Assembly (NCBI RefSeq): GCF_014295415.1
Contig: NZ_CP052909.1
Coordinates: forward strand, 1,116,001-1,180,000
Direction of reading: 5' to 3'
DNA: 64,000 nt
Origin: Constantimarinum furrinae
Lineage (GTDB): Bacteria > Bacteroidota > Bacteroidia > Flavobacteriales > Flavobacteriaceae
Positions 1 through 64,000 of this stretch are shown here, piece after piece. The notes under the pieces are model-generated. The model searched no databases. It saw only the letters and a list, made by a program, of their open reading frames with translations, and was not told the origin of the DNA. A program made the translations under genes and the position numbers. Each line of letters begins with the position of its first letter. Within the stretch, counting starts at the first letter, position 1.

Positions 1-536
1 TGGCTATTCCAAAACCTTTTAATCTAACCCAATGGGTAGAAGACAATCGTGAATTGTTAAAACCTCCTGTAGGGAATAAGGATCTTTATAAGGATTCTGA
101 AGACCACATTGTGATGGTCGTAGCAGGTCCAAATGCCCGTAAGGATTATCACTATAACGAAACCGAGGAACTGTTTTATCAGTTGGAAGGTAATATAACC
201 GTAGTGATCCAGGAAGACGGGGAGCGAAAGGAAATGAAACTGGGCCCCGGAGACATGTATCTTCACCCGGGTAAAGTACCTCATTCCCCCAATCGCGAAG
301 AAGGATCAATTGGTCTGGTCGTGGAGCTCAAACGTAAGGATCGTGCCGGAAAGGATGGCCTACTGTGGTATTGCGATAATTGTAACAACAAGCTGTACGA
401 AGTTTATTTTCCTTTGGTCGATATTGAGACCGATTTCCTAAAACATTTTAAACACTTCTACAATTCCATAGACCTTAGAACCTGTGATAAATGCGGAACC
501 GTTATGGAAACCGACGAGCGTTTTACGGCAGATTAG
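1..536 (+). CDS. nbaC: 3-hydroxyanthranilate 3,4-dioxygenase (start codon cut by one base)
   Basis: The reading frame runs to the first base of the window: the window opens with TG followed by codons A-I-P-K-P-F, so the ATG begins one base upstream and the protein is about 178 aa. This is a cupin iron dioxygenase of the kynurenine pathway that opens the ring of 3-hydroxyanthranilate to 2-amino-3-carboxymuconate semialdehyde, the precursor of quinolinate. With that start, the known family residues fall in register: metal ligands H51, E57 and H95, substrate arginines R47 and R99, and the C-terminal rubredoxin-like iron site C125/C128 and C162/C165. It is therefore the bacterial two-iron type and looks intact. 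An internal TTG at position 54 would remove conserved N-terminal sequence and is not the start. The aldehyde dehydrogenase gene that follows has its own leader of 120 bp. Confidence 0.95.
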   Translation, partial: AIPKPFNLTQWVEDNRELLKPPVGNKDLYKDSEDHIVMVVAGPNARKDYHYNETEELFYQLEGNITVVIQEDGERKEMKLGPGDMYLHPGKVPHSPNREEGSIGLVVELKRKDRAGKDGLLWYCDNCNNKLYEVYFPLVDIETDFLKHFKHFYNSIDLRTCDKCGTVMETDERFTAD

Positions 537-588
537 GATTGCTTCGGAAAGTCCTTCGGTTTCATTTCAAATTGTACTCCCTATTGCG

Positions 589-596
589 TACCTTCG
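589..596 (+). promoter_or_regulatory. Putative -7 promoter element
   Basis: TACCTTCG differs at one position from the Bacteroidota -7 consensus TAnnTTTG and lies 61 bases before the aldehyde dehydrogenase start. There is a TTG at 573-575, but the spacing is shorter than the usual 17-21 bases, so the -33 element is uncertain. Confidence 0.4.
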
Positions 597-656
597 CAGC
601 CGGTTGGGTTTTGCGCCTAATCCTTATCTTAAACTGAAGAAGCACTTAAAAAAAAT

Positions 657-2216
657 ATGAACATGTCAACAGTAGCAACTTCCTTCGGAATCGAAGAAGC
701 CCTACAACAATTGGGAATTTCAGAAATAAATAAAGGAACCTCCACCGGAAGCGATTGGTTTTCGGAAGGTGATGCCATAGCGTCCTACTCACCGGTAGAC
801 GGTAAACTCATAGGAAAAGTAACAACCACATCACGTGAAGATTACGAAAAGGTAATGGAAAAGGCAACCACCGCCTTTAAAGATTGGCGCGTAATGCCTG
901 CACCACTCCGTGGGGAAGTAGTGCGACAATTTGGAGATGAACTAAGACGTTTAAAAGAACCATTGGGGAAGCTGGTTTCCTACGAAATGGGGAAAAGTTA
1001 TCAGGAAGGTCTGGGAGAAGTTCAGGAAATGATCGATATCTGTGACTTTGCCGTGGGTCTCTCGCGTCAGTTACACGGATTGACCATGCACAGTGAGCGC
1101 CCCGGACACCGTATGTACGAACAATATCATCCACTGGGAGTTGTTGGAATTATTTCGGCCTTTAATTTTCCGGTAGCGGTTTGGGCCTGGAATACTGCAT
1201 TAGCCTGGATCTGCGGTGATGTATGTGTATGGAAGCCTTCAGAAAAAGCACCTTTATGCGGAGTCGCCTGCCAAAAGATCGCTGCAAAAGTGTTTGCAGA
1301 TAACGACCTTCCCGAAGGAATCTCTTGTCTTATCAATGGTGATTATAAAGTAGGAGAGTTTATGACTACCGATAAAAGAGTGCCTCTTATCTCTGCGACC
1401 GGATCAACCCGAATGGGAAAGATCGTGGGCCGTACCGTAGGAGAGCGCCTAGGAAAATCTTTACTAGAATTAGGTGGAAATAATGCCATTATTGTTACCC
1501 CCGATGCCGACATAAAAATGACAGTTATTGGAGCCGTTTTTGGAGCTGTGGGCACCTGCGGACAACGATGTACATCCACCAGACGTCTTATCATTCATGA
1601 AAGCATATACGATAAAGTAAAGGACGCAGTTGTTGCGGCTTACGGCCAACTTCGAATTGGAAATCCGCTGGATGAAAACAACCATGTAGGACCGTTGATC
1701 GATAAAGATGCGGTAAAAATGTATGAGCATGCTTTGGAAAAAGTAGTTCAAGAAGGCGGGAATATTATCGTTGAAGGCGGCGTTCTAAGTGGTGAAGGCT
1801 ATGAAAGTGGATGCTACGTAAAACCAGCCATCGCTGAAGCCAAGAATGATTTTGAGATCGTGCAACACGAGACTTTTGCACCGGTACTATATTTGCTGAA
1901 ATACAGCGGTGATGTAGAAAATGCCCTTGACATACAGAATGGGGTAGCACAAGGATTATCTTCAGCGATCATGACCAATAATCTTCGAGAAGCCGAAAGG
2001 TTTCTTTCACATGCAGGTAGCGACTGTGGAATTGCCAACGTGAACATTGGTACCAGCGGTGCAGAAATTGGCGGGGCTTTTGGCGGCGAAAAGGAAACAG
2101 GTGGCGGACGTGAAAGCGGAAGTGACGCCTGGAAGATTTATATGAGAAGACAGACCAATACTATCAATTACACTACCGAATTGCCTTTGGCACAAGGAAT
2201 AAAATTCGATCTGTAA
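657..2216 (+). CDS. ALDH7-family aldehyde dehydrogenase (aminoadipate-semialdehyde / P6C dehydrogenase type)
   Basis: A 519-aa NAD(P)-dependent aldehyde dehydrogenase. The sequence around residues 110-200 (EMGKSYQEGLGEVQEM, then ISAFNFPVAVWAWN) is characteristic of the antiquitin/ALDH7 group, which oxidises alpha-aminoadipate semialdehyde (in equilibrium with piperideine-6-carboxylate) in lysine catabolism. The general base is E271 in LELGGNN and the nucleophile is C305 in GQRCTST. The start may be the ATG at 657 or the second ATG at 663. Its position after 3-hydroxyanthranilate dioxygenase could suggest a role on a muconate semialdehyde, but the family signature favours the lysine-type substrate. 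This is inferred from family, not from context. A hairpin terminator follows directly. Confidence 0.9.
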   Translation: MNMSTVATSFGIEEALQQLGISEINKGTSTGSDWFSEGDAIASYSPVDGKLIGKVTTTSREDYEKVMEKATTAFKDWRVMPAPLRGEVVRQFGDELRRLKEPLGKLVSYEMGKSYQEGLGEVQEMIDICDFAVGLSRQLHGLTMHSERPGHRMYEQYHPLGVVGIISAFNFPVAVWAWNTALAWICGDVCVWKPSEKAPLCGVACQKIAAKVFADNDLPEGISCLINGDYKVGEFMTTDKRVPLISATGSTRMGKIVGRTVGERLGKSLLELGGNNAIIVTPDADIKMTVIGAVFGAVGTCGQRCTSTRRLIIHESIYDKVKDAVVAAYGQLRIGNPLDENNHVGPLIDKDAVKMYEHALEKVVQEGGNIIVEGGVLSGEGYESGCYVKPAIAEAKNDFEIVQHETFAPVLYLLKYSGDVENALDIQNGVAQGLSSAIMTNNLREAERFLSHAGSDCGIANVNIGTSGAEIGGAFGGEKETGGGRESGSDAWKIYMRRQTNTINYTTELPLAQGIKFDL

Positions 2217-2238
2217 TTAAGAATATAATCAGTTTTTA

Positions 2239-2266
2239 AACCGCTTCCAGGGAGGCGGTTTTTTTA
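2239..2266 (+). terminator. Rho-independent terminator
   Basis: Stem AACCGC (2239-2244) pairs with GCGGTT (2255-2260), with extra pairing in the loop flank, followed by a run of T. It ends the aldehyde dehydrogenase transcript. Confidence 0.8.
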
Positions 2267-2306
2267 TACTTTTTATTTCGTTTTGGCGTTTGATAAGGAA
2301 AAAATT

Positions 2307-2675
2307 ATGAAAAGGATACTCTTACTTTTTGTTGTAACAACATTAATCTCTTGCAATTCCAAAGATGATGACGGAGGAATTGCCTGTACCGAAATACTCG
2401 TATATGGATTAACTATTACTGTTCAAAATTCACAAACGAATCAAGTCATTACCGAAGGAATTACCGTTACCGCTATAGACGGAACCTATTCTGAAGAATT
2501 AATGTTGATCCCCGGTCAGGAGTCCTTTAGCGGTGCCGCCGAGCGTGAAGGAACATACATCATTACAATTACGGGTGACAACTACGAAAATTTCACTTCA
2601 GAGGCGATAGTAGTGAATGCAGACGAATGTCATGTGATCCCTGAAGTGCGGAATTTTGAGATACATCCTATCTAA
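2307..2675 (+). CDS. Small surface-type lipoprotein, unknown function
   Basis: A 122-aa protein starting at the ATG at 2307. An in-frame TTG at 2283 would add eight residues ahead of the signal peptide and is less likely. The N-terminus MKRILLLFVVTTLISC is a lipoprotein signal with lipobox LISC, followed by NSKDDD. A K-(D/E)2 pattern just after the cysteine matches the lipoprotein export signal described in Capnocytophaga/flavobacteria, so surface exposure is likely. The mature part (ITVTAIDGTYSEEL...GTYIITITGDNYENF) looks like a carboxypeptidase-regulatory-like beta-sandwich. The stop codon overlaps that of the convergent phosphoesterase gene: the four bases 2672-2675 contain both stops. Confidence 0.75.
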   Translation: MKRILLLFVVTTLISCNSKDDDGGIACTEILVYGLTITVQNSQTNQVITEGITVTAIDGTYSEELMLIPGQESFSGAAEREGTYIITITGDNYENFTSEAIVVNADECHVIPEVRNFEIHPI

Positions 2676-3397
2676 TTTCGTCCTGTTTCTTCAGGATAAA
2701 GCGTGTAAACAGGATCGCTTTGCCAGATCATTTTAGTATCTATGTCCATAACCGACAAAGGCCCCTTAAAGGCAGCGCCTGTATCCACATTCCATACATT
2801 GTAGAAATTTACCGGAGTGTTAAAACCAATTCGGGTAGTAGGGGTATGGCCAATGTAGATCTCATGAAAAAGTTTTAATCGCTTCGGAAACCGATCGTCA
2901 TCTTCATCCATGTTGTGATCCATGGTACAAACCATTTCCCATAGGGTTCGGTCCCAATAGACCATGGTTTCAAAATATTCAAATTGCGGACCTTTAAGAT
3001 TTGTAAATCCGGCGTGCAGGAAAAGTCGGTTCTTCTCGTCGATATAATAGTTGATAAGGTTTTTATAAAAGACAATATGCTTTTCTATTTCCGCTTCGGA
3101 AAGCTTTGCGTAACTTTTTTTGCTGGATTCCCCGCCATGAGCCAGCCAAACCGGATTATTCTCCTTTTTATTCAGAAAATTATATACCAGTTCATCGTGA
3201 TTTCCCCGTATAAAGATGCATTCTTGTTTTTCAGAAAATTTCAATAGAAAATCAACGGTTTCGGCATTATCACTCCAACCGTCCACATAATCACCAACAA
3301 AAATAAAGCGATCATTTTCAGAATAATTCATTCTTTCTAATACCTGCTCTAAAGCCCGCAAACCACCGTGTATATCGCCAACTACAAATGTGCTCAT
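2672..3397 (-). CDS. Calcineurin-like metallophosphoesterase (Ser/Thr phosphatase type)
   Basis: A 241-aa cytoplasmic dinuclear-metal phosphoesterase. The three classic motifs are in order: GDIHG at residues 7-11, GDYVDG at 35-40, and GNHD at 65-68; a GHTP motif is present in the C-terminal half (YIGHTPTTR). The family includes PrpA/PrpB-like protein phosphatases and Ap4A hydrolases; the substrate cannot be told from sequence. The start codon overlaps the stop of the zinc-ribbon gene by four bases (ATGA, 3394-3397), so it is translationally coupled to the zinc-ribbon/SPFH pair. Confidence 0.9.
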   Translation of the reverse strand: MSTFVVGDIHGGLRALEQVLERMNYSENDRFIFVGDYVDGWSDNAETVDFLLKFSEKQECIFIRGNHDELVYNFLNKKENNPVWLAHGGESSKKSYAKLSEAEIEKHIVFYKNLINYYIDEKNRLFLHAGFTNLKGPQFEYFETMVYWDRTLWEMVCTMDHNMDEDDDRFPKRLKLFHEIYIGHTPTTRIGFNTPVNFYNVWNVDTGAAFKGPLSVMDIDTKMIWQSDPVYTLYPEETGRN

Positions 3398-4497
3398 TGT
3401 TGCATTAATATAACGATTACAGTAAGCACCGCCAAAATTGCGAGCACAAAGAAAAATATCTTCCAGAAGGAATAAGGACGTTGTCCGGAAATTATTCCGG
3501 ACTGTCCGTTAACAAAGAAATTATAGCGTTTTCCTTTATAGACGTAGGCACTCACATAAACCGGTAAAAGGATATGCTTAAAGGTCTCATTGCTTAACTT
3601 CATATTGATGCTCGAAACCCGTTGTGTATCGCCTCCAATATCGCGACATGCCCATCGTTCGGCGATCCTGCGTGCTTCTTTGTTCGATTCCAGATGCCCA
3701 TCCTTTAAAGGGATCGTATATTTTTCGGTAACAAATCCGGCGAGATAACTGCTGTTAAATGGCTTTAAGAGCTGAAGGTTCCAATGGGCGATCTTTAACG
3801 GGATCTGTCCCGATTTTTGCTTTGAAGCTTTTATGAGTGTATCATCCACAAAACCGGATATATGGCCACTCGCAGGCGTCCAGCGGGTTCTTCGTTCCTG
3901 ACGGGTACGTGTCACGGTTTTGCCGTTAACCGTAGTAGTATAGGGAACACTTACATAGTAATAATCCCCCCGTTGTCCGGTATACGAGGCGTCAAGTTGA
4001 GCATCGAAGGTCCAATATGGTGAATAGAGTCCCTTGGTATGTTTAGGATCTAATGCGGCTTTTTTGAGATTATTAGGAGCAAACCATAACCCATCGACCC
4101 ATTTTTTAAAGATCTGATGTGCTTTTTCCTGATTTATCTGAAAAGGTAAAACAGCCCCTGGAAGAATCCACTCCTCACGGTATTGGTCTTCAATAATGAG
4201 GGGCATACTGCAGTACACACAATGCAGCGATTTGTAATTTTCCTCAACATGCTGCGTCGCTCCACAGTTCTTACATTGCAGCATGGTGATCATTTCGCTG
4301 TGCGACTGACTCCCAAGTTGATCGAGATAAGGTTTTAATTCCAGTTCCCTGAAACCTTCCTCGGGAGCTTCAATTTGCTGCTGATATCCGCAATATTCGC
4401 AGACCAATTCGGTAGTGCCCGGAGCATATAGTAATTCTGCCCCACAATTGACGCAGGATCGTTTAAGTTCCGATTTTTTTGGTGCGATATCTTCCAT
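3394..4497 (-). CDS. Double zinc-ribbon, tail-anchored membrane protein (YdjG-like)
   Basis: A 367-aa protein with two N-terminal four-cysteine zinc ribbons (C15/C18/C33/C36 and C75/C78/C93/C96), a central beta-rich region rich in Tyr/Thr/Arg (about residues 165-215), and a single hydrophobic segment at the very C-terminus (about 345-365). No helicase motifs are present although such proteins are often mislabelled as PriA-like. The architecture and its position just downstream of an SPFH-domain gene resemble Bacillus subtilis YdjG, which acts with YdjH/YdjI at the membrane alongside PspA. The homology call is by architecture; a functional role in membrane stress is inferred. It is followed by the phosphoesterase with an ATGA overlap. 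Confidence 0.75.
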   Translation of the reverse strand: MEDIAPKKSELKRSCVNCGAELLYAPGTTELVCEYCGYQQQIEAPEEGFRELELKPYLDQLGSQSHSEMITMLQCKNCGATQHVEENYKSLHCVYCSMPLIIEDQYREEWILPGAVLPFQINQEKAHQIFKKWVDGLWFAPNNLKKAALDPKHTKGLYSPYWTFDAQLDASYTGQRGDYYYVSVPYTTTVNGKTVTRTRQERRTRWTPASGHISGFVDDTLIKASKQKSGQIPLKIAHWNLQLLKPFNSSYLAGFVTEKYTIPLKDGHLESNKEARRIAERWACRDIGGDTQRVSSINMKLSNETFKHILLPVYVSAYVYKGKRYNFFVNGQSGIISGQRPYSFWKIFFFVLAILAVLTVIVILMQQ

Positions 4498-4562
4498 GAA
4501 TAATCTAAAGCACTACTGCGGCCAAAAAATAAGCCCGTAGGATACCTTTAAAGCAGAAAAAA

Positions 4563-5693
4563 TTATTGAGGCAGAGGTGGTGGAGTGCTTCCTCCCAAAA
4601 ATGTTTTCAGTTCTTCCACTTCATGAATTGGTTTCCATTCGCTCATACCCTGCTTCCAGACCAAGGTATCTTTGTTCACCGTTCTTCCGGCAAATAATCC
4701 TTTCAGCTGTTCAAAAGATACAGGACCTGCCTGTTGTCCGTTGGCCGCATAATAATACTGAACAGCAACCGGCATTGGCGGAGGCATGGTGCCTCCCTGC
4801 TGCATAGGTGCTTGCTGACCCCCCATTTGTGGAGCCATCATCCCGCCCATTTGTTGTGCGAGTACAAATCCCATTCCCATGCCCATCCCGGCACCTGCCG
4901 TTCCGCCTTCGTTGGTGGCAGCAGCTTCAATGGCCTTGGCTGTTTTGAATTTGGTAAGTTTATCCAGATCAAGTTTGTCGATACGGCTATATTCGAAGAT
5001 CTCTTTCTTAAGATCTTCGGGCATAGAGACATTTTCGATATAGAATTTTTCGAGTGAAATACCAACACTGGCAAATTCGGGCTGCATGACTTCCTTGCAG
5101 GTTTCAGACAATTCGGTGGTATTGGCAGCATAAAGTTCGATAGGCAAATTGGCCTCTCCCACAGTATCTGTAAACCGGGTGGCGATCAAGCTTTTGAGGT
5201 GTTCGTTGATCTCGAAATTTGTAAAATTATTATCCGTTCCAACGATGTCTACAATAAATTTACCGGGATCACTAATCTTAAATGCATAGGTTCCGAAAGC
5301 ACGAATTTCGACCAACCCGAAACGTTCGTCATTAAGCGTAATGGGATTTTTGGTACCCCATTTTTCGTCGGTAAATAGATGCGTATTTACAAAATATACT
5401 TCGGCCTTAAACGGACTGTCAAAGCCGTATTTCCATCCTTTTAGGGTAGTAAGTATGGGAAGATTCTTAGTGTTTAATGTATATGTTCCGGGTGTAAATA
5501 CATCGGCCAGTTGTCCTTCGTTGATAAAAACCGCGGTTTGGCCTTCGCGAACGATAAGTTTTGCATTGTTTTTTATTTCGTTCTGATAGCGTTCAAAACG
5601 ATGGCAGATCGTATCGTCTGTATAGTCCAGCCACTCGATGATGTCTATAAATTCATGACTGAGTTTTTCTTTGATCTTATCGAATATTCCCAT
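4563..5693 (-). CDS. SPFH-domain protein with C-terminal GYF_2 domain (YdjI-like)
   Basis: A 376-aa protein. Residues about 20-240 form the SPFH/'virion core protein' type domain (for example VREGQTAVFINEGQ and GTYTLNTKNLP), with no N-terminal membrane segment. A Gly/Met/Gln-rich linker follows (about 258-305, GAGMGMGMGF and MPPPMP). The last 65 residues (YYYAANGQQAGPVSFEQLKGL...WKQGMSEWKPI) are a GYF_2 domain, a small fold that binds proline-rich peptides. The gene is 65 bp upstream of the zinc-ribbon gene on the same strand, which matches the ydjG/ydjI pairing in Bacillus. An oligomeric membrane-scaffold role is inferred. No PspA homologue lies nearby. Confidence 0.85.
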   Translation of the reverse strand: MGIFDKIKEKLSHEFIDIIEWLDYTDDTICHRFERYQNEIKNNAKLIVREGQTAVFINEGQLADVFTPGTYTLNTKNLPILTTLKGWKYGFDSPFKAEVYFVNTHLFTDEKWGTKNPITLNDERFGLVEIRAFGTYAFKISDPGKFIVDIVGTDNNFTNFEINEHLKSLIATRFTDTVGEANLPIELYAANTTELSETCKEVMQPEFASVGISLEKFYIENVSMPEDLKKEIFEYSRIDKLDLDKLTKFKTAKAIEAAATNEGGTAGAGMGMGMGFVLAQQMGGMMAPQMGGQQAPMQQGGTMPPPMPVAVQYYYAANGQQAGPVSFEQLKGLFAGRTVNKDTLVWKQGMSEWKPIHEVEELKTFLGGSTPPPLPQ

Positions 5694-5752
5694 GAGATTT
5701 CAGGTTTTAAAAAGTTGAACTTTAAAGATATAAAAATACAAGGAAAGCTACT

Positions 5753-6889
5753 TTAATTATACTTTACCTTTCTAAGGATCCTTACCGACTCCTTAAATGA
5801 TTGGTATACATTTTCCCCCATTTGTTTCAAATATGGTTTCGATTCCAGTAATTTTTTTTTGGCTTCGGAAAAATCATTGAGGTAACAAATAAGATAAGTA
5901 GCCGGTAGATGCTGCAAATCTTTTTTTTCTGAAGCCGACAAAGAAGTTTTATTCTTTAGTTTTTCAACTAAGGCATTATTGGAATTATAAATATGATGTA
6001 ATGTTTTTTTATTGAAACGGGGTGGTTCAAAAATAAGCTGAGAATCAATATTGTAATACCCATTCTCCTTAAAAGTGATCGTCACTTCCTCCAGAGGGTA
6101 ATATTTAAACTGATCATTAAGCCCCAGATGTACATATTCAATAATGGTAAAGACATCGTTGGTGTAGCTTATACTCACTTCGTCCAAAGCCGAATAAAAG
6201 AGCCGTACCTGCTCATTAATTAATTCAATATCCACTCTAGAATAATAGGTTTTGTCCTTAACCCTTTTCGTGATCCCCGCCCAACATACTACAAACAGTT
6301 CTTTGAAGACCTTATAATGTGAGTCCAGATCGTTGTGACGGTGGTTTATAAAATCGATCACCCCGTCCAGAGTCAATTCAATGTTGTTTTTTGCCTTGTT
6401 TTCTATGGCCTGAACAATTTCAGAATTTACATCTTCGATGACAATATCGAAATCCTTAGGCATCGAAATACTACCATCTCTTAAAAAGATAGAACCGCCC
6501 CAATACTTCCAGATGTTCTTTCGCAGTGATGTGATCTTCCCATTGGGTCGAATCGTGACCAATCCTACCACCTTTCCTTCTTCCAGGTGCGGAAACGCCA
6601 CATTTTCGTACATAATGAGGGGCGCATGTGTTAGATAGGCATTTACCAGGTTCTGAAGTTTACTATCGTCAAAAAAATCGACCCCACGAATCTCGTTGGT
6701 TTCATCCTCTACCCCAATCACCATATACGAATTATTCTTAGGGTTGCTATTACTAAGCGCACAGATATGTTTCAGAAATTTGGCCTTTCCTTCCTTATTT
6801 CCCAGATCGATCTGCCGTTTCTTATCATAGAAACTACTCTCATCATTATGAGCCAGCAGGTTTTTAATAAGTAGGCGTTTGTTGATCAT
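5753..6889 (-). CDS. AlbA_2 (Schlafen AAA_4-like) domain protein
   Basis: A 378-aa protein using the ATG at 6889; a TTG four codons upstream (6901) is possible but weaker. The N-terminal region, roughly residues 10-140 (GNKEGKAKFLKHICALSN, YMVIGVED), resembles the AlbA_2 putative DNA-binding domain, although the usual ExxxxEFK opening is degenerate. The rest is unassigned and rich in charged residues. Proteins of this group are usually transcriptional regulators or defence-associated; nothing here decides between them. The gene lies 59 bp upstream of the SPFH gene on the same strand and could be cotranscribed with it. Confidence 0.65.
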   Translation of the reverse strand: MINKRLLIKNLLAHNDESSFYDKKRQIDLGNKEGKAKFLKHICALSNSNPKNNSYMVIGVEDETNEIRGVDFFDDSKLQNLVNAYLTHAPLIMYENVAFPHLEEGKVVGLVTIRPNGKITSLRKNIWKYWGGSIFLRDGSISMPKDFDIVIEDVNSEIVQAIENKAKNNIELTLDGVIDFINHRHNDLDSHYKVFKELFVVCWAGITKRVKDKTYYSRVDIELINEQVRLFYSALDEVSISYTNDVFTIIEYVHLGLNDQFKYYPLEEVTITFKENGYYNIDSQLIFEPPRFNKKTLHHIYNSNNALVEKLKNKTSLSASEKKDLQHLPATYLICYLNDFSEAKKKLLESKPYLKQMGENVYQSFKESVRILRKVKYN

Positions 6890-6909
6890 GGGTTTGAACA
6901 AGTGGTTTC

Positions 6910-6935
6910 AAGTTGCAGGTTGCAGGTTGCAAGTT
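6910..6935 (+). repeat. Inverted repeat arm, left of the four-helix-bundle gene
   Basis: A 26-bp arm built of GTT-centred units (AAGTTGCAGGTTGC...). It matches the reverse complement of 7336-7361 at 21 of 26 positions. It overlaps the stop codon of the four-helix-bundle gene by two bases. Confidence 0.7.
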
Positions 6936-7323
6936 AATCGAATTTTGATCCTTTGCGATCCGAATTTTTCAGATAGACCATAAAGGATTTAATTTTTTTG
7001 CTGTTTAAAATCACTTTGTCGTAAATTCTAACAAAGGTTGCTTCATCCACATGATTTCTGTCCATGCATCTGTAAAGCTGTGATCGTACTTCACCACAGG
7101 AAGCCTTGGCGATGCTCAAAAAGTGGATGAATTCTTTGTTTCCATCTCTTTCAAACCCTTCAGCTATATTATCCATCACCGAACCCGAAGAACCATTTAG
7201 CTGTTCTTTTAATTTAAAATCCTTTTTCAATGGAGTGGTGTTAACAACAGTCCAAACATCTTTGCAAACCTCCCGGGATATTTGCCAAATCTCTAAATCT
7301 TCAAAACAAGAAATCTTTGCCAT
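6934..7323 (-). CDS. Four-helix-bundle protein (23S rRNA intervening-sequence / S23 family)
   Basis: A 129-aa, mostly helical, basic protein. MAKISCFEDLEIWQ, the segment QLNGSSGSVMDNIAEGFER and FLSIAKASCGEVRSQLYR are hallmark stretches of the S23/IVS four-helix-bundle family, named for proteins encoded in 23S rRNA intervening sequences; here the gene is free-standing. Its biochemical role is not established. It sits precisely between two imperfect 26-bp inverted repeats (6910-6935 and 7336-7361): the stop overlaps one and the start is 13 bp from the other. This suggests a small insertable unit. RNA binding is a possibility only. Confidence 0.9.
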   Translation of the reverse strand: MAKISCFEDLEIWQISREVCKDVWTVVNTTPLKKDFKLKEQLNGSSGSVMDNIAEGFERDGNKEFIHFLSIAKASCGEVRSQLYRCMDRNHVDEATFVRIYDKVILNSKKIKSFMVYLKNSDRKGSKFD

Positions 7324-7335
7324 ATACTATTTTTA

Positions 7336-7361
7336 AACCTTCAACTTGTAACCTTCAACTT
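7336..7361 (-). repeat. Inverted repeat arm, right of the four-helix-bundle gene
   Basis: The reverse complement begins AAGTTGAAGGTTACAAG and matches the left arm at 6910-6935 (21 of 26). It ends one base before the stop codon of the SDR gene (7362-7364), so the whole 452-bp unit is wedged against that gene's 3' end. Confidence 0.7.
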
Positions 7362-8117
7362 TTATCTTTTATGTACCACCACACTACTTGCCTGGTCCAG
7401 ACACATTACGGTGAGATCTGCGATATTTACATGGGGCGGACGCGTTACGGCAAACCAAATAATTTCTGCTATATCTTCGGGGCGTAAAGGGGTAAACCCT
7501 TGATATACTTTTTTAGCACGTTGGCTATCTCCTTTAAATCGCACTTCACTGAATTCAGTTTCTACCAAGCCGGGGTTTATAGCCCCCACCTTAATTCCTT
7601 TTCCGTTTAAATCCAGCCGCATTCCTTGATTAATGGCATCTACGGCATGCTTGCTGGCACAGTATACATTTCCATTGGGATAAACTTCCTTTCCGGCCGT
7701 TGAACCGATGTTGATGATATGACCGCTGCTTCGCGCTAGCATTCCCGGGATCACCGCCTTGCTTACATACAAGAGGCCTTTTACATTGATGTCCAGCATG
7801 GCATCCCAGTCTTCGGTACTTCCGGATTGGATAGGGTCCAGACCATGAGCGTTACCCGCATTATTGATTAGGATGTCTATTTCTGAAAATGTTTTTGGGA
7901 GATCTTCTATGTTCTGAAAGACAGAAGCCTTATCCCGAACGTCAAAATTTAGTGTGGTCACTTGGGTCTTATCTGAAAGCTCCTGAGAAAGTGAATCGAG
8001 TCGGGATTGTCGCCTTCCGCAGAGAATAATTTGAATACCGTTATTGGCAAAAACCCTTGCCGTCGCCCTTCCAATTCCTGAAGTGGCTCCGGTAATTAGC
8101 GCTGTTCTTTTTGTCAT
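7362..8117 (-). CDS. SDR-family NAD(P)-dependent oxidoreductase (YdfG-like)
   Basis: A 251-aa classical short-chain dehydrogenase. The cofactor motif TGATSGIG is at residues 9-16, the NNAG motif at 85-88, and the catalytic triad is S139, Y152 and K156 (YCASK). CGRRQSRL after the second strand (R35/R36) suggests NADPH preference. The closest well-known type is YdfG (serine/3-hydroxy acid dehydrogenase), but the substrate is not defined by sequence. It is divergent from the DUF4382 lipoprotein gene, and the phased GTTAA repeats lie between the two. Confidence 0.9.
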   Translation of the reverse strand: MTKRTALITGATSGIGRATARVFANNGIQIILCGRRQSRLDSLSQELSDKTQVTTLNFDVRDKASVFQNIEDLPKTFSEIDILINNAGNAHGLDPIQSGSTEDWDAMLDINVKGLLYVSKAVIPGMLARSSGHIINIGSTAGKEVYPNGNVYCASKHAVDAINQGMRLDLNGKGIKVGAINPGLVETEFSEVRFKGDSQRAKKVYQGFTPLRPEDIAEIIWFAVTRPPHVNIADLTVMCLDQASSVVVHKR

Positions 8118-8162
8118 CGTTAAACTTTTTCTAAAAATAGAATTTCTTTAACATTATCTAAA

Positions 8163-8201
8163 GTTAAACGAGCGTTAATTGAAGCGTTAATCTGTGTTAA
8201 T
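8163..8201 (+). promoter_or_regulatory. Four phased GTTAA repeats (LytTR-type operator candidate)
   Basis: GTTAAA at 8163, GTTAAT at 8174, 8186 and 8196, spaced 11, 12 and 10 bp. Alternate copies are 22-23 bp apart. Units such as AGCGTTAAT fit 8 of 9 positions of the LytTR regulator site [TA][AC][CA]GTTN[AG][TG], whose direct repeats are about 21-22 bp apart. The last copy begins 33 bp before the -7 element at 8229. The same arrangement recurs at 9130-9202. Confidence 0.6.
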
Positions 8202-8228
8202 AAGAAAATAATTGAAAGTGGAGTGGGT

Positions 8229-8236
8229 TATGTTTG
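8229..8236 (+). promoter_or_regulatory. -7 promoter element of the DUF4382 lipoprotein gene
   Basis: TATGTTTG is a perfect match to TAnnTTTG, 30 bp before the ATG at 8266. It lies inside a longer open frame beginning at 8212, which supports the ATG at 8266 as the real start. Confidence 0.65.
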
Positions 8237-8265
8237 CCGTACAAACCTATAAAACAAAAATAATT

Positions 8266-9063
8266 ATGAAAATGAAAAGAATCGCAAGTATTGCCTTTGC
8301 AGTATTGTTAGTCCTGGGATTTGTTGCATGTAGCAATGATGATTCCTCCGGGAATGTAGATGAAGGAACCGCGCGAATGTCGGTTAAACTCGTCGATGCA
8401 CCGGGAGATTATGACAACGTATTTATTGATGTCCAAGATGTCGTTATTAAGTACAATGGAAGTGAAGATGAGGTATCCATTGGTGAAGTTAATGGAGGGG
8501 TATACGATCTGCTTACGTTAACAGGTGGTTTAAGTGTCGTCCTTGTGGATGATGAAATCCCTGTCGGATCGATTAGTCAGATACGCCTTATTCTTGGAGA
8601 TAATAATACGGTGGTTGTCGATGGAGAAACGTATCCATTAGCTACCCCAAGTGCTCAACAGTCCGGGTTAAAACTTCAGGTAAATGAAACATTAGAAGCC
8701 GGAATATTCTATGAATTTATCCTCGATTTCGATGTGGAAGAGTCCATAGTTGTACAAGGGAATGGTAGCTATTCCTTAAAACCTGTAATTCGTGCATCAA
8801 CCACAGCCGAAACAGGGTCTATAAGCGGAGCCGTTTTACCATTAGGTTTCCAGACACTGGTTACAGCCGATAACGGAATTACCCAAATTTCTTCATATGT
8901 GAATGCTTCGGGAGATTTTGTTTTAAGTGGTGTTCCTGAAGGAACCTACACGGTAACCGTTGAAGCCGAACCACTTGCGGGATTGAATGCTGCTGTCGTA
9001 CAGAATGTAAATGTCACAGTAGGAGAGGTGACTACCTTAGGTACGATCGATCTGGAATTATAG
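8266..9063 (+). CDS. DUF4382 lipoprotein with carboxypeptidase-regulatory-like tail
   Basis: A 265-aa protein from the ATG at 8266; the open frame extends to a TTG at 8212, but that would encode the promoter region. The signal peptide ends FVAC with C22, followed by SNDDSS, so it is a lipoprotein, probably of the outer membrane. The next 150 residues (RMSVKLVDAPGDYDNVFIDV...) are a DUF4382 domain. From about residue 185 (GSISGAVLPLG...GVPEGTYTVTVEAEP) a beta-sandwich of the carboxypeptidase-regulatory type follows. The protein ends VGEVTTLGTIDLEL, a motif nearly repeated at the end of the next gene. Function unknown. Likely controlled by the GTTAA repeats upstream. Confidence 0.85.
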   Translation: MKMKRIASIAFAVLLVLGFVACSNDDSSGNVDEGTARMSVKLVDAPGDYDNVFIDVQDVVIKYNGSEDEVSIGEVNGGVYDLLTLTGGLSVVLVDDEIPVGSISQIRLILGDNNTVVVDGETYPLATPSAQQSGLKLQVNETLEAGIFYEFILDFDVEESIVVQGNGSYSLKPVIRASTTAETGSISGAVLPLGFQTLVTADNGITQISSYVNASGDFVLSGVPEGTYTVTVEAEPLAGLNAAVVQNVNVTVGEVTTLGTIDLEL

Positions 9064-9096
9064 CAATCGGCTAAATAAGGTCAACCAAAACTTAAA

Positions 9097-9125
9097 AAAG
9101 GAAGCGAACATCGCTTCCTTTTTTT
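9097..9125 (+). terminator. Rho-independent terminator
   Basis: An 11-bp perfect stem, AAAGGAAGCGA (9097-9107) with TCGCTTCCTTT (9111-9121), a 3-base loop and a T run. It separates the DUF4382 gene from the small secreted protein gene, so the two have separate promoters. Confidence 0.9.
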
Positions 9126-9129
9126 GTTC

Positions 9130-9167
9130 GTTAAAGCTTGTTAAATCAGCTGTTAATCAATGTTAAG
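9130..9167 (+). promoter_or_regulatory. Second set of four phased GTTAA repeats
   Basis: GTTAAA at 9130 and 9140, GTTAAT at 9152 and GTTAAG at 9162, spaced 10, 12 and 10 bp; alternate copies are exactly 22 bp apart. The last copy begins 33 bp before the candidate -7 element at 9195, the same distance as in the copy upstream of 8266. Confidence 0.6.
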
Positions 9168-9194
9168 TCCTAAGGTGTATCCCACCAAATCGGG

Positions 9195-9202
9195 TATATT
9201 TA
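9195..9202 (+). promoter_or_regulatory. -7 promoter element of the small secreted protein gene
   Basis: TATATTTA matches TAnnTTTG at seven of eight positions, 25 bp before the ATG at 9220. Confidence 0.45.
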
Positions 9203-9219
9203 AAATAAAATTAATCATT

Positions 9220-9603
9220 ATGAAAAATGTAATCACTTTAGCAGTATTAGCGCTTTTATTTATAGGGTTAAACGGATTTAATAAAGCCGAAGAAAAAGAA
9301 GGATATGACATCCCCGATCTTAAGATCGAGGTTTCCGATGAAAGCATCAAGACAGATGGTGCTATTTTAGGAAGTGTGATCGTGCCGGTAAATACCGAGG
9401 TATGCATTAATGTACATAACGACAAGACTTCAGTACGGGTTTATCCTAATGAACAAGGTGAATTCTTTATGAATGGCTTCGACCAGGATGTCTACGATAT
9501 AGAAGTGATCGCTACTCAAAACAATAAAACGGAAAGCTATATCATTGAGGATATTGAAATACGTATTGGAGAAGTTACCGCTGTTGGTACCATCGATTTT
9601 TAG
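9220..9603 (+). CDS. Small secreted beta-sandwich protein, partner of the DUF4382 gene
   Basis: A 127-aa protein from the ATG at 9220; an upstream in-frame ATG at 9160 would encode the operator and promoter and is rejected. The N-terminus MKNVITLAVLALLFIGLNGF is a signal peptide without a clear lipobox. The rest (SVIVPVNTEVCINVHNDKTS...FDQDVYDIEVIATQNN) resembles a carboxypeptidase-regulatory-like domain. It ends IGEVTAVGTIDF, closely matching the end of the DUF4382 lipoprotein (VGEVTTLGTIDLEL). Shared ending and shared promoter layout suggest the two act together in the envelope; no function is known. Confidence 0.75.
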   Translation: MKNVITLAVLALLFIGLNGFNKAEEKEGYDIPDLKIEVSDESIKTDGAILGSVIVPVNTEVCINVHNDKTSVRVYPNEQGEFFMNGFDQDVYDIEVIATQNNKTESYIIEDIEIRIGEVTAVGTIDF

Positions 9604-9631
9604 AAAAAATATTCAATCAAAATTATCAAGG

Positions 9632-9658
9632 GGAAAGTGTCACGCACTTTCCTTTTCT
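9632..9658 (+). terminator. Rho-independent terminator
   Basis: Stem GGAAAGTG (9632-9639) with CACTTTCC (9645-9652), five-base loop, followed by TTTTC. It ends the small secreted protein transcript. Confidence 0.8.
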
Positions 9659-9750
9659 TATTTTAACCAATTCTTAACAGCATTTTAAGCAATAAATCTT
9701 CAATTTGCGTGGTTGTTAAAAACCCCGTACAGCTATAGTAAAAACAAGAT

Positions 9751-10755
9751 ATGGAACAAACAGATACCACTTTGGATATTGGAGCGTTAAACGAAAAAAT
9801 TGAGAAAGAAAGTGCTTTTGTCGACATCCTTTCTTTGGAAATGAATAAGGTGATCATTGGTCAAAAACACATGATCGAAAGATTGCTTATTGGACTATTA
9901 GGACAAGGACATATATTGCTGGAAGGAGTGCCCGGTCTGGCAAAAACTCTTGCCATAAACACCTTGTCTAAAGCGGTTCACGGAACTTTCAGTAGAATAC
10001 AATTTACCCCCGATCTTCTTCCTGCCGATGTTGTTGGAACCCTTATTTATAACATGAAGGTCAATGATTTCAGTATAAAGAAAGGACCTATTTTCGCCAA
10101 CTTCGTGCTTGCCGACGAGATCAACAGAGCACCGGCTAAAGTACAATCGGCACTACTTGAGGCCATGCAGGAAAAGCAGGTGACCATTGGAGAAACCACC
10201 TTCGAACTGGATCGACCTTTTCTTGTAATGGCGACACAAAACCCAATAGAGCAGGAAGGAACTTATCCGCTACCGGAAGCTCAGGTTGACCGTTTTATGT
10301 TAAAAACGGTGATAAAATACCCTCAAATGGCCGAAGAACAACTAATAATTCGGCAGAATTTAAAGGATGGATATGAAAAAGTAAATGCTGTGGTTACCCT
10401 CGACCAGATAAAAAGAGCACAAGCTGCGGTTCGGGATGTGTATATGGATGAAAAGATCGAAAAGTACATACTCGATATTATTTTTGCCACGCGTACTCCG
10501 GAAAATTATCGTCTGGCCGATCTAAAACCTCTAATAAGTTTTGGTTCTTCTCCTCGGGGAAGTATCAACCTTGCCATGGCTTCAAAATGTTATGCATTTA
10601 TAAAGCGAAGAGGATATGTAATTCCTGAAGATGTGCGTGCCGTAGTGCATGATGTCCTGCGCCACCGAATTGGCATCACCTATGAAGCTGAAGCCGAAAA
10701 TGTAACTTCCGAAGATATCATTAATAAGATCGTAAACGAGATCGAAGTGCCTTAA
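9751..10755 (+). CDS. MoxR-family AAA+ ATPase, first gene of the bat operon
   Basis: A 334-aa AAA_3 ATPase. Walker A is GVPGLAKT at residues 59-66, Walker B with the MoxR signature is LADEINRAPAKVQSALLEAM, and sensor-1 is MATQNP. MoxR ATPases act as chaperones for von Willebrand factor A (VWA) proteins, which fits the DUF58 and BatA/BatB genes downstream. The leader has a weak -7 candidate (TCAATTTG at 9700) preceded by three TTAA units 11 bp apart. A 65-bp gap containing a palindromic repeat separates it from the DUF58 gene. Confidence 0.95.
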   Translation: MEQTDTTLDIGALNEKIEKESAFVDILSLEMNKVIIGQKHMIERLLIGLLGQGHILLEGVPGLAKTLAINTLSKAVHGTFSRIQFTPDLLPADVVGTLIYNMKVNDFSIKKGPIFANFVLADEINRAPAKVQSALLEAMQEKQVTIGETTFELDRPFLVMATQNPIEQEGTYPLPEAQVDRFMLKTVIKYPQMAEEQLIIRQNLKDGYEKVNAVVTLDQIKRAQAAVRDVYMDEKIEKYILDIIFATRTPENYRLADLKPLISFGSSPRGSINLAMASKCYAFIKRRGYVIPEDVRAVVHDVLRHRIGITYEAEAENVTSEDIINKIVNEIEVP

Positions 10756-10757
10756 CA

Positions 10758-10809
10758 GTTAAAAGTTACAAGTTTAAAGTTAGCCAACCTATAACCTGAA
10801 ACCTTTAAC
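10758..10809. repeat. Imperfect palindrome related to the 6910/7336 repeats
   Basis: Left arm 10758-10781 (GTTAAAAGTTACAAGTTT...) and the reverse complement of the right arm 10786-10809 (GTTAAAGGTTTCAGGTTA...) match at 18 of 24 positions around a 4-base centre. The unit structure AAGTTnCAnGTT is the same as in the arms flanking the four-helix-bundle gene. It occupies most of the moxR-DUF58 gap, without a T run. Confidence 0.55.
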
Positions 10810-10820
10810 CATACACCCAA

Positions 10821-11687
10821 GTGGATACTAAAGAACTTCTTAAGAAAGTACGAAAGATCGAAATTAAAACGCGGCGTTTAAGCGACCATGTGTTTGGTGG
10901 AGAGTATCACAGTACCTTTAAAGGAAGGGGGATGACATTTAGTGAAGTTCGGGGGTATCAGTACGGCGATGATGTTCGGAATATAGACTGGAATGTAACG
11001 GCCCGTTATAATGAACCATTTATTAAGGTTTTTGAAGAAGAACGGGAGCTTACCCTAATGCTTATGGCCGATATAAGCGGAAGTGAATTCTTCGGAACCG
11101 ACGCTCAGTTTAAAAATGAGATCATTACCGAAATTGCTGCTACACTTGCCTTTTCGGCGCTTCAGAATAATGATAAAATAGGATTGATCCTGTTTACAGA
11201 CGAGATCGAATTGTTTATTCCTCCGAAAAAAGGGAAATCGCATGTGCTTCGAATTATCCGTGAATTGCTTGAATTTAAACCTCAAAGTAAAAAGACCGAT
11301 ATCGCACGAGCCCTGAAATACCTTACCAACGTAATGAAGAAGAAAGCGATTGTATTTGTGCTTTCAGATTTTATTACAGATGGGTATAAGGATACTCTAA
11401 AGATCGTTTCTGGTAAGCATGATGTAACCGGAATAAGAGTTTACGACCGTCGGGAGGAAGAGATCCCTAATCTGGGAATGGTGCAGATGATGGACGAAGA
11501 ATCCGGAGAATTACTATTGGTTAATACAGGTGCTAAGGGAGTGAGAAATCAATACCATACCTACTACCGTGAACGGGTGGACTATTTTCTGGAGGCATTC
11601 CTAAAGAGCGGCGCCGGAGCATTAAGCTGCCGTGTGGATGAAAGTTATGTAAAGAAATTACTGGGATATTTTAAACGCAGAGGATAA
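10821..11687 (+). CDS. DUF58-domain protein of the bat operon
   Basis: A 288-aa cytoplasmic protein with a GTG start (GTGGATACTAAA); no ATG lies near in frame. The DUF58 core is clear: SDHVFGGEYHSTFKGRG, then RGYQYGDDVRNIDWNVTAR, followed by a VWA-like domain with ADISGSEFFG. In this genus-wide arrangement DUF58 proteins follow MoxR and are thought to be its substrates. The stop TAA (11685-11687) is immediately followed by the GTG of the next gene, so translation is probably coupled. Confidence 0.92.
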   Translation: MDTKELLKKVRKIEIKTRRLSDHVFGGEYHSTFKGRGMTFSEVRGYQYGDDVRNIDWNVTARYNEPFIKVFEEERELTLMLMADISGSEFFGTDAQFKNEIITEIAATLAFSALQNNDKIGLILFTDEIELFIPPKKGKSHVLRIIRELLEFKPQSKKTDIARALKYLTNVMKKKAIVFVLSDFITDGYKDTLKIVSGKHDVTGIRVYDRREEEIPNLGMVQMMDEESGELLLVNTGAKGVRNQYHTYYRERVDYFLEAFLKSGAGALSCRVDESYVKKLLGYFKRRG

Positions 11688-13343
11688 GTGATTACACCAT
11701 TTAACACATATAAAAAACCACGACTGCCCTTTCAAGTAAAGGCGTTTTTGTTTGTGGTGGTGTTCTGTACCACCTCTATGGTATCTGCCCAAGTTGCTTC
11801 TACCGTAGACACTACACAAATTCGAATAGGAGAAGAACTAAAATATTCGGTTTGGGTGGAGGCCGATACCACCGATATTGTTGTATTTCCTGAAGGACAG
11901 ACCTTTTTACCATTGGAGGTCATTGAATCCTATAAAGTAGACACTACCTATGAACAATCGCGTTATCGACTTATAAAAAAGTACGGACTCACTCAGTTCG
12001 ATTCGGGAAGTTATACAATCCCGGCACAGAAAGTATTTATCAACGAAAAGTCCTTTTTAACCGATTCGGTACAGATCGAAGTTCGGGATGTTCCGGTAGA
12101 TACTACAAAACAAAAAATGTTTGATATCAAACCGGCCATTGCTGTGGAAAGTCCGCCGTTTAATTTTATAAGCCTTCTTCTCTGGTTGCTGCCATTGGCA
12201 CTAATAGCTATACTAGTCTATGTGTTTTTCAGAAGAAAAAAGAAAAGGGAAGAGGCCGAAAAACAGCTTCCGCCCTATGAAGAAGCAATGGTAGCCTTAA
12301 AAAAATTGGATGATTCGACCTTGTTAAAGGAACATCGCTCCAAAGAATTTTATTCGCAGCTTACTGAAATTGTAAAGCGTTATCTGGATAGGGAAGTCGA
12401 TGATGCCGCTCTTGAAAGTACTTCAGACGAATTGATAGGAAGACTGCAATTACACAAGGATGCAGGACATTTTAATTTCGACAGTGAGACCATTCGCAAG
12501 CTCGATAGTGTTTTTAAGCGTGCCGATCTGGTGAAATTCGCGAAAATGAATCAGGCAGAGGAACAAGCCATCGCCGACAGGGGAGTGATTGAAGAGATCA
12601 TTAACGAGACCAAAGAAGTGATTCCGGAGCCGACTGAGGAAGAATTATTGCTCAACGAGGCATATTTAGAACAACAAAGGAAAAAACGGCGTACTAAACG
12701 AATTTTAATAGGTGTTGTTATAGGATTCCTGGCTTTGGTGATCACGGGCGGTGTATTGATCTCCAGCTACGGACTCTCCTATTTAAAAGATAACTTAATT
12801 GGTCATCCAACCAAAGAATTGGCAGAAGGGCGCTGGATACGCAGTGAATATGGAATTCCTGCTGTAGTGGTAGAAACACCGAAGGTATTAGTGCGTACGC
12901 CATTACCATTACCGGAAGAGACCGAATCGGCATTCAGGTCGAACCAGACATTTGCGTACGGCAGTATGATTGGGAATCTGTATGTCATGGTGAACACTAT
13001 TGTACTTAACGGAGAAGGAACCATTGATCCCGATCAGGCTTTAGACGGAGGTCTGAATAATCTGGAGAATATGGGCGCAAGCAACCTCGTTGTAAAAAAG
13101 GAAGAATTTTCCACCGAAAAAGGAATAAAGGGGATTCGGGCCCATGGTACTTTTAATGCTGTCGACAGTTCCGGAAAGCAAAGTGATCAGCAACAAAAAT
13201 ACGAGTACATTATCTTCGGGCAGAAAAATGCACTGCAACAAGTGGTAATCACTTTTACCGAAGACGATCCCTATGCCGAAAATGTAGTTCAACGAATTAT
13301 TAACTCTATTGAAATAGAAGTAGCCGAAGAAAATGCTCCATAA
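11688..13343 (+). CDS. Two-membrane-segment protein of the bat operon (BatD-like / DUF4381-like)
   Basis: A 551-aa protein with a GTG start abutting the DUF58 stop. Residues 1-35 are a signal peptide ending SAQ; about 36-150 form a periplasmic domain resembling the N-terminal beta domains of BatD; a membrane segment lies at about 160-185; the cytoplasmic part (PPYEEAMVALKKLDD...EFYSQLTEIVKRYLDRE) resembles the DUF4381 region; a second membrane segment lies at about 345-368; the last 180 residues are again extracytoplasmic. The gene sits where many bat operons have a short unnamed membrane gene. It overlaps batA by 11 bp (13333-13343). A role in presenting or anchoring the BatA/BatB VWA proteins is inferred. 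Confidence 0.75.
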   Translation: MITPFNTYKKPRLPFQVKAFLFVVVFCTTSMVSAQVASTVDTTQIRIGEELKYSVWVEADTTDIVVFPEGQTFLPLEVIESYKVDTTYEQSRYRLIKKYGLTQFDSGSYTIPAQKVFINEKSFLTDSVQIEVRDVPVDTTKQKMFDIKPAIAVESPPFNFISLLLWLLPLALIAILVYVFFRRKKKREEAEKQLPPYEEAMVALKKLDDSTLLKEHRSKEFYSQLTEIVKRYLDREVDDAALESTSDELIGRLQLHKDAGHFNFDSETIRKLDSVFKRADLVKFAKMNQAEEQAIADRGVIEEIINETKEVIPEPTEEELLLNEAYLEQQRKKRRTKRILIGVVIGFLALVITGGVLISSYGLSYLKDNLIGHPTKELAEGRWIRSEYGIPAVVVETPKVLVRTPLPLPEETESAFRSNQTFAYGSMIGNLYVMVNTIVLNGEGTIDPDQALDGGLNNLENMGASNLVVKKEEFSTEKGIKGIRAHGTFNAVDSSGKQSDQQQKYEYIIFGQKNALQQVVITFTEDDPYAENVVQRIINSIEIEVAEENAP

Positions 13344-14337
13344 TTTTGAATTTGTAAATCCCGGATTTTTCTGGTTGTTTCTAACAATACCGGTGCTTAT
13401 TGCATGGTACTTGTGGAAGCGGAAACAGCAACGTCCCGAATTGCGAATTTCGAGCATAAAAGGATTTAAAACCAATCGAAACTGGCTGGCCAGGTTGAGC
13501 CCTGCCTTGTTTGTGCTAAGATTACTCGCACTTTCCTTACTTATAATTGCCTTGTGCCGACCCAGAACCGTGGATGAATCTACACGAATAAAGACCACAA
13601 AAGGTATTGATATTGTAATGTCTATCGATGTTTCGGCCAGTATGCTGGCAAGAGATTTAAAACCCAACCGTCTGGAAGCACTAAAAACGGTAGCGGCCCG
13701 CTTTATAAATGCACGGCCGAACGATAGAATCGGGCTTGTGGAATACGCGGGAGAAAGCTTTACCAAAACCCCGCTTACCAGTGACAAAAGCATAGTTTTG
13801 TCGTCTTTAAAGGACATTACCTATAATACAGTGATCGAAGGAGGTACGGCTATAGGAATGGGATTGGCTACCTCGGTGAACCGATTGAAGGAAAGCCGCG
13901 CTAAAAGTAAGGTCATTATTCTATTGACAGATGGAGTGAATAATTCGGGTTTTATAGATCCTAAGATCGCAAGTGAACTGGCTGTGGAATTCGGGATTAA
14001 AGTGTACACCATTGGATTGGGTTCCAACGGACTGGCTCAATCTCCCATTGGCATTAAAAATGATGGTTCATTTATGTACGGGAATGTGCAGGTTGAAATT
14101 GATGAAACCCTGTTAAAAGAGATCGCCAACACCACCGGAGGGCAGTATTTTAGGGCTACCAGCACCACCAAGCTGAATGAGATCTACGACGAGATCAACA
14201 AACTGGAAAAGACCGATATTGAAGAGTTTAAATACACCAATTACGAAGAGAAGTTCAGACCTCTGGTGCTGCTTGCACTGGCACTGTTGGGACTGGAATT
14301 TTTGTTGAGATATACGCTTTTTAGGAGTTTTGTATAA
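13333..14337 (+). CDS. batA: BatA, VWA-domain membrane protein
   Basis: A 334-aa membrane-anchored VWA protein. Two hydrophobic segments near the N-terminus (about residues 8-25 and 55-75) precede the VWA domain, and one at the C-terminus (about 308-330) follows it. The metal-ion-dependent adhesion site is intact: D99-V-S-A-S103, plus the later TDG (LLTDGVNNSG). Bat proteins were named for aerotolerance in Bacteroides fragilis and form a periplasm-facing complex. Overlap of 11 bp with the preceding gene; 38 bp to batB. Confidence 0.92.
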   Translation: MLHNFEFVNPGFFWLFLTIPVLIAWYLWKRKQQRPELRISSIKGFKTNRNWLARLSPALFVLRLLALSLLIIALCRPRTVDESTRIKTTKGIDIVMSIDVSASMLARDLKPNRLEALKTVAARFINARPNDRIGLVEYAGESFTKTPLTSDKSIVLSSLKDITYNTVIEGGTAIGMGLATSVNRLKESRAKSKVIILLTDGVNNSGFIDPKIASELAVEFGIKVYTIGLGSNGLAQSPIGIKNDGSFMYGNVQVEIDETLLKEIANTTGGQYFRATSTTKLNEIYDEINKLEKTDIEEFKYTNYEEKFRPLVLLALALLGLEFLLRYTLFRSFV

Positions 14338-14375
14338 TAACGAATAGAGAATAGTAATATTTAATAGTACATAAA

Positions 14376-15416
14376 TTGTATCAACTGGAAGAACCCATAT
14401 ATTTTTATCTGCTAATCGCCATACCGGTGATCGTAGTCCTTTTTATGGGAGTACTTATATGGCGGCGACAGGCACAACATAAATTTGCCGACCCGGAGTT
14501 AATGAAAAAATTAAGTCCGAATCGCTCTGTGTTCAAATCGGTGCTTAAGATCACAGTGCTGTGTCTGGCCGTGGCGTGTTTGAGCTTTGCCATGGTAAAC
14601 CCGAAGATTGGCACCAAACTAGAGACGGTAAAACGAGAAGGAGTTGATGTGGTTTTTGCCGTAGATGTTTCCAAGAGTATGCTGGCCGAGGACATTGCTC
14701 CCAACAGGTTGGAAAAGGCAAAGCAACTGGTTACTCAGATCATTAACAATCTGGCGGGTGACCGTATAGGGATCATTGGCTATGCCGGCAGTGCTTTTCC
14801 GCAGGTTCCTATTACCACCGATTTCTCTTCGGCTAAATTGTTTTTATCCGGAATGAATACCGATATGGTTTCCTCACAAGGAACTGCCATAAATGAGGCC
14901 ATAGAAATGGCGAAATCCTATTATAATGATGAAGAGCAGACCAACCGGGTACTCTTTATTATTTCAGATGGTGAAGATCACGAAGGGAATGTGAGTACTA
15001 TTGCTGAAGAAGCTGCAAATGAAGGCATAAAGATATATACTATTGGTGTTGGAACGCTTCAGGGGGGACCTATTCCTATAAAGCGCAACGGGCAGCTTCA
15101 GTATTACAAAAGAGACGAAAACAATGAGCAGGTGATCACGCGCTTGGGAGAAGAGACCCTTAAGGAGATCGCTTCCGAAGCAAATGGAGAATATATAAAC
15201 GGGAGCAATACCAAAGAAGTGGTGGAAACGGTCACTGCCATTCTCAATGGAATGGATAAAAAAGAATTTGATGCTAAGCAGTTTACCGACTTTAAGGACC
15301 AATTTCAATGGTTTTTAGGCGGGGCATTATTTTTGCTGGTATTAGATATATTTTTGCTGGAGCGGAAGACCGCTTGGCTTAAAAAATTGAATTTGTTTAA
15401 TGAAAAGGAAAAGTAA
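14376..15416 (+). CDS. batB: BatB, VWA-domain membrane protein
   Basis: A 346-aa protein with a TTG start; no ATG or GTG is available in frame before it, and MYQLEEPIYFYLLIAIP is the usual BatB beginning. Membrane segments at about residues 10-27, 55-75 and 310-330 surround a VWA domain with intact D97-V-S-K-S motif and SDGEDHEG. It is a paralogue of BatA in the same complex. The 38-bp gap from batA contains short AGAATAG/GAATAG repeats. The gene overlaps or abuts batC. Confidence 0.92.
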   Translation: MYQLEEPIYFYLLIAIPVIVVLFMGVLIWRRQAQHKFADPELMKKLSPNRSVFKSVLKITVLCLAVACLSFAMVNPKIGTKLETVKREGVDVVFAVDVSKSMLAEDIAPNRLEKAKQLVTQIINNLAGDRIGIIGYAGSAFPQVPITTDFSSAKLFLSGMNTDMVSSQGTAINEAIEMAKSYYNDEEQTNRVLFIISDGEDHEGNVSTIAEEAANEGIKIYTIGVGTLQGGPIPIKRNGQLQYYKRDENNEQVITRLGEETLKEIASEANGEYINGSNTKEVVETVTAILNGMDKKEFDAKQFTDFKDQFQWFLGGALFLLVLDIFLLERKTAWLKKLNLFNEKEK

Positions 15417-15417
15417 G

Positions 15418-16293
15418 ATGAGGGTATTCAGTTTTAATTTCTTCGGAAATATGTTAAGGTCAATGAATGGAGCATATATCCTTGTGGTATCTCTGTTTCT
15501 TACGGGCGCTGTTTTTGGGCAAACCGATAGGGAGAAACGGAAGCTCATGAACGAGACAAATCAATTATTGGCAGATGCTTCTGAAGACCTTAATGAAAAT
15601 AATTTTCCTCAAGCTGAAGCCGATTACCGAAAGGCAGTGGCTATAGATCCCTTGGGTGAAACAGCGCGTTACAATCTGGGAAATGCTTACTACAATAAAA
15701 CCATGAACGAGGAAGCCATCAGGCGCTTTGGTCAGGCGGCAAACGCAGCCACGGGTAAGCCTGAAAAACACAAGGCGTTTCACAATTTAGGGAATGCCTA
15801 TATGAACACTAAGAATTATCAGGCAGCAGTAGAAGCCTATAAGAATGCTCTTCGCAATAATCCAACCGATGAAGAAACGCGGTATAATCTCGCGTTGGCC
15901 AAAGATTTGCTTGAAAAGAATCCTCCTCAGGGTGGTGGTGATGATAACAAGGACGATGAGAATAAAGACAATAAGGATAAGGAGAATGAGGATGATAAGG
16001 GCGAAAACGATGACGGTAAGGACGGAGATGATAAAAAAGAGGAAGACAAGGGAGAGGAGAAGGACGAAAATAAAGAAGGGGATAATAAGGAAGATAAAGG
16101 AAATCCCGACAAGCCTAACGAGCAGAAGGAAGGCGATAAACCTCAGCAACAACAACCCGTTCCCGGAAAGTTATCACCTCAACAAGTGAAGAATTTGCTA
16201 GAGGCAATGAATAATGAAGAAAAGAAGGTTCAGGATAAAATAAATGCTCAAAAACAAAAGGGAGCTAAAGTAAAATCGAACAAAGACTGGTAA
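15418..16293 (+). CDS. batC: BatC, TPR protein with long charged linker
   Basis: A 291-aa protein; the ATG at 15418 lies just after the batB stop, while an ATG at 15400 would overlap batB. A signal peptide ends around AVFGQ. Three TPR units cover about residues 35-165 (NFPQAEADYRKAVAIDP, TARYNLGNAYYN, NYQAAVEAYKNALRNNP). A very acidic and lysine-rich linker of about 75 residues follows (runs of D, E, K, N), then LSPQQVKNLLEAMNNEEKKVQ near the end. TPR plus the charged tail is typical of BatC. The stop TAA is followed directly by the batD start. Confidence 0.88.
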   Translation: MRVFSFNFFGNMLRSMNGAYILVVSLFLTGAVFGQTDREKRKLMNETNQLLADASEDLNENNFPQAEADYRKAVAIDPLGETARYNLGNAYYNKTMNEEAIRRFGQAANAATGKPEKHKAFHNLGNAYMNTKNYQAAVEAYKNALRNNPTDEETRYNLALAKDLLEKNPPQGGGDDNKDDENKDNKDKENEDDKGENDDGKDGDDKKEEDKGEEKDENKEGDNKEDKGNPDKPNEQKEGDKPQQQQPVPGKLSPQQVKNLLEAMNNEEKKVQDKINAQKQKGAKVKSNKDW

Positions 16294-18072
16294 GTGATGC
16301 AACTTAAGCGTTTCATAGTGTTAATTCTATTCCTTTCGGGGAGTATCACTGCATTGGCTCAGGTATCTTTTAATGCCCAAGTGAGTAAAAAGCGACTGGG
16401 AATTAACGAAAGACTTCGAGTAGATTTTGAAATGAATAAGGATGGAGATAATTTTAATCCACCTAGTTTTGAGGGCTTTCGGGTGGTTGGTGGCCCCAAT
16501 CAGGCGATCAGTAATTCTTATATTAACGGCAAGCGCAGTTACTCCAAAACCTATTCCTACTTTCTGTCTCCGCAGGCCAGAGGTAATTTTACGATTGGGC
16601 AGGCAACCATTGAGATCGATGGGGAAATTTATAAAACCTTGCCAATTACAGTTGAGGTCACGGCTGCCGTGGAAAGACCATTGGACGAGAACAATGCCGA
16701 TTATGTTGCCAGTGAGAACGTGCATCTGGTTGCGGAAATTTCAAATGCCAATCCCTACCTTAACGAAGCGATAACGGTCACCTACAAGCTTTACGTTTCA
16801 CACGATGTAAGTATCACGAGCAACTGGAGAGAAATAGACACTCCAAAATATGCCGACTTCTGGAGTCAGAATATCGACAATCGAGGAAATTTCAAGGTGC
16901 TGAACGGGAAATACAATGGTGAAGATTATCGCTATGTGATCTTGCGAACAACTGTTCTTTATCCGCAAAAAACCGGGAAACTCGAGATCGAACCCTTAAC
17001 GCTGGATGTTCCAATCGATGTAGAGACCAACAAGCGGGATCTCTTTGGGAGAAGATTGCGCACCAGAGTCAATAAAACCATTTCGGCAGGAAACCGAACC
17101 ATTGATGTGAAACCACTTCCTTTGGAAAATCGCCCCGATAATTTTGACGGTGCAGTGGGGAATTTCAGTTTTGATGTTTCCACCTCCAAAACCAAACTCG
17201 ATGCGAACGAATCGCTTGAGCTTACCGTAAAAGTGGATGGAAAAGGAAACCTTAAATTATTCAACCTTCCCGCTATAAAACTTCCCGGATCCCTAGAGAT
17301 GTATGAGCCCGAACGATCCAATTCGGTTCAAACCTTTGCCGATGGGATGCGAGGAAGTTCTTCCGAAACCTACACTGTAGTGCCTCAGTTTAAGGGAACC
17401 TATCCTATTCGACCTATCTCATTCTCCTTTTTCGACCCTAAGGCAGAAAAATATGTGAGCCTTAGTTCACAAGAGATCATTATCGATGTAGAAAACGGTC
17501 CGGTAACGACCCAAAACAATACCAGTAGCAACACCGGAGATACCAATACAGCTGTTTCACTGTCTGAAGATCAGTTTAAATTTATTAAACTCGATGCCGA
17601 TCTGGAAGCTATTGGCGGAGATAATTTCTTTAGATCACCATTATTCTGGACCTTACTGGGCGGACCATTATTGTTAATTCCATTATTTATCATCGCCGGT
17701 AAGAAACGAAAGCAACGACTAAATGATGTCGTTGGAAATAAACTTCGGAAGGCAGAAAAACTTGCCAGAAAATATCTTTCTGAAGCTAAGCGGAACATGC
17801 AGGATAAGAATCTCTTTTACGAATCTTTGGAACGGGCGTTACACAATTATCTAAAGGCCAAGATCGCCATAGAAACAGCCGAAATGTCCAAAGACAGGAT
17901 CGCCACCTTGCTTACCGATCGTCAGGTTTCTTTAGCACATGTAAATCAGTTTACAGACCTACTTAAGAGTTGTGAATATGCACGGTATACACCGGCTTCA
18001 AATGTGACAATTGAAAAGGATTACAGCCGCTCCGTAGAAGTGATTTCAGCAATAGATAAACAGATTCAGTAA
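16294..18072 (+). CDS. batD: BatD, membrane-anchored oxygen-tolerance protein
   Basis: A 592-aa protein. GTG (16294) and ATG (16297) are consecutive; the ATG is the more likely start. The signal peptide ends ALAQ, the mature part has several beta-sandwich domains (VSFNAQVSKKRLGINERL, NVHLVAEISNANPYLNEAI), and a membrane segment lies at about residues 450-470 (LFWTLLGGPLLLIPLFII). A cytoplasmic helical tail with LRKAEKLARKYLSEAK follows. This is the standard BatD layout. It follows batC without a gap and precedes batE by 12 bp. Confidence 0.92.
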   Translation: MMQLKRFIVLILFLSGSITALAQVSFNAQVSKKRLGINERLRVDFEMNKDGDNFNPPSFEGFRVVGGPNQAISNSYINGKRSYSKTYSYFLSPQARGNFTIGQATIEIDGEIYKTLPITVEVTAAVERPLDENNADYVASENVHLVAEISNANPYLNEAITVTYKLYVSHDVSITSNWREIDTPKYADFWSQNIDNRGNFKVLNGKYNGEDYRYVILRTTVLYPQKTGKLEIEPLTLDVPIDVETNKRDLFGRRLRTRVNKTISAGNRTIDVKPLPLENRPDNFDGAVGNFSFDVSTSKTKLDANESLELTVKVDGKGNLKLFNLPAIKLPGSLEMYEPERSNSVQTFADGMRGSSSETYTVVPQFKGTYPIRPISFSFFDPKAEKYVSLSSQEIIIDVENGPVTTQNNTSSNTGDTNTAVSLSEDQFKFIKLDADLEAIGGDNFFRSPLFWTLLGGPLLLIPLFIIAGKKRKQRLNDVVGNKLRKAEKLARKYLSEAKRNMQDKNLFYESLERALHNYLKAKIAIETAEMSKDRIATLLTDRQVSLAHVNQFTDLLKSCEYARYTPASNVTIEKDYSRSVEVISAIDKQIQ

Positions 18073-18084
18073 AAAATAGGACCA

Positions 18085-18834
18085 GTGAAACAACTTATTA
18101 TCATACTTGCGTTTTTAGTTTCCGTACTTGGAATGGCACAAACTGAGACCTTGTTTGAGCAGGGAGTCGCCAGGTATAAGACTGCCAATTATCAGGAGGC
18201 TGTTACAGCCTGGATGAAGGTTCTGGACGAGGGTGAGCATTCGGCTGCCTTGTATTTTAATCTAGGAAACGCACATTACAAGCTCAACAATATAGGCCCC
18301 AGTATCTATTATTATGAAAAAGCGCTTCAACTGGATCCGGGAGATACGGATATAAAAAACAATCTGTTGTTTGCTCAAAACGCACGGGTGGACGCCATTG
18401 AAGCGATGCCGCAAACGATATTTAAACGGTGGAATTCGCGTATATCGGGAGTGCTTAGTGTGGACGGCTGGGCTGTGGCGGCTGTCGTCTTTTCTTTGGC
18501 TTTTGTGGTGTTGTTCCTGTTGTATTATTTCTCTGCTTCGGAACGTAGAAAGCGTCTGTTGTTTGCTACTTCCATAAGTTGTGTGCTTCTGCTTTTTGTA
18601 ACACTGGCCATTGCATTTAACACCCATTCTGAAGCATTAAAGGACAAACCTGCGATCGTATTTGCGGAAAGCAGTGACGTAAAAAGCGGACCAACACTTG
18701 GTAGTGAAGTTTCATTTACTATTCACGAAGGTACCAAAGTACAGGTGCTCACTATTGAAGAGTCCTGGGCGAGAATTCAGTTGGCGAATGGTAAAGACGG
18801 CTGGGTCCCGCTTTCAGATATAAAGCAATTGTAG
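18085..18834 (+). CDS. batE: BatE, TPR and SH3-like protein
   Basis: A 249-aa protein with a GTG start. Signal peptide ending GMAQ; TPR repeats at about residues 20-95 (YKTANYQEAVTAWMKVLDE, ALYFNLGNAHYKLNN, YYYEKALQLDP); two membrane segments at about 130-150 and 158-175; a C-terminal bacterial SH3 domain (VKSGPTLGSEVSFTIHEG, ARIQLANGKDGWVPLSDI). This is the final gene of the bat operon; its stop is immediately adjacent to the convergent cvpA stop, with no visible terminator. Confidence 0.9.
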   Translation: MKQLIIILAFLVSVLGMAQTETLFEQGVARYKTANYQEAVTAWMKVLDEGEHSAALYFNLGNAHYKLNNIGPSIYYYEKALQLDPGDTDIKNNLLFAQNARVDAIEAMPQTIFKRWNSRISGVLSVDGWAVAAVVFSLAFVVLFLLYYFSASERRKRLLFATSISCVLLLFVTLAIAFNTHSEALKDKPAIVFAESSDVKSGPTLGSEVSFTIHEGTKVQVLTIEESWARIQLANGKDGWVPLSDIKQL

Positions 18835-19374
18835 TTAATTTTCTTCGGTAGGCTGTTCGGGAGTGTCCTCCTCTGTGTTTTTCAATTCGTCTACTTCTTT
18901 CAGAATATGGGGGATGATCATAGGTGCCAGAGAAGCAACAGGCTTATACAATACAGAATTCTCTTTTCGTTCTTCTGAAATATTCATAGGTAAATCCGGC
19001 CATGAGTTCAAGAACATAAAGAAAACGCTGTAAATAAAGGCCCAGGTAAGTAAATTAAATATACCTCCAAGTAGTTTATTGATGAGTCCTAAAGCAGCAA
19101 AATCTGCAATTTTTGTGAGAAATTTTCCTGCCAGAGTGACTAGGCTTACAATGATCACAAAAGTAACTGCAAAAGCAACCAGTTGCGTGGTTTGAGTCCC
19201 CCAATCGAACCAGCTCGAAATATATGCAGCTGCATAATCTGAAAAATAAATAGCACCGTAAACCCCGGCAATAAGTCCCACAAATGAAGTGATCGCTACA
19301 AAGAGACCTTTTTTAATTCCACGGTAGAATGCGATTAACAATAGAATTCCCAAAACAATATCGATCACATTCAT
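18835..19374 (-). CDS. CvpA-family membrane protein
   Basis: A 179-aa protein starting at the ATG at 19374 (MNVIDIVLGILLLIAFYRGIKKG); a longer frame from 19467 has no conserved sequence. Four membrane segments are visible (about residues 3-20, 25-45, 62-85 and 100-125), then a polar tail rich in E and T. The family is named for colicin V production and is involved in envelope homeostasis; the molecular activity is not settled. GLFVAITSFVGLIAG is a typical family segment. Confidence 0.85.
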   Translation of the reverse strand: MNVIDIVLGILLLIAFYRGIKKGLFVAITSFVGLIAGVYGAIYFSDYAAAYISSWFDWGTQTTQLVAFAVTFVIIVSLVTLAGKFLTKIADFAALGLINKLLGGIFNLLTWAFIYSVFFMFLNSWPDLPMNISEERKENSVLYKPVASLAPMIIPHILKEVDELKNTEEDTPEQPTEEN

Positions 19375-19491
19375 AGGCTGTATTTCCTGTAAAGATAGTA
19401 AAAGAGTTTTGCAAGAAACGTATCTTTGCAGCCCGTGAATAGAAAATGTTGCTGAAAAAAATAACACCTACGGTTAGATATTTAGAATGAT

Positions 19492-19848
19492 ATGGCCAGA
19501 GACGAACAATTAAAAATACGCTGGGAGGCCGTCGTGAAACTCTTGAGCGACCGATTTGCCGATGGAGAACCACTTGATCTGGATGCGGTGATCTATTTGG
19601 TTGGATTACAGGAATTAGGACAGTTACATCGTAAATTTAAGAAGGACGAAAAGCTAAATCTTATGCATATCGCTATATGCCGTTTGCTGGAACCTTTTGG
19701 ATATTACGAATTTGATTACTTCGACAAGGACGGCTGGCCCCACTACAAGATACTGGAGCAGTTACCTCCGCTTAAGGCAGGAGAGCAAAGTGTTTTGATG
19801 AAAGAAGCCATTGTACAATACTTTCTCGAAAAAGAAGTGATTGAATAG
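19492..19848 (+). CDS. Conserved hypothetical protein upstream of pheS
   Basis: A 118-aa soluble protein with no recognised domain (MARDEQLKIRWEAVVK, DLDAVIYLVGLQELGQ, YYEFDYFDKDGWPHYKIL). Composition is acidic with aromatic residues in the middle. Position just before pheS and a clean reading frame support it as a real gene; the neighbour relation may be conserved in flavobacteria. No function proposed. Confidence 0.75.
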   Translation: MARDEQLKIRWEAVVKLLSDRFADGEPLDLDAVIYLVGLQELGQLHRKFKKDEKLNLMHIAICRLLEPFGYYEFDYFDKDGWPHYKILEQLPPLKAGEQSVLMKEAIVQYFLEKEVIE

Positions 19849-19856
19849 AAATTCCT

Positions 19857-19864
19857 TAATTTTG
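19857..19864 (+). promoter_or_regulatory. -7 promoter element of pheS
   Basis: TAATTTTG matches TAnnTTTG exactly and is 23 bp before the pheS ATG, just after the stop of the preceding gene. The -33 TTG is not at the usual spacing. Confidence 0.5.
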
Positions 19865-19886
19865 CCACCTTGTAGCTATTGAGATC

Positions 19887-20906
19887 ATGATCGATAAAAT
19901 TAAAAAACACATTGCCGAAGTTGAAGCTTTTTCGTCCACTTCCAAAGACGAAATTGAAGCTTTCCGAATAAAATATCTTGGTAAAAAGGGATTGCTTAAC
20001 GAATTTTTTGCCGAATTTAAAAATGTTCCCAACGACCAAAAAAAAGAATTCGGCCAGGTAGTGAATACGTTAAAGAATGTAGCACAGGAAAAGGTAAATG
20101 ATTTAACCGAATCCATAGATGCGGCTCAGGTGGCTTCCGGAATCTACGACGATCTTTCCCGTCCGGGTGAACCTGTTGAACTTGGGTCCCGACATCCCAT
20201 TTCTATAGTAAAGAATAAGATCATCGATATTTTTTCGCGTATAGGGTTTAATGTTTCTGAAGGCCCCGAAATTGAAGATGACTGGCATAACTTTAGTGCG
20301 TTGAACTTACCCGAATACCATCCGGCGCGCGATATGCAGGATACCTTTTTTATTCAAACCGATCCGGACGTTTTGTTGAGAACACATACCTCTTCGGTTC
20401 AGGTACGATATATGGAGAATAACAAGCCTCCAATTAGAACAATTTCGCCCGGAAGAGTGTATAGAAATGAAGCTATTTCGGCGCGATCGCATTGTTTCTT
20501 TCATCAGGTGGAAGGATTGTATGTAGACAAGGGTGTGAGTTTTGCCGATCTGAAACAAACACTTCAGTACTTCACAACGCAAATGTTCGGAAAATCAAAG
20601 ATACGTTTGCGTCCGTCTTATTTTCCTTTTACCGAACCCAGTGCCGAAGTAGATGTCTACTGGGGACTGGAGACCGAAACCGATTATAAAATGACCAAGG
20701 GTACCGGCTGGCTTGAGATCATGGGCTGCGGGATGGTTGATCCCAATGTTCTGGAAAACTGCGGAATTGATTCGGAAACTTATACCGGCTTTGCGTTTGG
20801 TATGGGAATAGACCGAATCGCTTTACTCCTGCATCAGATCCCGGATATTAGGATGTTTAGTGAAAACGACCTGCGCTTTTTACAACAATTTAAGAACGCC
20901 GATTAA
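19887..20906 (+). CDS. pheS: Phenylalanine--tRNA ligase alpha subunit
   Basis: A 339-aa class II aminoacyl-tRNA synthetase subunit that charges tRNA-Phe with PheT. The N-terminal coiled-coil (residues 1-85) is followed by the catalytic core: [33 protein letters not shown] (motif 1 region), [21 protein letters not shown] (motif 2) and [18 protein letters not shown] (motif 3). Full-length compared with the family. pheT is not in this window. Confidence 0.98.
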
Positions 20907-20942
20907 CTTAGCTTCACAAGACTTTTCAGAACAGAAAAATTC

Positions 20943-21338
20943 ATGAAAGAGGATATTGAATTTCATATTGCCGAACAGGTTCAAGTCGTGGCCATAAGGG
21001 AATGGGACAAAGATTTTTTAAATCAGAATTGGAATGTGTATCTACTTAACTTAAGAATGGATACTATAGAGACGGTGTTGGTCATGTCGCGGGGAAATTC
21101 CGAAGACAAAAAAACGTCTGTCCTTCGACACGGATTGGGAGATATGGAGTCTAATACTTCGGCTAAAGTAGAACTTATTACCGACGAAGTTTTGGGGTTC
21201 ACCAACGAATATCTGGTCACTTTTTTCGCTGAAGGAAAACTGTTTGAGCGAAGGTTTGTATTTAATTCACATACGATCTCTGAAGAGAATTCCATTCATA
21301 TTCCGATGCTGGACACCGAAGGAATTCGGGCTGTGTAA
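20943..21338 (+). CDS. Conserved hypothetical protein downstream of pheS
   Basis: A 131-aa soluble protein (MKEDIEFHIAEQVQVVAIREWD, SAKVELITDEVLGFTNEYLVTFF, FNSHTISEENSIHIPML). No known motif; predicted mostly beta. It follows pheS by 36 bp in the same direction and may be cotranscribed. A short AAAAGTTACAACC remnant of the GTT-type repeat follows the stop. Confidence 0.7.
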   Translation: MKEDIEFHIAEQVQVVAIREWDKDFLNQNWNVYLLNLRMDTIETVLVMSRGNSEDKKTSVLRHGLGDMESNTSAKVELITDEVLGFTNEYLVTFFAEGKLFERRFVFNSHTISEENSIHIPMLDTEGIRAV

Positions 21339-21354
21339 CTGTAAAAGTTACAAC

Positions 21355-22359
21355 CTAGTTTAATTTTTCAGTGAGCTTTTGAAAGACTTTTTTAGGCTCT
21401 TTATTTTCGTATAGAATTTCATAAACCGCATTAATAATAGGAGTCTTCGCCTTCTTCTTGCCGCGCTTTTCATTGAGTTCATGCGCGCTTTTTGTGGCGT
21501 AATACCCTTCGGCGATCATACTCATTTCAAGCTGAGCACTTTTAACGGTATACCCTTTCCCTATCATGGTTCCAAACATTCGGTTACGGCTAAAAGTTGA
21601 ATATCCGGTCACCAAAAGATCGCCCAGATAGGCCGAGTCATTAATGTCGCGCTTCATTTTGTGTACCTTTTTTACATAGCGCTTCATTTCGCGAATGGCG
21701 TTGCTCATCAATACACTCTGAAAATTATCTCCATAACCCAAACCACGGGCAATTCCGGCGGCAATGGCATAAATATTCTTTAGCATGGCCGCGTATTCGG
21801 TACCCATGATATCGTCACTTGTGGAGCATTTTATATAATCACTTCGCAACTTGGTAGCAATAAACTCGGCTTTTTCTTCATCGGCGCAGGCGATGGTGAG
21901 GTATGAAAGACGTTCGAGGGCAACTTCTTCGGCATGACAGGGTCCCGTGATCACAGCAATATCCTTTAACGGAATATTGTAATTCGTATAGAAATGATCG
22001 CCTACTATAAGACTACTTTCAGGAACGATTCCTTTAATGGCCGAAACGATATTCTTGCCTTTTAAAGAAACCGTAAGCTTTTCCAGTTCTTCATGTAAAA
22101 AGGCCGAAGGGATCACAAAGATGAGATAATCTGCATAAGACACCATTTCATTAATGTCGTTACTAAGTTTTAGCTGTTGAGGTTTAAACTCAACCGAACT
22201 CAGGTAATTGGGGTTATGATCCTCTTTTTTTATATGCTCGATGGCATAGGTACTTCGCATATACCAGCCAACTTCATCCAAATTTTCGCACAGCATCTTA
22301 ACGATGGCCGTAGCCCAGCTTCCACCGCCAAAAACGGCAAATGTTTTATTCTTAGACAT
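21355..22359 (-). CDS. gpsA: Glycerol-3-phosphate dehydrogenase [NAD(P)+]
   Basis: A 334-aa enzyme starting at the ATG at 22359 (MSKNKTFAVFGGGSWATAIV); the frame extends upstream but the conserved Rossmann motif GGGSWATA places this start. It reduces dihydroxyacetone phosphate to sn-glycerol 3-phosphate for phospholipid synthesis. Family segments are present: VSAIKGIVPES, AVITGPCHAEEV, and the active-site stretch GTEYAAMLKNIYAIAAGIARGLGYGDN with its lysine. Normal length. Confidence 0.95.
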   Translation of the reverse strand: MSKNKTFAVFGGGSWATAIVKMLCENLDEVGWYMRSTYAIEHIKKEDHNPNYLSSVEFKPQQLKLSNDINEMVSYADYLIFVIPSAFLHEELEKLTVSLKGKNIVSAIKGIVPESSLIVGDHFYTNYNIPLKDIAVITGPCHAEEVALERLSYLTIACADEEKAEFIATKLRSDYIKCSTSDDIMGTEYAAMLKNIYAIAAGIARGLGYGDNFQSVLMSNAIREMKRYVKKVHKMKRDINDSAYLGDLLVTGYSTFSRNRMFGTMIGKGYTVKSAQLEMSMIAEGYYATKSAHELNEKRGKKKAKTPIINAVYEILYENKEPKKVFQKLTEKLN

Positions 22360-22568
22360 AGAAATTTCTTCAGTAAGATCAAAAGTACGGAAATAAGCGG
22401 GGAAATACATGAAATTGACGACTTCAAAAGACTTGAAATTTTGTCCGATAAGTATTTTACAGCCTGTACCGACTTCAGAAAAATAAATATAAAAAACTGT
22501 AAACTAGATACTTACATTTTTGGCATAGCTTTTGGAATTTATACAATGAAATGTTAAAACCCGGACCT

Positions 22569-23495
22569 ATGAAAACGATTAGACAATTTTTTGGATTTAC
22601 CTTGTTAGCCTTGTTGCTCAATTCCTGCTATAGCGAAGTGATAGTAGATGACCCACCGCATCATGGCGATCCGGTGAACACCGTTACCTTAGGGCAATTG
22701 CTTTCAGATTATGAACTATGGTATGTAGATATAGATCGTAGTGTTGGAAACGGCTATATCCCCTTTATGCAGAAAGCATTTACCATGTCGTTTAGAAACG
22801 GAACGGTGTACGCCAACAATAATCTGGTTGGAATAGGAGAGCAGGGAAATGGCTATGGAATTTCGGTTGGCTATTACGATACCTTCGATTTTATTTTGGA
22901 TATTTCTCATGATATTGATGGTTTTCACTCATTCGAGGTGACTCAGTTAAGCGGGAATGAAATTGAATTGTATTATGCGCCGCTCAATCTGTCTTATATA
23001 TTGGTAGGGTATCAACGTGGTACCTTCGATTACGACAAGGTGTTTTATGATAATATCCACTATTTTCTTCAGGAGTACGTGACCTGGGAAAAAACCTTCA
23101 CCAGCGTTTATGGAGAATTAAACGAGTTTGATAACGAAAACTTTGTTCAGTTCCTTCCCGGAGGTGGTGAAGATAATTTCAGAAGTTCTCAGGATCCTAG
23201 CGGAACCAATATATACGAACTGTATTGGGATTATACAGGAATTTATAATGTTGATGATGTACCGGGTGATTATTACCTGAAATATTTAACACTAGATTAT
23301 GATTATCTGGGCAATGAATACTTCGAACTGAGCGTTAATAATGACAGCACGATAGAATTGTTTCACGCTGCTTCCGGTACTTTATATCGCTTTACAGGAA
23401 GAGGATATATTCAGTACAAAACGCCCGGTGAAGGGAAGTTGCGGGAGTCTAAAGCGACGATCGCAAAACAAATGAAGAAGATCAGCAATTTTTAA
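22569..23495 (+). CDS. Lipoprotein, unknown function
   Basis: A 308-aa protein from the ATG at 22569; the in-frame ATG at 22551 adds six residues ahead of the signal. Signal peptide with lipobox LNSC at about residue 20, followed by YSEVIVDD. The mature protein is rich in Tyr, Asp and Phe (GTNIYELYWDYTGIYNVDDVPG) and predicted mainly beta. No conserved domain recognised. Similar proteins next to nadD in flavobacteria are sometimes mislabelled as adenylyltransferases, for which there is no motif here. Confidence 0.8.
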   Translation: MKTIRQFFGFTLLALLLNSCYSEVIVDDPPHHGDPVNTVTLGQLLSDYELWYVDIDRSVGNGYIPFMQKAFTMSFRNGTVYANNNLVGIGEQGNGYGISVGYYDTFDFILDISHDIDGFHSFEVTQLSGNEIELYYAPLNLSYILVGYQRGTFDYDKVFYDNIHYFLQEYVTWEKTFTSVYGELNEFDNENFVQFLPGGGEDNFRSSQDPSGTNIYELYWDYTGIYNVDDVPGDYYLKYLTLDYDYLGNEYFELSVNNDSTIELFHAASGTLYRFTGRGYIQYKTPGEGKLRESKATIAKQMKKISNF

Positions 23496-23553
23496 TATAG
23501 AAATTGCGTTACAATACTAACTTATAACAAGTTTTTGGTTGGTTATTTAGTTG

Positions 23554-23597
23554 AGCCGCTCCACAGTAATCTTATTGTCGGGGCGGTTTTATTTATA
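23554..23597 (+). terminator. Strong hairpin terminator
   Basis: GCCGCTCC (23555-23562) pairs with GGGGCGGT (23580-23587), and the interior ACAGTAA...TTATTGT extends the stem, allowing G-U pairs. TTTTATTTAT follows. It ends the lipoprotein transcript and sits at the 3' end of the convergent nadD. Confidence 0.75.
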
Positions 23598-24179
23598 GAA
23601 TTGCATCTCGTCTATATACTGCCATACCTTTTCGGGCAGCATTGGTCTTATGTTCTTGCCCTCCTTAAGACCCTTTCTAATAAAGGTAGATGACAACTCC
23701 ATTATAGGGGCATGTACTTTAGTGATCTTAGGATGATCCAGTAGTTCAGGTTGGGGGGTACCATCCGAAATACGCGGATAGACATAAATGGCATAACGCT
23801 CCAGGATTACCTCGTAATTCTTCCACTTGTGAAAACTCTTTAAATTGTCCTCACCCATAATAAGGCAAAACTCGAAATCGGGATGAATATCTTCGAGATG
23901 CGCCAGCGTCGTCACAGTATAGTTTGGCTGAGGCAGATCGAATTCTACGGTACTGGCCTTTAGTTTACGATAATCTTCCACTGCCATGCGAACCATACTT
24001 AAACGCTGAATATCATCCAGCAAAGTTTTTTTCTTTTTGTGTGGATTATGAGGAGTAACCACCAGCCATACTTCGTCCAGATCACTAAACTCCACCATAT
24101 GATTGGCAATAGTGAGATGCCCAATATGAATGGGGTTAAATGTTCCGAAGTATAAACCGATACGTTTTTCAGAAGTCAT
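23589..24179 (-). CDS. nadD: Nicotinate-nucleotide adenylyltransferase
   Basis: A 196-aa nucleotidyltransferase that converts nicotinate mononucleotide to deamido-NAD. The signature GTFNPIHIGHL is at residues 12-22, followed by VVTPHNPHKKK, LIMGEDNLKSFHKWKNY and the C-terminal SSTFIRKGLKEGKNI motif (ISSTxIR type). The ATG overlaps the gmk stop by one base (TAATG), so it is translationally coupled as the last gene of yicC-gmk-nadD. Confidence 0.96.
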   Translation of the reverse strand: MTSEKRIGLYFGTFNPIHIGHLTIANHMVEFSDLDEVWLVVTPHNPHKKKKTLLDDIQRLSMVRMAVEDYRKLKASTVEFDLPQPNYTVTTLAHLEDIHPDFEFCLIMGEDNLKSFHKWKNYEVILERYAIYVYPRISDGTPQPELLDHPKITKVHAPIMELSSTFIRKGLKEGKNIRPMLPEKVWQYIDEMQFYK

Positions 24180-24763
24180 TATTCTTCCGCTTTATTCTGA
24201 ATAAATTCCAACACCAGATCATGCGAATCCTTTAAAGCAACTTTTAAGTCTTTATTTTCGATAATATGATCAAATTGAGGTGCGGTAGCGAGCTCGACTG
24301 AAGCTTTGGCAATGCGCATATTAATGCGCTCATCGCTTTCGGTCTTGCGCTTTTTTAAACGGATCTTCAATTCATCGATACTGGGTGGTTTTACAAAGAC
24401 AGCCAGTGTTTTTTCAGGAAATTTCTTTTTGATACGAAGTCCGCCAACCACATCGATATCGAAGATCACATTTTTTCCATGAGACCAGATACGTTCTACT
24501 TCGCTTTTTAAGGTCCCGTAGAAATTATCGCGATACACCTCTTCCCATTCCAGAAAATCGTCGTTTTTAATATGTTGTTTAAATTCTTTGAGACTCATAA
24601 AATAATAATCTTCCCCATGCTTTTCTTCTCCGCGGGGATCGCGAGAAGTTGCAGAGACAGAAAATTCCAGATTAAGGTCTTGCTGTTGCAATAAATATTG
24701 AACGATAGTGGTTTTTCCACTTCCCGACGGAGCCGAAAAAACAATCAATTTTCCTCCCTTCAT
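24179..24763 (-). CDS. gmk: Guanylate kinase
   Basis: A 194-aa enzyme that phosphorylates GMP to GDP. The P-loop is SAPSGSGKTTI at residues 9-19; the GMP-binding segment SVSATSRDPRGEEKHGEDYYF and the lid arginines (RLKKRKTESDERINMR) are intact. Start and stop overlap the neighbouring yicC and nadD genes by one base each through TAATG junctions. Confidence 0.97.
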   Translation of the reverse strand: MKGGKLIVFSAPSGSGKTTIVQYLLQQQDLNLEFSVSATSRDPRGEEKHGEDYYFMSLKEFKQHIKNDDFLEWEEVYRDNFYGTLKSEVERIWSHGKNVIFDIDVVGGLRIKKKFPEKTLAVFVKPPSIDELKIRLKKRKTESDERINMRIAKASVELATAPQFDHIIENKDLKVALKDSHDLVLEFIQNKAEE

Positions 24764-25620
24764 TATAATACGTTTAGGGATTGCTCCTTTATTTTTTCCA
24801 GTTCATCCTTCATTTGTACCACCAATTGTTGCATGGGTGCAAAATTTGCCTTGCTCCCTATGGTGTTGATCTCGCGTCCTATCTCCTGAGTAATAAAGCC
24901 CAGTTTTTTACCATTGGAGGTATTGGAATTAAGATTTTCAATAAAATAGTCAATGTGATTTCTTAACCGAACCTTTTCTTCGGTGATATCGTATTTTTCG
25001 AGATAGTAGATGAGCTCCTGTTCAAAACGGTTTTCATCCACAGTTTCCTTGAGGTCACTAATGGCTTTGTGCAAACGATCTTTTACGTTTTCAACCCGCT
25101 GTGGATCCATGGTCACTACTTTATTTAGTAAATCTGAAATCGTAGTTACACGCTGTAAGAAATCCTGCCTTAGCACTTCACCTTCGTCAAATCGGTAGGC
25201 GTTCAAGGCTTCCAACGCATTATCCACCGCATCAAGAATGACCTTAAATTCTGTTTCATCAATTTCAGAGCGCTCGGTTTTAAGGGCATCGGGCATTCTA
25301 ACAGCCATTTTCAGTAATTCCACCGGATCTCCATTGGCAACCCGGGCTAATTGCTGCATATATTGCTTTACCACGATCTCGTTGATCTCGGTTGTCGTTT
25401 CTTCACCGGTAATTTCAACATAGAGGTTAAAATCTACTTTACCGCGGACTAGTGATTTCGACAAGCGGTTGCGAATCTCCAGCTCTTTTTCTCGATAGGA
25501 AGATGGAACTCGGGTATTGAGATCTAAGTTTTTGCTGTTAAGCGACTTTATTTCTACGGTAATCTTTTTGGAAGGCAATTGAACCAAAGATTTGCCATAG
25601 CCTGTCATTGACTGAATCAT
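24763..25620 (-). CDS. YicC-family endoribonuclease
   Basis: A 285-aa protein starting at the ATG at 25620, which gives the conserved beginning MIQSMTGYGKS; an in-frame GTG two codons upstream is not needed. The C-terminal DUF1732 region (QELIYYLEKYDITEEKVRLRNHIDYF, GKKLGFITQEIGREINTIGSKAN) is diagnostic. E. coli YicC is an endoribonuclease that acts on the sRNA RyhB; the substrate here is unknown. First of three coupled genes; 43 bp downstream of the sdpI-like gene. Confidence 0.93.
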   Translation of the reverse strand: MIQSMTGYGKSLVQLPSKKITVEIKSLNSKNLDLNTRVPSSYREKELEIRNRLSKSLVRGKVDFNLYVEITGEETTTEINEIVVKQYMQQLARVANGDPVELLKMAVRMPDALKTERSEIDETEFKVILDAVDNALEALNAYRFDEGEVLRQDFLQRVTTISDLLNKVVTMDPQRVENVKDRLHKAISDLKETVDENRFEQELIYYLEKYDITEEKVRLRNHIDYFIENLNSNTSNGKKLGFITQEIGREINTIGSKANFAPMQQLVVQMKDELEKIKEQSLNVL

Positions 25621-25662
25621 AATCACATTTTAGATGCGCAAAGGTATGAAAAATAGGGCAGT

Positions 25663-26016
25663 TTACTTGGGGTTTCCCGAATCGTCAAAATGTTTTTTAA
25701 GATAATTTTCGGTCTTAAAGATTATTACAAATAACAACAAGGTGTTGGCAATAAGGGTTGTCCAAAGGGTGAACTCGGGGTAAATAAAATACGTAACCAA
25801 CGCTATAACAAAACTCCAAAGGGAAATTTTAATCATTAGGCGAGTGGAATAGGTGTTGGCTGCGACCCAGGTATGCTCTGTAAGCATGGATCGCCGGGTT
25901 CGATACCCGTAAAAATGATTGATCTTCCTGGGAGGGAATTTTTTTAATATCAAGGCCAGCGCGAGCATAAACAGGCAATAGCCTAAACTCAGATATAAAG
26001 AATGTTCGCTAGTCAT
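25663..26016 (-). CDS. SdpI-family membrane protein
   Basis: A 117-aa protein with three hydrophobic segments (about residues 7-25, 63-80 and 85-102). INHFYGYRTRRSMLTEHTWVAAN between the first two is the hallmark of the SdpI/YhfL family, whose Bacillus member gives immunity to the SdpC toxin; most homologues have no known toxin partner, and none is seen here. The ATG overlaps the preceding hydrolase gene by 8 bp. Confidence 0.85.
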   Translation of the reverse strand: MTSEHSLYLSLGYCLFMLALALILKKFPPRKINHFYGYRTRRSMLTEHTWVAANTYSTRLMIKISLWSFVIALVTYFIYPEFTLWTTLIANTLLLFVIIFKTENYLKKHFDDSGNPK

Positions 26017-26965
26017 TTAAAAATTCTACCGTTCTCTTTTCGCTATAGTAGCAGTGGTTGGTAAGGTGAAATCCTACATGTCCCCCATGTTTTGGGCATT
26101 CAAGATAAATGTTTTCAGAATTTGATGCAAGCTCAACAGGATAGCAATTATCCGATAAAAATGTGTCATTGCGAGCGTTCAGGATAAGAACAGGAATCTC
26201 TATCTTATGAAGAAACTGAAGGGCGCTGTTCTTTTCATAATAGTCGAATGCATCTTTAAATCCATGAGCCGGAGCAGTATACACATTATCAAAATCTAAA
26301 AGTGTTCGTATTTCTTTAATTTGTTTTCTGCTCAGTTTTTCAGGGTGTTGTTGCAGTTTTTTTCTAACCTTTTTCTTCAGGTTGTAAAGAAAGGACGTAT
26401 GATAAAGACGATTGTTTAATTGTGACAATTTCTCCAAAGAATCCTTTAAACTTAACGGTGTGGAGATGGCGACACCTTTTTTTATTTGCTTCGGAAGGCT
26501 TTTCCGCTCTCCCAGATATTTCAGTAATAAATTTCCACCCAGACTGAAACCAACCAGCGCAATTTCGTCATAACGCTCTTTCTTCAGAATAAAATTCACT
26601 ACAGCTTCCAGATCATCGGTCTTTCCCGCATTGTATGACGCGTATACCTTGTTATTCTCGCCGCTACAGCCTCTGTAATTTACGGCGGCAACATCCCAAC
26701 CGTGTTGTACACATTGTTTTCCCTGCCCCTTAATATAGGTGCGTTTCGAGTTACCTTCCAGTCCGTGTAACAGTATGGCGAGCTTTTTACCCGGTTTTTC
26801 TGAAAAGGACCAATCGAGGTCTATAAAATCACCGTCGGTTAAGGTAATACGCTCCCGCTCCTGAAGTAATTTGGGCATAGGGCGCAATTTTGCAGAATAC
26901 ACTGTGGCAAAATGTGCATTCTTAAATAAACCGGAAGTACGATATGCGGAGTCAATAAGGGGCAT
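26009..26965 (-). CDS. YheT-family alpha/beta hydrolase
   Basis: A 318-aa hydrolase of the YheT/EMB8 group. The oxyanion region ILLHGLEGNSKRTY, the YRGCSGENN segment and the nucleophile elbow GFSLGGNLLLKYLG (serine in GFSLGG) are present, with a late ARNDTFL and the histidine HGGHVGF completing the triad. Substrate unknown; family members act on esters. It opens a minus-strand cluster with sdpI-like, yicC, gmk and nadD. Confidence 0.92.
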   Translation of the reverse strand: MPLIDSAYRTSGLFKNAHFATVYSAKLRPMPKLLQERERITLTDGDFIDLDWSFSEKPGKKLAILLHGLEGNSKRTYIKGQGKQCVQHGWDVAAVNYRGCSGENNKVYASYNAGKTDDLEAVVNFILKKERYDEIALVGFSLGGNLLLKYLGERKSLPKQIKKGVAISTPLSLKDSLEKLSQLNNRLYHTSFLYNLKKKVRKKLQQHPEKLSRKQIKEIRTLLDFDNVYTAPAHGFKDAFDYYEKNSALQFLHKIEIPVLILNARNDTFLSDNCYPVELASNSENIYLECPKHGGHVGFHLTNHCYYSEKRTVEFLND

Positions 26966-27026
26966 AAAGATGGTTAATTTTACAAAAATCCAATGGAAGT
27001 GCTATGCTTGCATTGCGAAAGTAGTT

Positions 27027-27034
27027 TAAATTTG
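27027..27034 (+). promoter_or_regulatory. -7 promoter element of the thioesterase gene
   Basis: TAAATTTG matches TAnnTTTG exactly, 16 bp after a TTG at 27008-27010 and 16 bp before the ATG at 27050. Confidence 0.55.
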
Positions 27035-27049
27035 TAAAAAAACCGTTCG

Positions 27050-27523
27050 ATGTATACCAAGGAATTTGAAGTGAGATGGAACGATCTGGACGCTAACAGA
27101 CATTTAGCAAACAGTTCGTATATAAGTTATATGAGTCATACCCGCTTATCCTGCTTTATGGACGGTGGTTTCGGACAAAGAGAGATGGTCGAATTCAACA
27201 TGGGACCGGTGGTGTTTTATGAGCATATCTATTATTTCAAGGAAGTCTTTCCGGGGAAACCCATAACGGTGTCGGCTCAATTAAAAGGCTTATCGGAAGA
27301 CGGAATGTATTTTTCGTTCCTTCAGAATTTTTATGATACCGAGGGAAGAAACATAGCGCGTGGCGAAATGATGGGTTCGTGGATCGATCTCGGAACGCGT
27401 AGGTTACGCCCCTTACCGGAAAAAATGCTTCGTATTATGGAAGGCCTCCCAAGAACTAATGATTTTAAGGTGCTTACTAAGGAAGATACAAGGAAATACG
27501 GGCAATATCCCGAACATCTTTAA
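27050..27523 (+). CDS. Acyl-CoA thioesterase (4HBT hot-dog fold)
   Basis: A 157-aa single hot-dog protein. FEVRWNDLDANRHLANSSYISYM carries the aspartate of the 4-hydroxybenzoyl-CoA thioesterase active site (W-x-D-x-D-x-x-x-H). It would hydrolyse acyl-CoA or a similar thioester in the cytoplasm; the acyl chain is not predictable. Monocistronic with its own promoter; divergent from the YheT-family gene. Confidence 0.88.
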   Translation: MYTKEFEVRWNDLDANRHLANSSYISYMSHTRLSCFMDGGFGQREMVEFNMGPVVFYEHIYYFKEVFPGKPITVSAQLKGLSEDGMYFSFLQNFYDTEGRNIARGEMMGSWIDLGTRRLRPLPEKMLRIMEGLPRTNDFKVLTKEDTRKYGQYPEHL

Positions 27524-27540
27524 GAGTTTAATGTCAAACC

Positions 27541-27591
27541 AAGCTTGTTGAAATACCTATTGTAAACCCCGAAATCGCAATCAACAAGCTT
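27541..27591. repeat. 11-bp perfect inverted repeat in an intergenic gap
   Basis: AAGCTTGTTGA (27541-27551) and TCAACAAGCTT (27581-27591) are exact reverse complements separated by 29 bases. No T run follows on either strand, so this is not an ordinary terminator. Confidence 0.6.
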
Positions 27592-27654
27592 AGTAAGACC
27601 TTTTAAATTCTATAAGCCTTTAATCAACAGGCGATTAAAAATACAAAATATTTT

Positions 27655-28545
27655 TCAAAGTGGTTTTGTCTTTCTTGTCGATAGAAATACTCCCGTAAAG
27701 ATTAATCCCGCCGCCAGCACTCGAATAGGTGTAAGCGTATCTGCTCCTAAGGAAATGGCAAAAACTGCGGCCAATAAGGGTTGAAGATAAATAAAGGCTC
27801 CAATGGTCGACGGACTCAATTGTTTAAGCGCATAAATGTTCAATAAATACGTAAGGACCGTAGTTGCTACGACCACGAAAGTCAATCTCCATATCGCCCC
27901 GGGCTCCAGCTGAAACCATGCCACATTGGTGAATTCATCAATTCCTACCGGAAAATTCATAATTACGGCAAACAGGAAGAAGAACTTCATTAAGGTGATG
28001 GAATTGTATTTAGCCACCAATGGTTTTACCATGATGAGATAAACCGAATAGGAGGCCGCATTAATTATGAATAAAAAGTTTCCAAGCGGAATATTGGGAG
28101 CATTGGGCTGGGTTTTTATTCCGAAGAGGATAAGAGCCAATGCACCTGCCAGTCCGAGTCCTATACCAATGCTTTTTAACCAGGTAATGCGTTCTTTCAG
28201 AAATACAGCAGACAGCACTAACAGCAGTACCGGTGCTAAGGTGATCACTACCGAACTGTTTATGGGTGTAGAGAGGCTTAGCCCCTTAAAGAACATGAGC
28301 ATATTGAGCACCATCCCGAAAAAGGCGCAACCCAGTATACGCAACCAATCGCGTTTATCAATTTTCTCGGCAGGAAAAAATAAACTGATACCCCAAAAAA
28401 TTACGGCTGCTCCCAATACCCTGAGGAAAATAAATCCATAAGGTTCTATAATATGAGGCATCAAGCCTTTGGCGATCGTATGGTTTACACCATAGATGGC
28501 ACTTGCTCCAAAGGCGGCCAATAATGCGAGTAGACGTGAACTCAT
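27655..28545 (-). CDS. EamA-family (DMT superfamily) transporter
   Basis: A 296-aa integral membrane protein with ten predicted helices in two EamA repeats (for example ALLAAFGASAIYGVNHTIAKG at the start and TIGAFIYLQPLLAAVFAISLG near the end). It probably exports or imports a small metabolite; the substrate cannot be predicted. Its ATG overlaps the stop of the ArsC-like gene (TAATG), so the two are coupled. Confidence 0.92.
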   Translation of the reverse strand: MSSRLLALLAAFGASAIYGVNHTIAKGLMPHIIEPYGFIFLRVLGAAVIFWGISLFFPAEKIDKRDWLRILGCAFFGMVLNMLMFFKGLSLSTPINSSVVITLAPVLLLVLSAVFLKERITWLKSIGIGLGLAGALALILFGIKTQPNAPNIPLGNFLFIINAASYSVYLIMVKPLVAKYNSITLMKFFFLFAVIMNFPVGIDEFTNVAWFQLEPGAIWRLTFVVVATTVLTYLLNIYALKQLSPSTIGAFIYLQPLLAAVFAISLGADTLTPIRVLAAGLIFTGVFLSTRKTKPL

Positions 28546-28901
28546 TAACTGTTTTCAATAGATCTTTTGGCAGCTTCAACCGTTTTTGGGCTGTTGCCAA
28601 TGAAGATCTCATTTCCGTTTACTATTACAGGACGTTTTAAAAAAGTGTAGTGTTCCAGCAGAAGCTGCTTGAAATCGCGCTCTTTCAAATCCTCGTTTTT
28701 CAGATTTCGTTCTTTGTACAATTTTGCACGTTTACTGAACAGAGATTCATAGCTTCCGGCCAGTTCGCGCAACGCTTCAAGTTCCTTTACCGTGAGCTCG
28801 TCTTTTTTAATATCCTGGTAACTGAATCCTTCAGGAAGATTTAAAGTCCTTATTATACGATTGCAGGTGTCGCAGGTAGAAAGATGATAAATTTTTTTCA
28901 T
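28545..28901 (-). CDS. ArsC/Spx-family thioredoxin-fold protein
   Basis: A 118-aa protein with CDTC at residues 10-13 (STCDTCNRIIRTLN) and LLEHYTFLKRPVIV near the end, the arsenate reductase/Spx fold. The RP-V-I element is the family signature. A second cysteine in a CxxC arrangement is more Spx/YffB-like than classical ArsC, so arsenate reduction should not be assumed. It overlaps the RsiV-like gene by four bases (ATGA) and the EamA gene by one. Confidence 0.85.
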   Translation of the reverse strand: MKKIYHLSTCDTCNRIIRTLNLPEGFSYQDIKKDELTVKELEALRELAGSYESLFSKRAKLYKERNLKNEDLKERDFKQLLLEHYTFLKRPVIVNGNEIFIGNSPKTVEAAKRSIENS

Positions 28902-29665
28902 TTCAGTTTTATTTGTAAGAACGGTTCAATTTGAGAGAGGGGTATATTAAGCGTCACAGGACCGGCCGCATAACTCGCAATGTCGTATTGATTATAATGC
29001 ACGATCATTTCCTGCTCCGTAAATCCGATGTGCTCCGGCAAATAGAACGTATCGTTTTCAAACCAAAAGCCTGTTGTGTTAATATTTCCTGTTTCGGGAA
29101 TATCGAATTCTTTTCTGAATTTTTTCTCCACAAATAGCGTAATGGCACTTTTATCGTTAAAAAGTGCTTCGGAAGAGATCTCTTCTCCGGTTTGAGGATC
29201 GAAATTGGTAAAATAGACCGAGCCATAACCATGTGCTCCTCCCGTGAACAGATAACTTCTCATCTCAAAACTTATCAGTGTTTTTGAAACATAGCCTTCG
29301 GTGACTGAAATATCTGCAAAGTATTCCGTTTTCATATCGGGGAACTCTGCTGAGTGCATCCGATACATTCTAATAAATCCTGAAGCTGCTTCTGCAATGG
29401 TTTTAGCCGTAGAAGGCCGTTCGTCATCTCCCATATATAAGGCACCAATAATAAATCCTTTGATCTGAAGATTAATATTTTTGGCAACTTCATCATCTCC
29501 AAGAATTTTGGTATAAGAGACCGTAATTTCGGGACAGGACACTTGCTCACACTCGGGAAGCTGTTTTTGCGAGAAAGATTCGCTGGTAAATTCCAGTTCG
29601 CGTTCTTTGTCACAGCCTAGAAAAACCAAAAAAAGCCCTAAAAGGATGACAATTCTGTTATTCAT
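28898..29665 (-). CDS. DUF4163/DUF3298 (RsiV-like) lipoprotein
   Basis: A 255-aa protein with lipobox VFLGC at about residue 18. The DUF4163 region (about 45-130) is followed by DUF3298 with the motif GGAHGYGSVYFTNFD. RsiV of Bacillus, with the same domain pair, is a lysozyme-sensing anti-sigma factor, but this protein has no cytoplasmic part and so is likely an envelope protein that may bind lysozyme or peptidoglycan. First gene of a three-gene coupled minus-strand set. Confidence 0.85.
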   Translation of the reverse strand: MNNRIVILLGLFLVFLGCDKERELEFTSESFSQKQLPECEQVSCPEITVSYTKILGDDEVAKNINLQIKGFIIGALYMGDDERPSTAKTIAEAASGFIRMYRMHSAEFPDMKTEYFADISVTEGYVSKTLISFEMRSYLFTGGAHGYGSVYFTNFDPQTGEEISSEALFNDKSAITLFVEKKFRKEFDIPETGNINTTGFWFENDTFYLPEHIGFTEQEMIVHYNQYDIASYAAGPVTLNIPLSQIEPFLQIKLK

Positions 29666-29708
29666 GCGTTAAAAATACGACAGTTTTTACTATCATCAAT
29701 TAAACTCT

Positions 29709-29716
29709 TACTTTTG
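29709..29716 (+). promoter_or_regulatory. -7 promoter element of the PLP enzyme gene
   Basis: TACTTTTG matches TAnnTTTG exactly, 20 bp before the ATG at 29737. Confidence 0.5.
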
Positions 29717-29736
29717 TTCATCGAAAACAAAACACT

Positions 29737-30876
29737 ATGAAATTCAATACCAAAACCATACACGGCGGACAGGAACATGACAAGGCTTATGGAGCTGTAA
29801 TGCCGCCCATATATCAAACATCTACTTACGCCCAATCTACTCCGGGAGGACACAAGGGGTACGAATATTCCCGCACCCACAATCCTACGCGTGCGGCACT
29901 GGAACGATCTATTGCAAGTTTGGAGAACGGAAACCACGGACTCGCCTTTGGGAGCGGACTCGCGGCCATAGATGCGGTGATCAAGCTGTTGAAGCCCGGT
30001 GATGAAGTGATATCCACCAACGATCTTTACGGAGGCAGCTATAGGCTATTTACAAAGATCTACGCAGATTTTGGTGTGAAATTTCATTTTATTGGAATGG
30101 AAAACGCCCACAAGATCGAAGATTTTGTAAACGACCAAACCAAACTTATTTGGGTGGAAACCCCTACGAATCCTATGATGAATATCATCGATATTAAGGC
30201 GGCTGCAGCCATTGCACAAAAGCACAATGTATTGTTGGCGGTAGATAATACCTTCGCAACACCTTACCTGCAACAGCCCTTGGATCTTGGTGCCGATATC
30301 GTAATGCACAGTGCCACAAAATATTTGGGAGGGCACAGTGATGTAGTTATGGGACTATTGGCCGTAAAGGATCACGAATTGGCAGAGCGATTATATTTTA
30401 TTCAGAATGCAAGCGGGGCCATTTGCGGACCTCAGGATAGTTTCCTAATGCTTCGAGGGATTAAAACACTTCACGTGCGAATGCAGCGTCATTGTGAAAA
30501 CGGAAGGAAGGTTGCAACGTTTTTAAATGACCATCCGAAGATCGAAAAAGTATACTGGCCCGGTTTCGAAAGTCATCCCAATCATGACATCGCTAAGGCG
30601 CAAATGAAGGATTTTGGAGGAATGATCTCCTTTGTAACCAAAGGAAATAATTATGAGGAGGCTATAAAGATCGTGGAGAATATGAAGGTTTTTACGTTAG
30701 CCGAAAGCCTTGGAGGGGTAGAAAGCTTAAGTGGACATCCTGCAAGTATGACGCATGCGAGTATTCCGAAAGAAGAACGCGAAAAAACAGGTGTTGTAGA
30801 TTCTTTGATAAGATTAAGTGTTGGTATTGAAGATGCCGATGATTTGATCGAGGACCTTAAACAAGCTATTGGATAG
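29737..30876 (+). CDS. Cystathionine gamma-synthase / gamma-lyase family PLP enzyme
   Basis: A 379-aa Cys/Met-metabolism PLP enzyme. The family signature is complete: IYQTSTYAQ, YEYSRTHNPTR, the DNTFATPYLQQPLDLGADIV stretch, the PLP lysine in HSATKYLGGHSD, and GVESLSGHPASMTH near the end. It acts on cystathionine or O-acylhomoserine in trans-sulfuration; synthase and lyase cannot be separated securely by eye. Monocistronic with a clear terminator. Confidence 0.92.
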   Translation: MKFNTKTIHGGQEHDKAYGAVMPPIYQTSTYAQSTPGGHKGYEYSRTHNPTRAALERSIASLENGNHGLAFGSGLAAIDAVIKLLKPGDEVISTNDLYGGSYRLFTKIYADFGVKFHFIGMENAHKIEDFVNDQTKLIWVETPTNPMMNIIDIKAAAAIAQKHNVLLAVDNTFATPYLQQPLDLGADIVMHSATKYLGGHSDVVMGLLAVKDHELAERLYFIQNASGAICGPQDSFLMLRGIKTLHVRMQRHCENGRKVATFLNDHPKIEKVYWPGFESHPNHDIAKAQMKDFGGMISFVTKGNNYEEAIKIVENMKVFTLAESLGGVESLSGHPASMTHASIPKEEREKTGVVDSLIRLSVGIEDADDLIEDLKQAIG

Positions 30877-30899
30877 ATAATCCTCTATCATAAATCTTG

Positions 30900-30921
30900 A
30901 GCCCCTTATGGGGCTTTTTTT
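30900..30921 (+). terminator. Rho-independent terminator
   Basis: AGCCCC (30900-30905), loop TTAT, GGGGCT (30910-30915), then a run of T. It ends the PLP enzyme transcript. Confidence 0.9.
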
Positions 30922-30983
30922 ATGAATATACTCCAGAAAGGAATCAATTTTAATTTTCCCTATCTTTAGTACTCACTAATACT

Positions 30984-32861
30984 ATGTTGATGTTCACCGG
31001 GTTGAAACTGATATCAAAGATACCGGTCAGTTTACTCTGGCTTTGTGTTGCAAGTACTTCCCTATTTGCCCAGCCAAAGGATGACATCGTAAAACAGATC
31101 GACAGCCTGCTCAATGAAGGAAAATCCAGGTTTAAAACCAGTATAGACAGTGCACTTTTATTTTCTTCGGAAGCACGCCTTATGGCATTGAAAATCCAGG
31201 ATACTCCCGTCATTGCCAAAACCAATGTACACAAGGCCTATTATCTAATGCTTGGTAAGCAACCTGATGAAGCGCTGGACCTTTTACGCTTTAACGTTGA
31301 ACACAGCGAATACATCAGCAATGAATTATTGGGAGAAACTTTTAACACCTTAGGGGCGGTCTATGCTTTACATCAGGAACGCGACAAGGCAATTTCCAAT
31401 TATTTAAGTGCCATTGAAGCATTTACCCATGATGAAAACAATAAAGGCCTTGCGCGCACTTATGTTAATATAGGAATGGTGTACAGCGCGTTAAACAGGA
31501 ACGACCTTTCCGATTATTTTTTCGAGAAATCGAAATTCCATCACAGTCAGATAAACAATTCACTAAGTGTTCACAATCTGGATGAAGCGGAAGGACTTAC
31601 AACTGCGGGAGCGAAGATAGATCTCGCCGAGAAGTTGTTAAAAGGACTGAAGAATGAGGAAAATACCAGATTAAAAGCCATTGTATATCACGACCTAAGC
31701 AAAGGATATTTTGAAGCTGAAAGATACAGGGACGCTATTGTTGCCGCAGAACGATCCATAGCAATTAAGAAGCAGATCAATTACGAGAGCAATGTCGATT
31801 TAGGGTATTATCTTATAGGTACCTCATATATTGAACTGGGAGAATATCAAAGGGCGATCCCCAATTTGAAAAAGGCGGAACTGTATTCTAAAAAGAAAAA
31901 CTTATTGGTGAACATCTTCGAAAAATTGATCTATGCCTATAAAGAACAGGGAGATTTTAAAAGGGCTTTCGAAACTTCGGCTGTCTATACTAACTTAAAA
32001 GATAGTATTAATGCCCTTCAGGAAAACGACCGGATCGCAGCTATTACGGCCCGTTTTGAAACTGAAAAGCAGGCCGCAGAGATCGAACTGCTCGAAAGTG
32101 ACAATGCCTTAAAAGAAACTCAGTTGGTAAACCAGCGAACCATTTTATGGGGATCGGCCATTGGGATACTTCTCTTGCTTAGTGTATTGTTCTTTGCCTA
32201 TAAGAACCACAAGACAAGACAAAACCTTCAGTTCTCGGAACTGACACAAAAGCTGCTGTTAATGCAGTTGAATCCACATTTTCTTTTCAATGCACTTAAT
32301 GGGATTCAGTATTTTATCAAGCAAAATGATGTAAAAAAATCTACCAGATACATTAGCAGTTTTAGCGGACTCATGCGACATATCTTAGAAAATTCCGTAG
32401 AAAAATTTATAACCGTAAAGGAGGATTACGAAACTATAAACGACTTTTTGGCGCTTCAGCAATTGGTACATAACAATGCCTTCCAATTTACGGTAGGGAT
32501 CGAAGATGGGCTCGATGCAGAGAATGTAGGAATTCCTCCCATGCTTACACAACCCTTTGTGGAAAACGCTATCATACATGGAGTAAATGGGTTAGATGAT
32601 GGAAAAATAGTGGTTCGGTACAGGCTTATGGAACCTAACGTAATTGTTGAAATAATCGATAATGGGCAGGGAATTCACAGGGTCCGAGAAAATGCCAACA
32701 GCTTGCATAAATCTATGGGAACCTCTATTACAAAACAGCGAATAGAGAATTTGCTTAAGACTGAAAAGTTTCCCATCGAACTTGAAATTATTTCGAACAG
32801 AGACGAATCACAACAACAGGGAACAAAAATTGTGTTAACTTTTCCAATGAAATATATATAA
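30984..32861 (+). CDS. LytS-type sensor histidine kinase with TPR sensor region
   Basis: A 625-aa protein. Signal-like N-terminus, TPR-containing periplasmic region to about residue 370 (YVNIGMVYSALNRND, YLIGTSYIELGEYQRAIPNLKKAELY), one membrane segment at about 388-408 (ILWGSAIGILLLLSVLFFAY), then a His_kinase domain with H432 in LNPHFLFNALN and the ATPase part with DNGQGI. This class signals to LytTR response regulators, and one follows two bases after its stop, so they form a two-component pair. A -7 candidate TATCTTTA is at 30961. Confidence 0.93.
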   Translation: MLMFTGLKLISKIPVSLLWLCVASTSLFAQPKDDIVKQIDSLLNEGKSRFKTSIDSALLFSSEARLMALKIQDTPVIAKTNVHKAYYLMLGKQPDEALDLLRFNVEHSEYISNELLGETFNTLGAVYALHQERDKAISNYLSAIEAFTHDENNKGLARTYVNIGMVYSALNRNDLSDYFFEKSKFHHSQINNSLSVHNLDEAEGLTTAGAKIDLAEKLLKGLKNEENTRLKAIVYHDLSKGYFEAERYRDAIVAAERSIAIKKQINYESNVDLGYYLIGTSYIELGEYQRAIPNLKKAELYSKKKNLLVNIFEKLIYAYKEQGDFKRAFETSAVYTNLKDSINALQENDRIAAITARFETEKQAAEIELLESDNALKETQLVNQRTILWGSAIGILLLLSVLFFAYKNHKTRQNLQFSELTQKLLLMQLNPHFLFNALNGIQYFIKQNDVKKSTRYISSFSGLMRHILENSVEKFITVKEDYETINDFLALQQLVHNNAFQFTVGIEDGLDAENVGIPPMLTQPFVENAIIHGVNGLDDGKIVVRYRLMEPNVIVEIIDNGQGIHRVRENANSLHKSMGTSITKQRIENLLKTEKFPIELEIISNRDESQQQGTKIVLTFPMKYI

Positions 32862-32863
32862 AT

Positions 32864-33613
32864 ATGGCTCAGTCCTGTTTGCTTATTGAAGACGATGTGT
32901 ATACCGCCAGAGATGTGATGGAAACGCTCGAGGAGAATTTTCCTAACCTTAACTTGCTTCCGGTTGCGCATACTCTGGCTGAAGCGGCTAAAAGCTTAGA
33001 TAATAACGCTCCCGATCTGGTAATTTCGGACATAAATTTACAGGATGAGGTAGTGTTTTCCCTGTTTCAGCAATACGAAACGATCCCATTTAAGATTATT
33101 TTCATTACTTCGTACAGTCAGTATGCAGTGGAAGCCTTCCGTTTCAGTGCTTTGGATTTTTTGGAGAAACCGTTTGAAGATGAGGCGCTGGTGGCTGCGG
33201 TTAATCGAGCCATTACGACAATAAATCTCGAACATTACAATCTTCAGTTGCAAACGTTTTTTCACAACTTTAATCCCGAACAAAAACGAAAGAAGCTCGT
33301 GTTAAAAAACCTGGAAGCGATTCATATTGTTGAGGTTGGAGAGATTCTATATATAAAATCTGATAATAATTATTCAGAATTCTATATCAACGATGGCCGA
33401 AGAATTGTGGTTTCCAAACCCCTTAAACTTTACGACGATCAGCTGGGAGGACAATCTTTTTTCCGAAGCCATCAGTCTTATTTGGTAAATCTGCATTATG
33501 CCAAAACCTTTCACAAACAGGATAGTACGCTCGAACTCACCTCGGGAGAACAAATTGCAGTGAGCGGGACCAAGGTAAATGCCTTACTTCATAAAATTGA
33601 TTCCTTGTCTTAA
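32864..33613 (+). CDS. LytTR response regulator
   Basis: A 249-aa regulator. Receiver domain with acidic pair D10/D11, phosphoacceptor D56 (LVISDINL) and K102 (LEKPF); LytTR DNA-binding domain in the C-terminal 100 residues (EILYIKSDNNYSEFYI, FFRSHQSYLVNL). LytTR regulators bind imperfect direct repeats about 21 bp apart. Two candidate sites of that kind lie in this window upstream of 8266 and 9220, but whether this protein binds them is untested. Cotranscribed with the kinase. Confidence 0.94.
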   Translation: MAQSCLLIEDDVYTARDVMETLEENFPNLNLLPVAHTLAEAAKSLDNNAPDLVISDINLQDEVVFSLFQQYETIPFKIIFITSYSQYAVEAFRFSALDFLEKPFEDEALVAAVNRAITTINLEHYNLQLQTFFHNFNPEQKRKKLVLKNLEAIHIVEVGEILYIKSDNNYSEFYINDGRRIVVSKPLKLYDDQLGGQSFFRSHQSYLVNLHYAKTFHKQDSTLELTSGEQIAVSGTKVNALLHKIDSLS

Positions 33614-33721
33614 TTCAAGTCAGACCCCATGCAATTCTAATTATAACACCTTAGATTCTCATCGTTTCAAAATAAATCTTTTATTTCGTTGACTTTTATT
33701 GGGAAATCAACAACGGTCGAA

Positions 33722-35140
33722 ATGAAATCAAAAGTCTTATTTCTTTTAGCAGGTTTTTTCTTTTTCTCGTTGGCGGATGTAAATGCACAGCGAAAAACCG
33801 ATGAAGAAGTGCGTGCCGAGGCCATGGCGAAATCGGTAAAAAACTTCAATACGGTACTAACAAGATTGTACGGTAATGCCAGATTAAACCCTAAACCTAA
33901 ATCAAGTTGTAGTAAAGAGGCAGTTACTTTTCTGAAAAATATTGATAAGAAGTCCCTTGTGCCCGACAATGAGACACTGGAAAAGGAGATCACACGAATA
34001 CTGGATTCACTTGAGCCTAAGCTACCAAATTTCAAATATTATACACAGATAAGAATATTTAAAGCTTTTGTGGAAAGCAAATCTTACGCCGATTTTGTTT
34101 TTAACCTAACGACAAAGGATATAGGAGAGCTTGAACAAACCGCAAAAGGGAAATTACGCTTACTGGAATTGAATGCCTATTACAGAAAATTAAAGCGTAT
34201 GTTAAAACAACCATTTACAGTATTTAAAAAGTCCTTTAAAAAGGGGAAATGTGTGTATAAGGTGGAAACTAAGCTGCAATTAACACAATTGAAGTATATG
34301 TTTAAAAAGAATAAGGATGCTCTAACAGCCAACTGGGATATCACCTCAAAAATAGTGATCGATTGTCCTTGTGTGACTGCAGACTCTAAGAGGTTTAGAA
34401 ATGCCGTATTTGTGTATTCGTCTAAGAGTGTAGGGCCCATTTATACAAGGCGAGTAGGGAAGAAATCCGAATATACCCACTGGTATCTGGTAGCGCCCTA
34501 TGGTTTGGTAATTGGTGCCATGGAAAAGCCAAAACTTGTAGCGCAGCAAATTTTATGCTGTACTGAAAAGAGTGGATTACCTCCCGAGAACAGTAATTAT
34601 ATTGAAATTCCCGATAAAGATATTAACTATAGAGATACATGGGTCGATGGCAGCCTGGGAATTTCATTTGGGAAGGATGAGCTAACCCTAGGAACCGCTT
34701 CTGGGGGTGTGTTTTTCAATGTAGGAAACATTTCAGGAAATCCGGTTCATATTGGTGGTAAACTTAGTGCTGTGACACCGCTGGGAGAAAAAGATATAAA
34801 GGAGACTAGAATTACGGTGGGACTAGGTGCCGAGTATCATATTCCACTTGGCAATAACAGATTAAATATTCTTACAGGAGTTCAGGGAGGGTATACGTTC
34901 GGTTCGGTTGAGGCCTTTGGATTTAAGGATAATATTTCCGGATTTTCTGGGATGGTGTATACCGGTGTTGAAATTCCTTTAAACAACAATATTGCCTTAG
35001 GAGTTTTGCTAAATGTATTCGAATACAGCAATCTTACCTTTAAAGCGGAAAATAATGAGTTTGAAAGCACAGTGAGTAATTCGATCTTTATTTTTGATCG
35101 TCCGTCAATTTCAGCTAATCTCAGGATTAATTTAAAGTAA
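33722..35140 (+). CDS. Predicted outer-membrane beta-barrel protein, unknown function
   Basis: A 472-aa protein from the ATG at 33722; the frame extends to 33689 without a better start. Signal peptide ending VNAQ. The first 300 residues are helical or mixed and contain cysteines (KSSCSKEAV, IDCPCVTADS, LCCTEKSG). The last 165 residues alternate hydrophobic and polar residues in short strands separated by turns (ITVGLGAEYHIPLGNNR, LTGVQGGYTFGSVEAFGF, SISANLRINL), as in small outer-membrane barrels. No family recognised. It follows the LytTR regulator by about 110 bp and could be a target. Confidence 0.7.
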   Translation: MKSKVLFLLAGFFFFSLADVNAQRKTDEEVRAEAMAKSVKNFNTVLTRLYGNARLNPKPKSSCSKEAVTFLKNIDKKSLVPDNETLEKEITRILDSLEPKLPNFKYYTQIRIFKAFVESKSYADFVFNLTTKDIGELEQTAKGKLRLLELNAYYRKLKRMLKQPFTVFKKSFKKGKCVYKVETKLQLTQLKYMFKKNKDALTANWDITSKIVIDCPCVTADSKRFRNAVFVYSSKSVGPIYTRRVGKKSEYTHWYLVAPYGLVIGAMEKPKLVAQQILCCTEKSGLPPENSNYIEIPDKDINYRDTWVDGSLGISFGKDELTLGTASGGVFFNVGNISGNPVHIGGKLSAVTPLGEKDIKETRITVGLGAEYHIPLGNNRLNILTGVQGGYTFGSVEAFGFKDNISGFSGMVYTGVEIPLNNNIALGVLLNVFEYSNLTFKAENNEFESTVSNSIFIFDRPSISANLRINLK

Positions 35141-35184
35141 TTCTGACTAACCCGAATTTTTCCTTTTGGGATTAATTCAAAAAA

Positions 35185-35218
35185 AAGCCCCGAACCTGAG
35201 GAGTTTCGGGGCTTTGGT
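35185..35218. terminator. Bidirectional terminator between convergent genes
   Basis: AAAGCCCCGAA (about 35186-35196) pairs with TTTCGGGGCTTT (about 35205-35216), flanked by A and T runs on each side. It lies between the barrel gene and the convergent minus-strand gene. Confidence 0.85.
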
Positions 35219-35234
35219 ATTTATTTTTAGTTTT

Positions 35235-36038
35235 TTAATCGATGTAGTAGATATATCCCACATTTAACCAGTAGATCCAGTCATTCGATTTGTTTTCCGG
35301 TACGGGAAAGCCACCGTTATTTTCTTCGGAAGGATTTAAACCATCCACCCAGTTACTGAAATAATACTGCCAACGACTGTCGAGCATAAGATCGCTCAAC
35401 GGACTTAACTTATATCGAATCCCTACACTCATCACCACAGACCAGGTACTGTCGCCCTCCTGTTGGAAAGCATCCCTGTATTTAGGTAAAGGTGTTGATA
35501 TAGCCGTATTTAAAGGGCCTAATTCGGAGTAAACTTCAGGATCGAAACTTACATAATGTACCCCGAAACTACCAAATGGAGCAATTTTATAGCCACCTGC
35601 GGCAAAATCACGAATACTCAACGGGAAAAACTCTAATTGGGAGCCTATATCAAAAACTGTTGTCGATCCTTTCATGGCTCGCAATTGGTCTGCAATTAGT
35701 GATGTTTTATCCGGATCTACCCATTCACCAAAGTGTTCGAAATTGGTTTTGTGGTAGTCGATTTCATTTCTAATTTTAAAGTGATCGTTAAAATAGGTAT
35801 CTCTTGTGTAACAGTTACAATCTGCCCGATAGGAGAAATTGATATAATGAACAATTCCAACCCCAAATCCAACATTTCCGGCATTTGTTTCGAAATCACT
35901 TCGCTGTCCAAAATCTGAGTAAAATACAACAGGACCTGTAATTATCCCAAGCTCATGGGAAAACCCGAATTGGCTGTAAATTTCCTGCTTAGGCAAAGCA
36001 CAAAATAAAAATACCAATAGCAATAATCTGGTATTCAT
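35235..36038 (-). CDS. Predicted outer-membrane protein (THC0290_0291-like)
   Basis: A 267-aa protein with a signal peptide ending about IYSQ. The mature part begins FGFSHELGIITGPVVFYSDFGQR and has a pattern of alternating beta strands ending in YIYYID, with paired cysteines (DCNCYTRD). It resembles a flavobacterial family known only by a placeholder name (THC0290_0291), with moderate confidence. A barrel or surface protein is likely; no function known. It faces gdhA across a 248-bp gap. Confidence 0.6.
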   Translation of the reverse strand: MNTRLLLLVFLFCALPKQEIYSQFGFSHELGIITGPVVFYSDFGQRSDFETNAGNVGFGVGIVHYINFSYRADCNCYTRDTYFNDHFKIRNEIDYHKTNFEHFGEWVDPDKTSLIADQLRAMKGSTTVFDIGSQLEFFPLSIRDFAAGGYKIAPFGSFGVHYVSFDPEVYSELGPLNTAISTPLPKYRDAFQQEGDSTWSVVMSVGIRYKLSPLSDLMLDSRWQYYFSNWVDGLNPSEENNGGFPVPENKSNDWIYWLNVGYIYYID

Positions 36039-36156
36039 TGTTAAATCGGTTTAGTTTGAGACGTAACAAATATATAAAAACATATCAAACAGCGAAATAT
36101 AATGATGATATTTAGCTTATTTGGAAAAAATTATAGTCCTATATAAACAGATAACT

Positions 36157-36164
36157 TATCTTTG
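36157..36164 (+). promoter_or_regulatory. -7 promoter element of gdhA
   Basis: TATCTTTG is a perfect TAnnTTTG match, giving a leader of about 115 bases before the GTG start. A TTG at the normal -33 distance is not present. Confidence 0.55.
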
Positions 36165-36286
36165 CATCTCGTTACAAAAACGTCGGTTTAGTTGAATAAT
36201 TATCAATAAGATCATTTTTTTGAACGAGCTAATATTAAAGTACGATCTTATTTAAACCAAAGTATTAATAATTTAATTTTATATAC

Positions 36287-37630
36287 GTGAAACAGAGTAT
36301 AAAAGATTTCATCGCCAAAGTAGAACAAAGTAACCCTAACGAACCTGAGTTTATGCAGGCAGTTACAGAGGTTGCAGAAACTGTTATTCCTTTTATCGAA
36401 GAAAATGAAGCCTATCAGGGTAAAAAATTGCTGGAGCGTATGGTTGAGCCGGAGCGAACCATTATTTTTAGAGTGCCTTGGACAGACGATAAGGGTGAAA
36501 TTCAGGTAAACAGAGGATACCGCGTAGAATTTAACTCGGCAATTGGCCCGTATAAAGGTGGGTTGCGTTTTCACCCTAGTGTAAACCTCAGTATACTTAA
36601 ATTTCTAGGTTTCGAACAAACCTTTAAAAATAGTCTTACAACACTACCTATGGGTGGTGGTAAAGGAGGAAGTGACTTTAATCCAAAAGGGAAGAGCGAT
36701 GCTGAAGTTATGCGTTTTTGTCAAAGTTTTATGACCGAGCTTGCTCGTCATATAGGACCTGATACCGACGTACCTGCAGGAGACATTGGTGTAGGAGGAA
36801 GAGAAATAGGATATTTATTTGGGCAATATAAAAGATTGCGCAATGAGTTTACCGGGGTACTTACGGGGAAAGGCCGTTCTTATGGCGGATCATTAATACG
36901 TCCTGAAGCAACCGGATACGGAAATGTATATTTTGCAAAGAATATGCTGGAAACCAAAGGCGAAAGCTTTAAGGGTAAGACCGTTGTAATTTCCGGTTCG
37001 GGAAATGTTGCACAATACGCTGCAGAAAAAACATTGGAATTTGGAGGAAAAGTGGTCACTTTTTCAGACAGTGGTGGATATATTTACGATAAGGAAGGAA
37101 TCAATGCCGAAAAACTTGCTTTTGTCATGGAGCTTAAGAATGTTAAACGTGGACGAATTAGTGAGTACACATCGAAATATCCTTCGGCCTCGTATCATGA
37201 AGGTGAGCGACCATGGGGTGTGAAATGCGATATCGCTTTGCCATGTGCCACTCAAAATGAACTGGATGAGTCAGAAGCTAAAACCCTTGTCAGTAACGGA
37301 TGTATGTGCGTGGGAGAAGGAGCAAATATGCCTTGTACGCCTGAAGCCATTGCTGTTTTTCAGGATGCTAAAATTCTATTTTCACCAGGAAAAGCTTCTA
37401 ATGCCGGCGGTGTTGCCACCTCGGGGCTAGAGATGTCTCAAAACTCGCTTCGTTTGAGTTGGACTGCTAAAGAGGTAGACGAAAAGTTACATGGCATTAT
37501 GAATGACATACATGCAGCCTGTGTAAAATACGGAAAAGACGGAGATGGATATGTAGATTATGTAAAAGGGGCTAATGTTGCCGGCTTTGTAAAAGTTGCG
37601 GAAGCAATGATGGCTCAGGGAGTAGTCTAA
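36287..37630 (+). CDS. gdhA: NADP-specific glutamate dehydrogenase
   Basis: A 447-aa hexameric-type enzyme that aminates 2-oxoglutarate to glutamate. It starts with GTG; MKQSIKDFIAKVEQ is the normal N-terminus and no ATG lies upstream in frame. The motifs KGGLRFHP, the catalytic lysine region LPMGGGKGGSDF, DIGVGGREIGYLFGQYKRL and the cofactor fold VVISGSGNVAQYA are intact. A hairpin terminator follows. Confidence 0.96.
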   Translation: MKQSIKDFIAKVEQSNPNEPEFMQAVTEVAETVIPFIEENEAYQGKKLLERMVEPERTIIFRVPWTDDKGEIQVNRGYRVEFNSAIGPYKGGLRFHPSVNLSILKFLGFEQTFKNSLTTLPMGGGKGGSDFNPKGKSDAEVMRFCQSFMTELARHIGPDTDVPAGDIGVGGREIGYLFGQYKRLRNEFTGVLTGKGRSYGGSLIRPEATGYGNVYFAKNMLETKGESFKGKTVVISGSGNVAQYAAEKTLEFGGKVVTFSDSGGYIYDKEGINAEKLAFVMELKNVKRGRISEYTSKYPSASYHEGERPWGVKCDIALPCATQNELDESEAKTLVSNGCMCVGEGANMPCTPEAIAVFQDAKILFSPGKASNAGGVATSGLEMSQNSLRLSWTAKEVDEKLHGIMNDIHAACVKYGKDGDGYVDYVKGANVAGFVKVAEAMMAQGVV

Positions 37631-37649
37631 TCCTATCTGTAAATTATAT

Positions 37650-37681
37650 AAAAAGGTTGTCTGAAAATGGCAACCTTTTTA
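37650..37681 (+). terminator. Rho-independent terminator
   Basis: AAAAAGGTTG (37650-37659) pairs with CAACCTTTTT (37671-37680), 11-base loop, T run. It ends gdhA. Confidence 0.85.
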
Positions 37682-37741
37682 GTTTGTATGCCGCAATAAA
37701 TAGTATTTTAGCGTGTTATACTACTAAATGTAAATAACCTT

Positions 37742-40024
37742 ATGAAGCAGCTTTTAAGCGCATTACTGCTCCTGTTTTATAGCATTACCTTTGCCCAGAA
37801 CTTCGAAAATGAATGGTCGGGCTTTTTTTCGTATGTTTCCATAAAAGGAATTTCCCAAGGGAACGACCGCTTATATGGTGGTGCAGAAAATGCGGTGTTC
37901 ACTTTCGACCTGTCTACACAGGAAATAAATACGATCTCCACCATTAACGGACTCTCCGGAAATAATATATCAACTATCTATTACAGCGATGAACACGGTT
38001 TACTTATTATGGGTTATGAAAATGGTTTGATCGAAATCGTGATCGATGGCGAAGAAAATGTTCTTAAGGTTGTTGATATCCTTGAAAAACCTACCATCCC
38101 ACCGGATAGAAAGAGAATTAATCATTTTTATGAATACGAAGGAAATCTCTACATTTCCACCCAGTACGGGATATCGGTCTACGATCTTGATGCTCTTGAA
38201 TTTGGGGATTCCTATTTTATAGGGGATCTTGGAGCACAGATCAATATTAAGCAAACCACTGTTTTTGGGCAGTTTATATACGCAGCTTCAAACGAGGGGG
38301 GATTGCGACGAGCATTGGTAGCCAGTGAAGATCTTATCGATTATGAAGAATGGACGACCCTGTCGGGGGGTGTTTTTAATGGTATTCAAACTTTGAATAA
38401 TGAATTGTATGCCCATATAGGTAGCCGAAGAGTTGCCAGACAACAGCCGGGAAGTGGATTTGTTACTGTGCAGGACTTTAATGCAGATATCGTAGATTTT
38501 GGGGTGCAAGGTGATTTTCTAACGATCACCACTACAAGTTCAATCCAAACATTCGGAAATGGTTATGTACTACAGGCGGCCGCAACCATTCTACCTGGGT
38601 TCGATTATGTGGGCCAGTCTGGGTATACATTTAACAATACCCTCTATCTGGGAACTGTGGAAAACGGGATACTTGCTATTCCCTTCGGAACAAATCAGGC
38701 AACACAAATATTACCCGACGGCCCTTTGTTAAACCGCCCTTTTTCAATAGACGCATCTCCCGGACAGTTATGGGTGAATTTTGGTGATGTGAACGTCGAT
38801 TTCAATCCTTATAACCCGCTTACATTCGCAGGAATCAGTAATCTTAGAGAAGGAGCATGGACAAATATCCCTTTCGAAGAGGTTTTGGGGGCTAATGATC
38901 TGGTAAATATTTCTATCAATCCGGAGAATTCGGAAGAGGTATATATGACTTCTTTTAATAAGGGGTTATTAAAAATAGAGGGTCAGACACCTACCATACT
39001 ATATAACCACACGAATAGCCCTATGACATTGTTTCGTCCACCCGAGATCGATATTCGAATCTTCGGCTCTACATTCGATTCTCAGGGCAATTTATGGTTT
39101 GTACAATCTAAAGTAGACAATGGATTGTTTCGATTGACGCCATCCATGCAGTTTCAGTCCTTCGACATTACTTCGGTTATCCCCGACCCTACCGATGAAC
39201 TGGCTTTAACCGAGATCGCAGTGAGCCGGGAGGGATATGCTTTCTTCGGTTCGACTAAGAACGGCGTTGTTGCATTTAATCCAACAGGTAACGTTTTTAA
39301 GCAGATGCTGGAAGAGCAGGGTTCCGGTAACCTTCCTGTAGAAAATATACGGGCACTTACTTTCGATAATCAGAATCGACTATGGATAGGAACACTTCGC
39401 GGCTTACGCGTACTCTTTAATGTTGCAGGTTTTTTTGAAGAAGGTGCAGACATAGACGCTCAACCCATTATTATTCTTGAAGACGGCGTCCCCCAGGAAT
39501 TACTGTTTAACTTGTCAATTACAGACATTGCGGTGGACGGATCTAATAATAAGTGGATATCCACCGCTACTTCCGGAGTGTTTTATCTGTCTCCGAATGG
39601 ACAGGAGACCTTACTTAGGTTCACAAAAGATAACTCACCTCTTCCTTCCAATAATGTGCAGGATATCGCTATCGATGATTTTTCAGGGGTTGTTTATTTT
39701 GCAACGGTTAATGGTTTGGTTGCCTATAACGGCAGTTCCACGGCCCCCAGAGATAATCTGGAAAACGTGTATGCTTATCCAAATCCGGTACGTCCCGGCT
39801 TTATGGGGAATGTTACCATCGACGGACTCACAGCTAAGGCCAATGTGAAGATCACCGATATTACGGGCAACCTTGTTTTTGAACAAACAAGCGAAGGAGG
39901 AAGCGTACAGTGGGATACCACCGCTTTTGGTCGGTATAAAGTGGCTTCGGGAGTATATCTGGTGTTAATTACTACCGAAGACGCACTTGAAACGAAAGTC
40001 TCAAAAATTATGATCGTACGCTAA
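37742..40024 (+). CDS. porZ: PorZ-like type IX secretion protein with type A CTD
   Basis: A 760-aa protein with a signal peptide ending TFAQ. The body is beta-propeller: repeated LYGGAENAVFTFDLS, YISTQYGISVYDLD and LWIGTLRGLRVLF-type units of a two-component-regulator propeller. The last 75 residues (VYAYPNPVRPGF, ITDITGNLVFEQ, GVYLVLITTEDA, ETKVSKIMIVR) are a type A C-terminal sorting domain. This layout and the neighbouring recO match PorZ, a surface component of the sortase complex of the type IX secretion system. The stop overlaps the recO start by one base (TAATG). Confidence 0.88.
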   Translation: MKQLLSALLLLFYSITFAQNFENEWSGFFSYVSIKGISQGNDRLYGGAENAVFTFDLSTQEINTISTINGLSGNNISTIYYSDEHGLLIMGYENGLIEIVIDGEENVLKVVDILEKPTIPPDRKRINHFYEYEGNLYISTQYGISVYDLDALEFGDSYFIGDLGAQINIKQTTVFGQFIYAASNEGGLRRALVASEDLIDYEEWTTLSGGVFNGIQTLNNELYAHIGSRRVARQQPGSGFVTVQDFNADIVDFGVQGDFLTITTTSSIQTFGNGYVLQAAATILPGFDYVGQSGYTFNNTLYLGTVENGILAIPFGTNQATQILPDGPLLNRPFSIDASPGQLWVNFGDVNVDFNPYNPLTFAGISNLREGAWTNIPFEEVLGANDLVNISINPENSEEVYMTSFNKGLLKIEGQTPTILYNHTNSPMTLFRPPEIDIRIFGSTFDSQGNLWFVQSKVDNGLFRLTPSMQFQSFDITSVIPDPTDELALTEIAVSREGYAFFGSTKNGVVAFNPTGNVFKQMLEEQGSGNLPVENIRALTFDNQNRLWIGTLRGLRVLFNVAGFFEEGADIDAQPIIILEDGVPQELLFNLSITDIAVDGSNNKWISTATSGVFYLSPNGQETLLRFTKDNSPLPSNNVQDIAIDDFSGVVYFATVNGLVAYNGSSTAPRDNLENVYAYPNPVRPGFMGNVTIDGLTAKANVKITDITGNLVFEQTSEGGSVQWDTTAFGRYKVASGVYLVLITTEDALETKVSKIMIVR

Positions 40025-40743
40025 TGGTCGTCACTACTAAAGCCATTGTACTTTCTTCTCTAAAATATTCCGAATCCGATCTAATTGTAAGTTGTTTTAC
40101 GGAAACCTTCGGATTAAAAAGCTATTTGTTACGCGGCATACTGAAATCCAGAAAGGGAAAATTAAGGGTTTCACATTTTCAGCCGTTAACGCAGTTAGAT
40201 CTCGTCGCTGTTCATAAGAATAAGGGTACTTTAGAAAGAATTAGTGAGGCAAAAGTGCTGCAACCCTATCAAAGCCTTCATACCGATGTTGTTAAAGGGG
40301 CTATCGTAATGTTTCTGTCTGAAATGCTGAAAAATTCTATCAACGAAGAACATCCCGATCCCGAACTCTTTAAATTTTTGGAACAATCCCTGTACTGGCT
40401 GGACACTCATGACAAGGTTTCCAACTTTCACCTGCTTTTTTTACTGAAGCTGACTGCCTATTTGGGATTCTACCCGGACGTCTCAACAATTGAGGGTGAA
40501 TACTTTAATGTAATTGAAGGAAATTTTCAAAACACAAAGGATGCAGTATCCTACGAAAACACTGGGGTTATAGCAATTTTTAAGCAGTTTTTTGGCATAG
40601 ATTTTGATGAGTTAGACGCATTAAAATTGACCAAAAAAACACGTTCGGACGTACTTAATTTGCTGTTGATGTATTACAAATTTCATCTACAGGGGTACAG
40701 GGATCCGAAGTCGGTTTTGGTTCTCAACCAACTGTTTAACTAA
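40024..40743 (+). CDS. recO: DNA repair protein RecO
   Basis: A 239-aa protein of the RecFOR pathway that loads RecA onto SSB-coated gaps. The N-terminal OB-fold (TTKAIVLSSLKYSESDLIVSCFTETFG, KGKLRVSHFQPLTQLDL) and helical C-terminal part (LLFLLKLTAYLGFYPD) are typical. No zinc-binding cysteines are seen, as in many flavobacterial members. Translationally coupled to porZ. Confidence 0.93.
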   Translation: MVVTTKAIVLSSLKYSESDLIVSCFTETFGLKSYLLRGILKSRKGKLRVSHFQPLTQLDLVAVHKNKGTLERISEAKVLQPYQSLHTDVVKGAIVMFLSEMLKNSINEEHPDPELFKFLEQSLYWLDTHDKVSNFHLLFLLKLTAYLGFYPDVSTIEGEYFNVIEGNFQNTKDAVSYENTGVIAIFKQFFGIDFDELDALKLTKKTRSDVLNLLLMYYKFHLQGYRDPKSVLVLNQLFN

Positions 40744-40758
40744 CTACTAAAAAGCATT

Positions 40759-43161
40759 ATGCGCATACCCCTTTTACTCTTGGCAATCCTACTTTCGTTT
40801 AAAATTTCAGCACAGCAAATACAAGTTATAGAAGCAGATACCGGTCTTCCCATTAGTGGAGCAGCCCTTTTTAATGCCGACAAATCTAAAAGCGGGATCA
40901 CCGACTTTGACGGAATGGTCGATATTTCAAATTTTTCGAATGACGAGACGATCACATTTCAGCATATATCACATTCCAGCATTAGTCTAAGTAAGGCACA
41001 AATACTTCAGGCCGGCAACTTAGTTTACATGGATACCATTGCAAGTACCCTGGATGAGGTAGTTGTTTCTGTTGCAAAATTCGGACAATTAAAAAGAGAT
41101 ATTCCGCAGCAAATTGTCACGCTCTCCAGTGAAGATGTTCTATTTGGCAATCCGCAAACTGCCGCAGATCTTTTGGAAAGCAGCGGACAAGTATACGTTC
41201 AAAAGAGTCAGTTAGGAGGAGGAAGCCCGCTAATTAGAGGGTTTAGCACAAACCGATTGCTTATTACAGTAGATGGAGTGCGTTTTAATACTGCAATTTT
41301 CAGAGCGGGAAATGTTCAAAATGTGATCTCTATCGATCCTTTTGCTATAGAGCGTACCGAGGTTATCCTGGGTCCCGGAAATGTGGTCTACGGAAGTGAT
41401 GCCATTGGAGGGGTTATGAACTTTACTACTAAAAAACCAAAATTCTCTTTTGAAGAAGGTGTTTCCTACAGTGGAAATACTACGGGGAGGTATGCATCTG
41501 CAAACAATGAAAAGACCGGGCATATCGATTTTAATATCGGTCTTAAAGAATGGGCATTTTTAACATCTGTGACCTTCAGTGATTTCGATGATTTGAAAAT
41601 GGGTAAACACGGTCCCGAGGATTACTTGCGTCCCCAATATGCCGAAACCATAAATGGGGAGGATGTGGTACTTCAAAACCCCGATCCTCGCGTTCAGGTA
41701 CCAACAGGTTATAACCAGATCAACACCATGCAAAAGATCCGTTTTATGCCCTCTACCCATTGGGATTTCAATTTAGGGTTATTCTATACCACCACATCAG
41801 ATTATCCCAGATATGACCGGTTGATACGAAAAAGAGGTGATGACCTTAGGGCAGCCGAATGGTATTACGGGCCGCAGGAATGGATGAGTGGAAATTTGCA
41901 GATTACCAATAAAATGGACAGCGGACTCTATGACCAGAGTTTAATTACCCTTAGTTATCAGCAATTTAAAGAGAGCAGAAACGACCGCGAATTTGATGCC
42001 GTGACCTTATTTCAGACCCAAGAGAAAGTGGACGCATATTCGGTTGGGATAGACCTCACAAAAAAACTAAATTCAGTATCATTGTTCTACGGAGTTGAAG
42101 GTGTTCATAATAAAGTGACAAGTTCAGGTAGTCAAACCGATATCACCAGTGGAATATCCATGACGGATGCTTCTAGATATCCTGACGGATCTACCTGGAG
42201 TTCGTATGCATTATACGGTAGTTTACAATGGAAGCTTGCAGACGATCTCTCGTTTCAGGGAGGCCTGCGTTACAATCATATAATTCTTGAAGCAACTTTC
42301 GATCCTGCCATTTACGATTTTCCTTTCGAAGATGCTAATGTAGATACCGGAGCATTAACGGGAAGCGCCGGCCTTACCTGGCAGGCGAGTGAAATTTTGG
42401 GATGGAAGCTTAACTTCGGAACTGCTTTTAGAGCACCTAATATAGACGATGTAGGGAAAATTTTCGATAGTGAGCCGGGTAGTGTGGTAGTTCCTAATCC
42501 CGATCTGAAACCGGAATACGCCTATAATGGGGAACTAGGTGTTACCTTAAATTTCAATAACGTACTTAAATTAGATCTGGCAACCTATTACACTCAATTA
42601 GAAGACGCCTTGGTTCGCAGAGATTTTAATCTGAACGGTGTTACTGAGATCGAATATCAAGGTGAATTAAGCAGGGTACAAGCGATCCAGAATGCTGCAA
42701 AAGCCGAGGTGTATGGATTTGAAGCCGGTTTGGAACTAAACTTTTGTGAGGATCTTCAGCTAACTTCTCAATACAATATTACCGACGGTTTTGAGGAAGA
42801 TGATAACGGGGATCGAAATCCCATTCGTCACGCCGCTCCCCAATTCGGAAACACGCACCTTATCTGGACATGGAAAAAATTAAAACTCGATGCTTTTGCC
42901 GAATACAACGGTCAATTCGATTTTGAGGATCTTGCGCCCAGTCAGGCAGCCAATGATTTTCTATATGCCAAGGACAGTAACGGAAATCCGTACTCGCCTA
43001 AATGGTACACCTTAAATATTGGTGCGCAATATGAACTTACATCAGACTTACAGTTAAACGCAGTGTTGGAAAATTTAACCGATCAGCGATACAGACCTTA
43101 TTCATCCGGAATTGCTGCCGCTGGACTCAACCTTATCGTAGCGGCCAGCTATAGTTTTTAG
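40759..43161 (+). CDS. TonB-dependent outer-membrane receptor
   Basis: An 800-aa receptor with signal peptide ending ISAQ. A carboxypeptidase-regulatory-like domain (IQVIEADTGLPISGAALFN) comes first, then a TonB-box-like EVVVSVAKF, the plug (QIVTLSSEDVLFGNPQTAADLL, GGGSPLIRGFSTNRLLITVDG, VYGSDAIGGVMNF) and a 22-strand barrel ending in SYSF. The RGFSTNRLL plug pattern resembles haem/haemoglobin-type receptors (HmuR-like), but the ligand is not certain. It is 15 bp after recO. Confidence 0.9.
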   Translation: MRIPLLLLAILLSFKISAQQIQVIEADTGLPISGAALFNADKSKSGITDFDGMVDISNFSNDETITFQHISHSSISLSKAQILQAGNLVYMDTIASTLDEVVVSVAKFGQLKRDIPQQIVTLSSEDVLFGNPQTAADLLESSGQVYVQKSQLGGGSPLIRGFSTNRLLITVDGVRFNTAIFRAGNVQNVISIDPFAIERTEVILGPGNVVYGSDAIGGVMNFTTKKPKFSFEEGVSYSGNTTGRYASANNEKTGHIDFNIGLKEWAFLTSVTFSDFDDLKMGKHGPEDYLRPQYAETINGEDVVLQNPDPRVQVPTGYNQINTMQKIRFMPSTHWDFNLGLFYTTTSDYPRYDRLIRKRGDDLRAAEWYYGPQEWMSGNLQITNKMDSGLYDQSLITLSYQQFKESRNDREFDAVTLFQTQEKVDAYSVGIDLTKKLNSVSLFYGVEGVHNKVTSSGSQTDITSGISMTDASRYPDGSTWSSYALYGSLQWKLADDLSFQGGLRYNHIILEATFDPAIYDFPFEDANVDTGALTGSAGLTWQASEILGWKLNFGTAFRAPNIDDVGKIFDSEPGSVVVPNPDLKPEYAYNGELGVTLNFNNVLKLDLATYYTQLEDALVRRDFNLNGVTEIEYQGELSRVQAIQNAAKAEVYGFEAGLELNFCEDLQLTSQYNITDGFEEDDNGDRNPIRHAAPQFGNTHLIWTWKKLKLDAFAEYNGQFDFEDLAPSQAANDFLYAKDSNGNPYSPKWYTLNIGAQYELTSDLQLNAVLENLTDQRYRPYSSGIAAAGLNLIVAASYSF

Positions 43162-43227
43162 CCAAAGTCCGGGTATTTGCATTCTATTGTGGTTTCACGG
43201 GTTCTTTTTTTCCGCAGCAGGGAACGT

Positions 43228-45132
43228 TTATTTTTTGGAGGCATCAATTATTTCCTGAACCACTTCAGGATTTAGCAAGGTAGATATATCTCCCAGATCT
43301 TCGGTTTCCCCGCAGGCGATCTTCCGAAGAATACGTCGCATGATCTTCCCGGAACGGGTTTTAGGTAATCCCTCACTAAACTGGATCTTATCGAGTTTTG
43401 CAATGGGGCCGATCTCTTTGGTGATTAGAGCATTGATCTCCGATTTTAATTTTTCTTCTGAAGTGGCGGTTTCCTTTAAAGTTACAAAACCGTAGAGCGC
43501 GGTACCTTTTATGGCATGGGGGAATCCCACGATCGCACTTTCGGCAACCAGAGGATGTTCATTGATCGCATCTTCAATGGGAGCCGTTCCCAGATTATGT
43601 CCCGAAACGATGATCACATCATCTACTCTTCCTGTGATCCTGTAATTGCCTTCTTCATCCCTAAGGGCACCGTCGCCGGTGAAGTACATATTTTCAAAAG
43701 CCGAAAAATACGTGTCCTTATACCGTTTATGATCGCCCCAGATAGTCCGAGCCATTCCGGGCCATGGAAATTTAATACACAGTCTGCCACTTGCCGGATC
43801 ACCTGCTATTTCTTTTCCGTTTTCGTCCATAAGGGCAGGTTGAACACCCGGAAGTGGCAAGGTAGCAAAGGTAGGTTTGGTATCAATGATCCCGGGCAAT
43901 GCACTTATCATGATACCACCGGTCTCGGTTTGCCACCAGGTATCTACGATGGGACATTTGTTTTTGCCAATCTTATCATCATACCAATGCCAGGCTTCTT
44001 CATTTATTGGTTCGCCCACACTCCCCAGGACCTTGAGAGAGGAAAGGTTGTAGTCGTCAATATTGACCAAACGTTCTTTTGCCAATGCCCGAATTGCTGT
44101 AGGTGCAGTATAAAACTGTGTCACTTTATGTTTTTCAACGATCTCCCAGAATCTTCCGAAATCTGGATACGAAGGGACACCTTCGAACATGAGGGTAGTA
44201 GCTCCATTGGCCAACGGACCGTAAACAATATAGCTGTGACCGGTGATCCAACCTATATCTGCGGTACACCAATAGACATCGTTCTCGTTATATTGGAATA
44301 CATTTTTAAAGGTAAATGCAGTATATACCATATATCCCGCTGTAGTGTGAACCATCCCTTTGGGTTTGCCTGTGGAACCTGAGGTGTAAAGGATAAAAAG
44401 CGGATCTTCGGCATTCATGGTTTCTGCAGAGCAATCCTCGTTGGCGTTATCCAGAAGCGGTTGTAGCCACAGATCTCTACCTTGTTGTAATTGAATGTTG
44501 GAGTTAATTCGTTTCGCTACAAGGACGGTTGTCACTCCGGGACAAGATTTCAAAGCCTCATCGACGATTCCTTTAAGCGCTATAGTTTTATTTCCACGAA
44601 AGGAACCGTCGGCAGTGATCACCATTTTACAATCGGAGTCCGCTATGCGTGTGGCCAGCGCGTTACTTGAAAATCCCGCGAAAACAACACTATGTACAGC
44701 ACCAATTCGGGCGCACGCCAAGACTGAAACGGCAAGCTCTGGGATCATAGGCAGATAGATACATACCCGGTCGCCTTTTTTAATTCCTTGTGTTCTTAAT
44801 ACGTTTGCAAATGCACATACCCGTTTGTGTAACTGAGCATAGGAAATATGTTCAGCTTCTTCGGAAGGGTCATTAGGTTCAAACAGTATAGCGGTCTTAT
44901 CTGCTCTGGTATTGAGATGCCGGTCCAGACAATTTTCGGTGATGTTGAGTTGAGCCCCTTCAAACCATTTTATTTCAGGTGTACTGAAATCCCAGTGTAG
45001 AACACTTTTCCAGGGTTTTTTCCATTGGAAGTGGTTCTCGGCTATAGCTGTCCAAAACGATTCGGGGTCACGAACCGAATCCTCATAGGCTTTTCGATAC
45101 TCACTCTTATTGGTACAATGGTAGTTACTCAT
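43228..45132 (-). CDS. acs: Acetyl-coenzyme A synthetase
   Basis: A 634-aa AMP-forming enzyme that makes acetyl-CoA from acetate. The N-terminal ACAS region (YRKAYEDSVRDPESFWTAIAENHFQW) and the AMP-binding motif YTSGSTGKPKG are present, with WWQTETGG and the C-terminal PKTRSGKIMRR carrying K596, the conserved acetylation-controlled lysine. Full-length. Its start overlaps the upstream lipoprotein gene by 8 bp, an unusual pairing for acs. Confidence 0.95.
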   Translation of the reverse strand: MSNYHCTNKSEYRKAYEDSVRDPESFWTAIAENHFQWKKPWKSVLHWDFSTPEIKWFEGAQLNITENCLDRHLNTRADKTAILFEPNDPSEEAEHISYAQLHKRVCAFANVLRTQGIKKGDRVCIYLPMIPELAVSVLACARIGAVHSVVFAGFSSNALATRIADSDCKMVITADGSFRGNKTIALKGIVDEALKSCPGVTTVLVAKRINSNIQLQQGRDLWLQPLLDNANEDCSAETMNAEDPLFILYTSGSTGKPKGMVHTTAGYMVYTAFTFKNVFQYNENDVYWCTADIGWITGHSYIVYGPLANGATTLMFEGVPSYPDFGRFWEIVEKHKVTQFYTAPTAIRALAKERLVNIDDYNLSSLKVLGSVGEPINEEAWHWYDDKIGKNKCPIVDTWWQTETGGIMISALPGIIDTKPTFATLPLPGVQPALMDENGKEIAGDPASGRLCIKFPWPGMARTIWGDHKRYKDTYFSAFENMYFTGDGALRDEEGNYRITGRVDDVIIVSGHNLGTAPIEDAINEHPLVAESAIVGFPHAIKGTALYGFVTLKETATSEEKLKSEINALITKEIGPIAKLDKIQFSEGLPKTRSGKIMRRILRKIACGETEDLGDISTLLNPEVVQEIIDASKK

Positions 45133-45826
45133 CTTCGGTAGAAATTGATCTTATTTCCCGGGTTTGAATGCTTACCACAAAACCATCTTCCAATACCTGC
45201 CGTTCTACCCATTCTCCATTTTCATCATAGGCGGTATAACGATAAACCGTTGCATGGTGAATTCCCGTATTGGGGTCTATATAAACATAACCCACTTCCT
45301 TTCCATCATTGTCGAGGTTATATTCGAAATTCCAGACAAAATTATCTTCAATATAATAACCGTCCTTACGTAAACGACCCTCATTTTCGTACAGCATGGC
45401 TCCGTCAAAAAGTAGGGTATCGGTATTTTTGTCGAAGGCTTCATACGCAATTTCCCTACCTTTATCGTCTAATTCGTATTTGAAATACATAGTGTTTATA
45501 CCACCTCTGTAATAATCGGCGCCTGTCTTTTTACCCGATTCATCGTAACGGAAGACATTTTCCGAAAGCAACTCACCCTCATTGCTGTAATTCTTTACAC
45601 TTAATTTTTTCCCATCGGTATCAATGACTTCAGATTGCATCAGATTGAGCGTATCTTTCTTTACGGCTCCGTTTAATTCCATAACCGAATAGGTTTTCGT
45701 AATATATTCGGTGATAGAATCATGCTGAAATGCGGCTTTGACAGGTACAGTTTCTTTTGATTTTGAATTGCAGGAGTTCAAAATAATTCCGAAGAGAAAA
45801 ATCAGGCTGAAGGATCTAAAAGACAT
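45125..45826 (-). CDS. Lipoprotein with YwqK/RHS-like short repeats
   Basis: A 233-aa lipoprotein with lipobox ILNSC at about residue 19, followed by NSKSKETV. The mature part has repeated strand-turn units (NEGELLSENVFRYDESGKKTGADYYRGG, LDDKGREIAYEAFDK, LDNDGKEVGYVYIDP) like the MORN-type YwqK or RHS repeats. Function unknown. It precedes acs with an 8-bp overlap on the same strand, which suggests cotranscription. Confidence 0.75.
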   Translation of the reverse strand: MSFRSFSLIFLFGIILNSCNSKSKETVPVKAAFQHDSITEYITKTYSVMELNGAVKKDTLNLMQSEVIDTDGKKLSVKNYSNEGELLSENVFRYDESGKKTGADYYRGGINTMYFKYELDDKGREIAYEAFDKNTDTLLFDGAMLYENEGRLRKDGYYIEDNFVWNFEYNLDNDGKEVGYVYIDPNTGIHHATVYRYTAYDENGEWVERQVLEDGFVVSIQTREIRSISTEDE

Positions 45827-45917
45827 TGAAAGTTTTTTTAAAGATATGAATTCGTGAAAGTGTTTACAATAGGAAAACCAAATTAGATTTTTATCCGAAG
45901 ACTTCCAAGATAAAACC

Positions 45918-46547
45918 TCATGACCTAATGATCATTTTTATAGTAATTTCAACTTGCTTATCCACCAAAGTTTTTTCCAGCCAACTTCCTGTATAGCCAA
46001 TATTATAATCAAATCGGTTAATTGAGAATATACCCGAAAAGGTTCCTTCATGTAAGATCGCAGTAAACTGTATACTGCGAGTAACATCTTTAATAGTAAG
46101 GTCACCTTCAATGTTTAGCATCCCATTCGCTGTAGAAAGTACATTAGTTATTTCAAAGATCGCAATGGGATATTTGGGAGAATTAAAGAAATCGGGTCCT
46201 TTTAAATGATCTTCCAGCCTTTTTTTAGGAACAGGTTCGTGCTTAGGGATATCTGTAACTTCAATGGTGTGCATGGCTACTATGAATTTACCTCCCGTGA
46301 TATGTTTTCCATCGGAAAGAAAGAATCCATCTTTAAGCAGAATACGTCCTTGGTGCTGTCCGGCTCCTCTCATTTTGGTTCCTTTCCATAAAACTTCTGA
46401 AGCAACAAGATCCACAAACAACGTATCACTTTTTGCTGTAGGGGTAAATTCGTCATGGGAAAATGCCTGGGATAGTATGTTGGGATCACTTGTGTTTTTG
46501 CATGATATTAAACACAGCATCAGTAGCAGGTAGAAACTCTTATTCAT
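45918..46547 (-). CDS. YceI-family lipoprotein
   Basis: A 209-aa lipoprotein with lipobox LISC at residues 13-16. The YceI beta-barrel lipocalin-like domain spans about 40-205 (SEVLWKGTKM, GKFIVAMHTIEVTDIP, HLKGPDFFNSPKYPIAIFEI, NIEGDLTIKDVTRSIQF). YceI proteins bind polyisoprenoids such as ubiquinone precursors in the periplasm. The start overlaps the stop of the dioxygenase gene by 8 bp, so the two form an operon. Confidence 0.9.
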   Translation of the reverse strand: MNKSFYLLLMLCLISCKNTSDPNILSQAFSHDEFTPTAKSDTLFVDLVASEVLWKGTKMRGAGQHQGRILLKDGFFLSDGKHITGGKFIVAMHTIEVTDIPKHEPVPKKRLEDHLKGPDFFNSPKYPIAIFEITNVLSTANGMLNIEGDLTIKDVTRSIQFTAILHEGTFSGIFSINRFDYNIGYTGSWLEKTLVDKQVEITIKMIIRS

Positions 46548-47190
46548 AATTTGGAATGTTTTTACCCAAAATGATATCCCTTGTGCCTGTTCTTAACGAT
46601 CCTTCCTGTTTCAGATCCAATAATCCCGAACTACCTCCTCTTGGTGCGAGCGTATCTGTTTCATTTTTTGTTAGCAACGGATCTCCCGCAAAATGGCTGC
46701 TGCCTATCCAGTAATATGTACCATTGGGCTCAAGAATAGTAAAATGAATATGTGCTGGTTCAGTCCTGCTGGGATAAGCGGCAGGTACAAAGGTGTAAAA
46801 ACTATATCGTCCGTTGCTGTCGGTTTTAACCCATGCGCGAAGGTAACCATGTCTTTTTGCCCATCCTTTTTCACCCCCACGGGTTGGATAAATACCTTCA
46901 TTATTGGTGTGATGAACGTAGATAATAACACCCGATGCCGGTGTTTTTCCGTCTTGTTGATATACGGTGCCTTGTACTTTTATTTTGTCTTTCGCTTGTT
47001 TAAAATCGGGTAATGTGTCTGTAGAATAGATTCTCTTTGGGTGTTCCAAGACGGCCTCACAACCTTCGCAAGGTCCTCCAACAAGACGAAATTTTTGGGA
47101 ATCCATCGAACTAGTACTCTGACTATTACAAGATGAGGGTACTATCACTAGGAGATAGATAAAAATAAATTGATAAAATTTAATGTCCAT
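46540..47190 (-). CDS. Extracytoplasmic intradiol ring-cleavage dioxygenase-like protein
   Basis: A 216-aa protein with an N-terminal signal ending SSC (C21; the -3 position is Pro, so the lipobox is imperfect). The intradiol dioxygenase fold (protocatechuate 3,4-dioxygenase type) has all four Fe(III) ligands by alignment: Y101 (GIYPTR), Y139 (AAYPSR), H147 and H149 (PAHIHF). An additional CEGC motif lies at 41-44. Cytoplasmic members cleave catechols; the signal places this one outside the cytoplasm, where its substrate is unknown. Coupled to the YceI gene. A -7 candidate, TACTTTTA on the minus strand, is at 47207-47214. Confidence 0.85.
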   Translation of the reverse strand: MDIKFYQFIFIYLLVIVPSSCNSQSTSSMDSQKFRLVGGPCEGCEAVLEHPKRIYSTDTLPDFKQAKDKIKVQGTVYQQDGKTPASGVIIYVHHTNNEGIYPTRGGEKGWAKRHGYLRAWVKTDSNGRYSFYTFVPAAYPSRTEPAHIHFTILEPNGTYYWIGSSHFAGDPLLTKNETDTLAPRGGSSGLLDLKQEGSLRTGTRDIILGKNIPNYE

Positions 47191-47278
47191 AGCAATGATA
47201 TTTTTTTAAAAGTACGGACTCTGAGGTCTTAATGCTACAATTTTGTGGTAAGCTGAGTGCCTGAATGTCTAAGATGAG

Positions 47279-48052
47279 TTAGCTGAAAACGGATTTAAAC
47301 TGCTTGCTGTAATTACGGCTTAGCCGAAGCACTGTTCCGTTATTAAGGACAACGTCGTAATCTCCGTTATGTCGAGACCGGTAAGACGTTACGAATCCAA
47401 TGTTGACTATGGTGCTTTTGTGAATTCGGATAAATTGGTCTGATGCTTTTTCCAGCATAAACGCCTTTAATGAGCTGTTGTATAGATAGGTATTCTTACT
47501 GGTGACCAGAGCGATGTAGGGCGTTTCAGACCGTATGTACAGGATGGACCCGATGTCAACTAGAAATTTTCTGTTTCGGTGGGTTACCATTATTTTTTCT
47601 GAAGGCAGTTTATGTTTTGTTTCAACAGGAATGGGTTTTCTTTTCTGAAAAATTAAAATAGCCATACCATAGATCAGTAAACAGGAAACACCATGATCCA
47701 GTGCAGTATCTGAAATCAACCATAAAAATTTGAAGGTGTGAGCAAAAAAGAGCAGGGATATACTGAAGACCCATATGGAGAAAAGCACAATATGAGAAAT
47801 ACTTAAAAGGGTAATGATTATAATCTTATTCTGTTTTGCAAAACTAGTCACAAAGGGTTTCAGCCAAATAAGTATGGGAATAAACAGAAGCCAGAATGTT
47901 TCAAAAAGGATGGATTCAGAAAGGTAAAAACTATAGTCCTTTATCTCAGCAAGCAGGAGGTCCTTTCCCACTGCTGTAATTAAAATGGTTGCTGCGAAAA
48001 GTACTAGCAGCTTTTCTTTTTTAAGCTTGATTTCGAAAAATGGGGATACCAT
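47279..48052 (-). CDS. Membrane-anchored LytTR transcription regulator
   Basis: A 257-aa protein with four predicted membrane segments in the first 140 residues (LLVLFAATILITAVG, LFETFWLLFIPILIWL, IITLLSISHIVLFSIWVF, LFFAHTFKFLWLIS) and a LytTR DNA-binding domain in the last 100 (GSILYIRSETPYIALVT, FIRIHKSTIVNIGFV, LRLSRNYSKQFKSVF). It has no receiver domain, so it is not phosphorylated by a kinase in the usual way; membrane signals or a partner may control it. It follows the TPR protein by 75 bp, a gap with a 16-bp palindrome. Confidence 0.9.
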   Translation of the reverse strand: MVSPFFEIKLKKEKLLVLFAATILITAVGKDLLLAEIKDYSFYLSESILFETFWLLFIPILIWLKPFVTSFAKQNKIIIITLLSISHIVLFSIWVFSISLLFFAHTFKFLWLISDTALDHGVSCLLIYGMAILIFQKRKPIPVETKHKLPSEKIMVTHRNRKFLVDIGSILYIRSETPYIALVTSKNTYLYNSSLKAFMLEKASDQFIRIHKSTIVNIGFVTSYRSRHNGDYDVVLNNGTVLRLSRNYSKQFKSVFS

Positions 48053-48079
48053 ACCTTTTTATTGCAATTGTCCTTCCCA

Positions 48080-48087
48080 TAAAAATA
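48080..48087 (-). promoter_or_regulatory. -7 candidate for the membrane LytTR gene
   Basis: TATTTTTA on the minus strand fits TAnnTTTG at seven of eight positions, 28 bp before the start. The palindrome at 48113-48128 is about 30 bp upstream of it. Confidence 0.35.
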
Positions 48088-48112
48088 GTGAATTCATTCG
48101 GGACATGAGGTC

Positions 48113-48128
48113 ATATCCTATAGGATAT
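48113..48128. promoter_or_regulatory. 16-bp perfect palindrome
   Basis: ATATCCTATAGGATAT is perfectly self-complementary and ends on the first base of the TPR gene stop codon. No T run follows, so a binding site is more likely than a terminator. Confidence 0.45.
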
Positions 48129-49894
48129 TAGGCTGCGTTGAGGTGAAGCACCAGGGTTTTTGGGATCTTCATCCTTTTGAGGATGCCCTTAAATCGCTCT
48201 TCATCCTTGATATTGGACATATACGGATCACTTTGCATTTGAAAATACATATCATAATCGCTAACATTCAGCGCCTTTTCCAAATAATGGAAGGCTCTTT
48301 CCTTGTTGCCGGCGACCGCATACATTTGAGCCAAGAGATAGGGTTGGTCATCCTCAAAAATCTCTTTTTGCCCTTCTATCTCTAAGGCCGCATTTTCTAA
48401 GTTGAGTACAAGTGAAACCATTATGCTGCTGTATGTTTTAGAAAACGCGTCTTCTTCTTGTTCGATTTCTATTATGGCTTCGTCCTTACATCCAAGCCAT
48501 GCAAGGATTTCGCCGCGTAATCCGTGATCTCCGTTTCCGAAGGGTTGATAGACCAAATAGGTGTCCAGTGATTCTAAGGCTTCCTGAAAGTTACTTTGAA
48601 AGAAATAGTAGATTGAGAGCAAACGATAATTACTGGGATCCAACGGATCAATTCTTTGAGCTTTTTTAAGGATTTCTATTCGGTCTTCTAAAGCAATGGA
48701 GGGGTAGGTCGATACATTTCTTAGAACAACACTGTTTTCAGCATTTAGTGATAACGCCTTTTGAAAATTTGAATAAGCAGCGGGAAAGTTTGAATTGATC
48801 ACATTAAAACGACCAAGCCATGCGTAGGCTTCGGCATATTCGGGATCCAGCGTGACTGCTTTTTGGGCTGCTCTTTGGGATTCTGCCAGCGCATTTAAGT
48901 TGTTGGAATAAACCCTATCCTGAAAATGAAGCTTGCTTTTAAGCAACCAGGCAGGCGCATAGGCAGAATCTATAGCCAGAGATTGATCGATCAAGGTCAA
49001 TCCGGTCTCTGCGCCTTCTTTGGTATACCGAAGGGCTAAGCTTTTGGCCTGAAGATAGGCAGTATATGCCTTCACATCGGTCTTTTCAATTTTCTCACCT
49101 AACAGACTGGCCTGAAGTTTATAGGTCACCTCTTTGGCTATTTCATCCTGTATTGCGAACACATCGGCCATTTTTCGGCTATAGGTTTCCGACCAAAGAT
49201 GAACACCATCGCTGGCGCGAATAAGTTGAACCGTGATCCTAAGATTGCTGTCGGCTCTTCTCACACTGCCTTCCAAGATGTAATTTGCATTCAATTGCTC
49301 TCCTATAGTTTTAATGTCCATATTTTTTCCTTTAAACGAAAAGGAAGAAGTTCGACTTATCACCCGAAGCTCATTGTTTTTAGATAAGTAGTTGAGGATT
49401 TCTTCACTTATTCCGTCCGAAAAATATTCGTTGTCTTTTGCCGGACTCAGATCTAAAAATGCGAGTACGGCTACCGATTTTTCGACGGCTGCATTGGAAT
49501 ACCCTGCTTCTATATTTTTGGAAATACCGTCGGTAGGACGCATTTTGGCGTAGATCACCAGAGAAATGATCACAAAAAGCAAGCTGAAGGTCCACAAGAT
49601 GATATAATTTGCCTTCGAAGCTTTTGCCACCGATCCGGTCTCCGGGTTTTCCGGGAGTCGGCGTAAGCGAATTCCTGTTGCTCCAATGTCGAAATGCCAG
49701 GAGAGCACTAACCAAACGCCAAGACCAACAATTAACATGATGACTACAAATTGCAGCCAAAATTGCGATACGTTAAAAATGGTAAAAAGGATAGTGGCTA
49801 CCTGAATAGTGACCCAGCTAAAGATCACATATGCCAAGGCAGCTTTAAGGACATTGCGGCTTTTTAAGTCTCTGAAAAAAGAAACCCACCCCAT
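48128..49894 (-). CDS. Membrane protein with TolB-like and TPR domains
   Basis: A 588-aa protein. The N-terminus MGWVSFFRDLKSRNVLKAALAYVIFSW with two membrane segments (about 15-38 and 45-65), a third at about 95-115, then a TolB N-terminal-like/FlgO-like domain (about 140-260: VAVLAFLDLS, FSDGISEEILNYLSK, LNANYILEGSVRRADSNLRITVQLI) and TPR repeats to the end. The layout is common in proteins related to adenylate cyclase-type regulators, but no cyclase or DNA-binding domain is present. It precedes the membrane LytTR gene, hinting at a signalling pair; this is inference. Confidence 0.82.
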   Translation of the reverse strand: MGWVSFFRDLKSRNVLKAALAYVIFSWVTIQVATILFTIFNVSQFWLQFVVIMLIVGLGVWLVLSWHFDIGATGIRLRRLPENPETGSVAKASKANYIILWTFSLLFVIISLVIYAKMRPTDGISKNIEAGYSNAAVEKSVAVLAFLDLSPAKDNEYFSDGISEEILNYLSKNNELRVISRTSSFSFKGKNMDIKTIGEQLNANYILEGSVRRADSNLRITVQLIRASDGVHLWSETYSRKMADVFAIQDEIAKEVTYKLQASLLGEKIEKTDVKAYTAYLQAKSLALRYTKEGAETGLTLIDQSLAIDSAYAPAWLLKSKLHFQDRVYSNNLNALAESQRAAQKAVTLDPEYAEAYAWLGRFNVINSNFPAAYSNFQKALSLNAENSVVLRNVSTYPSIALEDRIEILKKAQRIDPLDPSNYRLLSIYYFFQSNFQEALESLDTYLVYQPFGNGDHGLRGEILAWLGCKDEAIIEIEQEEDAFSKTYSSIMVSLVLNLENAALEIEGQKEIFEDDQPYLLAQMYAVAGNKERAFHYLEKALNVSDYDMYFQMQSDPYMSNIKDEERFKGILKRMKIPKTLVLHLNAA

Positions 49895-50075
49895 GATACC
49901 TCACCAAAGCGAAATTTTTATATCCGAAGATATGGTTCGTGGTGCACAAATAAAATTACGTCAAATTTTCTTAAGTTGATCTCCGGAGATTAAAAATAAT
50001 TGCGTTCCTTCCGCGGCAACTATGCTGCAAATGATTGCAGGACAGGGGTTTGCTTTTTGCACCCTAAGTTCGCAA

Positions 50076-50456
50076 CTATTCTTTTGCAGCTACAAGAGAT
50101 GTAAACCCTCCATAAACCATTCTACCGGCATCAAAGATCAATTTGTCTGAATTGATCAAAGGCGCAACCAACGCTGCCATTCGTGGATCTTCCGGGACTT
50201 TTTTGTTGGCTAAGTCGCGAATTTCCTTTGACGGAAAAAGAACCCAGCCAAATACAATGTCTTCGTCCTCTTGTGCTTCTATGGCATCGGTAAATGACGT
50301 TGTGCCTTCCAAGAAAAGATCATCACCAACGAATTCAAAATACGCAAGTGCCCCATATTCTTTCCATATTTCAGCTATTTTTTCGGCAGCTTTTTTGTAT
50401 TCCTCCAAATAAATTCGAGGGATGGGAACAACGAAGCCATCTATGTAGTTTGTCAT
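50076..50456 (-). CDS. DUF1428 family protein
   Basis: A 126-aa ferredoxin-like protein of the DUF1428/YbaA family: MTNYIDGFVVPIPRIYLEEYKKAAEKIAEIW, FPSKEIRDLANKKVPEDPRMA and the final RMVYGGFTSLV are family hallmarks. The function is unknown. It sits at the edge of the accessory region; the non-coding element at 50486-50730 lies just upstream of its start. Confidence 0.9.
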   Translation of the reverse strand: MTNYIDGFVVPIPRIYLEEYKKAAEKIAEIWKEYGALAYFEFVGDDLFLEGTTSFTDAIEAQEDEDIVFGWVLFPSKEIRDLANKKVPEDPRMAALVAPLINSDKLIFDAGRMVYGGFTSLVAAKE

Positions 50457-50485
50457 ATGCTTACTTTTTGGATTGTCATCATTTT

Positions 50486-50730
50486 GTTGCGCTTAGGGTT
50501 TCGTCTAATCCTCGTGAGTCCGTTTAGCGGATGGATCACCGTGTCAAAAAATTTGCGGGAGCAAAGCTTGCAAACCCTGAGCTAAATCGCAGCCTACTTC
50601 AGAGCGTGCGTTTCGGAGCCAGGACCAAACTGCCAACGCGATCTTGTCAGATTCTAAGATAGGTGTTTTTGATGAAATGCGTGGTTTTAGTAGGATTTTC
50701 AACACTGCAGAAATAGCCGATGTTACGCAC
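50486..50730 (+). repeat. Non-coding element E1
   Basis: About 245 bp, opening GTTGCGCTTAGGGTTTCGTC and closing ATAGCCGATGTTACGCAC. It shares collinear blocks with the element at 51567-51703: GGTTTCGTnTAA at the left, ACCGTGT followed closely by ATTTG inside, and ATAGCCGnTGTTA at the right. The spacing between blocks differs. Confidence 0.6.
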
Positions 50731-50840
50731 TTTCTAATTTGCACGCACTTCTATCCTTTTGCTCTATCAATTCTTGATTTTTTAAGACATCTTTAATTTC
50801 TCCAATATATTGCTAAACAACAAAAAGCATAGTTACTTTG

Positions 50841-50868
50841 ATAAATGTAAATAAAACTTGTCATTTAT
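50841..50868. promoter_or_regulatory. Inverted ATAAATG repeat overlapping the -33 box
   Basis: ATAAATG (50841-50847) and CATTTAT (50862-50868) form an inverted pair whose centre-to-centre distance is 21 bp. It brackets the -33 TTG at 50858-50860, a typical repressor position. Confidence 0.4.
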
Positions 50869-50887
50869 AAAAATTATATTAAATTTG
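50858..50887 (+). promoter_or_regulatory. Promoter of the membrane-protein/Xre operon
   Basis: TTG (50858-50860), 19 bp, TAAATTTG (50880-50887): a full Bacteroidota promoter with consensus spacing, 40 bp before the ATG at 50928. Direct repeats TTACAAAT at 50901 and 50922, 21 bp apart, follow; the second overlaps the start codon. Confidence 0.65.
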
Positions 50888-50927
50888 TGTAAAATAAACC
50901 TTACAAATAAACAAATACACTTTACAA

Positions 50928-51335
50928 ATGAAAAATAAGAACGTAAGCAAACAATTGAAAAAAGCCACTATTAATCTGGCGTTGTGGTCGCTTTTGTGGT
51001 TAATGTCTCTGGCATTGGCAACCTTTGGGCCAAAGTTTATCTGGCAACAGGACACCACTTGGAGTATTATCGCAATTGCAATTAATATGACTATTGGTTC
51101 AGGATTGATCTTGGCACACATCAAACACTTGGCTGCACTTGATGAACTTCAAAAGAAAATTCAATTGGATGCCATGGCAGTTGCTTTGGGTGTTGGAATC
51201 GTGGGAGGACTGAGTTATTCAGTAATGGACATAGCTAATGTCATTTCGGGTGATGCGGAAATTGCCTTTCTGGTGATGTTAATCGGTATCACTTATATTA
51301 TAGCAATAGTCATTGGAAAAAAGCGCTATATATGA
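50928..51335 (+). CDS. Four-segment membrane protein paired with Xre regulator
   Basis: A 135-aa protein with four predicted membrane helices (about 18-35, 47-65, 82-100 and 110-128) and short basic ends (MKNKNVSKQLKKAT, GKKRYI). No known domain. The stop overlaps the Xre start by four bases (ATGA), so the two are coupled; membrane protein plus small Xre is a common arrangement in which the regulator controls the pair. Lies between two copies of the non-coding element, so probably acquired. Confidence 0.85.
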   Translation: MKNKNVSKQLKKATINLALWSLLWLMSLALATFGPKFIWQQDTTWSIIAIAINMTIGSGLILAHIKHLAALDELQKKIQLDAMAVALGVGIVGGLSYSVMDIANVISGDAEIAFLVMLIGITYIIAIVIGKKRYI

Positions 51336-51532
51336 AAAATAAATTAAAAGTACTTCGCGCAGAAAGAGATATGACGCAAGCCGATCTTGCTGATTTATTG
51401 TCGGTTTCGCGCCAAACTATTAATGCCATTGAGAAGGGCAAGTTTGATCCAAGTTTACCATTAGCGTTTAAAATGTCGAATTTATTTCAATTATCCATTG
51501 AAGCAATTTTCGAATACGATGATAGGACATAA
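51332..51532 (+). CDS. Small Xre-family HTH regulator
   Basis: A 66-aa single-domain regulator. MKNKLKVLRAERDMTQADLADLLSVSRQTINAIEKGKFDPSL is a complete helix-turn-helix of the YozG/Xre type; TLxLAFKMSNLFQLSIEAIFE-like residues finish the domain. It probably represses its own operon through the repeats at 50841-50868 or 50901-50929. Translationally coupled to the membrane protein. Confidence 0.93.
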   Translation: MKNKLKVLRAERDMTQADLADLLSVSRQTINAIEKGKFDPSLPLAFKMSNLFQLSIEAIFEYDDRT

Positions 51533-51566
51533 TTCCAAATAAACGGGCTTTTAGTCTTCAATTTCA

Positions 51567-51703
51567 TTGTGCATAACGGTTTCGTATAACGATTGTGGCG
51601 GGTAACCGTGTTCGGGATTTGTTTAATGGGAAGATAGTACAGTATGAGAATTCAAGTTAAAATTAATCCACGAGTAACTGTTAGCGATAGCCGTTGTTAG
51701 CGG
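51567..51703 (+). repeat. Non-coding element E2
   Basis: About 137 bp, opening TTGTGCATAACGGTTTCGTA and closing GATAGCCGTTGTTAGCGG. The left end (GCATAACGG) and the reverse complement of the right end (GCTAACAACGGC) are similar, so the element is quasi-palindromic at its edges. It shares blocks with E1 (50486-50730). No open reading frame. Confidence 0.6.
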
Positions 51704-51727
51704 TTCGTTGTTTTCCTTTCTATCATT

Positions 51728-52228
51728 TTAATTTAATACTATTTTCAATAATAGTGCTGCTAAATAAATTCCTAATCCATAAATAGTATGCGTTAAAAAA
51801 CTACTAATTCTAGAAACTTTCGGATTCGGTGTTTTTGATGCTGCTACTCCAAATCCCAAAGCTGGTTGCATAATAAATAGGGGTGCTGCGACAGTCAGAA
51901 TTCCTATAATTAATGCTGGAATAATTGTTGGGTTTTTAGTCCACCCAATTCCCCAAATAAAGAGTAACAAAGTGGTAAATGAAATTCCAATTAGATAGTG
52001 AGCAGTCCAACCTATAATTTTTTCGCCTCTTACCGGGGTTGATTTGGTAATGTTGTTATGATAAAATTGTCCTTTTGTGAAATGACCAATCCATCGTCCA
52101 ACCAAACCAAAGTCCAATGATTTTATACCCAAAAGTTTCTTAATAATTATTTTGTAAATATCCATAACCAAAGTCGCACCAATCCCAATAAAGATTGCTC
52201 TCCAAAGAAATTCTATCCATTCGCTCAT
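51728..52228 (-). CDS. DUF2938 family membrane protein
   Basis: A 166-aa membrane protein of the DUF2938 family with four to five hydrophobic segments. IFIGIGATLVMDIYK, LDFGLVGRWIGHFTKGQF and PVRGEKIIGWTAHYLIGISF are family hallmarks. Function unknown. The sequence is more AT-rich than its neighbours and lies between E2 and a possible third element edge at 52272, consistent with an acquired gene. Confidence 0.88.
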   Translation of the reverse strand: MSEWIEFLWRAIFIGIGATLVMDIYKIIIKKLLGIKSLDFGLVGRWIGHFTKGQFYHNNITKSTPVRGEKIIGWTAHYLIGISFTTLLLFIWGIGWTKNPTIIPALIIGILTVAAPLFIMQPALGFGVAASKTPNPKVSRISSFLTHTIYGLGIYLAALLLKIVLN

Positions 52229-52572
52229 AAGTTATCGTTTCTTTATTTTAAAATTTGTCTGTTTTCAATGATTGCTAACGTGTTATATAAATACAGTATG
52301 TTCCACAAAAGAACTTGTACTAGACAAATATAACCTAAAATCATCCTTTTTAAGATCTTGTGTCCCAGCAATATATCCGTTGCAAACATTTACAAACGAA
52401 AGTAAATAAGTACCTACCGACTCTTTTCGAGATGTTGTTTCATATTTGTACTGTTGATTCGATGGAGTGGGTTCGTTGTGTACAGACAAACCGCTGGTTT
52501 CGATTCAGAACGAAAGTTCCCGGAAAGGATCCGGGATTCATCTTAACTGTTTAATTATTAAAATTTAAAATT
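52229..52572. other. 344-bp gap before ssb
   Basis: No gene supported; small open frames at 52283-52489 and 52360-52554 lack start context and coding character. At 52272-52290 TTGCTAACG followed by TTATATAA resembles the left edge of E2. CATATTTG at 52441 is a possible weak -7 element for ssb, and a hairpin is at 52519-52535. Confidence 0.6.
52519..52535 (+). other. Hairpin in the ssb leader
   Basis: CCCGGA (52519-52524), five-base loop, TCCGGG (52530-52535), 38 bp before the ssb ATG. There is no T run, so it is a leader structure rather than a terminator. Confidence 0.5.
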
Positions 52573-52908
52573 ATGAGTACACTAAGAAACAAAGTACAGT
52601 TGATCGGTAATTTAGGAAACGACCCGGAAGTCATTACGCTGGAATCCGGTAAGAAATTGGCAAAATTCAGTATTGCGACTAACGATACTTATAAAAATAA
52701 AGACGGGGAGCGGGTTACCGATACGCAGTGGCACAATATCGTTTGCTTCGGAAAGACCGCAGACGTGGTTGAAAATTACGTAGGCAAAGGAAAAGAAGTT
52801 GCGGTTGAAGGAAAGATCAATACCCGAAGCTGGGAAGACAAGGAAGGAAACAAGCGGTACACCACAGAGATCGTTTGTAACGAGCTTCTGATGTTGGGCA
52901 GTAAATAG
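52573..52908 (+). CDS. ssb: Short single-stranded DNA-binding protein without acidic tail
   Basis: A 111-aa OB-fold SSB: MSTLRNKVQLIGNLGNDPE, KLAKFSIATNDTY, DTQWHNIVCFGKTAD and GKGKEVAVEGKINTRSW. It ends NELLMLGSK immediately after the OB-fold, with neither the flexible linker nor the acidic DDDIPF-type tip that recruits RecO, PriA and other partners. Such short SSBs are widespread in flavobacteria as additional SSBs; the main one is presumably elsewhere. Terminator follows. Confidence 0.93.
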   Translation: MSTLRNKVQLIGNLGNDPEVITLESGKKLAKFSIATNDTYKNKDGERVTDTQWHNIVCFGKTADVVENYVGKGKEVAVEGKINTRSWEDKEGNKRYTTEIVCNELLMLGSK

Positions 52909-52928
52909 CGCTCATTCACTGCTCTTTT

Positions 52929-52955
52929 AAAGCCGCTGCCTTGCGCAGCGGCTTT
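52929..52955. terminator. Rho-independent terminator between ssb and metG
   Basis: AAAGCCGCTGC (52929-52939) pairs with GCAGCGGCTTT (52945-52955), 5-base loop. Flanking A/T makes it usable from both sides. Confidence 0.85.
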
Positions 52956-52956
52956 C

Positions 52957-55029
52957 TTAATTTATGGTGGCTCCGTTGTTTACCCCGGCATCATCGGGAT
53001 TTACAAAAACAAGTTTACCGTCCGGCATTTCGGTCATTAGGATCATGCCCTCACTGTCCACGCCTCGTAACGCTCTGGGAGCAAGGTTGACAAGTACAGT
53101 TACCTTTTTCCCAATAACTTCCTCGGCCGTAAAACTTTCGGCTATACCCGAAACTATAGTTCGCACATCAATTCCGGTATCAACTTTCAGCACGAGTAGT
53201 TTTTTCGCCTTAGGCATTTTTTCGGCCTCAATAATGGTTCCCACCCGCATATCGAGCTTGGTAAAATCATCGAAGGTGATGGTGTCTTTTTGTGGTGTTA
53301 CCGTTGCATTCATCGCTTCGTTATCTTTTTTACTTTGTTGTAATTTCTCTATTTGTGCCGCTATTTGCTCGTCTTCCATTTTACTGAATAACAATTCTCC
53401 TTTGCCGATGTGATGACCGGGCATAAGTAAAGCTTCTTTGGTTTCAATGTCCGACCAACGTAATCGTTTATTAGGATCTCCCTTCTTTAGATCAAGGATG
53501 TTATTTAGTTTTTCTGAAGTAAACGGCAAAAAGGGCTCGCTTAAAACGGCCAAGGCTGCCGCGATCTGCAAGGCCACATACATAATCGTTTGGGTGCGAT
53601 CGGCATCGGTCTTTATGGTCTTCCACGGTTCTTCATCGGCCAGGTACTTGTTGCCCAATCGCGCGACATTCATAAGTTCCATTTGCGCTTCGCGGAAACG
53701 ATAACGCTCTATCGAACTGGAGATCACCGCAGGATAGGCTCGTAACTCGTTCAGAGCCTGGCTGTCGGTTTCAGTAAATTCTGAAGGTTCGGGGACGGCT
53801 CCGTCGTAGTATTTATCCGTTAGCACAACCACCCGGTTGATGAAATTTCCGAAGATCGCCACCAACTCATTATTGTTTCGCGCCTGAAAATCGCTCCAGG
53901 TAAAATCGTTGTCCTTGGTTTCAGGAGCATTGGCGGTAAGTACATAACGCAATACATCCTGCTGGTTGGGAAAATCTTCTAAATATTCGTGTAACCATAC
54001 CGCCCAGTTCTTGCTGGTCGAGATCTTATTGCCCTCCAGATTTAAAAATTCGTTGGCAGGCACATTGTTGGGGAGGGTATAGCTTCCTTCAGCCTTCAGC
54101 ATGCTTGGAAAGATGATGCAATGAAAAACGATATTGTCCTTTCCAATAAAATGCAGCAGCTTAGTATCTTCATTTTTCCAGTAAGGTTCCCAATCCTTGC
54201 CTTCCCGGGCTGCCCATTCCTTGGTAGCAGAAATATAACCTATAGGTGCATCGAACCACACATAGAGTACTTTTCCTTCTGCTCCTTCCACCGGAACGGG
54301 AATCCCCCAATCCAGATCACGCGTTACGGCTCTTGGACGGAGGCCGTCATCGATCCAAGATTTACATTGTCCGTAGACATTGGTCTTCCAGTCTTTTTTG
54401 TGCCCTTTTACGATCCACTCTTTTAACCAGTTTTCGTATCGATCTAACGGAAGGAACCAGTGTTTGGTCTCTTTTAGAACCGGCTTGTTTCCGGAGATCA
54501 CACTTTTTGGATTAATTAGATCGGTAGCGTTATGTGAAGTACCGCAATTTTCACATTGGTCCCCGTAACTTTCTTCGAATCCGCATTTTGGACAGGTACC
54601 CAAAATGAAACGATCGGCAAGAAATTGTCCGGCTTCTTCGTCGTACAATTGTTCGGTTACTTCTTCGATAAATTTTTCGTCGTCATAAAGCTTTTTAAAG
54701 AAATCTGAAGCCGTTTCATGATGGATCTTTGCCGAGGTGCGCGAATAATTATCGAATGAAATTCCGAAATCTTCAAATGACTTTTTTATAATAGCGTGGT
54801 ATTTATCCACTACCTCCTGAGGAGTCACACCTTCTTTTTTAGCTTTTAAGGTAATTGGAACGCCGTGTTCGTCGCTTCCGCAAACAAATGCTACATCCTT
54901 ATTCATTAAACGCTGGAAGCGCGCGTAGATATCGGCGGGTACATAGACCCCTGCCAAATGACCAATATGCACCGGCCCATTGGTATATGGTAAGGCGGCG
55001 GTAATAGTATATCTCTTTGGTGAACTCAT
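52957..55029 (-). CDS. metG: Methionine--tRNA ligase with C-terminal tRNA-binding domain
   Basis: A 690-aa class I synthetase. HIGH-type motif HIGH at residues 21-24, the zinc site [18 protein letters not shown], the KMSKS-equivalent KISTS ([11 protein letters not shown]), and a C-terminal EMAP/Trbp111-like tRNA-binding domain ([39 protein letters not shown]). Full-length, convergent with ssb. Confidence 0.98.
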
Positions 55030-55125
55030 GAAAATTTGCTAAAGCGCAAAGGTAGTATTTTCGGCAACAATTTAGAGATGATGAGGTATGGAAAGCCTAA
55101 GATTTATATCTTTAAAAGAAAAATG

Positions 55126-55767
55126 ATGAAAAAACTGATACTAGCACTTATTCCGAGTTTTTTTATAGTGCTTACGGGATGCAAGAACGAAAATAAAGCA
55201 GACGCTCAGGATATCGAAATTCAAGCAGTGAGCGAAACTCCCTTCAAAGAGGTAACCACGCTGGAAGAAATTTCTAGACTTGCCAATCACGGGAAACTAC
55301 ACGAGGCATTTGCAAAAGGGGACATGAAATCAGAACTGATCTCTGCCAACGAAGGCATGTCTTTTTTAAAGTCTACAACAATATATCCCGGAACGGGGAA
55401 TGAAGTGGAGATCGACTTTTTACCCAACGATTCCACCCGAGTTTGGCGGGTAACAGTCACGAACCGGTCCAATAAGTTTCATTCCAAGACAGGGGTAACT
55501 CCGGGGATGACCCTTGAGGAATTAAATGCGATAAATAAAATCCCGGTAAATTTTTACGGATTTCAGTGGGAATTTGCCGGAGCTGTCGATTTTAATGATG
55601 GGAATCTAACAAATGACAAATTGTTTGTGTATTTAAAGACCGATAAAGAGGTTCCTAAAGAATTTATTGGAGACGCGCCTCATTCTTCTTTGGACGAAAA
55701 GGCAAAAGAACTTAAATTATATGTGCATAAGATCATTTATGAAGCAGCAACGGCCGAACCACTATAA
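55126..55767 (+). CDS. Lipoprotein, unknown function
   Basis: A 213-aa protein; ATG at 55126 or the adjacent ATG at 55123. The open frame reaches 55036, but the signal peptide starts here: MKKLILALIPSFFIVLTGC with lipobox LTGC. The mature protein (KSTTIYPGTGNEVEIDFLPND, TGVTPGMTLEELNAINKIPVNFYGFQW) has no recognised domain. It lies between metG (divergent) and the LD-carboxypeptidase, 31 bp from the latter, so it may be cotranscribed. Confidence 0.78.
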   Translation: MKKLILALIPSFFIVLTGCKNENKADAQDIEIQAVSETPFKEVTTLEEISRLANHGKLHEAFAKGDMKSELISANEGMSFLKSTTIYPGTGNEVEIDFLPNDSTRVWRVTVTNRSNKFHSKTGVTPGMTLEELNAINKIPVNFYGFQWEFAGAVDFNDGNLTNDKLFVYLKTDKEVPKEFIGDAPHSSLDEKAKELKLYVHKIIYEAATAEPL

Positions 55768-55798
55768 ATTTAGTCATTAAGTAAAATAATATCACAGC

Positions 55799-56695
55799 AT
55801 GATCACACCCCCATTACTCAATGAAGGCGATACAGTTGCCATTGTCTCTACTGCCAGAAAGATCACCAAAACCGAAATAGCACCCTTACTTGATCTATTA
55901 AAAAGCTGGGGACTTAACGTTGTGCTAGGGAAGAGCATAGATGCCTCAGACCATCAATACGCGGGAGATGATGCATTGCGAGCTTCCGATCTTCAGCAGC
56001 AACTCGATGATCCAAATATTAAAGCCATCTGGTGCGCGAGAGGAGGATATGGAACGGTTCGATTGATTGATGCATTAGATTTTTCAGTATTTAAGTCGGC
56101 ACCAAAATGGATCATAGGATATAGCGATGTGACCGTATTACATGCTCACATTCACAACTTCGGAATAGAAAGCTTACACGCCAATATGGCCATCGATATC
56201 CTTACAAAATCTTCAGATACACGAGAAACTGTAAAAGAGGCCTTGTTTGAAGGGAAGTATACTATTCAATATACATCGACGCTGCCTCAAAACCGAACCG
56301 GAATGGCCAATGGACAACTGGTAGGCGGAAATTTATCGCTGCTTTCCGCTCTGTTGGGAAGCCCTTCAGCAATCTCTACGAAAGGAAAGATTCTTTTTAT
56401 TGAAGATTTGGATGAGATGTTGTATCATATAGATCGAATGATGATCAATTTAAAACGAAATGGTTTGCTGAAAGACATCGCAGGCCTTATTGTTGGCGGG
56501 ATGAATGATATGCGGGATAATAGTATTCCATTTGGGAAAACCCCTGTACAGATCATTGCTGAGGCAGTAGCTCAATACCATTTTCCGGTCTGTTTCGGTT
56601 TTCCTGCCGGCCATATAGACGATAACCGGGCATTGATCATGGGTCGCAAATGTTCTCTGGAAGTTGGGTCAAATTTGGTAACTTTACGATTCTAA
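55799..56695 (+). CDS. LD-carboxypeptidase (peptidase S66)
   Basis: A 298-aa enzyme of the LdcA family that removes the terminal D-Ala from tetrapeptide muropeptides in peptidoglycan recycling. The nucleophile is the Ser of IIGYSDVT, the Glu lies in IEDLDEMLYHIDRM and the His in GFPAGHIDDNRAL. No signal peptide, so cytoplasmic. Normal length. Confidence 0.92.
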   Translation: MITPPLLNEGDTVAIVSTARKITKTEIAPLLDLLKSWGLNVVLGKSIDASDHQYAGDDALRASDLQQQLDDPNIKAIWCARGGYGTVRLIDALDFSVFKSAPKWIIGYSDVTVLHAHIHNFGIESLHANMAIDILTKSSDTRETVKEALFEGKYTIQYTSTLPQNRTGMANGQLVGGNLSLLSALLGSPSAISTKGKILFIEDLDEMLYHIDRMMINLKRNGLLKDIAGLIVGGMNDMRDNSIPFGKTPVQIIAEAVAQYHFPVCFGFPAGHIDDNRALIMGRKCSLEVGSNLVTLRF

Positions 56696-56729
56696 AGCAG
56701 CACATCCTCCCCATAGTTCTATTATAACT

Positions 56730-57089
56730 ATGGCCTATCACAACGAACTAGGACAAATTGGTGAGCAACTGGCAACCGATTATCTTTCTCGAAATGGATA
56801 TACTATTCTAGAACGAAATTTTATTTTTCAGAAGGCTGAAATCGACATTATTGCACAAAAGAATAAACTCCTCATTGCGGTTGAAGTAAAAACCAGAAAC
56901 AGTGATTTTTTTGGAGACCCACAGGATTTTGTTAGCAAGGGAAAAATAAAACTCCTTGTAAAGGCTGCGAATGAATACGTTCTAAAAAATGATCTCGATC
57001 TGGAAGTGCGTTTTGATATTATTGCTGTCTTAAAAAACAAGCATATAGAAAGTCTTCAACATTTTGAAGATGCGTTCTATCATTTTTAA
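56730..57089 (+). CDS. YraN-family (UPF0102) nuclease-like protein
   Basis: A 119-aa endonuclease-like fold protein: GQIGEQLATDYLSRNGYTILERNF, then KAEIDIIAQKNKLLIAVEVKTRNS with the D-x-x-E-x-K metal-binding pattern, and KIKLLVKAANEYV. Biochemical role not settled. The stop TAA shares the TTAA at 57086-57089 with the convergent mfd stop. Confidence 0.94.
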   Translation: MAYHNELGQIGEQLATDYLSRNGYTILERNFIFQKAEIDIIAQKNKLLIAVEVKTRNSDFFGDPQDFVSKGKIKLLVKAANEYVLKNDLDLEVRFDIIAVLKNKHIESLQHFEDAFYHF

Positions 57090-60000
57090 GAAACCAGGGT
57101 TTGATGAAACGGCTGTAGAACTTTCAGTGCCTTATCCACCGAGGTGATCCTGTCAAAAGAAAGCAACAATCGCAATCCGTTGCGGGTTTGCTTTTCCTTC
57201 ATCGTAACCTGCTGCGGATGGCTCTGCACATACTGTAACACTTCAGTAAACGAATTACTCTGATAAAATGCACTTTGCTGGTCACTCACAAAGTACCCTA
57301 TAAGTTTCCCCTTTTTCATGATCACTTTCTCGAGCCCCATGGCTATAGCGATCCATTTAATTCTCACACTATTTAGCAGATCTTCGGCCTGTTTCGGAAG
57401 TTCGCCAAAACGATCGAGCAATTCATTTTCAAATTTTAGGAGTTGCTCTTCATTCTCTACAGCGTTCAGTTTGGTATACAGGTTTAGTCTTTCCGTTATA
57501 TTATTGATGTAATCATCGGGAAACAGCAATTCAAAATCGGTGTCGATCGTTGTTTCCTTTACAAAGGCCGTTTTCTCGTGTTCGGAACCTGTATACAGGT
57601 CTTTAAATTCCTTTTCTTTTAGCTCGTCAATGGCTTCGGAAAGAATTTTTTGATAGGTTTCGAAACCTATTTCGTTAATGAAACCGCTTTGCTCTCCTCC
57701 CAGCAGATCTCCGGCGCCTCGTATCTCAAGATCCTTCATGGCGATGTTGAGTCCGCTTCCCAACTCACTGAATTGTTCAAGCGCAGTGATTCGTTTCCTG
57801 GCATCTTCGGTCATAGCCGAATAGGGTGGAGTGATAAAATAACAGAACGCCTTTTTGTTGCTTCGGCCAACCCTTCCCCGCATCTGATGCAAGTCGCTAA
57901 GCCCAAAGTTGTTGGCATTATTAATAAAAATGGTGTTGGCGTTTGGCACGTCCAATCCGCTTTCTATAATGGTTGTAGAGACCAAGACATCAAATTCATT
58001 ATTCATAAACGCCAGCATAAGTTGCTCCAGTTTCTTTCCTTCCATCTGCCCGTGACCGATCCCGATCTTAGCATCGGGAACCAATCGCTGTATTAGCCCT
58101 GCAACTTCTTTGATGTTCTCTATTCTATTATGCACAAAGAATACTTGTCCGCCACGGGATATTTCGTATCTAATGGCGTCCCGTATGTTTTCTTCTCCAA
58201 ACCTTACCACATGGGTTTCTATGGGGTATCTGTTTGGTGGCGGGGTATTAATTACCGAAAGATCTCGGGCTGCCATTAAACTGAATTGCAGCGTACGCGG
58301 GATAGGAGTGGCGGTTAGTGTTAAGGTATCGACATTTTCCTTGATGGTTTTTAATTTGTCTTTCACTGCAACCCCGAATTTTTGTTCCTCATCGATTATA
58401 AGCAGTCCGAGATCCTTAAATTTTACGGTTTTATTGACCAATTGATGGGTTCCAATAACAATATCCAGCGTTCCGTTTTCGAGTCCTTCCAGCACAGATC
58501 GTCTTTGTTTGGCACTTCGAAAACGATTCAGGTAATCTACTTTTACGGGCATTTCTGCGAGTCGTTCAGAAAATGTTTTATAATGCTGAAAGGCCAGTAT
58601 GGTAGTGGGAACCAATACAGCGACCTGTTTGCCATTATCGACCGCTTTAAAGGCTGCTCTAATGGCTACTTCGGTCTTTCCGAAGCCAACATCTCCGCAT
58701 ACGAGCCTATCCATAGGTCGCTCATTCTCCATATCCCGTTTTACATCTTCAGTAGCCGTAACCTGATCTGGGGTATCTTCATAGATAAATGAAGATTCCA
58801 ATTCGTGTTGCAGATAACTATCGGGGTCGTAAGCAAATCCCTTCTGAAGCCTGCGCTTTGCGTATAATTCAATTAAATTGAACGCGATCTGTTTTACGCG
58901 GGTTTTGGTTTTTTGTTTCAGTTTTTTCCATGCCGCACTTCCCAGTTTGTAGATCTTCGGCTCTTTTCCGTCCTTGCCGTTGTATTTGGTGATTTTGTGG
59001 AGGGAATGAATGCTTAGGTATAGGATATCTCTTTCGCCGTAAACGAGCTTGATGGCTTCCTGTTGTTTGCCCTCCACGTCAATTTTTTGGAGTCCGCCAA
59101 ACTTTCCTATTCCGTGGTCGATATGAGTAACATAATCACCCACTTCCAGATTGGTTAGTTCTTTTAGAGTGATCGCCTGTTTTTTGGCATAACCGTTCTT
59201 TAGCTGAAATTTATGATACCGCTCGAAGATCTCATGATCGGTATAACAAACATTTCTGGCATCATCATCAATAAATCCTTGAAACAAAGGAAAGACGATG
59301 GTCTCATACTGAGAAACCTGTTGTTCGGCATCATCAAAAATATCGTGAAACCGCTTGGCTTGCTGTTCGCTGCTACAGAAAATATAGTTTTTATATCCCG
59401 AACCGGCATTGGAGTTCAGGTTTTCAATAAGCAAATTGAACTGTTTGTTGAATGAAGGTTGTGGACGCGTATGAAATTTCACTGCCGCATCTTCCGACTT
59501 GTTTTTAAACACAAGCTTTGTAAAATCTTCCAATTGCCGTTCTAAAAGCGAGGAGGTACAAAAAAGTTCGTTGGGTTCGGTTCTTTTTATTTCTGAAACG
59601 AGATCGGTATAGGCTTCGGTCGCCTTTTTGAAGAGCTTATCTATACTACTGCTCAACAATTCTTCGTTCTTTAAACACACCACGGTTTTGGAGGCGATAT
59701 ACATTAAGAAACTTTCACGGGTTTCATCCAGCAATTTGTTTTCCACATTGGGGATGATTGATATTTTCTTAAGCTGAACGTCTGACAATTGAGTTTCCAC
59801 ATCGAAAGTACGGATGCTGTCAACTTCATCTCCAAAAAATTCGATCCGGTAGGGTTCGTCATTACTGAAGGAAAATACATCCAAAATTCCACCTCGGACC
59901 GAGAATTCGCCGGGTTCTGTCACAAAATCGGTGCGCTTAAAATTGTATGCGAAAAGGACTTCATTTACAAAATCGATGGAAACCTCTTCACCAACCTTCA

Positions 60001-60433
60001 GTTTTAAGGTATTCTTTTCCAGTTCTTTTCGAGTCACTACCTTTTCGAACAATGCCTCCGGGTAGGTTACGATGATGGCCGGTTTTTTGCGCGAATTAAT
60101 ACGGTTTAATACTTCAGAACGCAACAATACATTCGCGTTATCGGTCTCTTCAATCTGATAAGGTCTGCGGTAACTCCCCGGATAGAACAATACATTTTGA
60201 TCACCCAACAGGTTTTCGAGGTCATTGAGGTGATAGGCAGCTTCTTCTTTGTCGTTCAGCACTATGAGAAACGGAACTTCCGAAGTCTTAAAAACTTCAG
60301 CAATAACAAGCGATAAGGACGAGCCCGCCAAGCCTGAAACAATCGTCTTGGGTGAAGATCGGGCAATAATATCCCTCAGTTTTCGGGTTTGCGAAGACTG
60401 TGCAAAAAGCGAAGATACTACTGCTTTGCTCAT
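57086..60433 (-). CDS. mfd: Transcription-repair coupling factor
   Basis: A 1115-aa SF2 translocase that removes stalled RNA polymerase and recruits UvrA. Start at the ATG at 60433 (MSKAVVSSLFAQSSQTRK); the frame extends 288 bp further upstream without conserved sequence. Order: UvrB-homology region (VLFYPGSYRRPYQIEE), RNA-polymerase-binding domain (VGDYVTHIDHGIGKFGGL), helicase motifs GDVGFGKTEVAIRAAF, DEEQKFGV, TATPIPRTL and HQMRGRVGRS, and the C-terminal D7 region. Complete. Confidence 0.97.
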   Translation of the reverse strand: MSKAVVSSLFAQSSQTRKLRDIIARSSPKTIVSGLAGSSLSLVIAEVFKTSEVPFLIVLNDKEEAAYHLNDLENLLGDQNVLFYPGSYRRPYQIEETDNANVLLRSEVLNRINSRKKPAIIVTYPEALFEKVVTRKELEKNTLKLKVGEEVSIDFVNEVLFAYNFKRTDFVTEPGEFSVRGGILDVFSFSNDEPYRIEFFGDEVDSIRTFDVETQLSDVQLKKISIIPNVENKLLDETRESFLMYIASKTVVCLKNEELLSSSIDKLFKKATEAYTDLVSEIKRTEPNELFCTSSLLERQLEDFTKLVFKNKSEDAAVKFHTRPQPSFNKQFNLLIENLNSNAGSGYKNYIFCSSEQQAKRFHDIFDDAEQQVSQYETIVFPLFQGFIDDDARNVCYTDHEIFERYHKFQLKNGYAKKQAITLKELTNLEVGDYVTHIDHGIGKFGGLQKIDVEGKQQEAIKLVYGERDILYLSIHSLHKITKYNGKDGKEPKIYKLGSAAWKKLKQKTKTRVKQIAFNLIELYAKRRLQKGFAYDPDSYLQHELESSFIYEDTPDQVTATEDVKRDMENERPMDRLVCGDVGFGKTEVAIRAAFKAVDNGKQVAVLVPTTILAFQHYKTFSERLAEMPVKVDYLNRFRSAKQRRSVLEGLENGTLDIVIGTHQLVNKTVKFKDLGLLIIDEEQKFGVAVKDKLKTIKENVDTLTLTATPIPRTLQFSLMAARDLSVINTPPPNRYPIETHVVRFGEENIRDAIRYEISRGGQVFFVHNRIENIKEVAGLIQRLVPDAKIGIGHGQMEGKKLEQLMLAFMNNEFDVLVSTTIIESGLDVPNANTIFINNANNFGLSDLHQMRGRVGRSNKKAFCYFITPPYSAMTEDARKRITALEQFSELGSGLNIAMKDLEIRGAGDLLGGEQSGFINEIGFETYQKILSEAIDELKEKEFKDLYTGSEHEKTAFVKETTIDTDFELLFPDDYINNITERLNLYTKLNAVENEEQLLKFENELLDRFGELPKQAEDLLNSVRIKWIAIAMGLEKVIMKKGKLIGYFVSDQQSAFYQSNSFTEVLQYVQSHPQQVTMKEKQTRNGLRLLLSFDRITSVDKALKVLQPFHQTLVS

Positions 60434-60535
60434 GGACGGCAAAGATAGGTCGTTCAGAAATTTTATAAACCATAGGAACACAGTTTTATCATTTTGATAA
60501 CATATAATTGCACGGTGTTTTGGTACATTTCTAGG

Positions 60536-61888
60536 ATGGGAATAGAGACGTTCGATGTGTTTGTAATTGGTAGCGGAACTGCAGGTAAGACTGTAGCGTA
60601 TGATTGCGCTGCCGAAGGAATGAAGGTGGCGATTGCAGATCACCGCGAATTTGGAGGTACCTGCGCATTGCGGGGCTGCGATCCGAAAACAGTATTGCTG
60701 GCAGCAACTGAAGCGCGGCACCTTTCAGAAAGTTTAAAAGGGAAAGGCATTGTTTCGGCTCCAGAAATTAATTGGCAGGATCTTCAGAAATTTAAAGACA
60801 GCTTTACACAGGCGGTACCGGCTTCCACCGAGAAAAAACTGAAGAAAGCGGGAATCAGGATGTATCATCAATCCCCACAGTTTTTGGATGAAAATACCTT
60901 GTCGGTTGAAGGAAAGACGGTTAAGGCCAAAAAGATCGTAATTGCTACCGGACAGAAACCCAGAGTATTAAAAATTCCCGGGCGCGAACATGTGTTGTAT
61001 TCTGAAGATTTTTTAAGCATGCCCGAATTGCCCGAGAGCATTGTTTTTATCGGGGCAGGGTATGTGGGGATGGAATTTGCACATATTGCAGCCCGTTGCG
61101 GGGTTAAAGTCACGGTTGTGGAATTTGGAGACCGTCCGTTGGGTCCATTTGAAGAGGATATCGTAGCGCATCTCACCAAAGCTTCGGAAGCCCTGGGAAT
61201 TGAGTTTATTTTTCATGCTGAAGTCACCAAAGTTGAGAAACTCCGGAAGAATTACAGGGTTTTCTTTCAGAAGAACGGGAAAGAAGAACAAATCACTGTG
61301 CAACTCGTTTTCAATACAGCCGGACGAGTGCCCTCTATTGACGATTTTGACTTGGATAAGGGTAATGTGGCTTTTGAAAAAAACGGGGTCACCGTCAATG
61401 AATTTTTACAAAGCACTACCAATGATTCTGTTTATGCCTGTGGGGATGTTTCGGCTAGTGGATCTCTGCCTTTAACGCCAACTTCTTCTCAGGAAGCCAG
61501 AGTCGTAAGTTTGAATCTGCGGAAAGGACGAAACACAAAAATGGATTTTCCTCCGGTACCTTCGGTGGTGTTTACGATTCCGCAGTTGGCGTCCATCGGA
61601 CTTACGGAAGCTGAAGCCAAAAAAAAGGGCTATGATATAAGGGTAGAATACAAAAGTGTGCCTAAATGGTTTAATGCCAAACGGATCAACGAAGAGACCT
61701 ATGCCTACAAAACCATTGTGGATAAAAAACGTGACCTTATTCTGGGGGCTCATATAATTGCACCTCATGCCGGAGAGATGATCAATTTATTTGTACTTGC
61801 CCTCTGCGGGAAGTTAAAACCCGATCATTTAAAAGCGATGATCTTTGCCTATCCTACCTGGGGGAACGATATTAAAGGCATGGTATAA
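60536..61888 (+). CDS. Disulfide-reductase-like flavoenzyme lacking the C-terminal His-Glu dyad
   Basis: A 450-aa FAD/NAD(P) oxidoreductase of the lipoamide dehydrogenase/mercuric reductase superfamily, starting at the ATG at 60536. FAD motif VIGSGTAGKTVA, redox pair GGTCALRGC (CxxxxC), NAD(P) motif FIGAGYVGMEF, and the second FAD motif VYACGDV. The C-terminal HPTxxE signature that supplies the catalytic His to the partner subunit is replaced by AYPTWGND. A conserved but uncharacterised subgroup is likely; the substrate is unknown. It diverges from mfd with a 102-bp gap. Confidence 0.85.
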   Translation: MGIETFDVFVIGSGTAGKTVAYDCAAEGMKVAIADHREFGGTCALRGCDPKTVLLAATEARHLSESLKGKGIVSAPEINWQDLQKFKDSFTQAVPASTEKKLKKAGIRMYHQSPQFLDENTLSVEGKTVKAKKIVIATGQKPRVLKIPGREHVLYSEDFLSMPELPESIVFIGAGYVGMEFAHIAARCGVKVTVVEFGDRPLGPFEEDIVAHLTKASEALGIEFIFHAEVTKVEKLRKNYRVFFQKNGKEEQITVQLVFNTAGRVPSIDDFDLDKGNVAFEKNGVTVNEFLQSTTNDSVYACGDVSASGSLPLTPTSSQEARVVSLNLRKGRNTKMDFPPVPSVVFTIPQLASIGLTEAEAKKKGYDIRVEYKSVPKWFNAKRINEETYAYKTIVDKKRDLILGAHIIAPHAGEMINLFVLALCGKLKPDHLKAMIFAYPTWGNDIKGMV

Positions 61889-61895
61889 AAGCCGG

Positions 61896-63050
61896 TTATT
61901 TCGAATGCAATAGACAATGTACCAATTTTTCCAAGTCATCTTTAGTGTTGTATACATTGGGAGAAACCCGAATGGCTTTTCCGCGATACGAAACAAAAAT
62001 TTTATTTTTCGTAAGTAGGTCTTTGATATCCACGATATCCTTTCCTTCGGGAAGGTAGACCCCAAAAAGATGTTTACTCCTGTACTTAGCGTCTTCTATA
62101 AAAAAGCCTTTCTCCTGAAGTCTTTTCAGAGGTTTTTCGGAAATCGTTTCACAATATTGCTGAATGGCTTCAGGAGTCCATTCCAGTAATTGACGAATAG
62201 CTTCGGAAAGCATTGGGGTTAATATAAAGTTGCTCGATTCGCCCACATCGAAACGCACTGCCTTATCTTTAAACTGCGGGTTATAATTTACAAGATTTGA
62301 AAAATTCTCACTTCCACGGTGATTCATCCAGTTGTTTTCAATGGGTACACCCTGTTCAAAACGTTCGCCAAAATAGGCGAGACCCAGACTGTAAGGACCC
62401 AAGAGCCATTTATATCCTCCACAGATAAGTGCATCCGGCTTAATTTCTTTTACCGAAAACGGCAGGGCACCTACACTCTGAGTACCGTCGATAATTAAAA
62501 AGGCATTTTCTTCATGGGTTCGTTTACGAATTTTCTTGAGATCGAATAAAGTGCCGTCTGTCCAATGTACATGTGGAATTGCCACCACTTTGGTCTTAGA
62601 CGAAATCGAAGCCAATAAGGCTTCGTTCCAACGCTCGGCACGACCGCTTGTAAGCGCAGGGGCCTGTATGGTCTTTAGACTAACTCCTTTTTCCTTTTCC
62701 AGTTGCTTCCAGGCATAATAGTTACTGGGAAATTGTGCTTCCAGCAGTATGATCTCATCACCGGCGACAAAGTCTATGTTTCTTATCACCGTTGCGATGC
62801 CATACGATACGGAAGGAATGATGGCGATATTTTGTGGATCTTCGGTATCGATCAAGGTCGAGAAGCGTTGTCGAAGTACTTCTTTTTCAGAAAAGAAATC
62901 TGTTTCGGTGATCGCAACTGGATTCGATTTACGTCTGAGATTGGTTATCCCTATATCTTCAACCGATTTGAGTTGAGGAGACATATAGGCACCGTTAAGG
63001 TAGCAAACATCCTTAGGCAAACTGAATCGCCCACTTTGATTTTTCAGCAT
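61896..63050 (-). CDS. Class V aminotransferase / cysteine desulfurase-like PLP enzyme
   Basis: A 384-aa enzyme starting at the ATG at 63050, where it overlaps the TspO-like stop by one base (TAATG); the frame runs to 63095 inside the neighbour. PLP lysine in CGGYKWLLGPYSLG, IIDGTQSVGAL and AIPHVHWTDGTLFDL are the class V signature. It lacks the conserved active-site cysteine loop of a true desulfurase near the C-terminus, so isopenicillin-N-epimerase-like or another class V reaction is possible. Confidence 0.88.
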   Translation of the reverse strand: MLKNQSGRFSLPKDVCYLNGAYMSPQLKSVEDIGITNLRRKSNPVAITETDFFSEKEVLRQRFSTLIDTEDPQNIAIIPSVSYGIATVIRNIDFVAGDEIILLEAQFPSNYYAWKQLEKEKGVSLKTIQAPALTSGRAERWNEALLASISSKTKVVAIPHVHWTDGTLFDLKKIRKRTHEENAFLIIDGTQSVGALPFSVKEIKPDALICGGYKWLLGPYSLGLAYFGERFEQGVPIENNWMNHRGSENFSNLVNYNPQFKDKAVRFDVGESSNFILTPMLSEAIRQLLEWTPEAIQQYCETISEKPLKRLQEKGFFIEDAKYRSKHLFGVYLPEGKDIVDIKDLLTKNKIFVSYRGKAIRVSPNVYNTKDDLEKLVHCLLHSK

Positions 63051-63871
63051 TAGATTTTGGAATTTCTTTGGTGTGAATTCTTGTATTCTTTCCATTTCAC
63101 ATATGGTGCAGTGGCCTGATTCTTGTATCCGTGATACGCAGCACTAAAACAGAGCACCACTGCCACTCCAAGTGCCACATAGGATACAATGGGTGACTCC
63201 AACTCCCAATTCTTTAAACAGACAGCGAACAACGCCCACGCTAAAACAAGAGCGAATTCACGCATATTTCGTTTCCAGATTACGATCAAACCTAACATAC
63301 CTGAAATAATAATCAATAAAATGGTCCAAGTAATTTCGGAGATTCCCCAACCGCTCCAATCTGTGCTTTTTAGAAAAGCGGCAATATTGGTAATAGTGGC
63401 TACCGTAATCCATCCGCCATAGATGACAAAGGGCCACCAGAGAAAGAGTATAACCGAAATTGGTGCGTCCCAAAGTTCCATTCGGTTTATCATAATTATT
63501 TTCAGAAGTGCTAATAATAATACGATCATGGCGAGAACCGACATATCGATATACCCATAAAGCCAAAAAATGATCCACAATACGTTAGCCACACAAGAAG
63601 TGACAAACCACCATCCGGTTTTAAGGATGAACGCATCATCTCGAACCGCTTTAAAAAGGCTTCTGCCTTGATAAATTATAAATCCGAATAAGAGCAAATA
63701 AATTAAACCCCAAATTGAAAATGCATACGATGCCGGAGTAAAAAGGGTTTGGTAGTTATTTGAAATTTCCCCTATGGTGGTGTTGTTTATATTCCCCGTA
63801 CCCGCAGCATAATTGAACAGAATTACTGTTACAAACGAAATGATATTTGCGATCTGTAGGGTTTTTTTCAT
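63050..63871 (-). CDS. TspO/MBR-related tryptophan-rich membrane protein
   Basis: A 273-aa membrane protein with about eight hydrophobic segments. FTPASYAFSIWGLIYLLL near residue 45 is the signature of the extended tryptophan-rich sensory protein group, longer than the 150-160-aa TspO proper. Possible roles include binding of porphyrins or other ligands. Coupled to the class V aminotransferase downstream. Confidence 0.85.
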   Translation of the reverse strand: MKKTLQIANIISFVTVILFNYAAGTGNINNTTIGEISNNYQTLFTPASYAFSIWGLIYLLLFGFIIYQGRSLFKAVRDDAFILKTGWWFVTSCVANVLWIIFWLYGYIDMSVLAMIVLLLALLKIIMINRMELWDAPISVILFLWWPFVIYGGWITVATITNIAAFLKSTDWSGWGISEITWTILLIIISGMLGLIVIWKRNMREFALVLAWALFAVCLKNWELESPIVSYVALGVAVVLCFSAAYHGYKNQATAPYVKWKEYKNSHQRNSKI

Positions 63872-63906
63872 AATACGAGTATTAAAAATACAATTTTAAA
63901 AATGGA

Positions 63907-64000
63907 TTAAGTGACGCAAATTACTTCATTGTCTGCAATGACGTATACGCGATCATTTTTCCCCGGTCGGAGTCTGTATTTACCCGTAAAGGTCCCAAAC
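63907..64000 (-). CDS. C-terminal end of an unidentified protein (partial)
   Basis: The last 30 codons of a minus-strand gene whose start lies beyond the window end: FGTFTGKYRLRPGKNDRVYV, then an Asp/Glu-containing strand, ending CVT and TAA at 63907-63909. The open frame without stops to the window edge supports it, but it is too short to assign a family. Confidence 0.5.
   Translation of the reverse strand, partial: FGTFTGKYRLRPGKNDRVYVIADNEVICVT

Follow-up and report, generated by a model that had tools for sequence, protein, structure and literature searches.

Candidate GTTAA operators of an RprY-like regulator upstream of envelope genes in Flavobacteriaceae

Two promoters in the window (the whole stretch of 64,000 nucleotides from Constantimarinum furrinae that was analysed) are preceded by arrays of four GTTAA units, and both are followed by genes of candidate envelope proteins. 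These arrays are best explained as operators of an RprY-like regulator of the OmpR/PhoB type, the partner of an RprX-like kinase; on comparative sequence evidence, we put the probability of this reading at slightly less than four in five. The GTTAA switch recurs at the same promoter distance upstream of rprXY-like genes, degP and a small RNA, and therefore the regulator is probably that pair. The predicted regulon probably comprises degP, the DUF4382 lipoprotein gene, genes of small secreted proteins, the regulator itself and, in some genera, the small RNA. Regulators of this kind are known, but the operator with its geometry across the class, the set of targets and the RNA arm appear to be new.

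Arrays in the window and the core site

The arrays, the adjacent promoter elements and the genes behind them are listed in Table 1. The sequence-only reading of the window had described two four-unit arrays, each with its last unit 33 bp before a -7 box, and the coordinates bear this out. Triple GTTAA units with gaps of 4-8 bp produce four matches in the window. The arrays are not a chance occurrence, since none of 100 dinucleotide shuffles of the window contains even a triplet at such gaps. In Flavobacterium psychrophilum, the -7 box recognised by sigma-A is TAnnTTTG, located from -12 to -5 (PMC9723704).

Table 1. Positions of the GTTAA arrays, promoter elements and presumed controlled genes in the window, and small RNA loci in other genomes
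Feature	Position	Strand	Remarks
Box A, four GTTAA units	8163..8200	+	unit starts 8163, 8174, 8186, 8196; spacing 11-12-10, one pair stacked on another; predicted operator of the RprY-like regulator
-7 element TATGTTTG	8229..8236	+	8196+33, i.e. 33 bp from the start of the last GTTAA of box A
DUF4382 lipoprotein gene	8266..9063	+	presumed controlled gene 1; Pfam DUF4382, E 1.7e-34
Box B, four GTTAA units	9130..9166	+	unit starts 9130, 9140, 9152, 9162; spacing 10-12-10
-7 element TATATTTA	9195..9202	+	9162+33, i.e. 33 bp from the start of the last GTTAA of box B
Small secreted protein gene	9220..9603	+	presumed controlled gene 2; product can be aligned with the C-terminal portion of the DUF4382 protein
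Small RNA loci, strong	L332-L361		
Small RNA loci, weaker	L362-L371		

The start of the DUF4382 gene is most likely the ATG at 8266, as judged by eye on the sequence. At its C-terminus the protein has a carboxypeptidase-regulatory-like domain (E 2.3e-7, slightly short of the Pfam cut-off). The small secreted protein does not belong to any Pfam or NCBIfam family at the thresholds applied. Its alignment with the C-terminal end of the DUF4382 protein covers 68 residues (26% identity, E 4e-11) and ends in GEVTTLGTID and GEVTAVGTID, respectively, so the common C-terminal motif that had been noticed earlier is real. Look-alikes of the small protein with a box upstream are encoded in G197 (L086) and G012 (L205).

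The predicted core site consists of two GTTAA units at a distance of 10-11 bp, with the second unit usually 32-33 bp before TAnnTTT. This follows from the promoters of the degP/htrA genes, sampled as the 30 best matches plus 20 hand-picked ones out of 196 genomes with a match. The perfect four-unit box is present in 13 of these 50 promoters, but an exact pair with units 10 or 11 bp apart is found within 200 bp in 47 of them (0.1/50 in shuffles), and thus the four units are two stacked pairs. The second unit starts 32 or 33 bp before TAnnTTT in 37/50 promoters. The offset does not hold in 10 of the 47 promoters with a pair: in C. furrinae degP itself, as in nine others, the pair is present and no TAnnTTT is found at 32/33. 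The sites have the direct-repeat form expected of an OmpR/PhoB-type protein, that is, head-to-tail half-sites approximately 10-11 bp apart at a fixed promoter distance. As expected of an envelope-stress regulon, a periplasmic protease, degP/htrA, is under the site (47/50).

Since two 10/11-bp pairs are stacked, units of the arrays also stand in a 22-bp relation. It was this spacing of 22-23 bp that had earlier suggested LytTR control, in which LytTR proteins would bind two 22-bp direct repeats interleaved within each array. Indeed, the two LytTR proteins reported in the window (32864-33613 and 47279-48052) both have the domain according to Pfam, LytTR proteins extend beyond these two to a total of eight in the genome, and the units partially fit the LytTR consensus. 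However, in the minimal LytTR site two 9-bp repeats start about 22 bp from each other, whereas the widespread site is a single 10-11-bp pair, seen at rprX promoters and many degP promoters; the stacking of such pairs accounts for the spacing. Co-occurrence was counted for one of the eight proteins, the TM-LytTR protein 47279-48052. It has a match in 11 of 199 family genomes, including C. furrinae, and therefore cannot serve the sites family-wide. None of the eight LytTR loci contains a four-unit box with fewer than five mismatches in approximately 1.5 kb on each side. LytTR control is accordingly considered very unlikely. What stands of the regulon proposed in the sequence-only reading is a common, non-chance site for two envelope genes; its assignment to LytTR proteins is not supported, and the regulon extends beyond these two genes.

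The units are A/T-rich, helix-phased and located just upstream of promoters, and one could take them for a structural element of the promoter (UP-like or curved A/T DNA) rather than a regulator site. However, the exact pair-plus-offset pattern occurs 73 times in 25 family genomes, while reversed controls of equal composition are six times rarer (12). Besides, many sites stand before a few recurring genes. A purely structural role is hardly credible. In 15 genomes from other families of the order, the same pattern occurs 14 times against 7 controls, just twice the control level.

The candidate regulator

Three proteins with the OmpR/PhoB DNA-binding domain are encoded in the C. furrinae genome: PhoB, a membrane-anchored winged-helix protein and the RprXY-like regulator. 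The gene of the RprX-like kinase starts at G000:C1:2963485 on the minus strand, and the regulator gene is located directly after it. The best NCBIfam model for the regulator is RprY (282 bits, the next one scoring 171). However, the score falls below the RprY equivalog cut-off (281.9 vs 370 bits), and therefore the protein is termed RprY-like only.

The RprX kinase has a match in 195/199 family genomes, and the RprY-like regulator has a mean column identity of 92% over 15 genomes. The regulator frame follows the kinase in 29/30 family loci, the script having missed it in the other one. RprY-like regulators were found in 122/149 genomes drawn from the class, the own family included.

The rprX promoter of C. 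furrinae contains GTTAAN6GTTAA, whose second unit lies 33 bp upstream of TACTTTTG. Among the 30 best-matching of the 195 family genomes, this pair is exact in 28 (0.1/30 in shuffles) and has one mismatch in two; the second unit is 33 bp before TAnnTTT in 29 promoters and 32 bp in one. A set of titled records includes Kordia algicida, Gillisia limnaea and Leeuwenhoekiella marinoflava (best 80 of 578, with genomes partly shared with the family sample; two were dropped for want of a kinase start). Here the exact pair is present in 75/78 cases (0.15% in shuffles), with the offset 33 in 65, 32 in four and unread in six. Of the three records without the exact pair, two resemble miscalled starts and one has a mismatch.

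Outside the family, 20 stretches were hand-picked from other families of the class, and 17 of them have a kinase frame. The pair is found in 11/17, and in 10/17 it is also separated from TAnnTTT by 26-29 bases (0.2% and 0 in shuffles, respectively). The RprXY system of Bacteroidales (NCBIfam NF051850 for RprY) likewise has a regulator composed of a receiver and a winged-helix domain and the gene order kinase, then regulator. Among the genomes of this sample that pass the curated RprY cut-off, the same GTTAA pair with the offset 33 precedes rprX in 2/4 cases, and two have no pair; the C. furrinae regulator differs from this group in scoring below the equivalog cut-off.

Absence of the kinase can be compared with absence of the degP pair. 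In G179 (99% complete) both are missing: RprX has no match, and degP has no pair upstream. On the other hand, two of the three degP promoters without the pair (G027, G086) are in genomes having RprX, and G058 (80% complete), with no RprX match, has yet kept its degP pair. This co-loss is weak support, as it is seen in one genome, G179, amid the exceptions G027, G086 and G058. A further genome with no RprX match is G035 (91% complete).

The other two proteins with the same DNA-binding domain, PhoB and the membrane-anchored winged-helix protein (G000:C1:2417303), have to be weighed as alternative binders. Tandem 11-bp half-sites are typical of the OmpR/PhoB-type domain and would suit either of them. 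The own promoter of the winged-helix protein has GTCAA/GTAAA units about 11-11-10 bp apart. However, five of 20 positions are mismatched in this promoter, the 200 bp upstream of phoB contain GTTAACGTTAAC at 6 bp but lack a 10/11-bp pair, and the conserved pair is located before rprX. Binding by either protein is considered improbable, and the RprY-like regulator is retained as the candidate.

Two observations concern related regulatory genes. The winged-helix regulator (L041:871-1734, promoter L041:801-838) is membrane-anchored and has no receiver domain, and it may be a separate envelope sensor. Genes of a second histidine-kinase type (L026, L215, L217, L218) have tandem GTGTTAAC-like units 10 bp apart upstream; in L026, the kinase gene is divergent from the gene of a protein with the GLPGLI motif (by eye). 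These genes may belong to a paralogous system whose operator is related. Given GTTAAC repeats at a second kinase gene, cross-talk is possible.

Candidate targets and the small RNA

In the whole 2.99-Mb single-contig genome of C. furrinae, both strands considered, there are six GTTAA triplets and one reversed control; four of the six belong to boxes A and B. One triplet, at G000:C1:1473387 (L005), directly adjoins an amidohydrolase gene at its 3' end, points into this gene and was set aside as a chance match. When the spacing was fixed at 10-12-10 and at most three mismatches were allowed, four matches were obtained (one in the control), namely boxes A and B and a site at G000:C1:2434063 matched on both strands. 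The latter consists of three GTTAA units and ATTAA (one mismatch), and TATATTC is located 33 bp downstream of the point where the fourth unit starts. The gene behind it encodes a 120-aa protein with a signal-like start and no Pfam or NCBIfam family match.

The exact pair with the offset occurs at six sites in this genome, including those of both window genes and rprX. The others precede genes of an lmo0937-family membrane protein of 52 aa, whose box is also found in G012 and G007, of a 108-aa protein of no known family and, doubtfully, of a 214-aa protein with the site 233 bp upstream of its start.

The family survey covered 199 genomes, one per genus, and used the fixed four-unit pattern with at most two mismatches. 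It produced 86 matches in 72 genomes, vs 43 for the reversed control. Among the 73 matches inspected, 22 are upstream of the degP/htrA protease gene, 17 upstream of a conserved RNA followed by a DUF3108 gene, five upstream of DUF4382 lipoprotein genes (C. furrinae included), two upstream of the gene of the window's small protein or its relative, and two upstream of that of the 120-aa protein or its relative. The 25 matches without a recurring neighbour were taken as background, since they are fewer than the 43 reversed controls. Single sites in relatives precede genes of a Dps-like protein, an MscS-like channel and other small membrane proteins (names assigned by eye).

Of 84 genomes having a match to DUF4382, the best 30 supplied the promoters. 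All 13 closest ones (the own promoter included) contain the four-unit box with at most 4/20 mismatches (0.1/30 in shuffles). TAnnTTT is found at 33 in seven of them, at 32 in one, at 34 in one, and not nearby in four. The exact pair is absent from 13 of the 17 more distant promoters, and is present in 16/30 overall. The sequence-only reading had staked its regulon on orthologous promoters of close relatives keeping the repeats and the 33-bp spacing: the former is borne out in full (13/13) and the latter in 7/13, and the exact pair is mostly absent from the more distant promoters.

The stretch upstream of DUF3108 genes was initially considered as a 5' leader; this was rejected, as it is a separate RNA with its own terminator. 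In some genera this boxed RNA is 98-101 nt long, up to the sixth T of the terminator, and consists of a 5' hairpin, a second hairpin, the invariant single-stranded UUUGGUUGGUUAUUUAGG, and a terminator hairpin followed by a T run. The core is TTTTCATAATTTAAAGTTTnGGTTGGTTA, with one or two deviating loci. Among 34 predicted pairs, five changed on both sides with the pairing kept; the terminator accounts for four of these and the 5' hairpin for one. The covariance model of this RNA (R1) scores at least 80 bits in 31/199 genomes. Nine weaker matches inspected in other genomes have the same core.

In the strong loci, the exact GTTAA pair is present upstream in 30/30 cases and never in shuffles. The last GTTAA starts 45-49 bp before the RNA 5' end in 29/30; in L360 the script placed the box differently, and by hand a pair is found at approximately 48 as well. 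This spacing fits an RNA start 12 nt after the T of TA, since the -7 box is at -12 to -5 (PMC9723704). A DUF3108-like frame follows the RNA in 29/30 strong loci. The loci tested have no Rfam match at curated thresholds, and five weak sub-threshold matches were taken as chance. With the stricter filters that were applied to more than 40 genomes, the C. furrinae genome has no match to R1.

A possibly related element is located in the window at 23530-23596 on the forward strand. It contains TTTGGTTGGTTATTTAG, identical to 17 nt of the single-stranded stretch of the small RNA, followed by a terminator-like hairpin, and adjoins the 3' end of a lipoprotein-like gene (22551-23495). There is no GTTAA pair in the preceding 230 bases. 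The element folds better than shuffles (z -3.2).

Possible mechanism and related systems

The kinase would sense an envelope disturbance, leading to phosphorylation of the RprY-like regulator. One dimer may bind each head-to-tail GTTAA pair, with half-sites 10-11 bp apart, about one helical turn; four units would then hold two dimers. The proximal half-site usually starts 32-33 bp upstream of TAnnTTTG, at a distance of about 45 bp from the transcription start. As this position suits contact with RNA polymerase, we infer activation: judging from the promoter geometry, the phosphorylated regulator is rather likely to activate these promoters in response to an envelope signal.

The CpxAR and BaeSR systems of Escherichia coli are envelope-stress systems with OmpR-type regulators and degP among the targets, and the CpxR box is GTAAAN5GTAAA. 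The likeness consists in the regulator type, short tandem direct repeats and the degP target. However, the C. furrinae regulator scores 112 bits with CpxR and 135 bits with BaeR vs 282 bits with RprY, and the promoters here are of the TAnnTTTG type. Another parallel is the PhoP box of Bacillus subtilis, formed by four TTAACA-like units about 11 bp apart. PhoP/PhoB boxes likewise contain four phased half-sites for two dimers, and TTAACA is the reverse complement of TGTTAA; the recurring targets here are instead envelope genes and rprX.

RprY of Porphyromonas gingivalis, whose kinase partner is lost, shifts its own promoter and promoters of stress genes in EMSA (PMC3646045), and is described as a repressor of chaperones and nqrA (PMC3646045, PMC6032018). 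This reported repressor role runs counter to the activation proposed here. The words motif and consensus are absent from both P. gingivalis papers (PMC3646045, PMC6032018). Full-text literature searches, with most subscription journals outside their coverage, found no description of a GTTAA operator for these bacteria.

To our knowledge, little is known about envelope-stress control in Bacteroidota. One possibility, to which we give somewhat less than an even chance, is that the class Bacteroidia uses RprXY as its general response to envelope stress, the counterpart of Cpx and sigma-E. The system would be autoregulated via GTTAA repeats, with degP as the protease arm and with DUF4382 lipoproteins, small secreted and membrane proteins and perhaps Dps and MscS as the envelope arm. 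In a set of Flavobacteriaceae genera, a trans-acting RNA of approximately 100 nt would silence envelope mRNAs in the manner of RybB and MicA of enterobacteria. An operator with fixed geometry, a candidate regulator and a list of targets make the regulon directly testable, and connect RprXY with degP as well as with a small RNA for which the loci tested have no Rfam match.

The RprY-like regulator is also predicted to autoregulate the rprXY operon. Many rprX promoters have an extra GTTAA approximately 10 bp before the -7 box, which could permit negative feedback. Besides the direct repeats, rprX promoters have an inverted symmetry, TTAACATTT ... AAATGTTAA, for example within 60 bases upstream of the start of the kinase gene at L051:2986 (minus strand); it extends to the -7 region and was seen by eye in many loci. 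Finally, degP and rprX are approximately 27-32 kb apart in G000, G114, G019 and G172, in G000 across the contig ends (degP at 8515 and rprX at 2963485 of C1), and this linkage may be wider.
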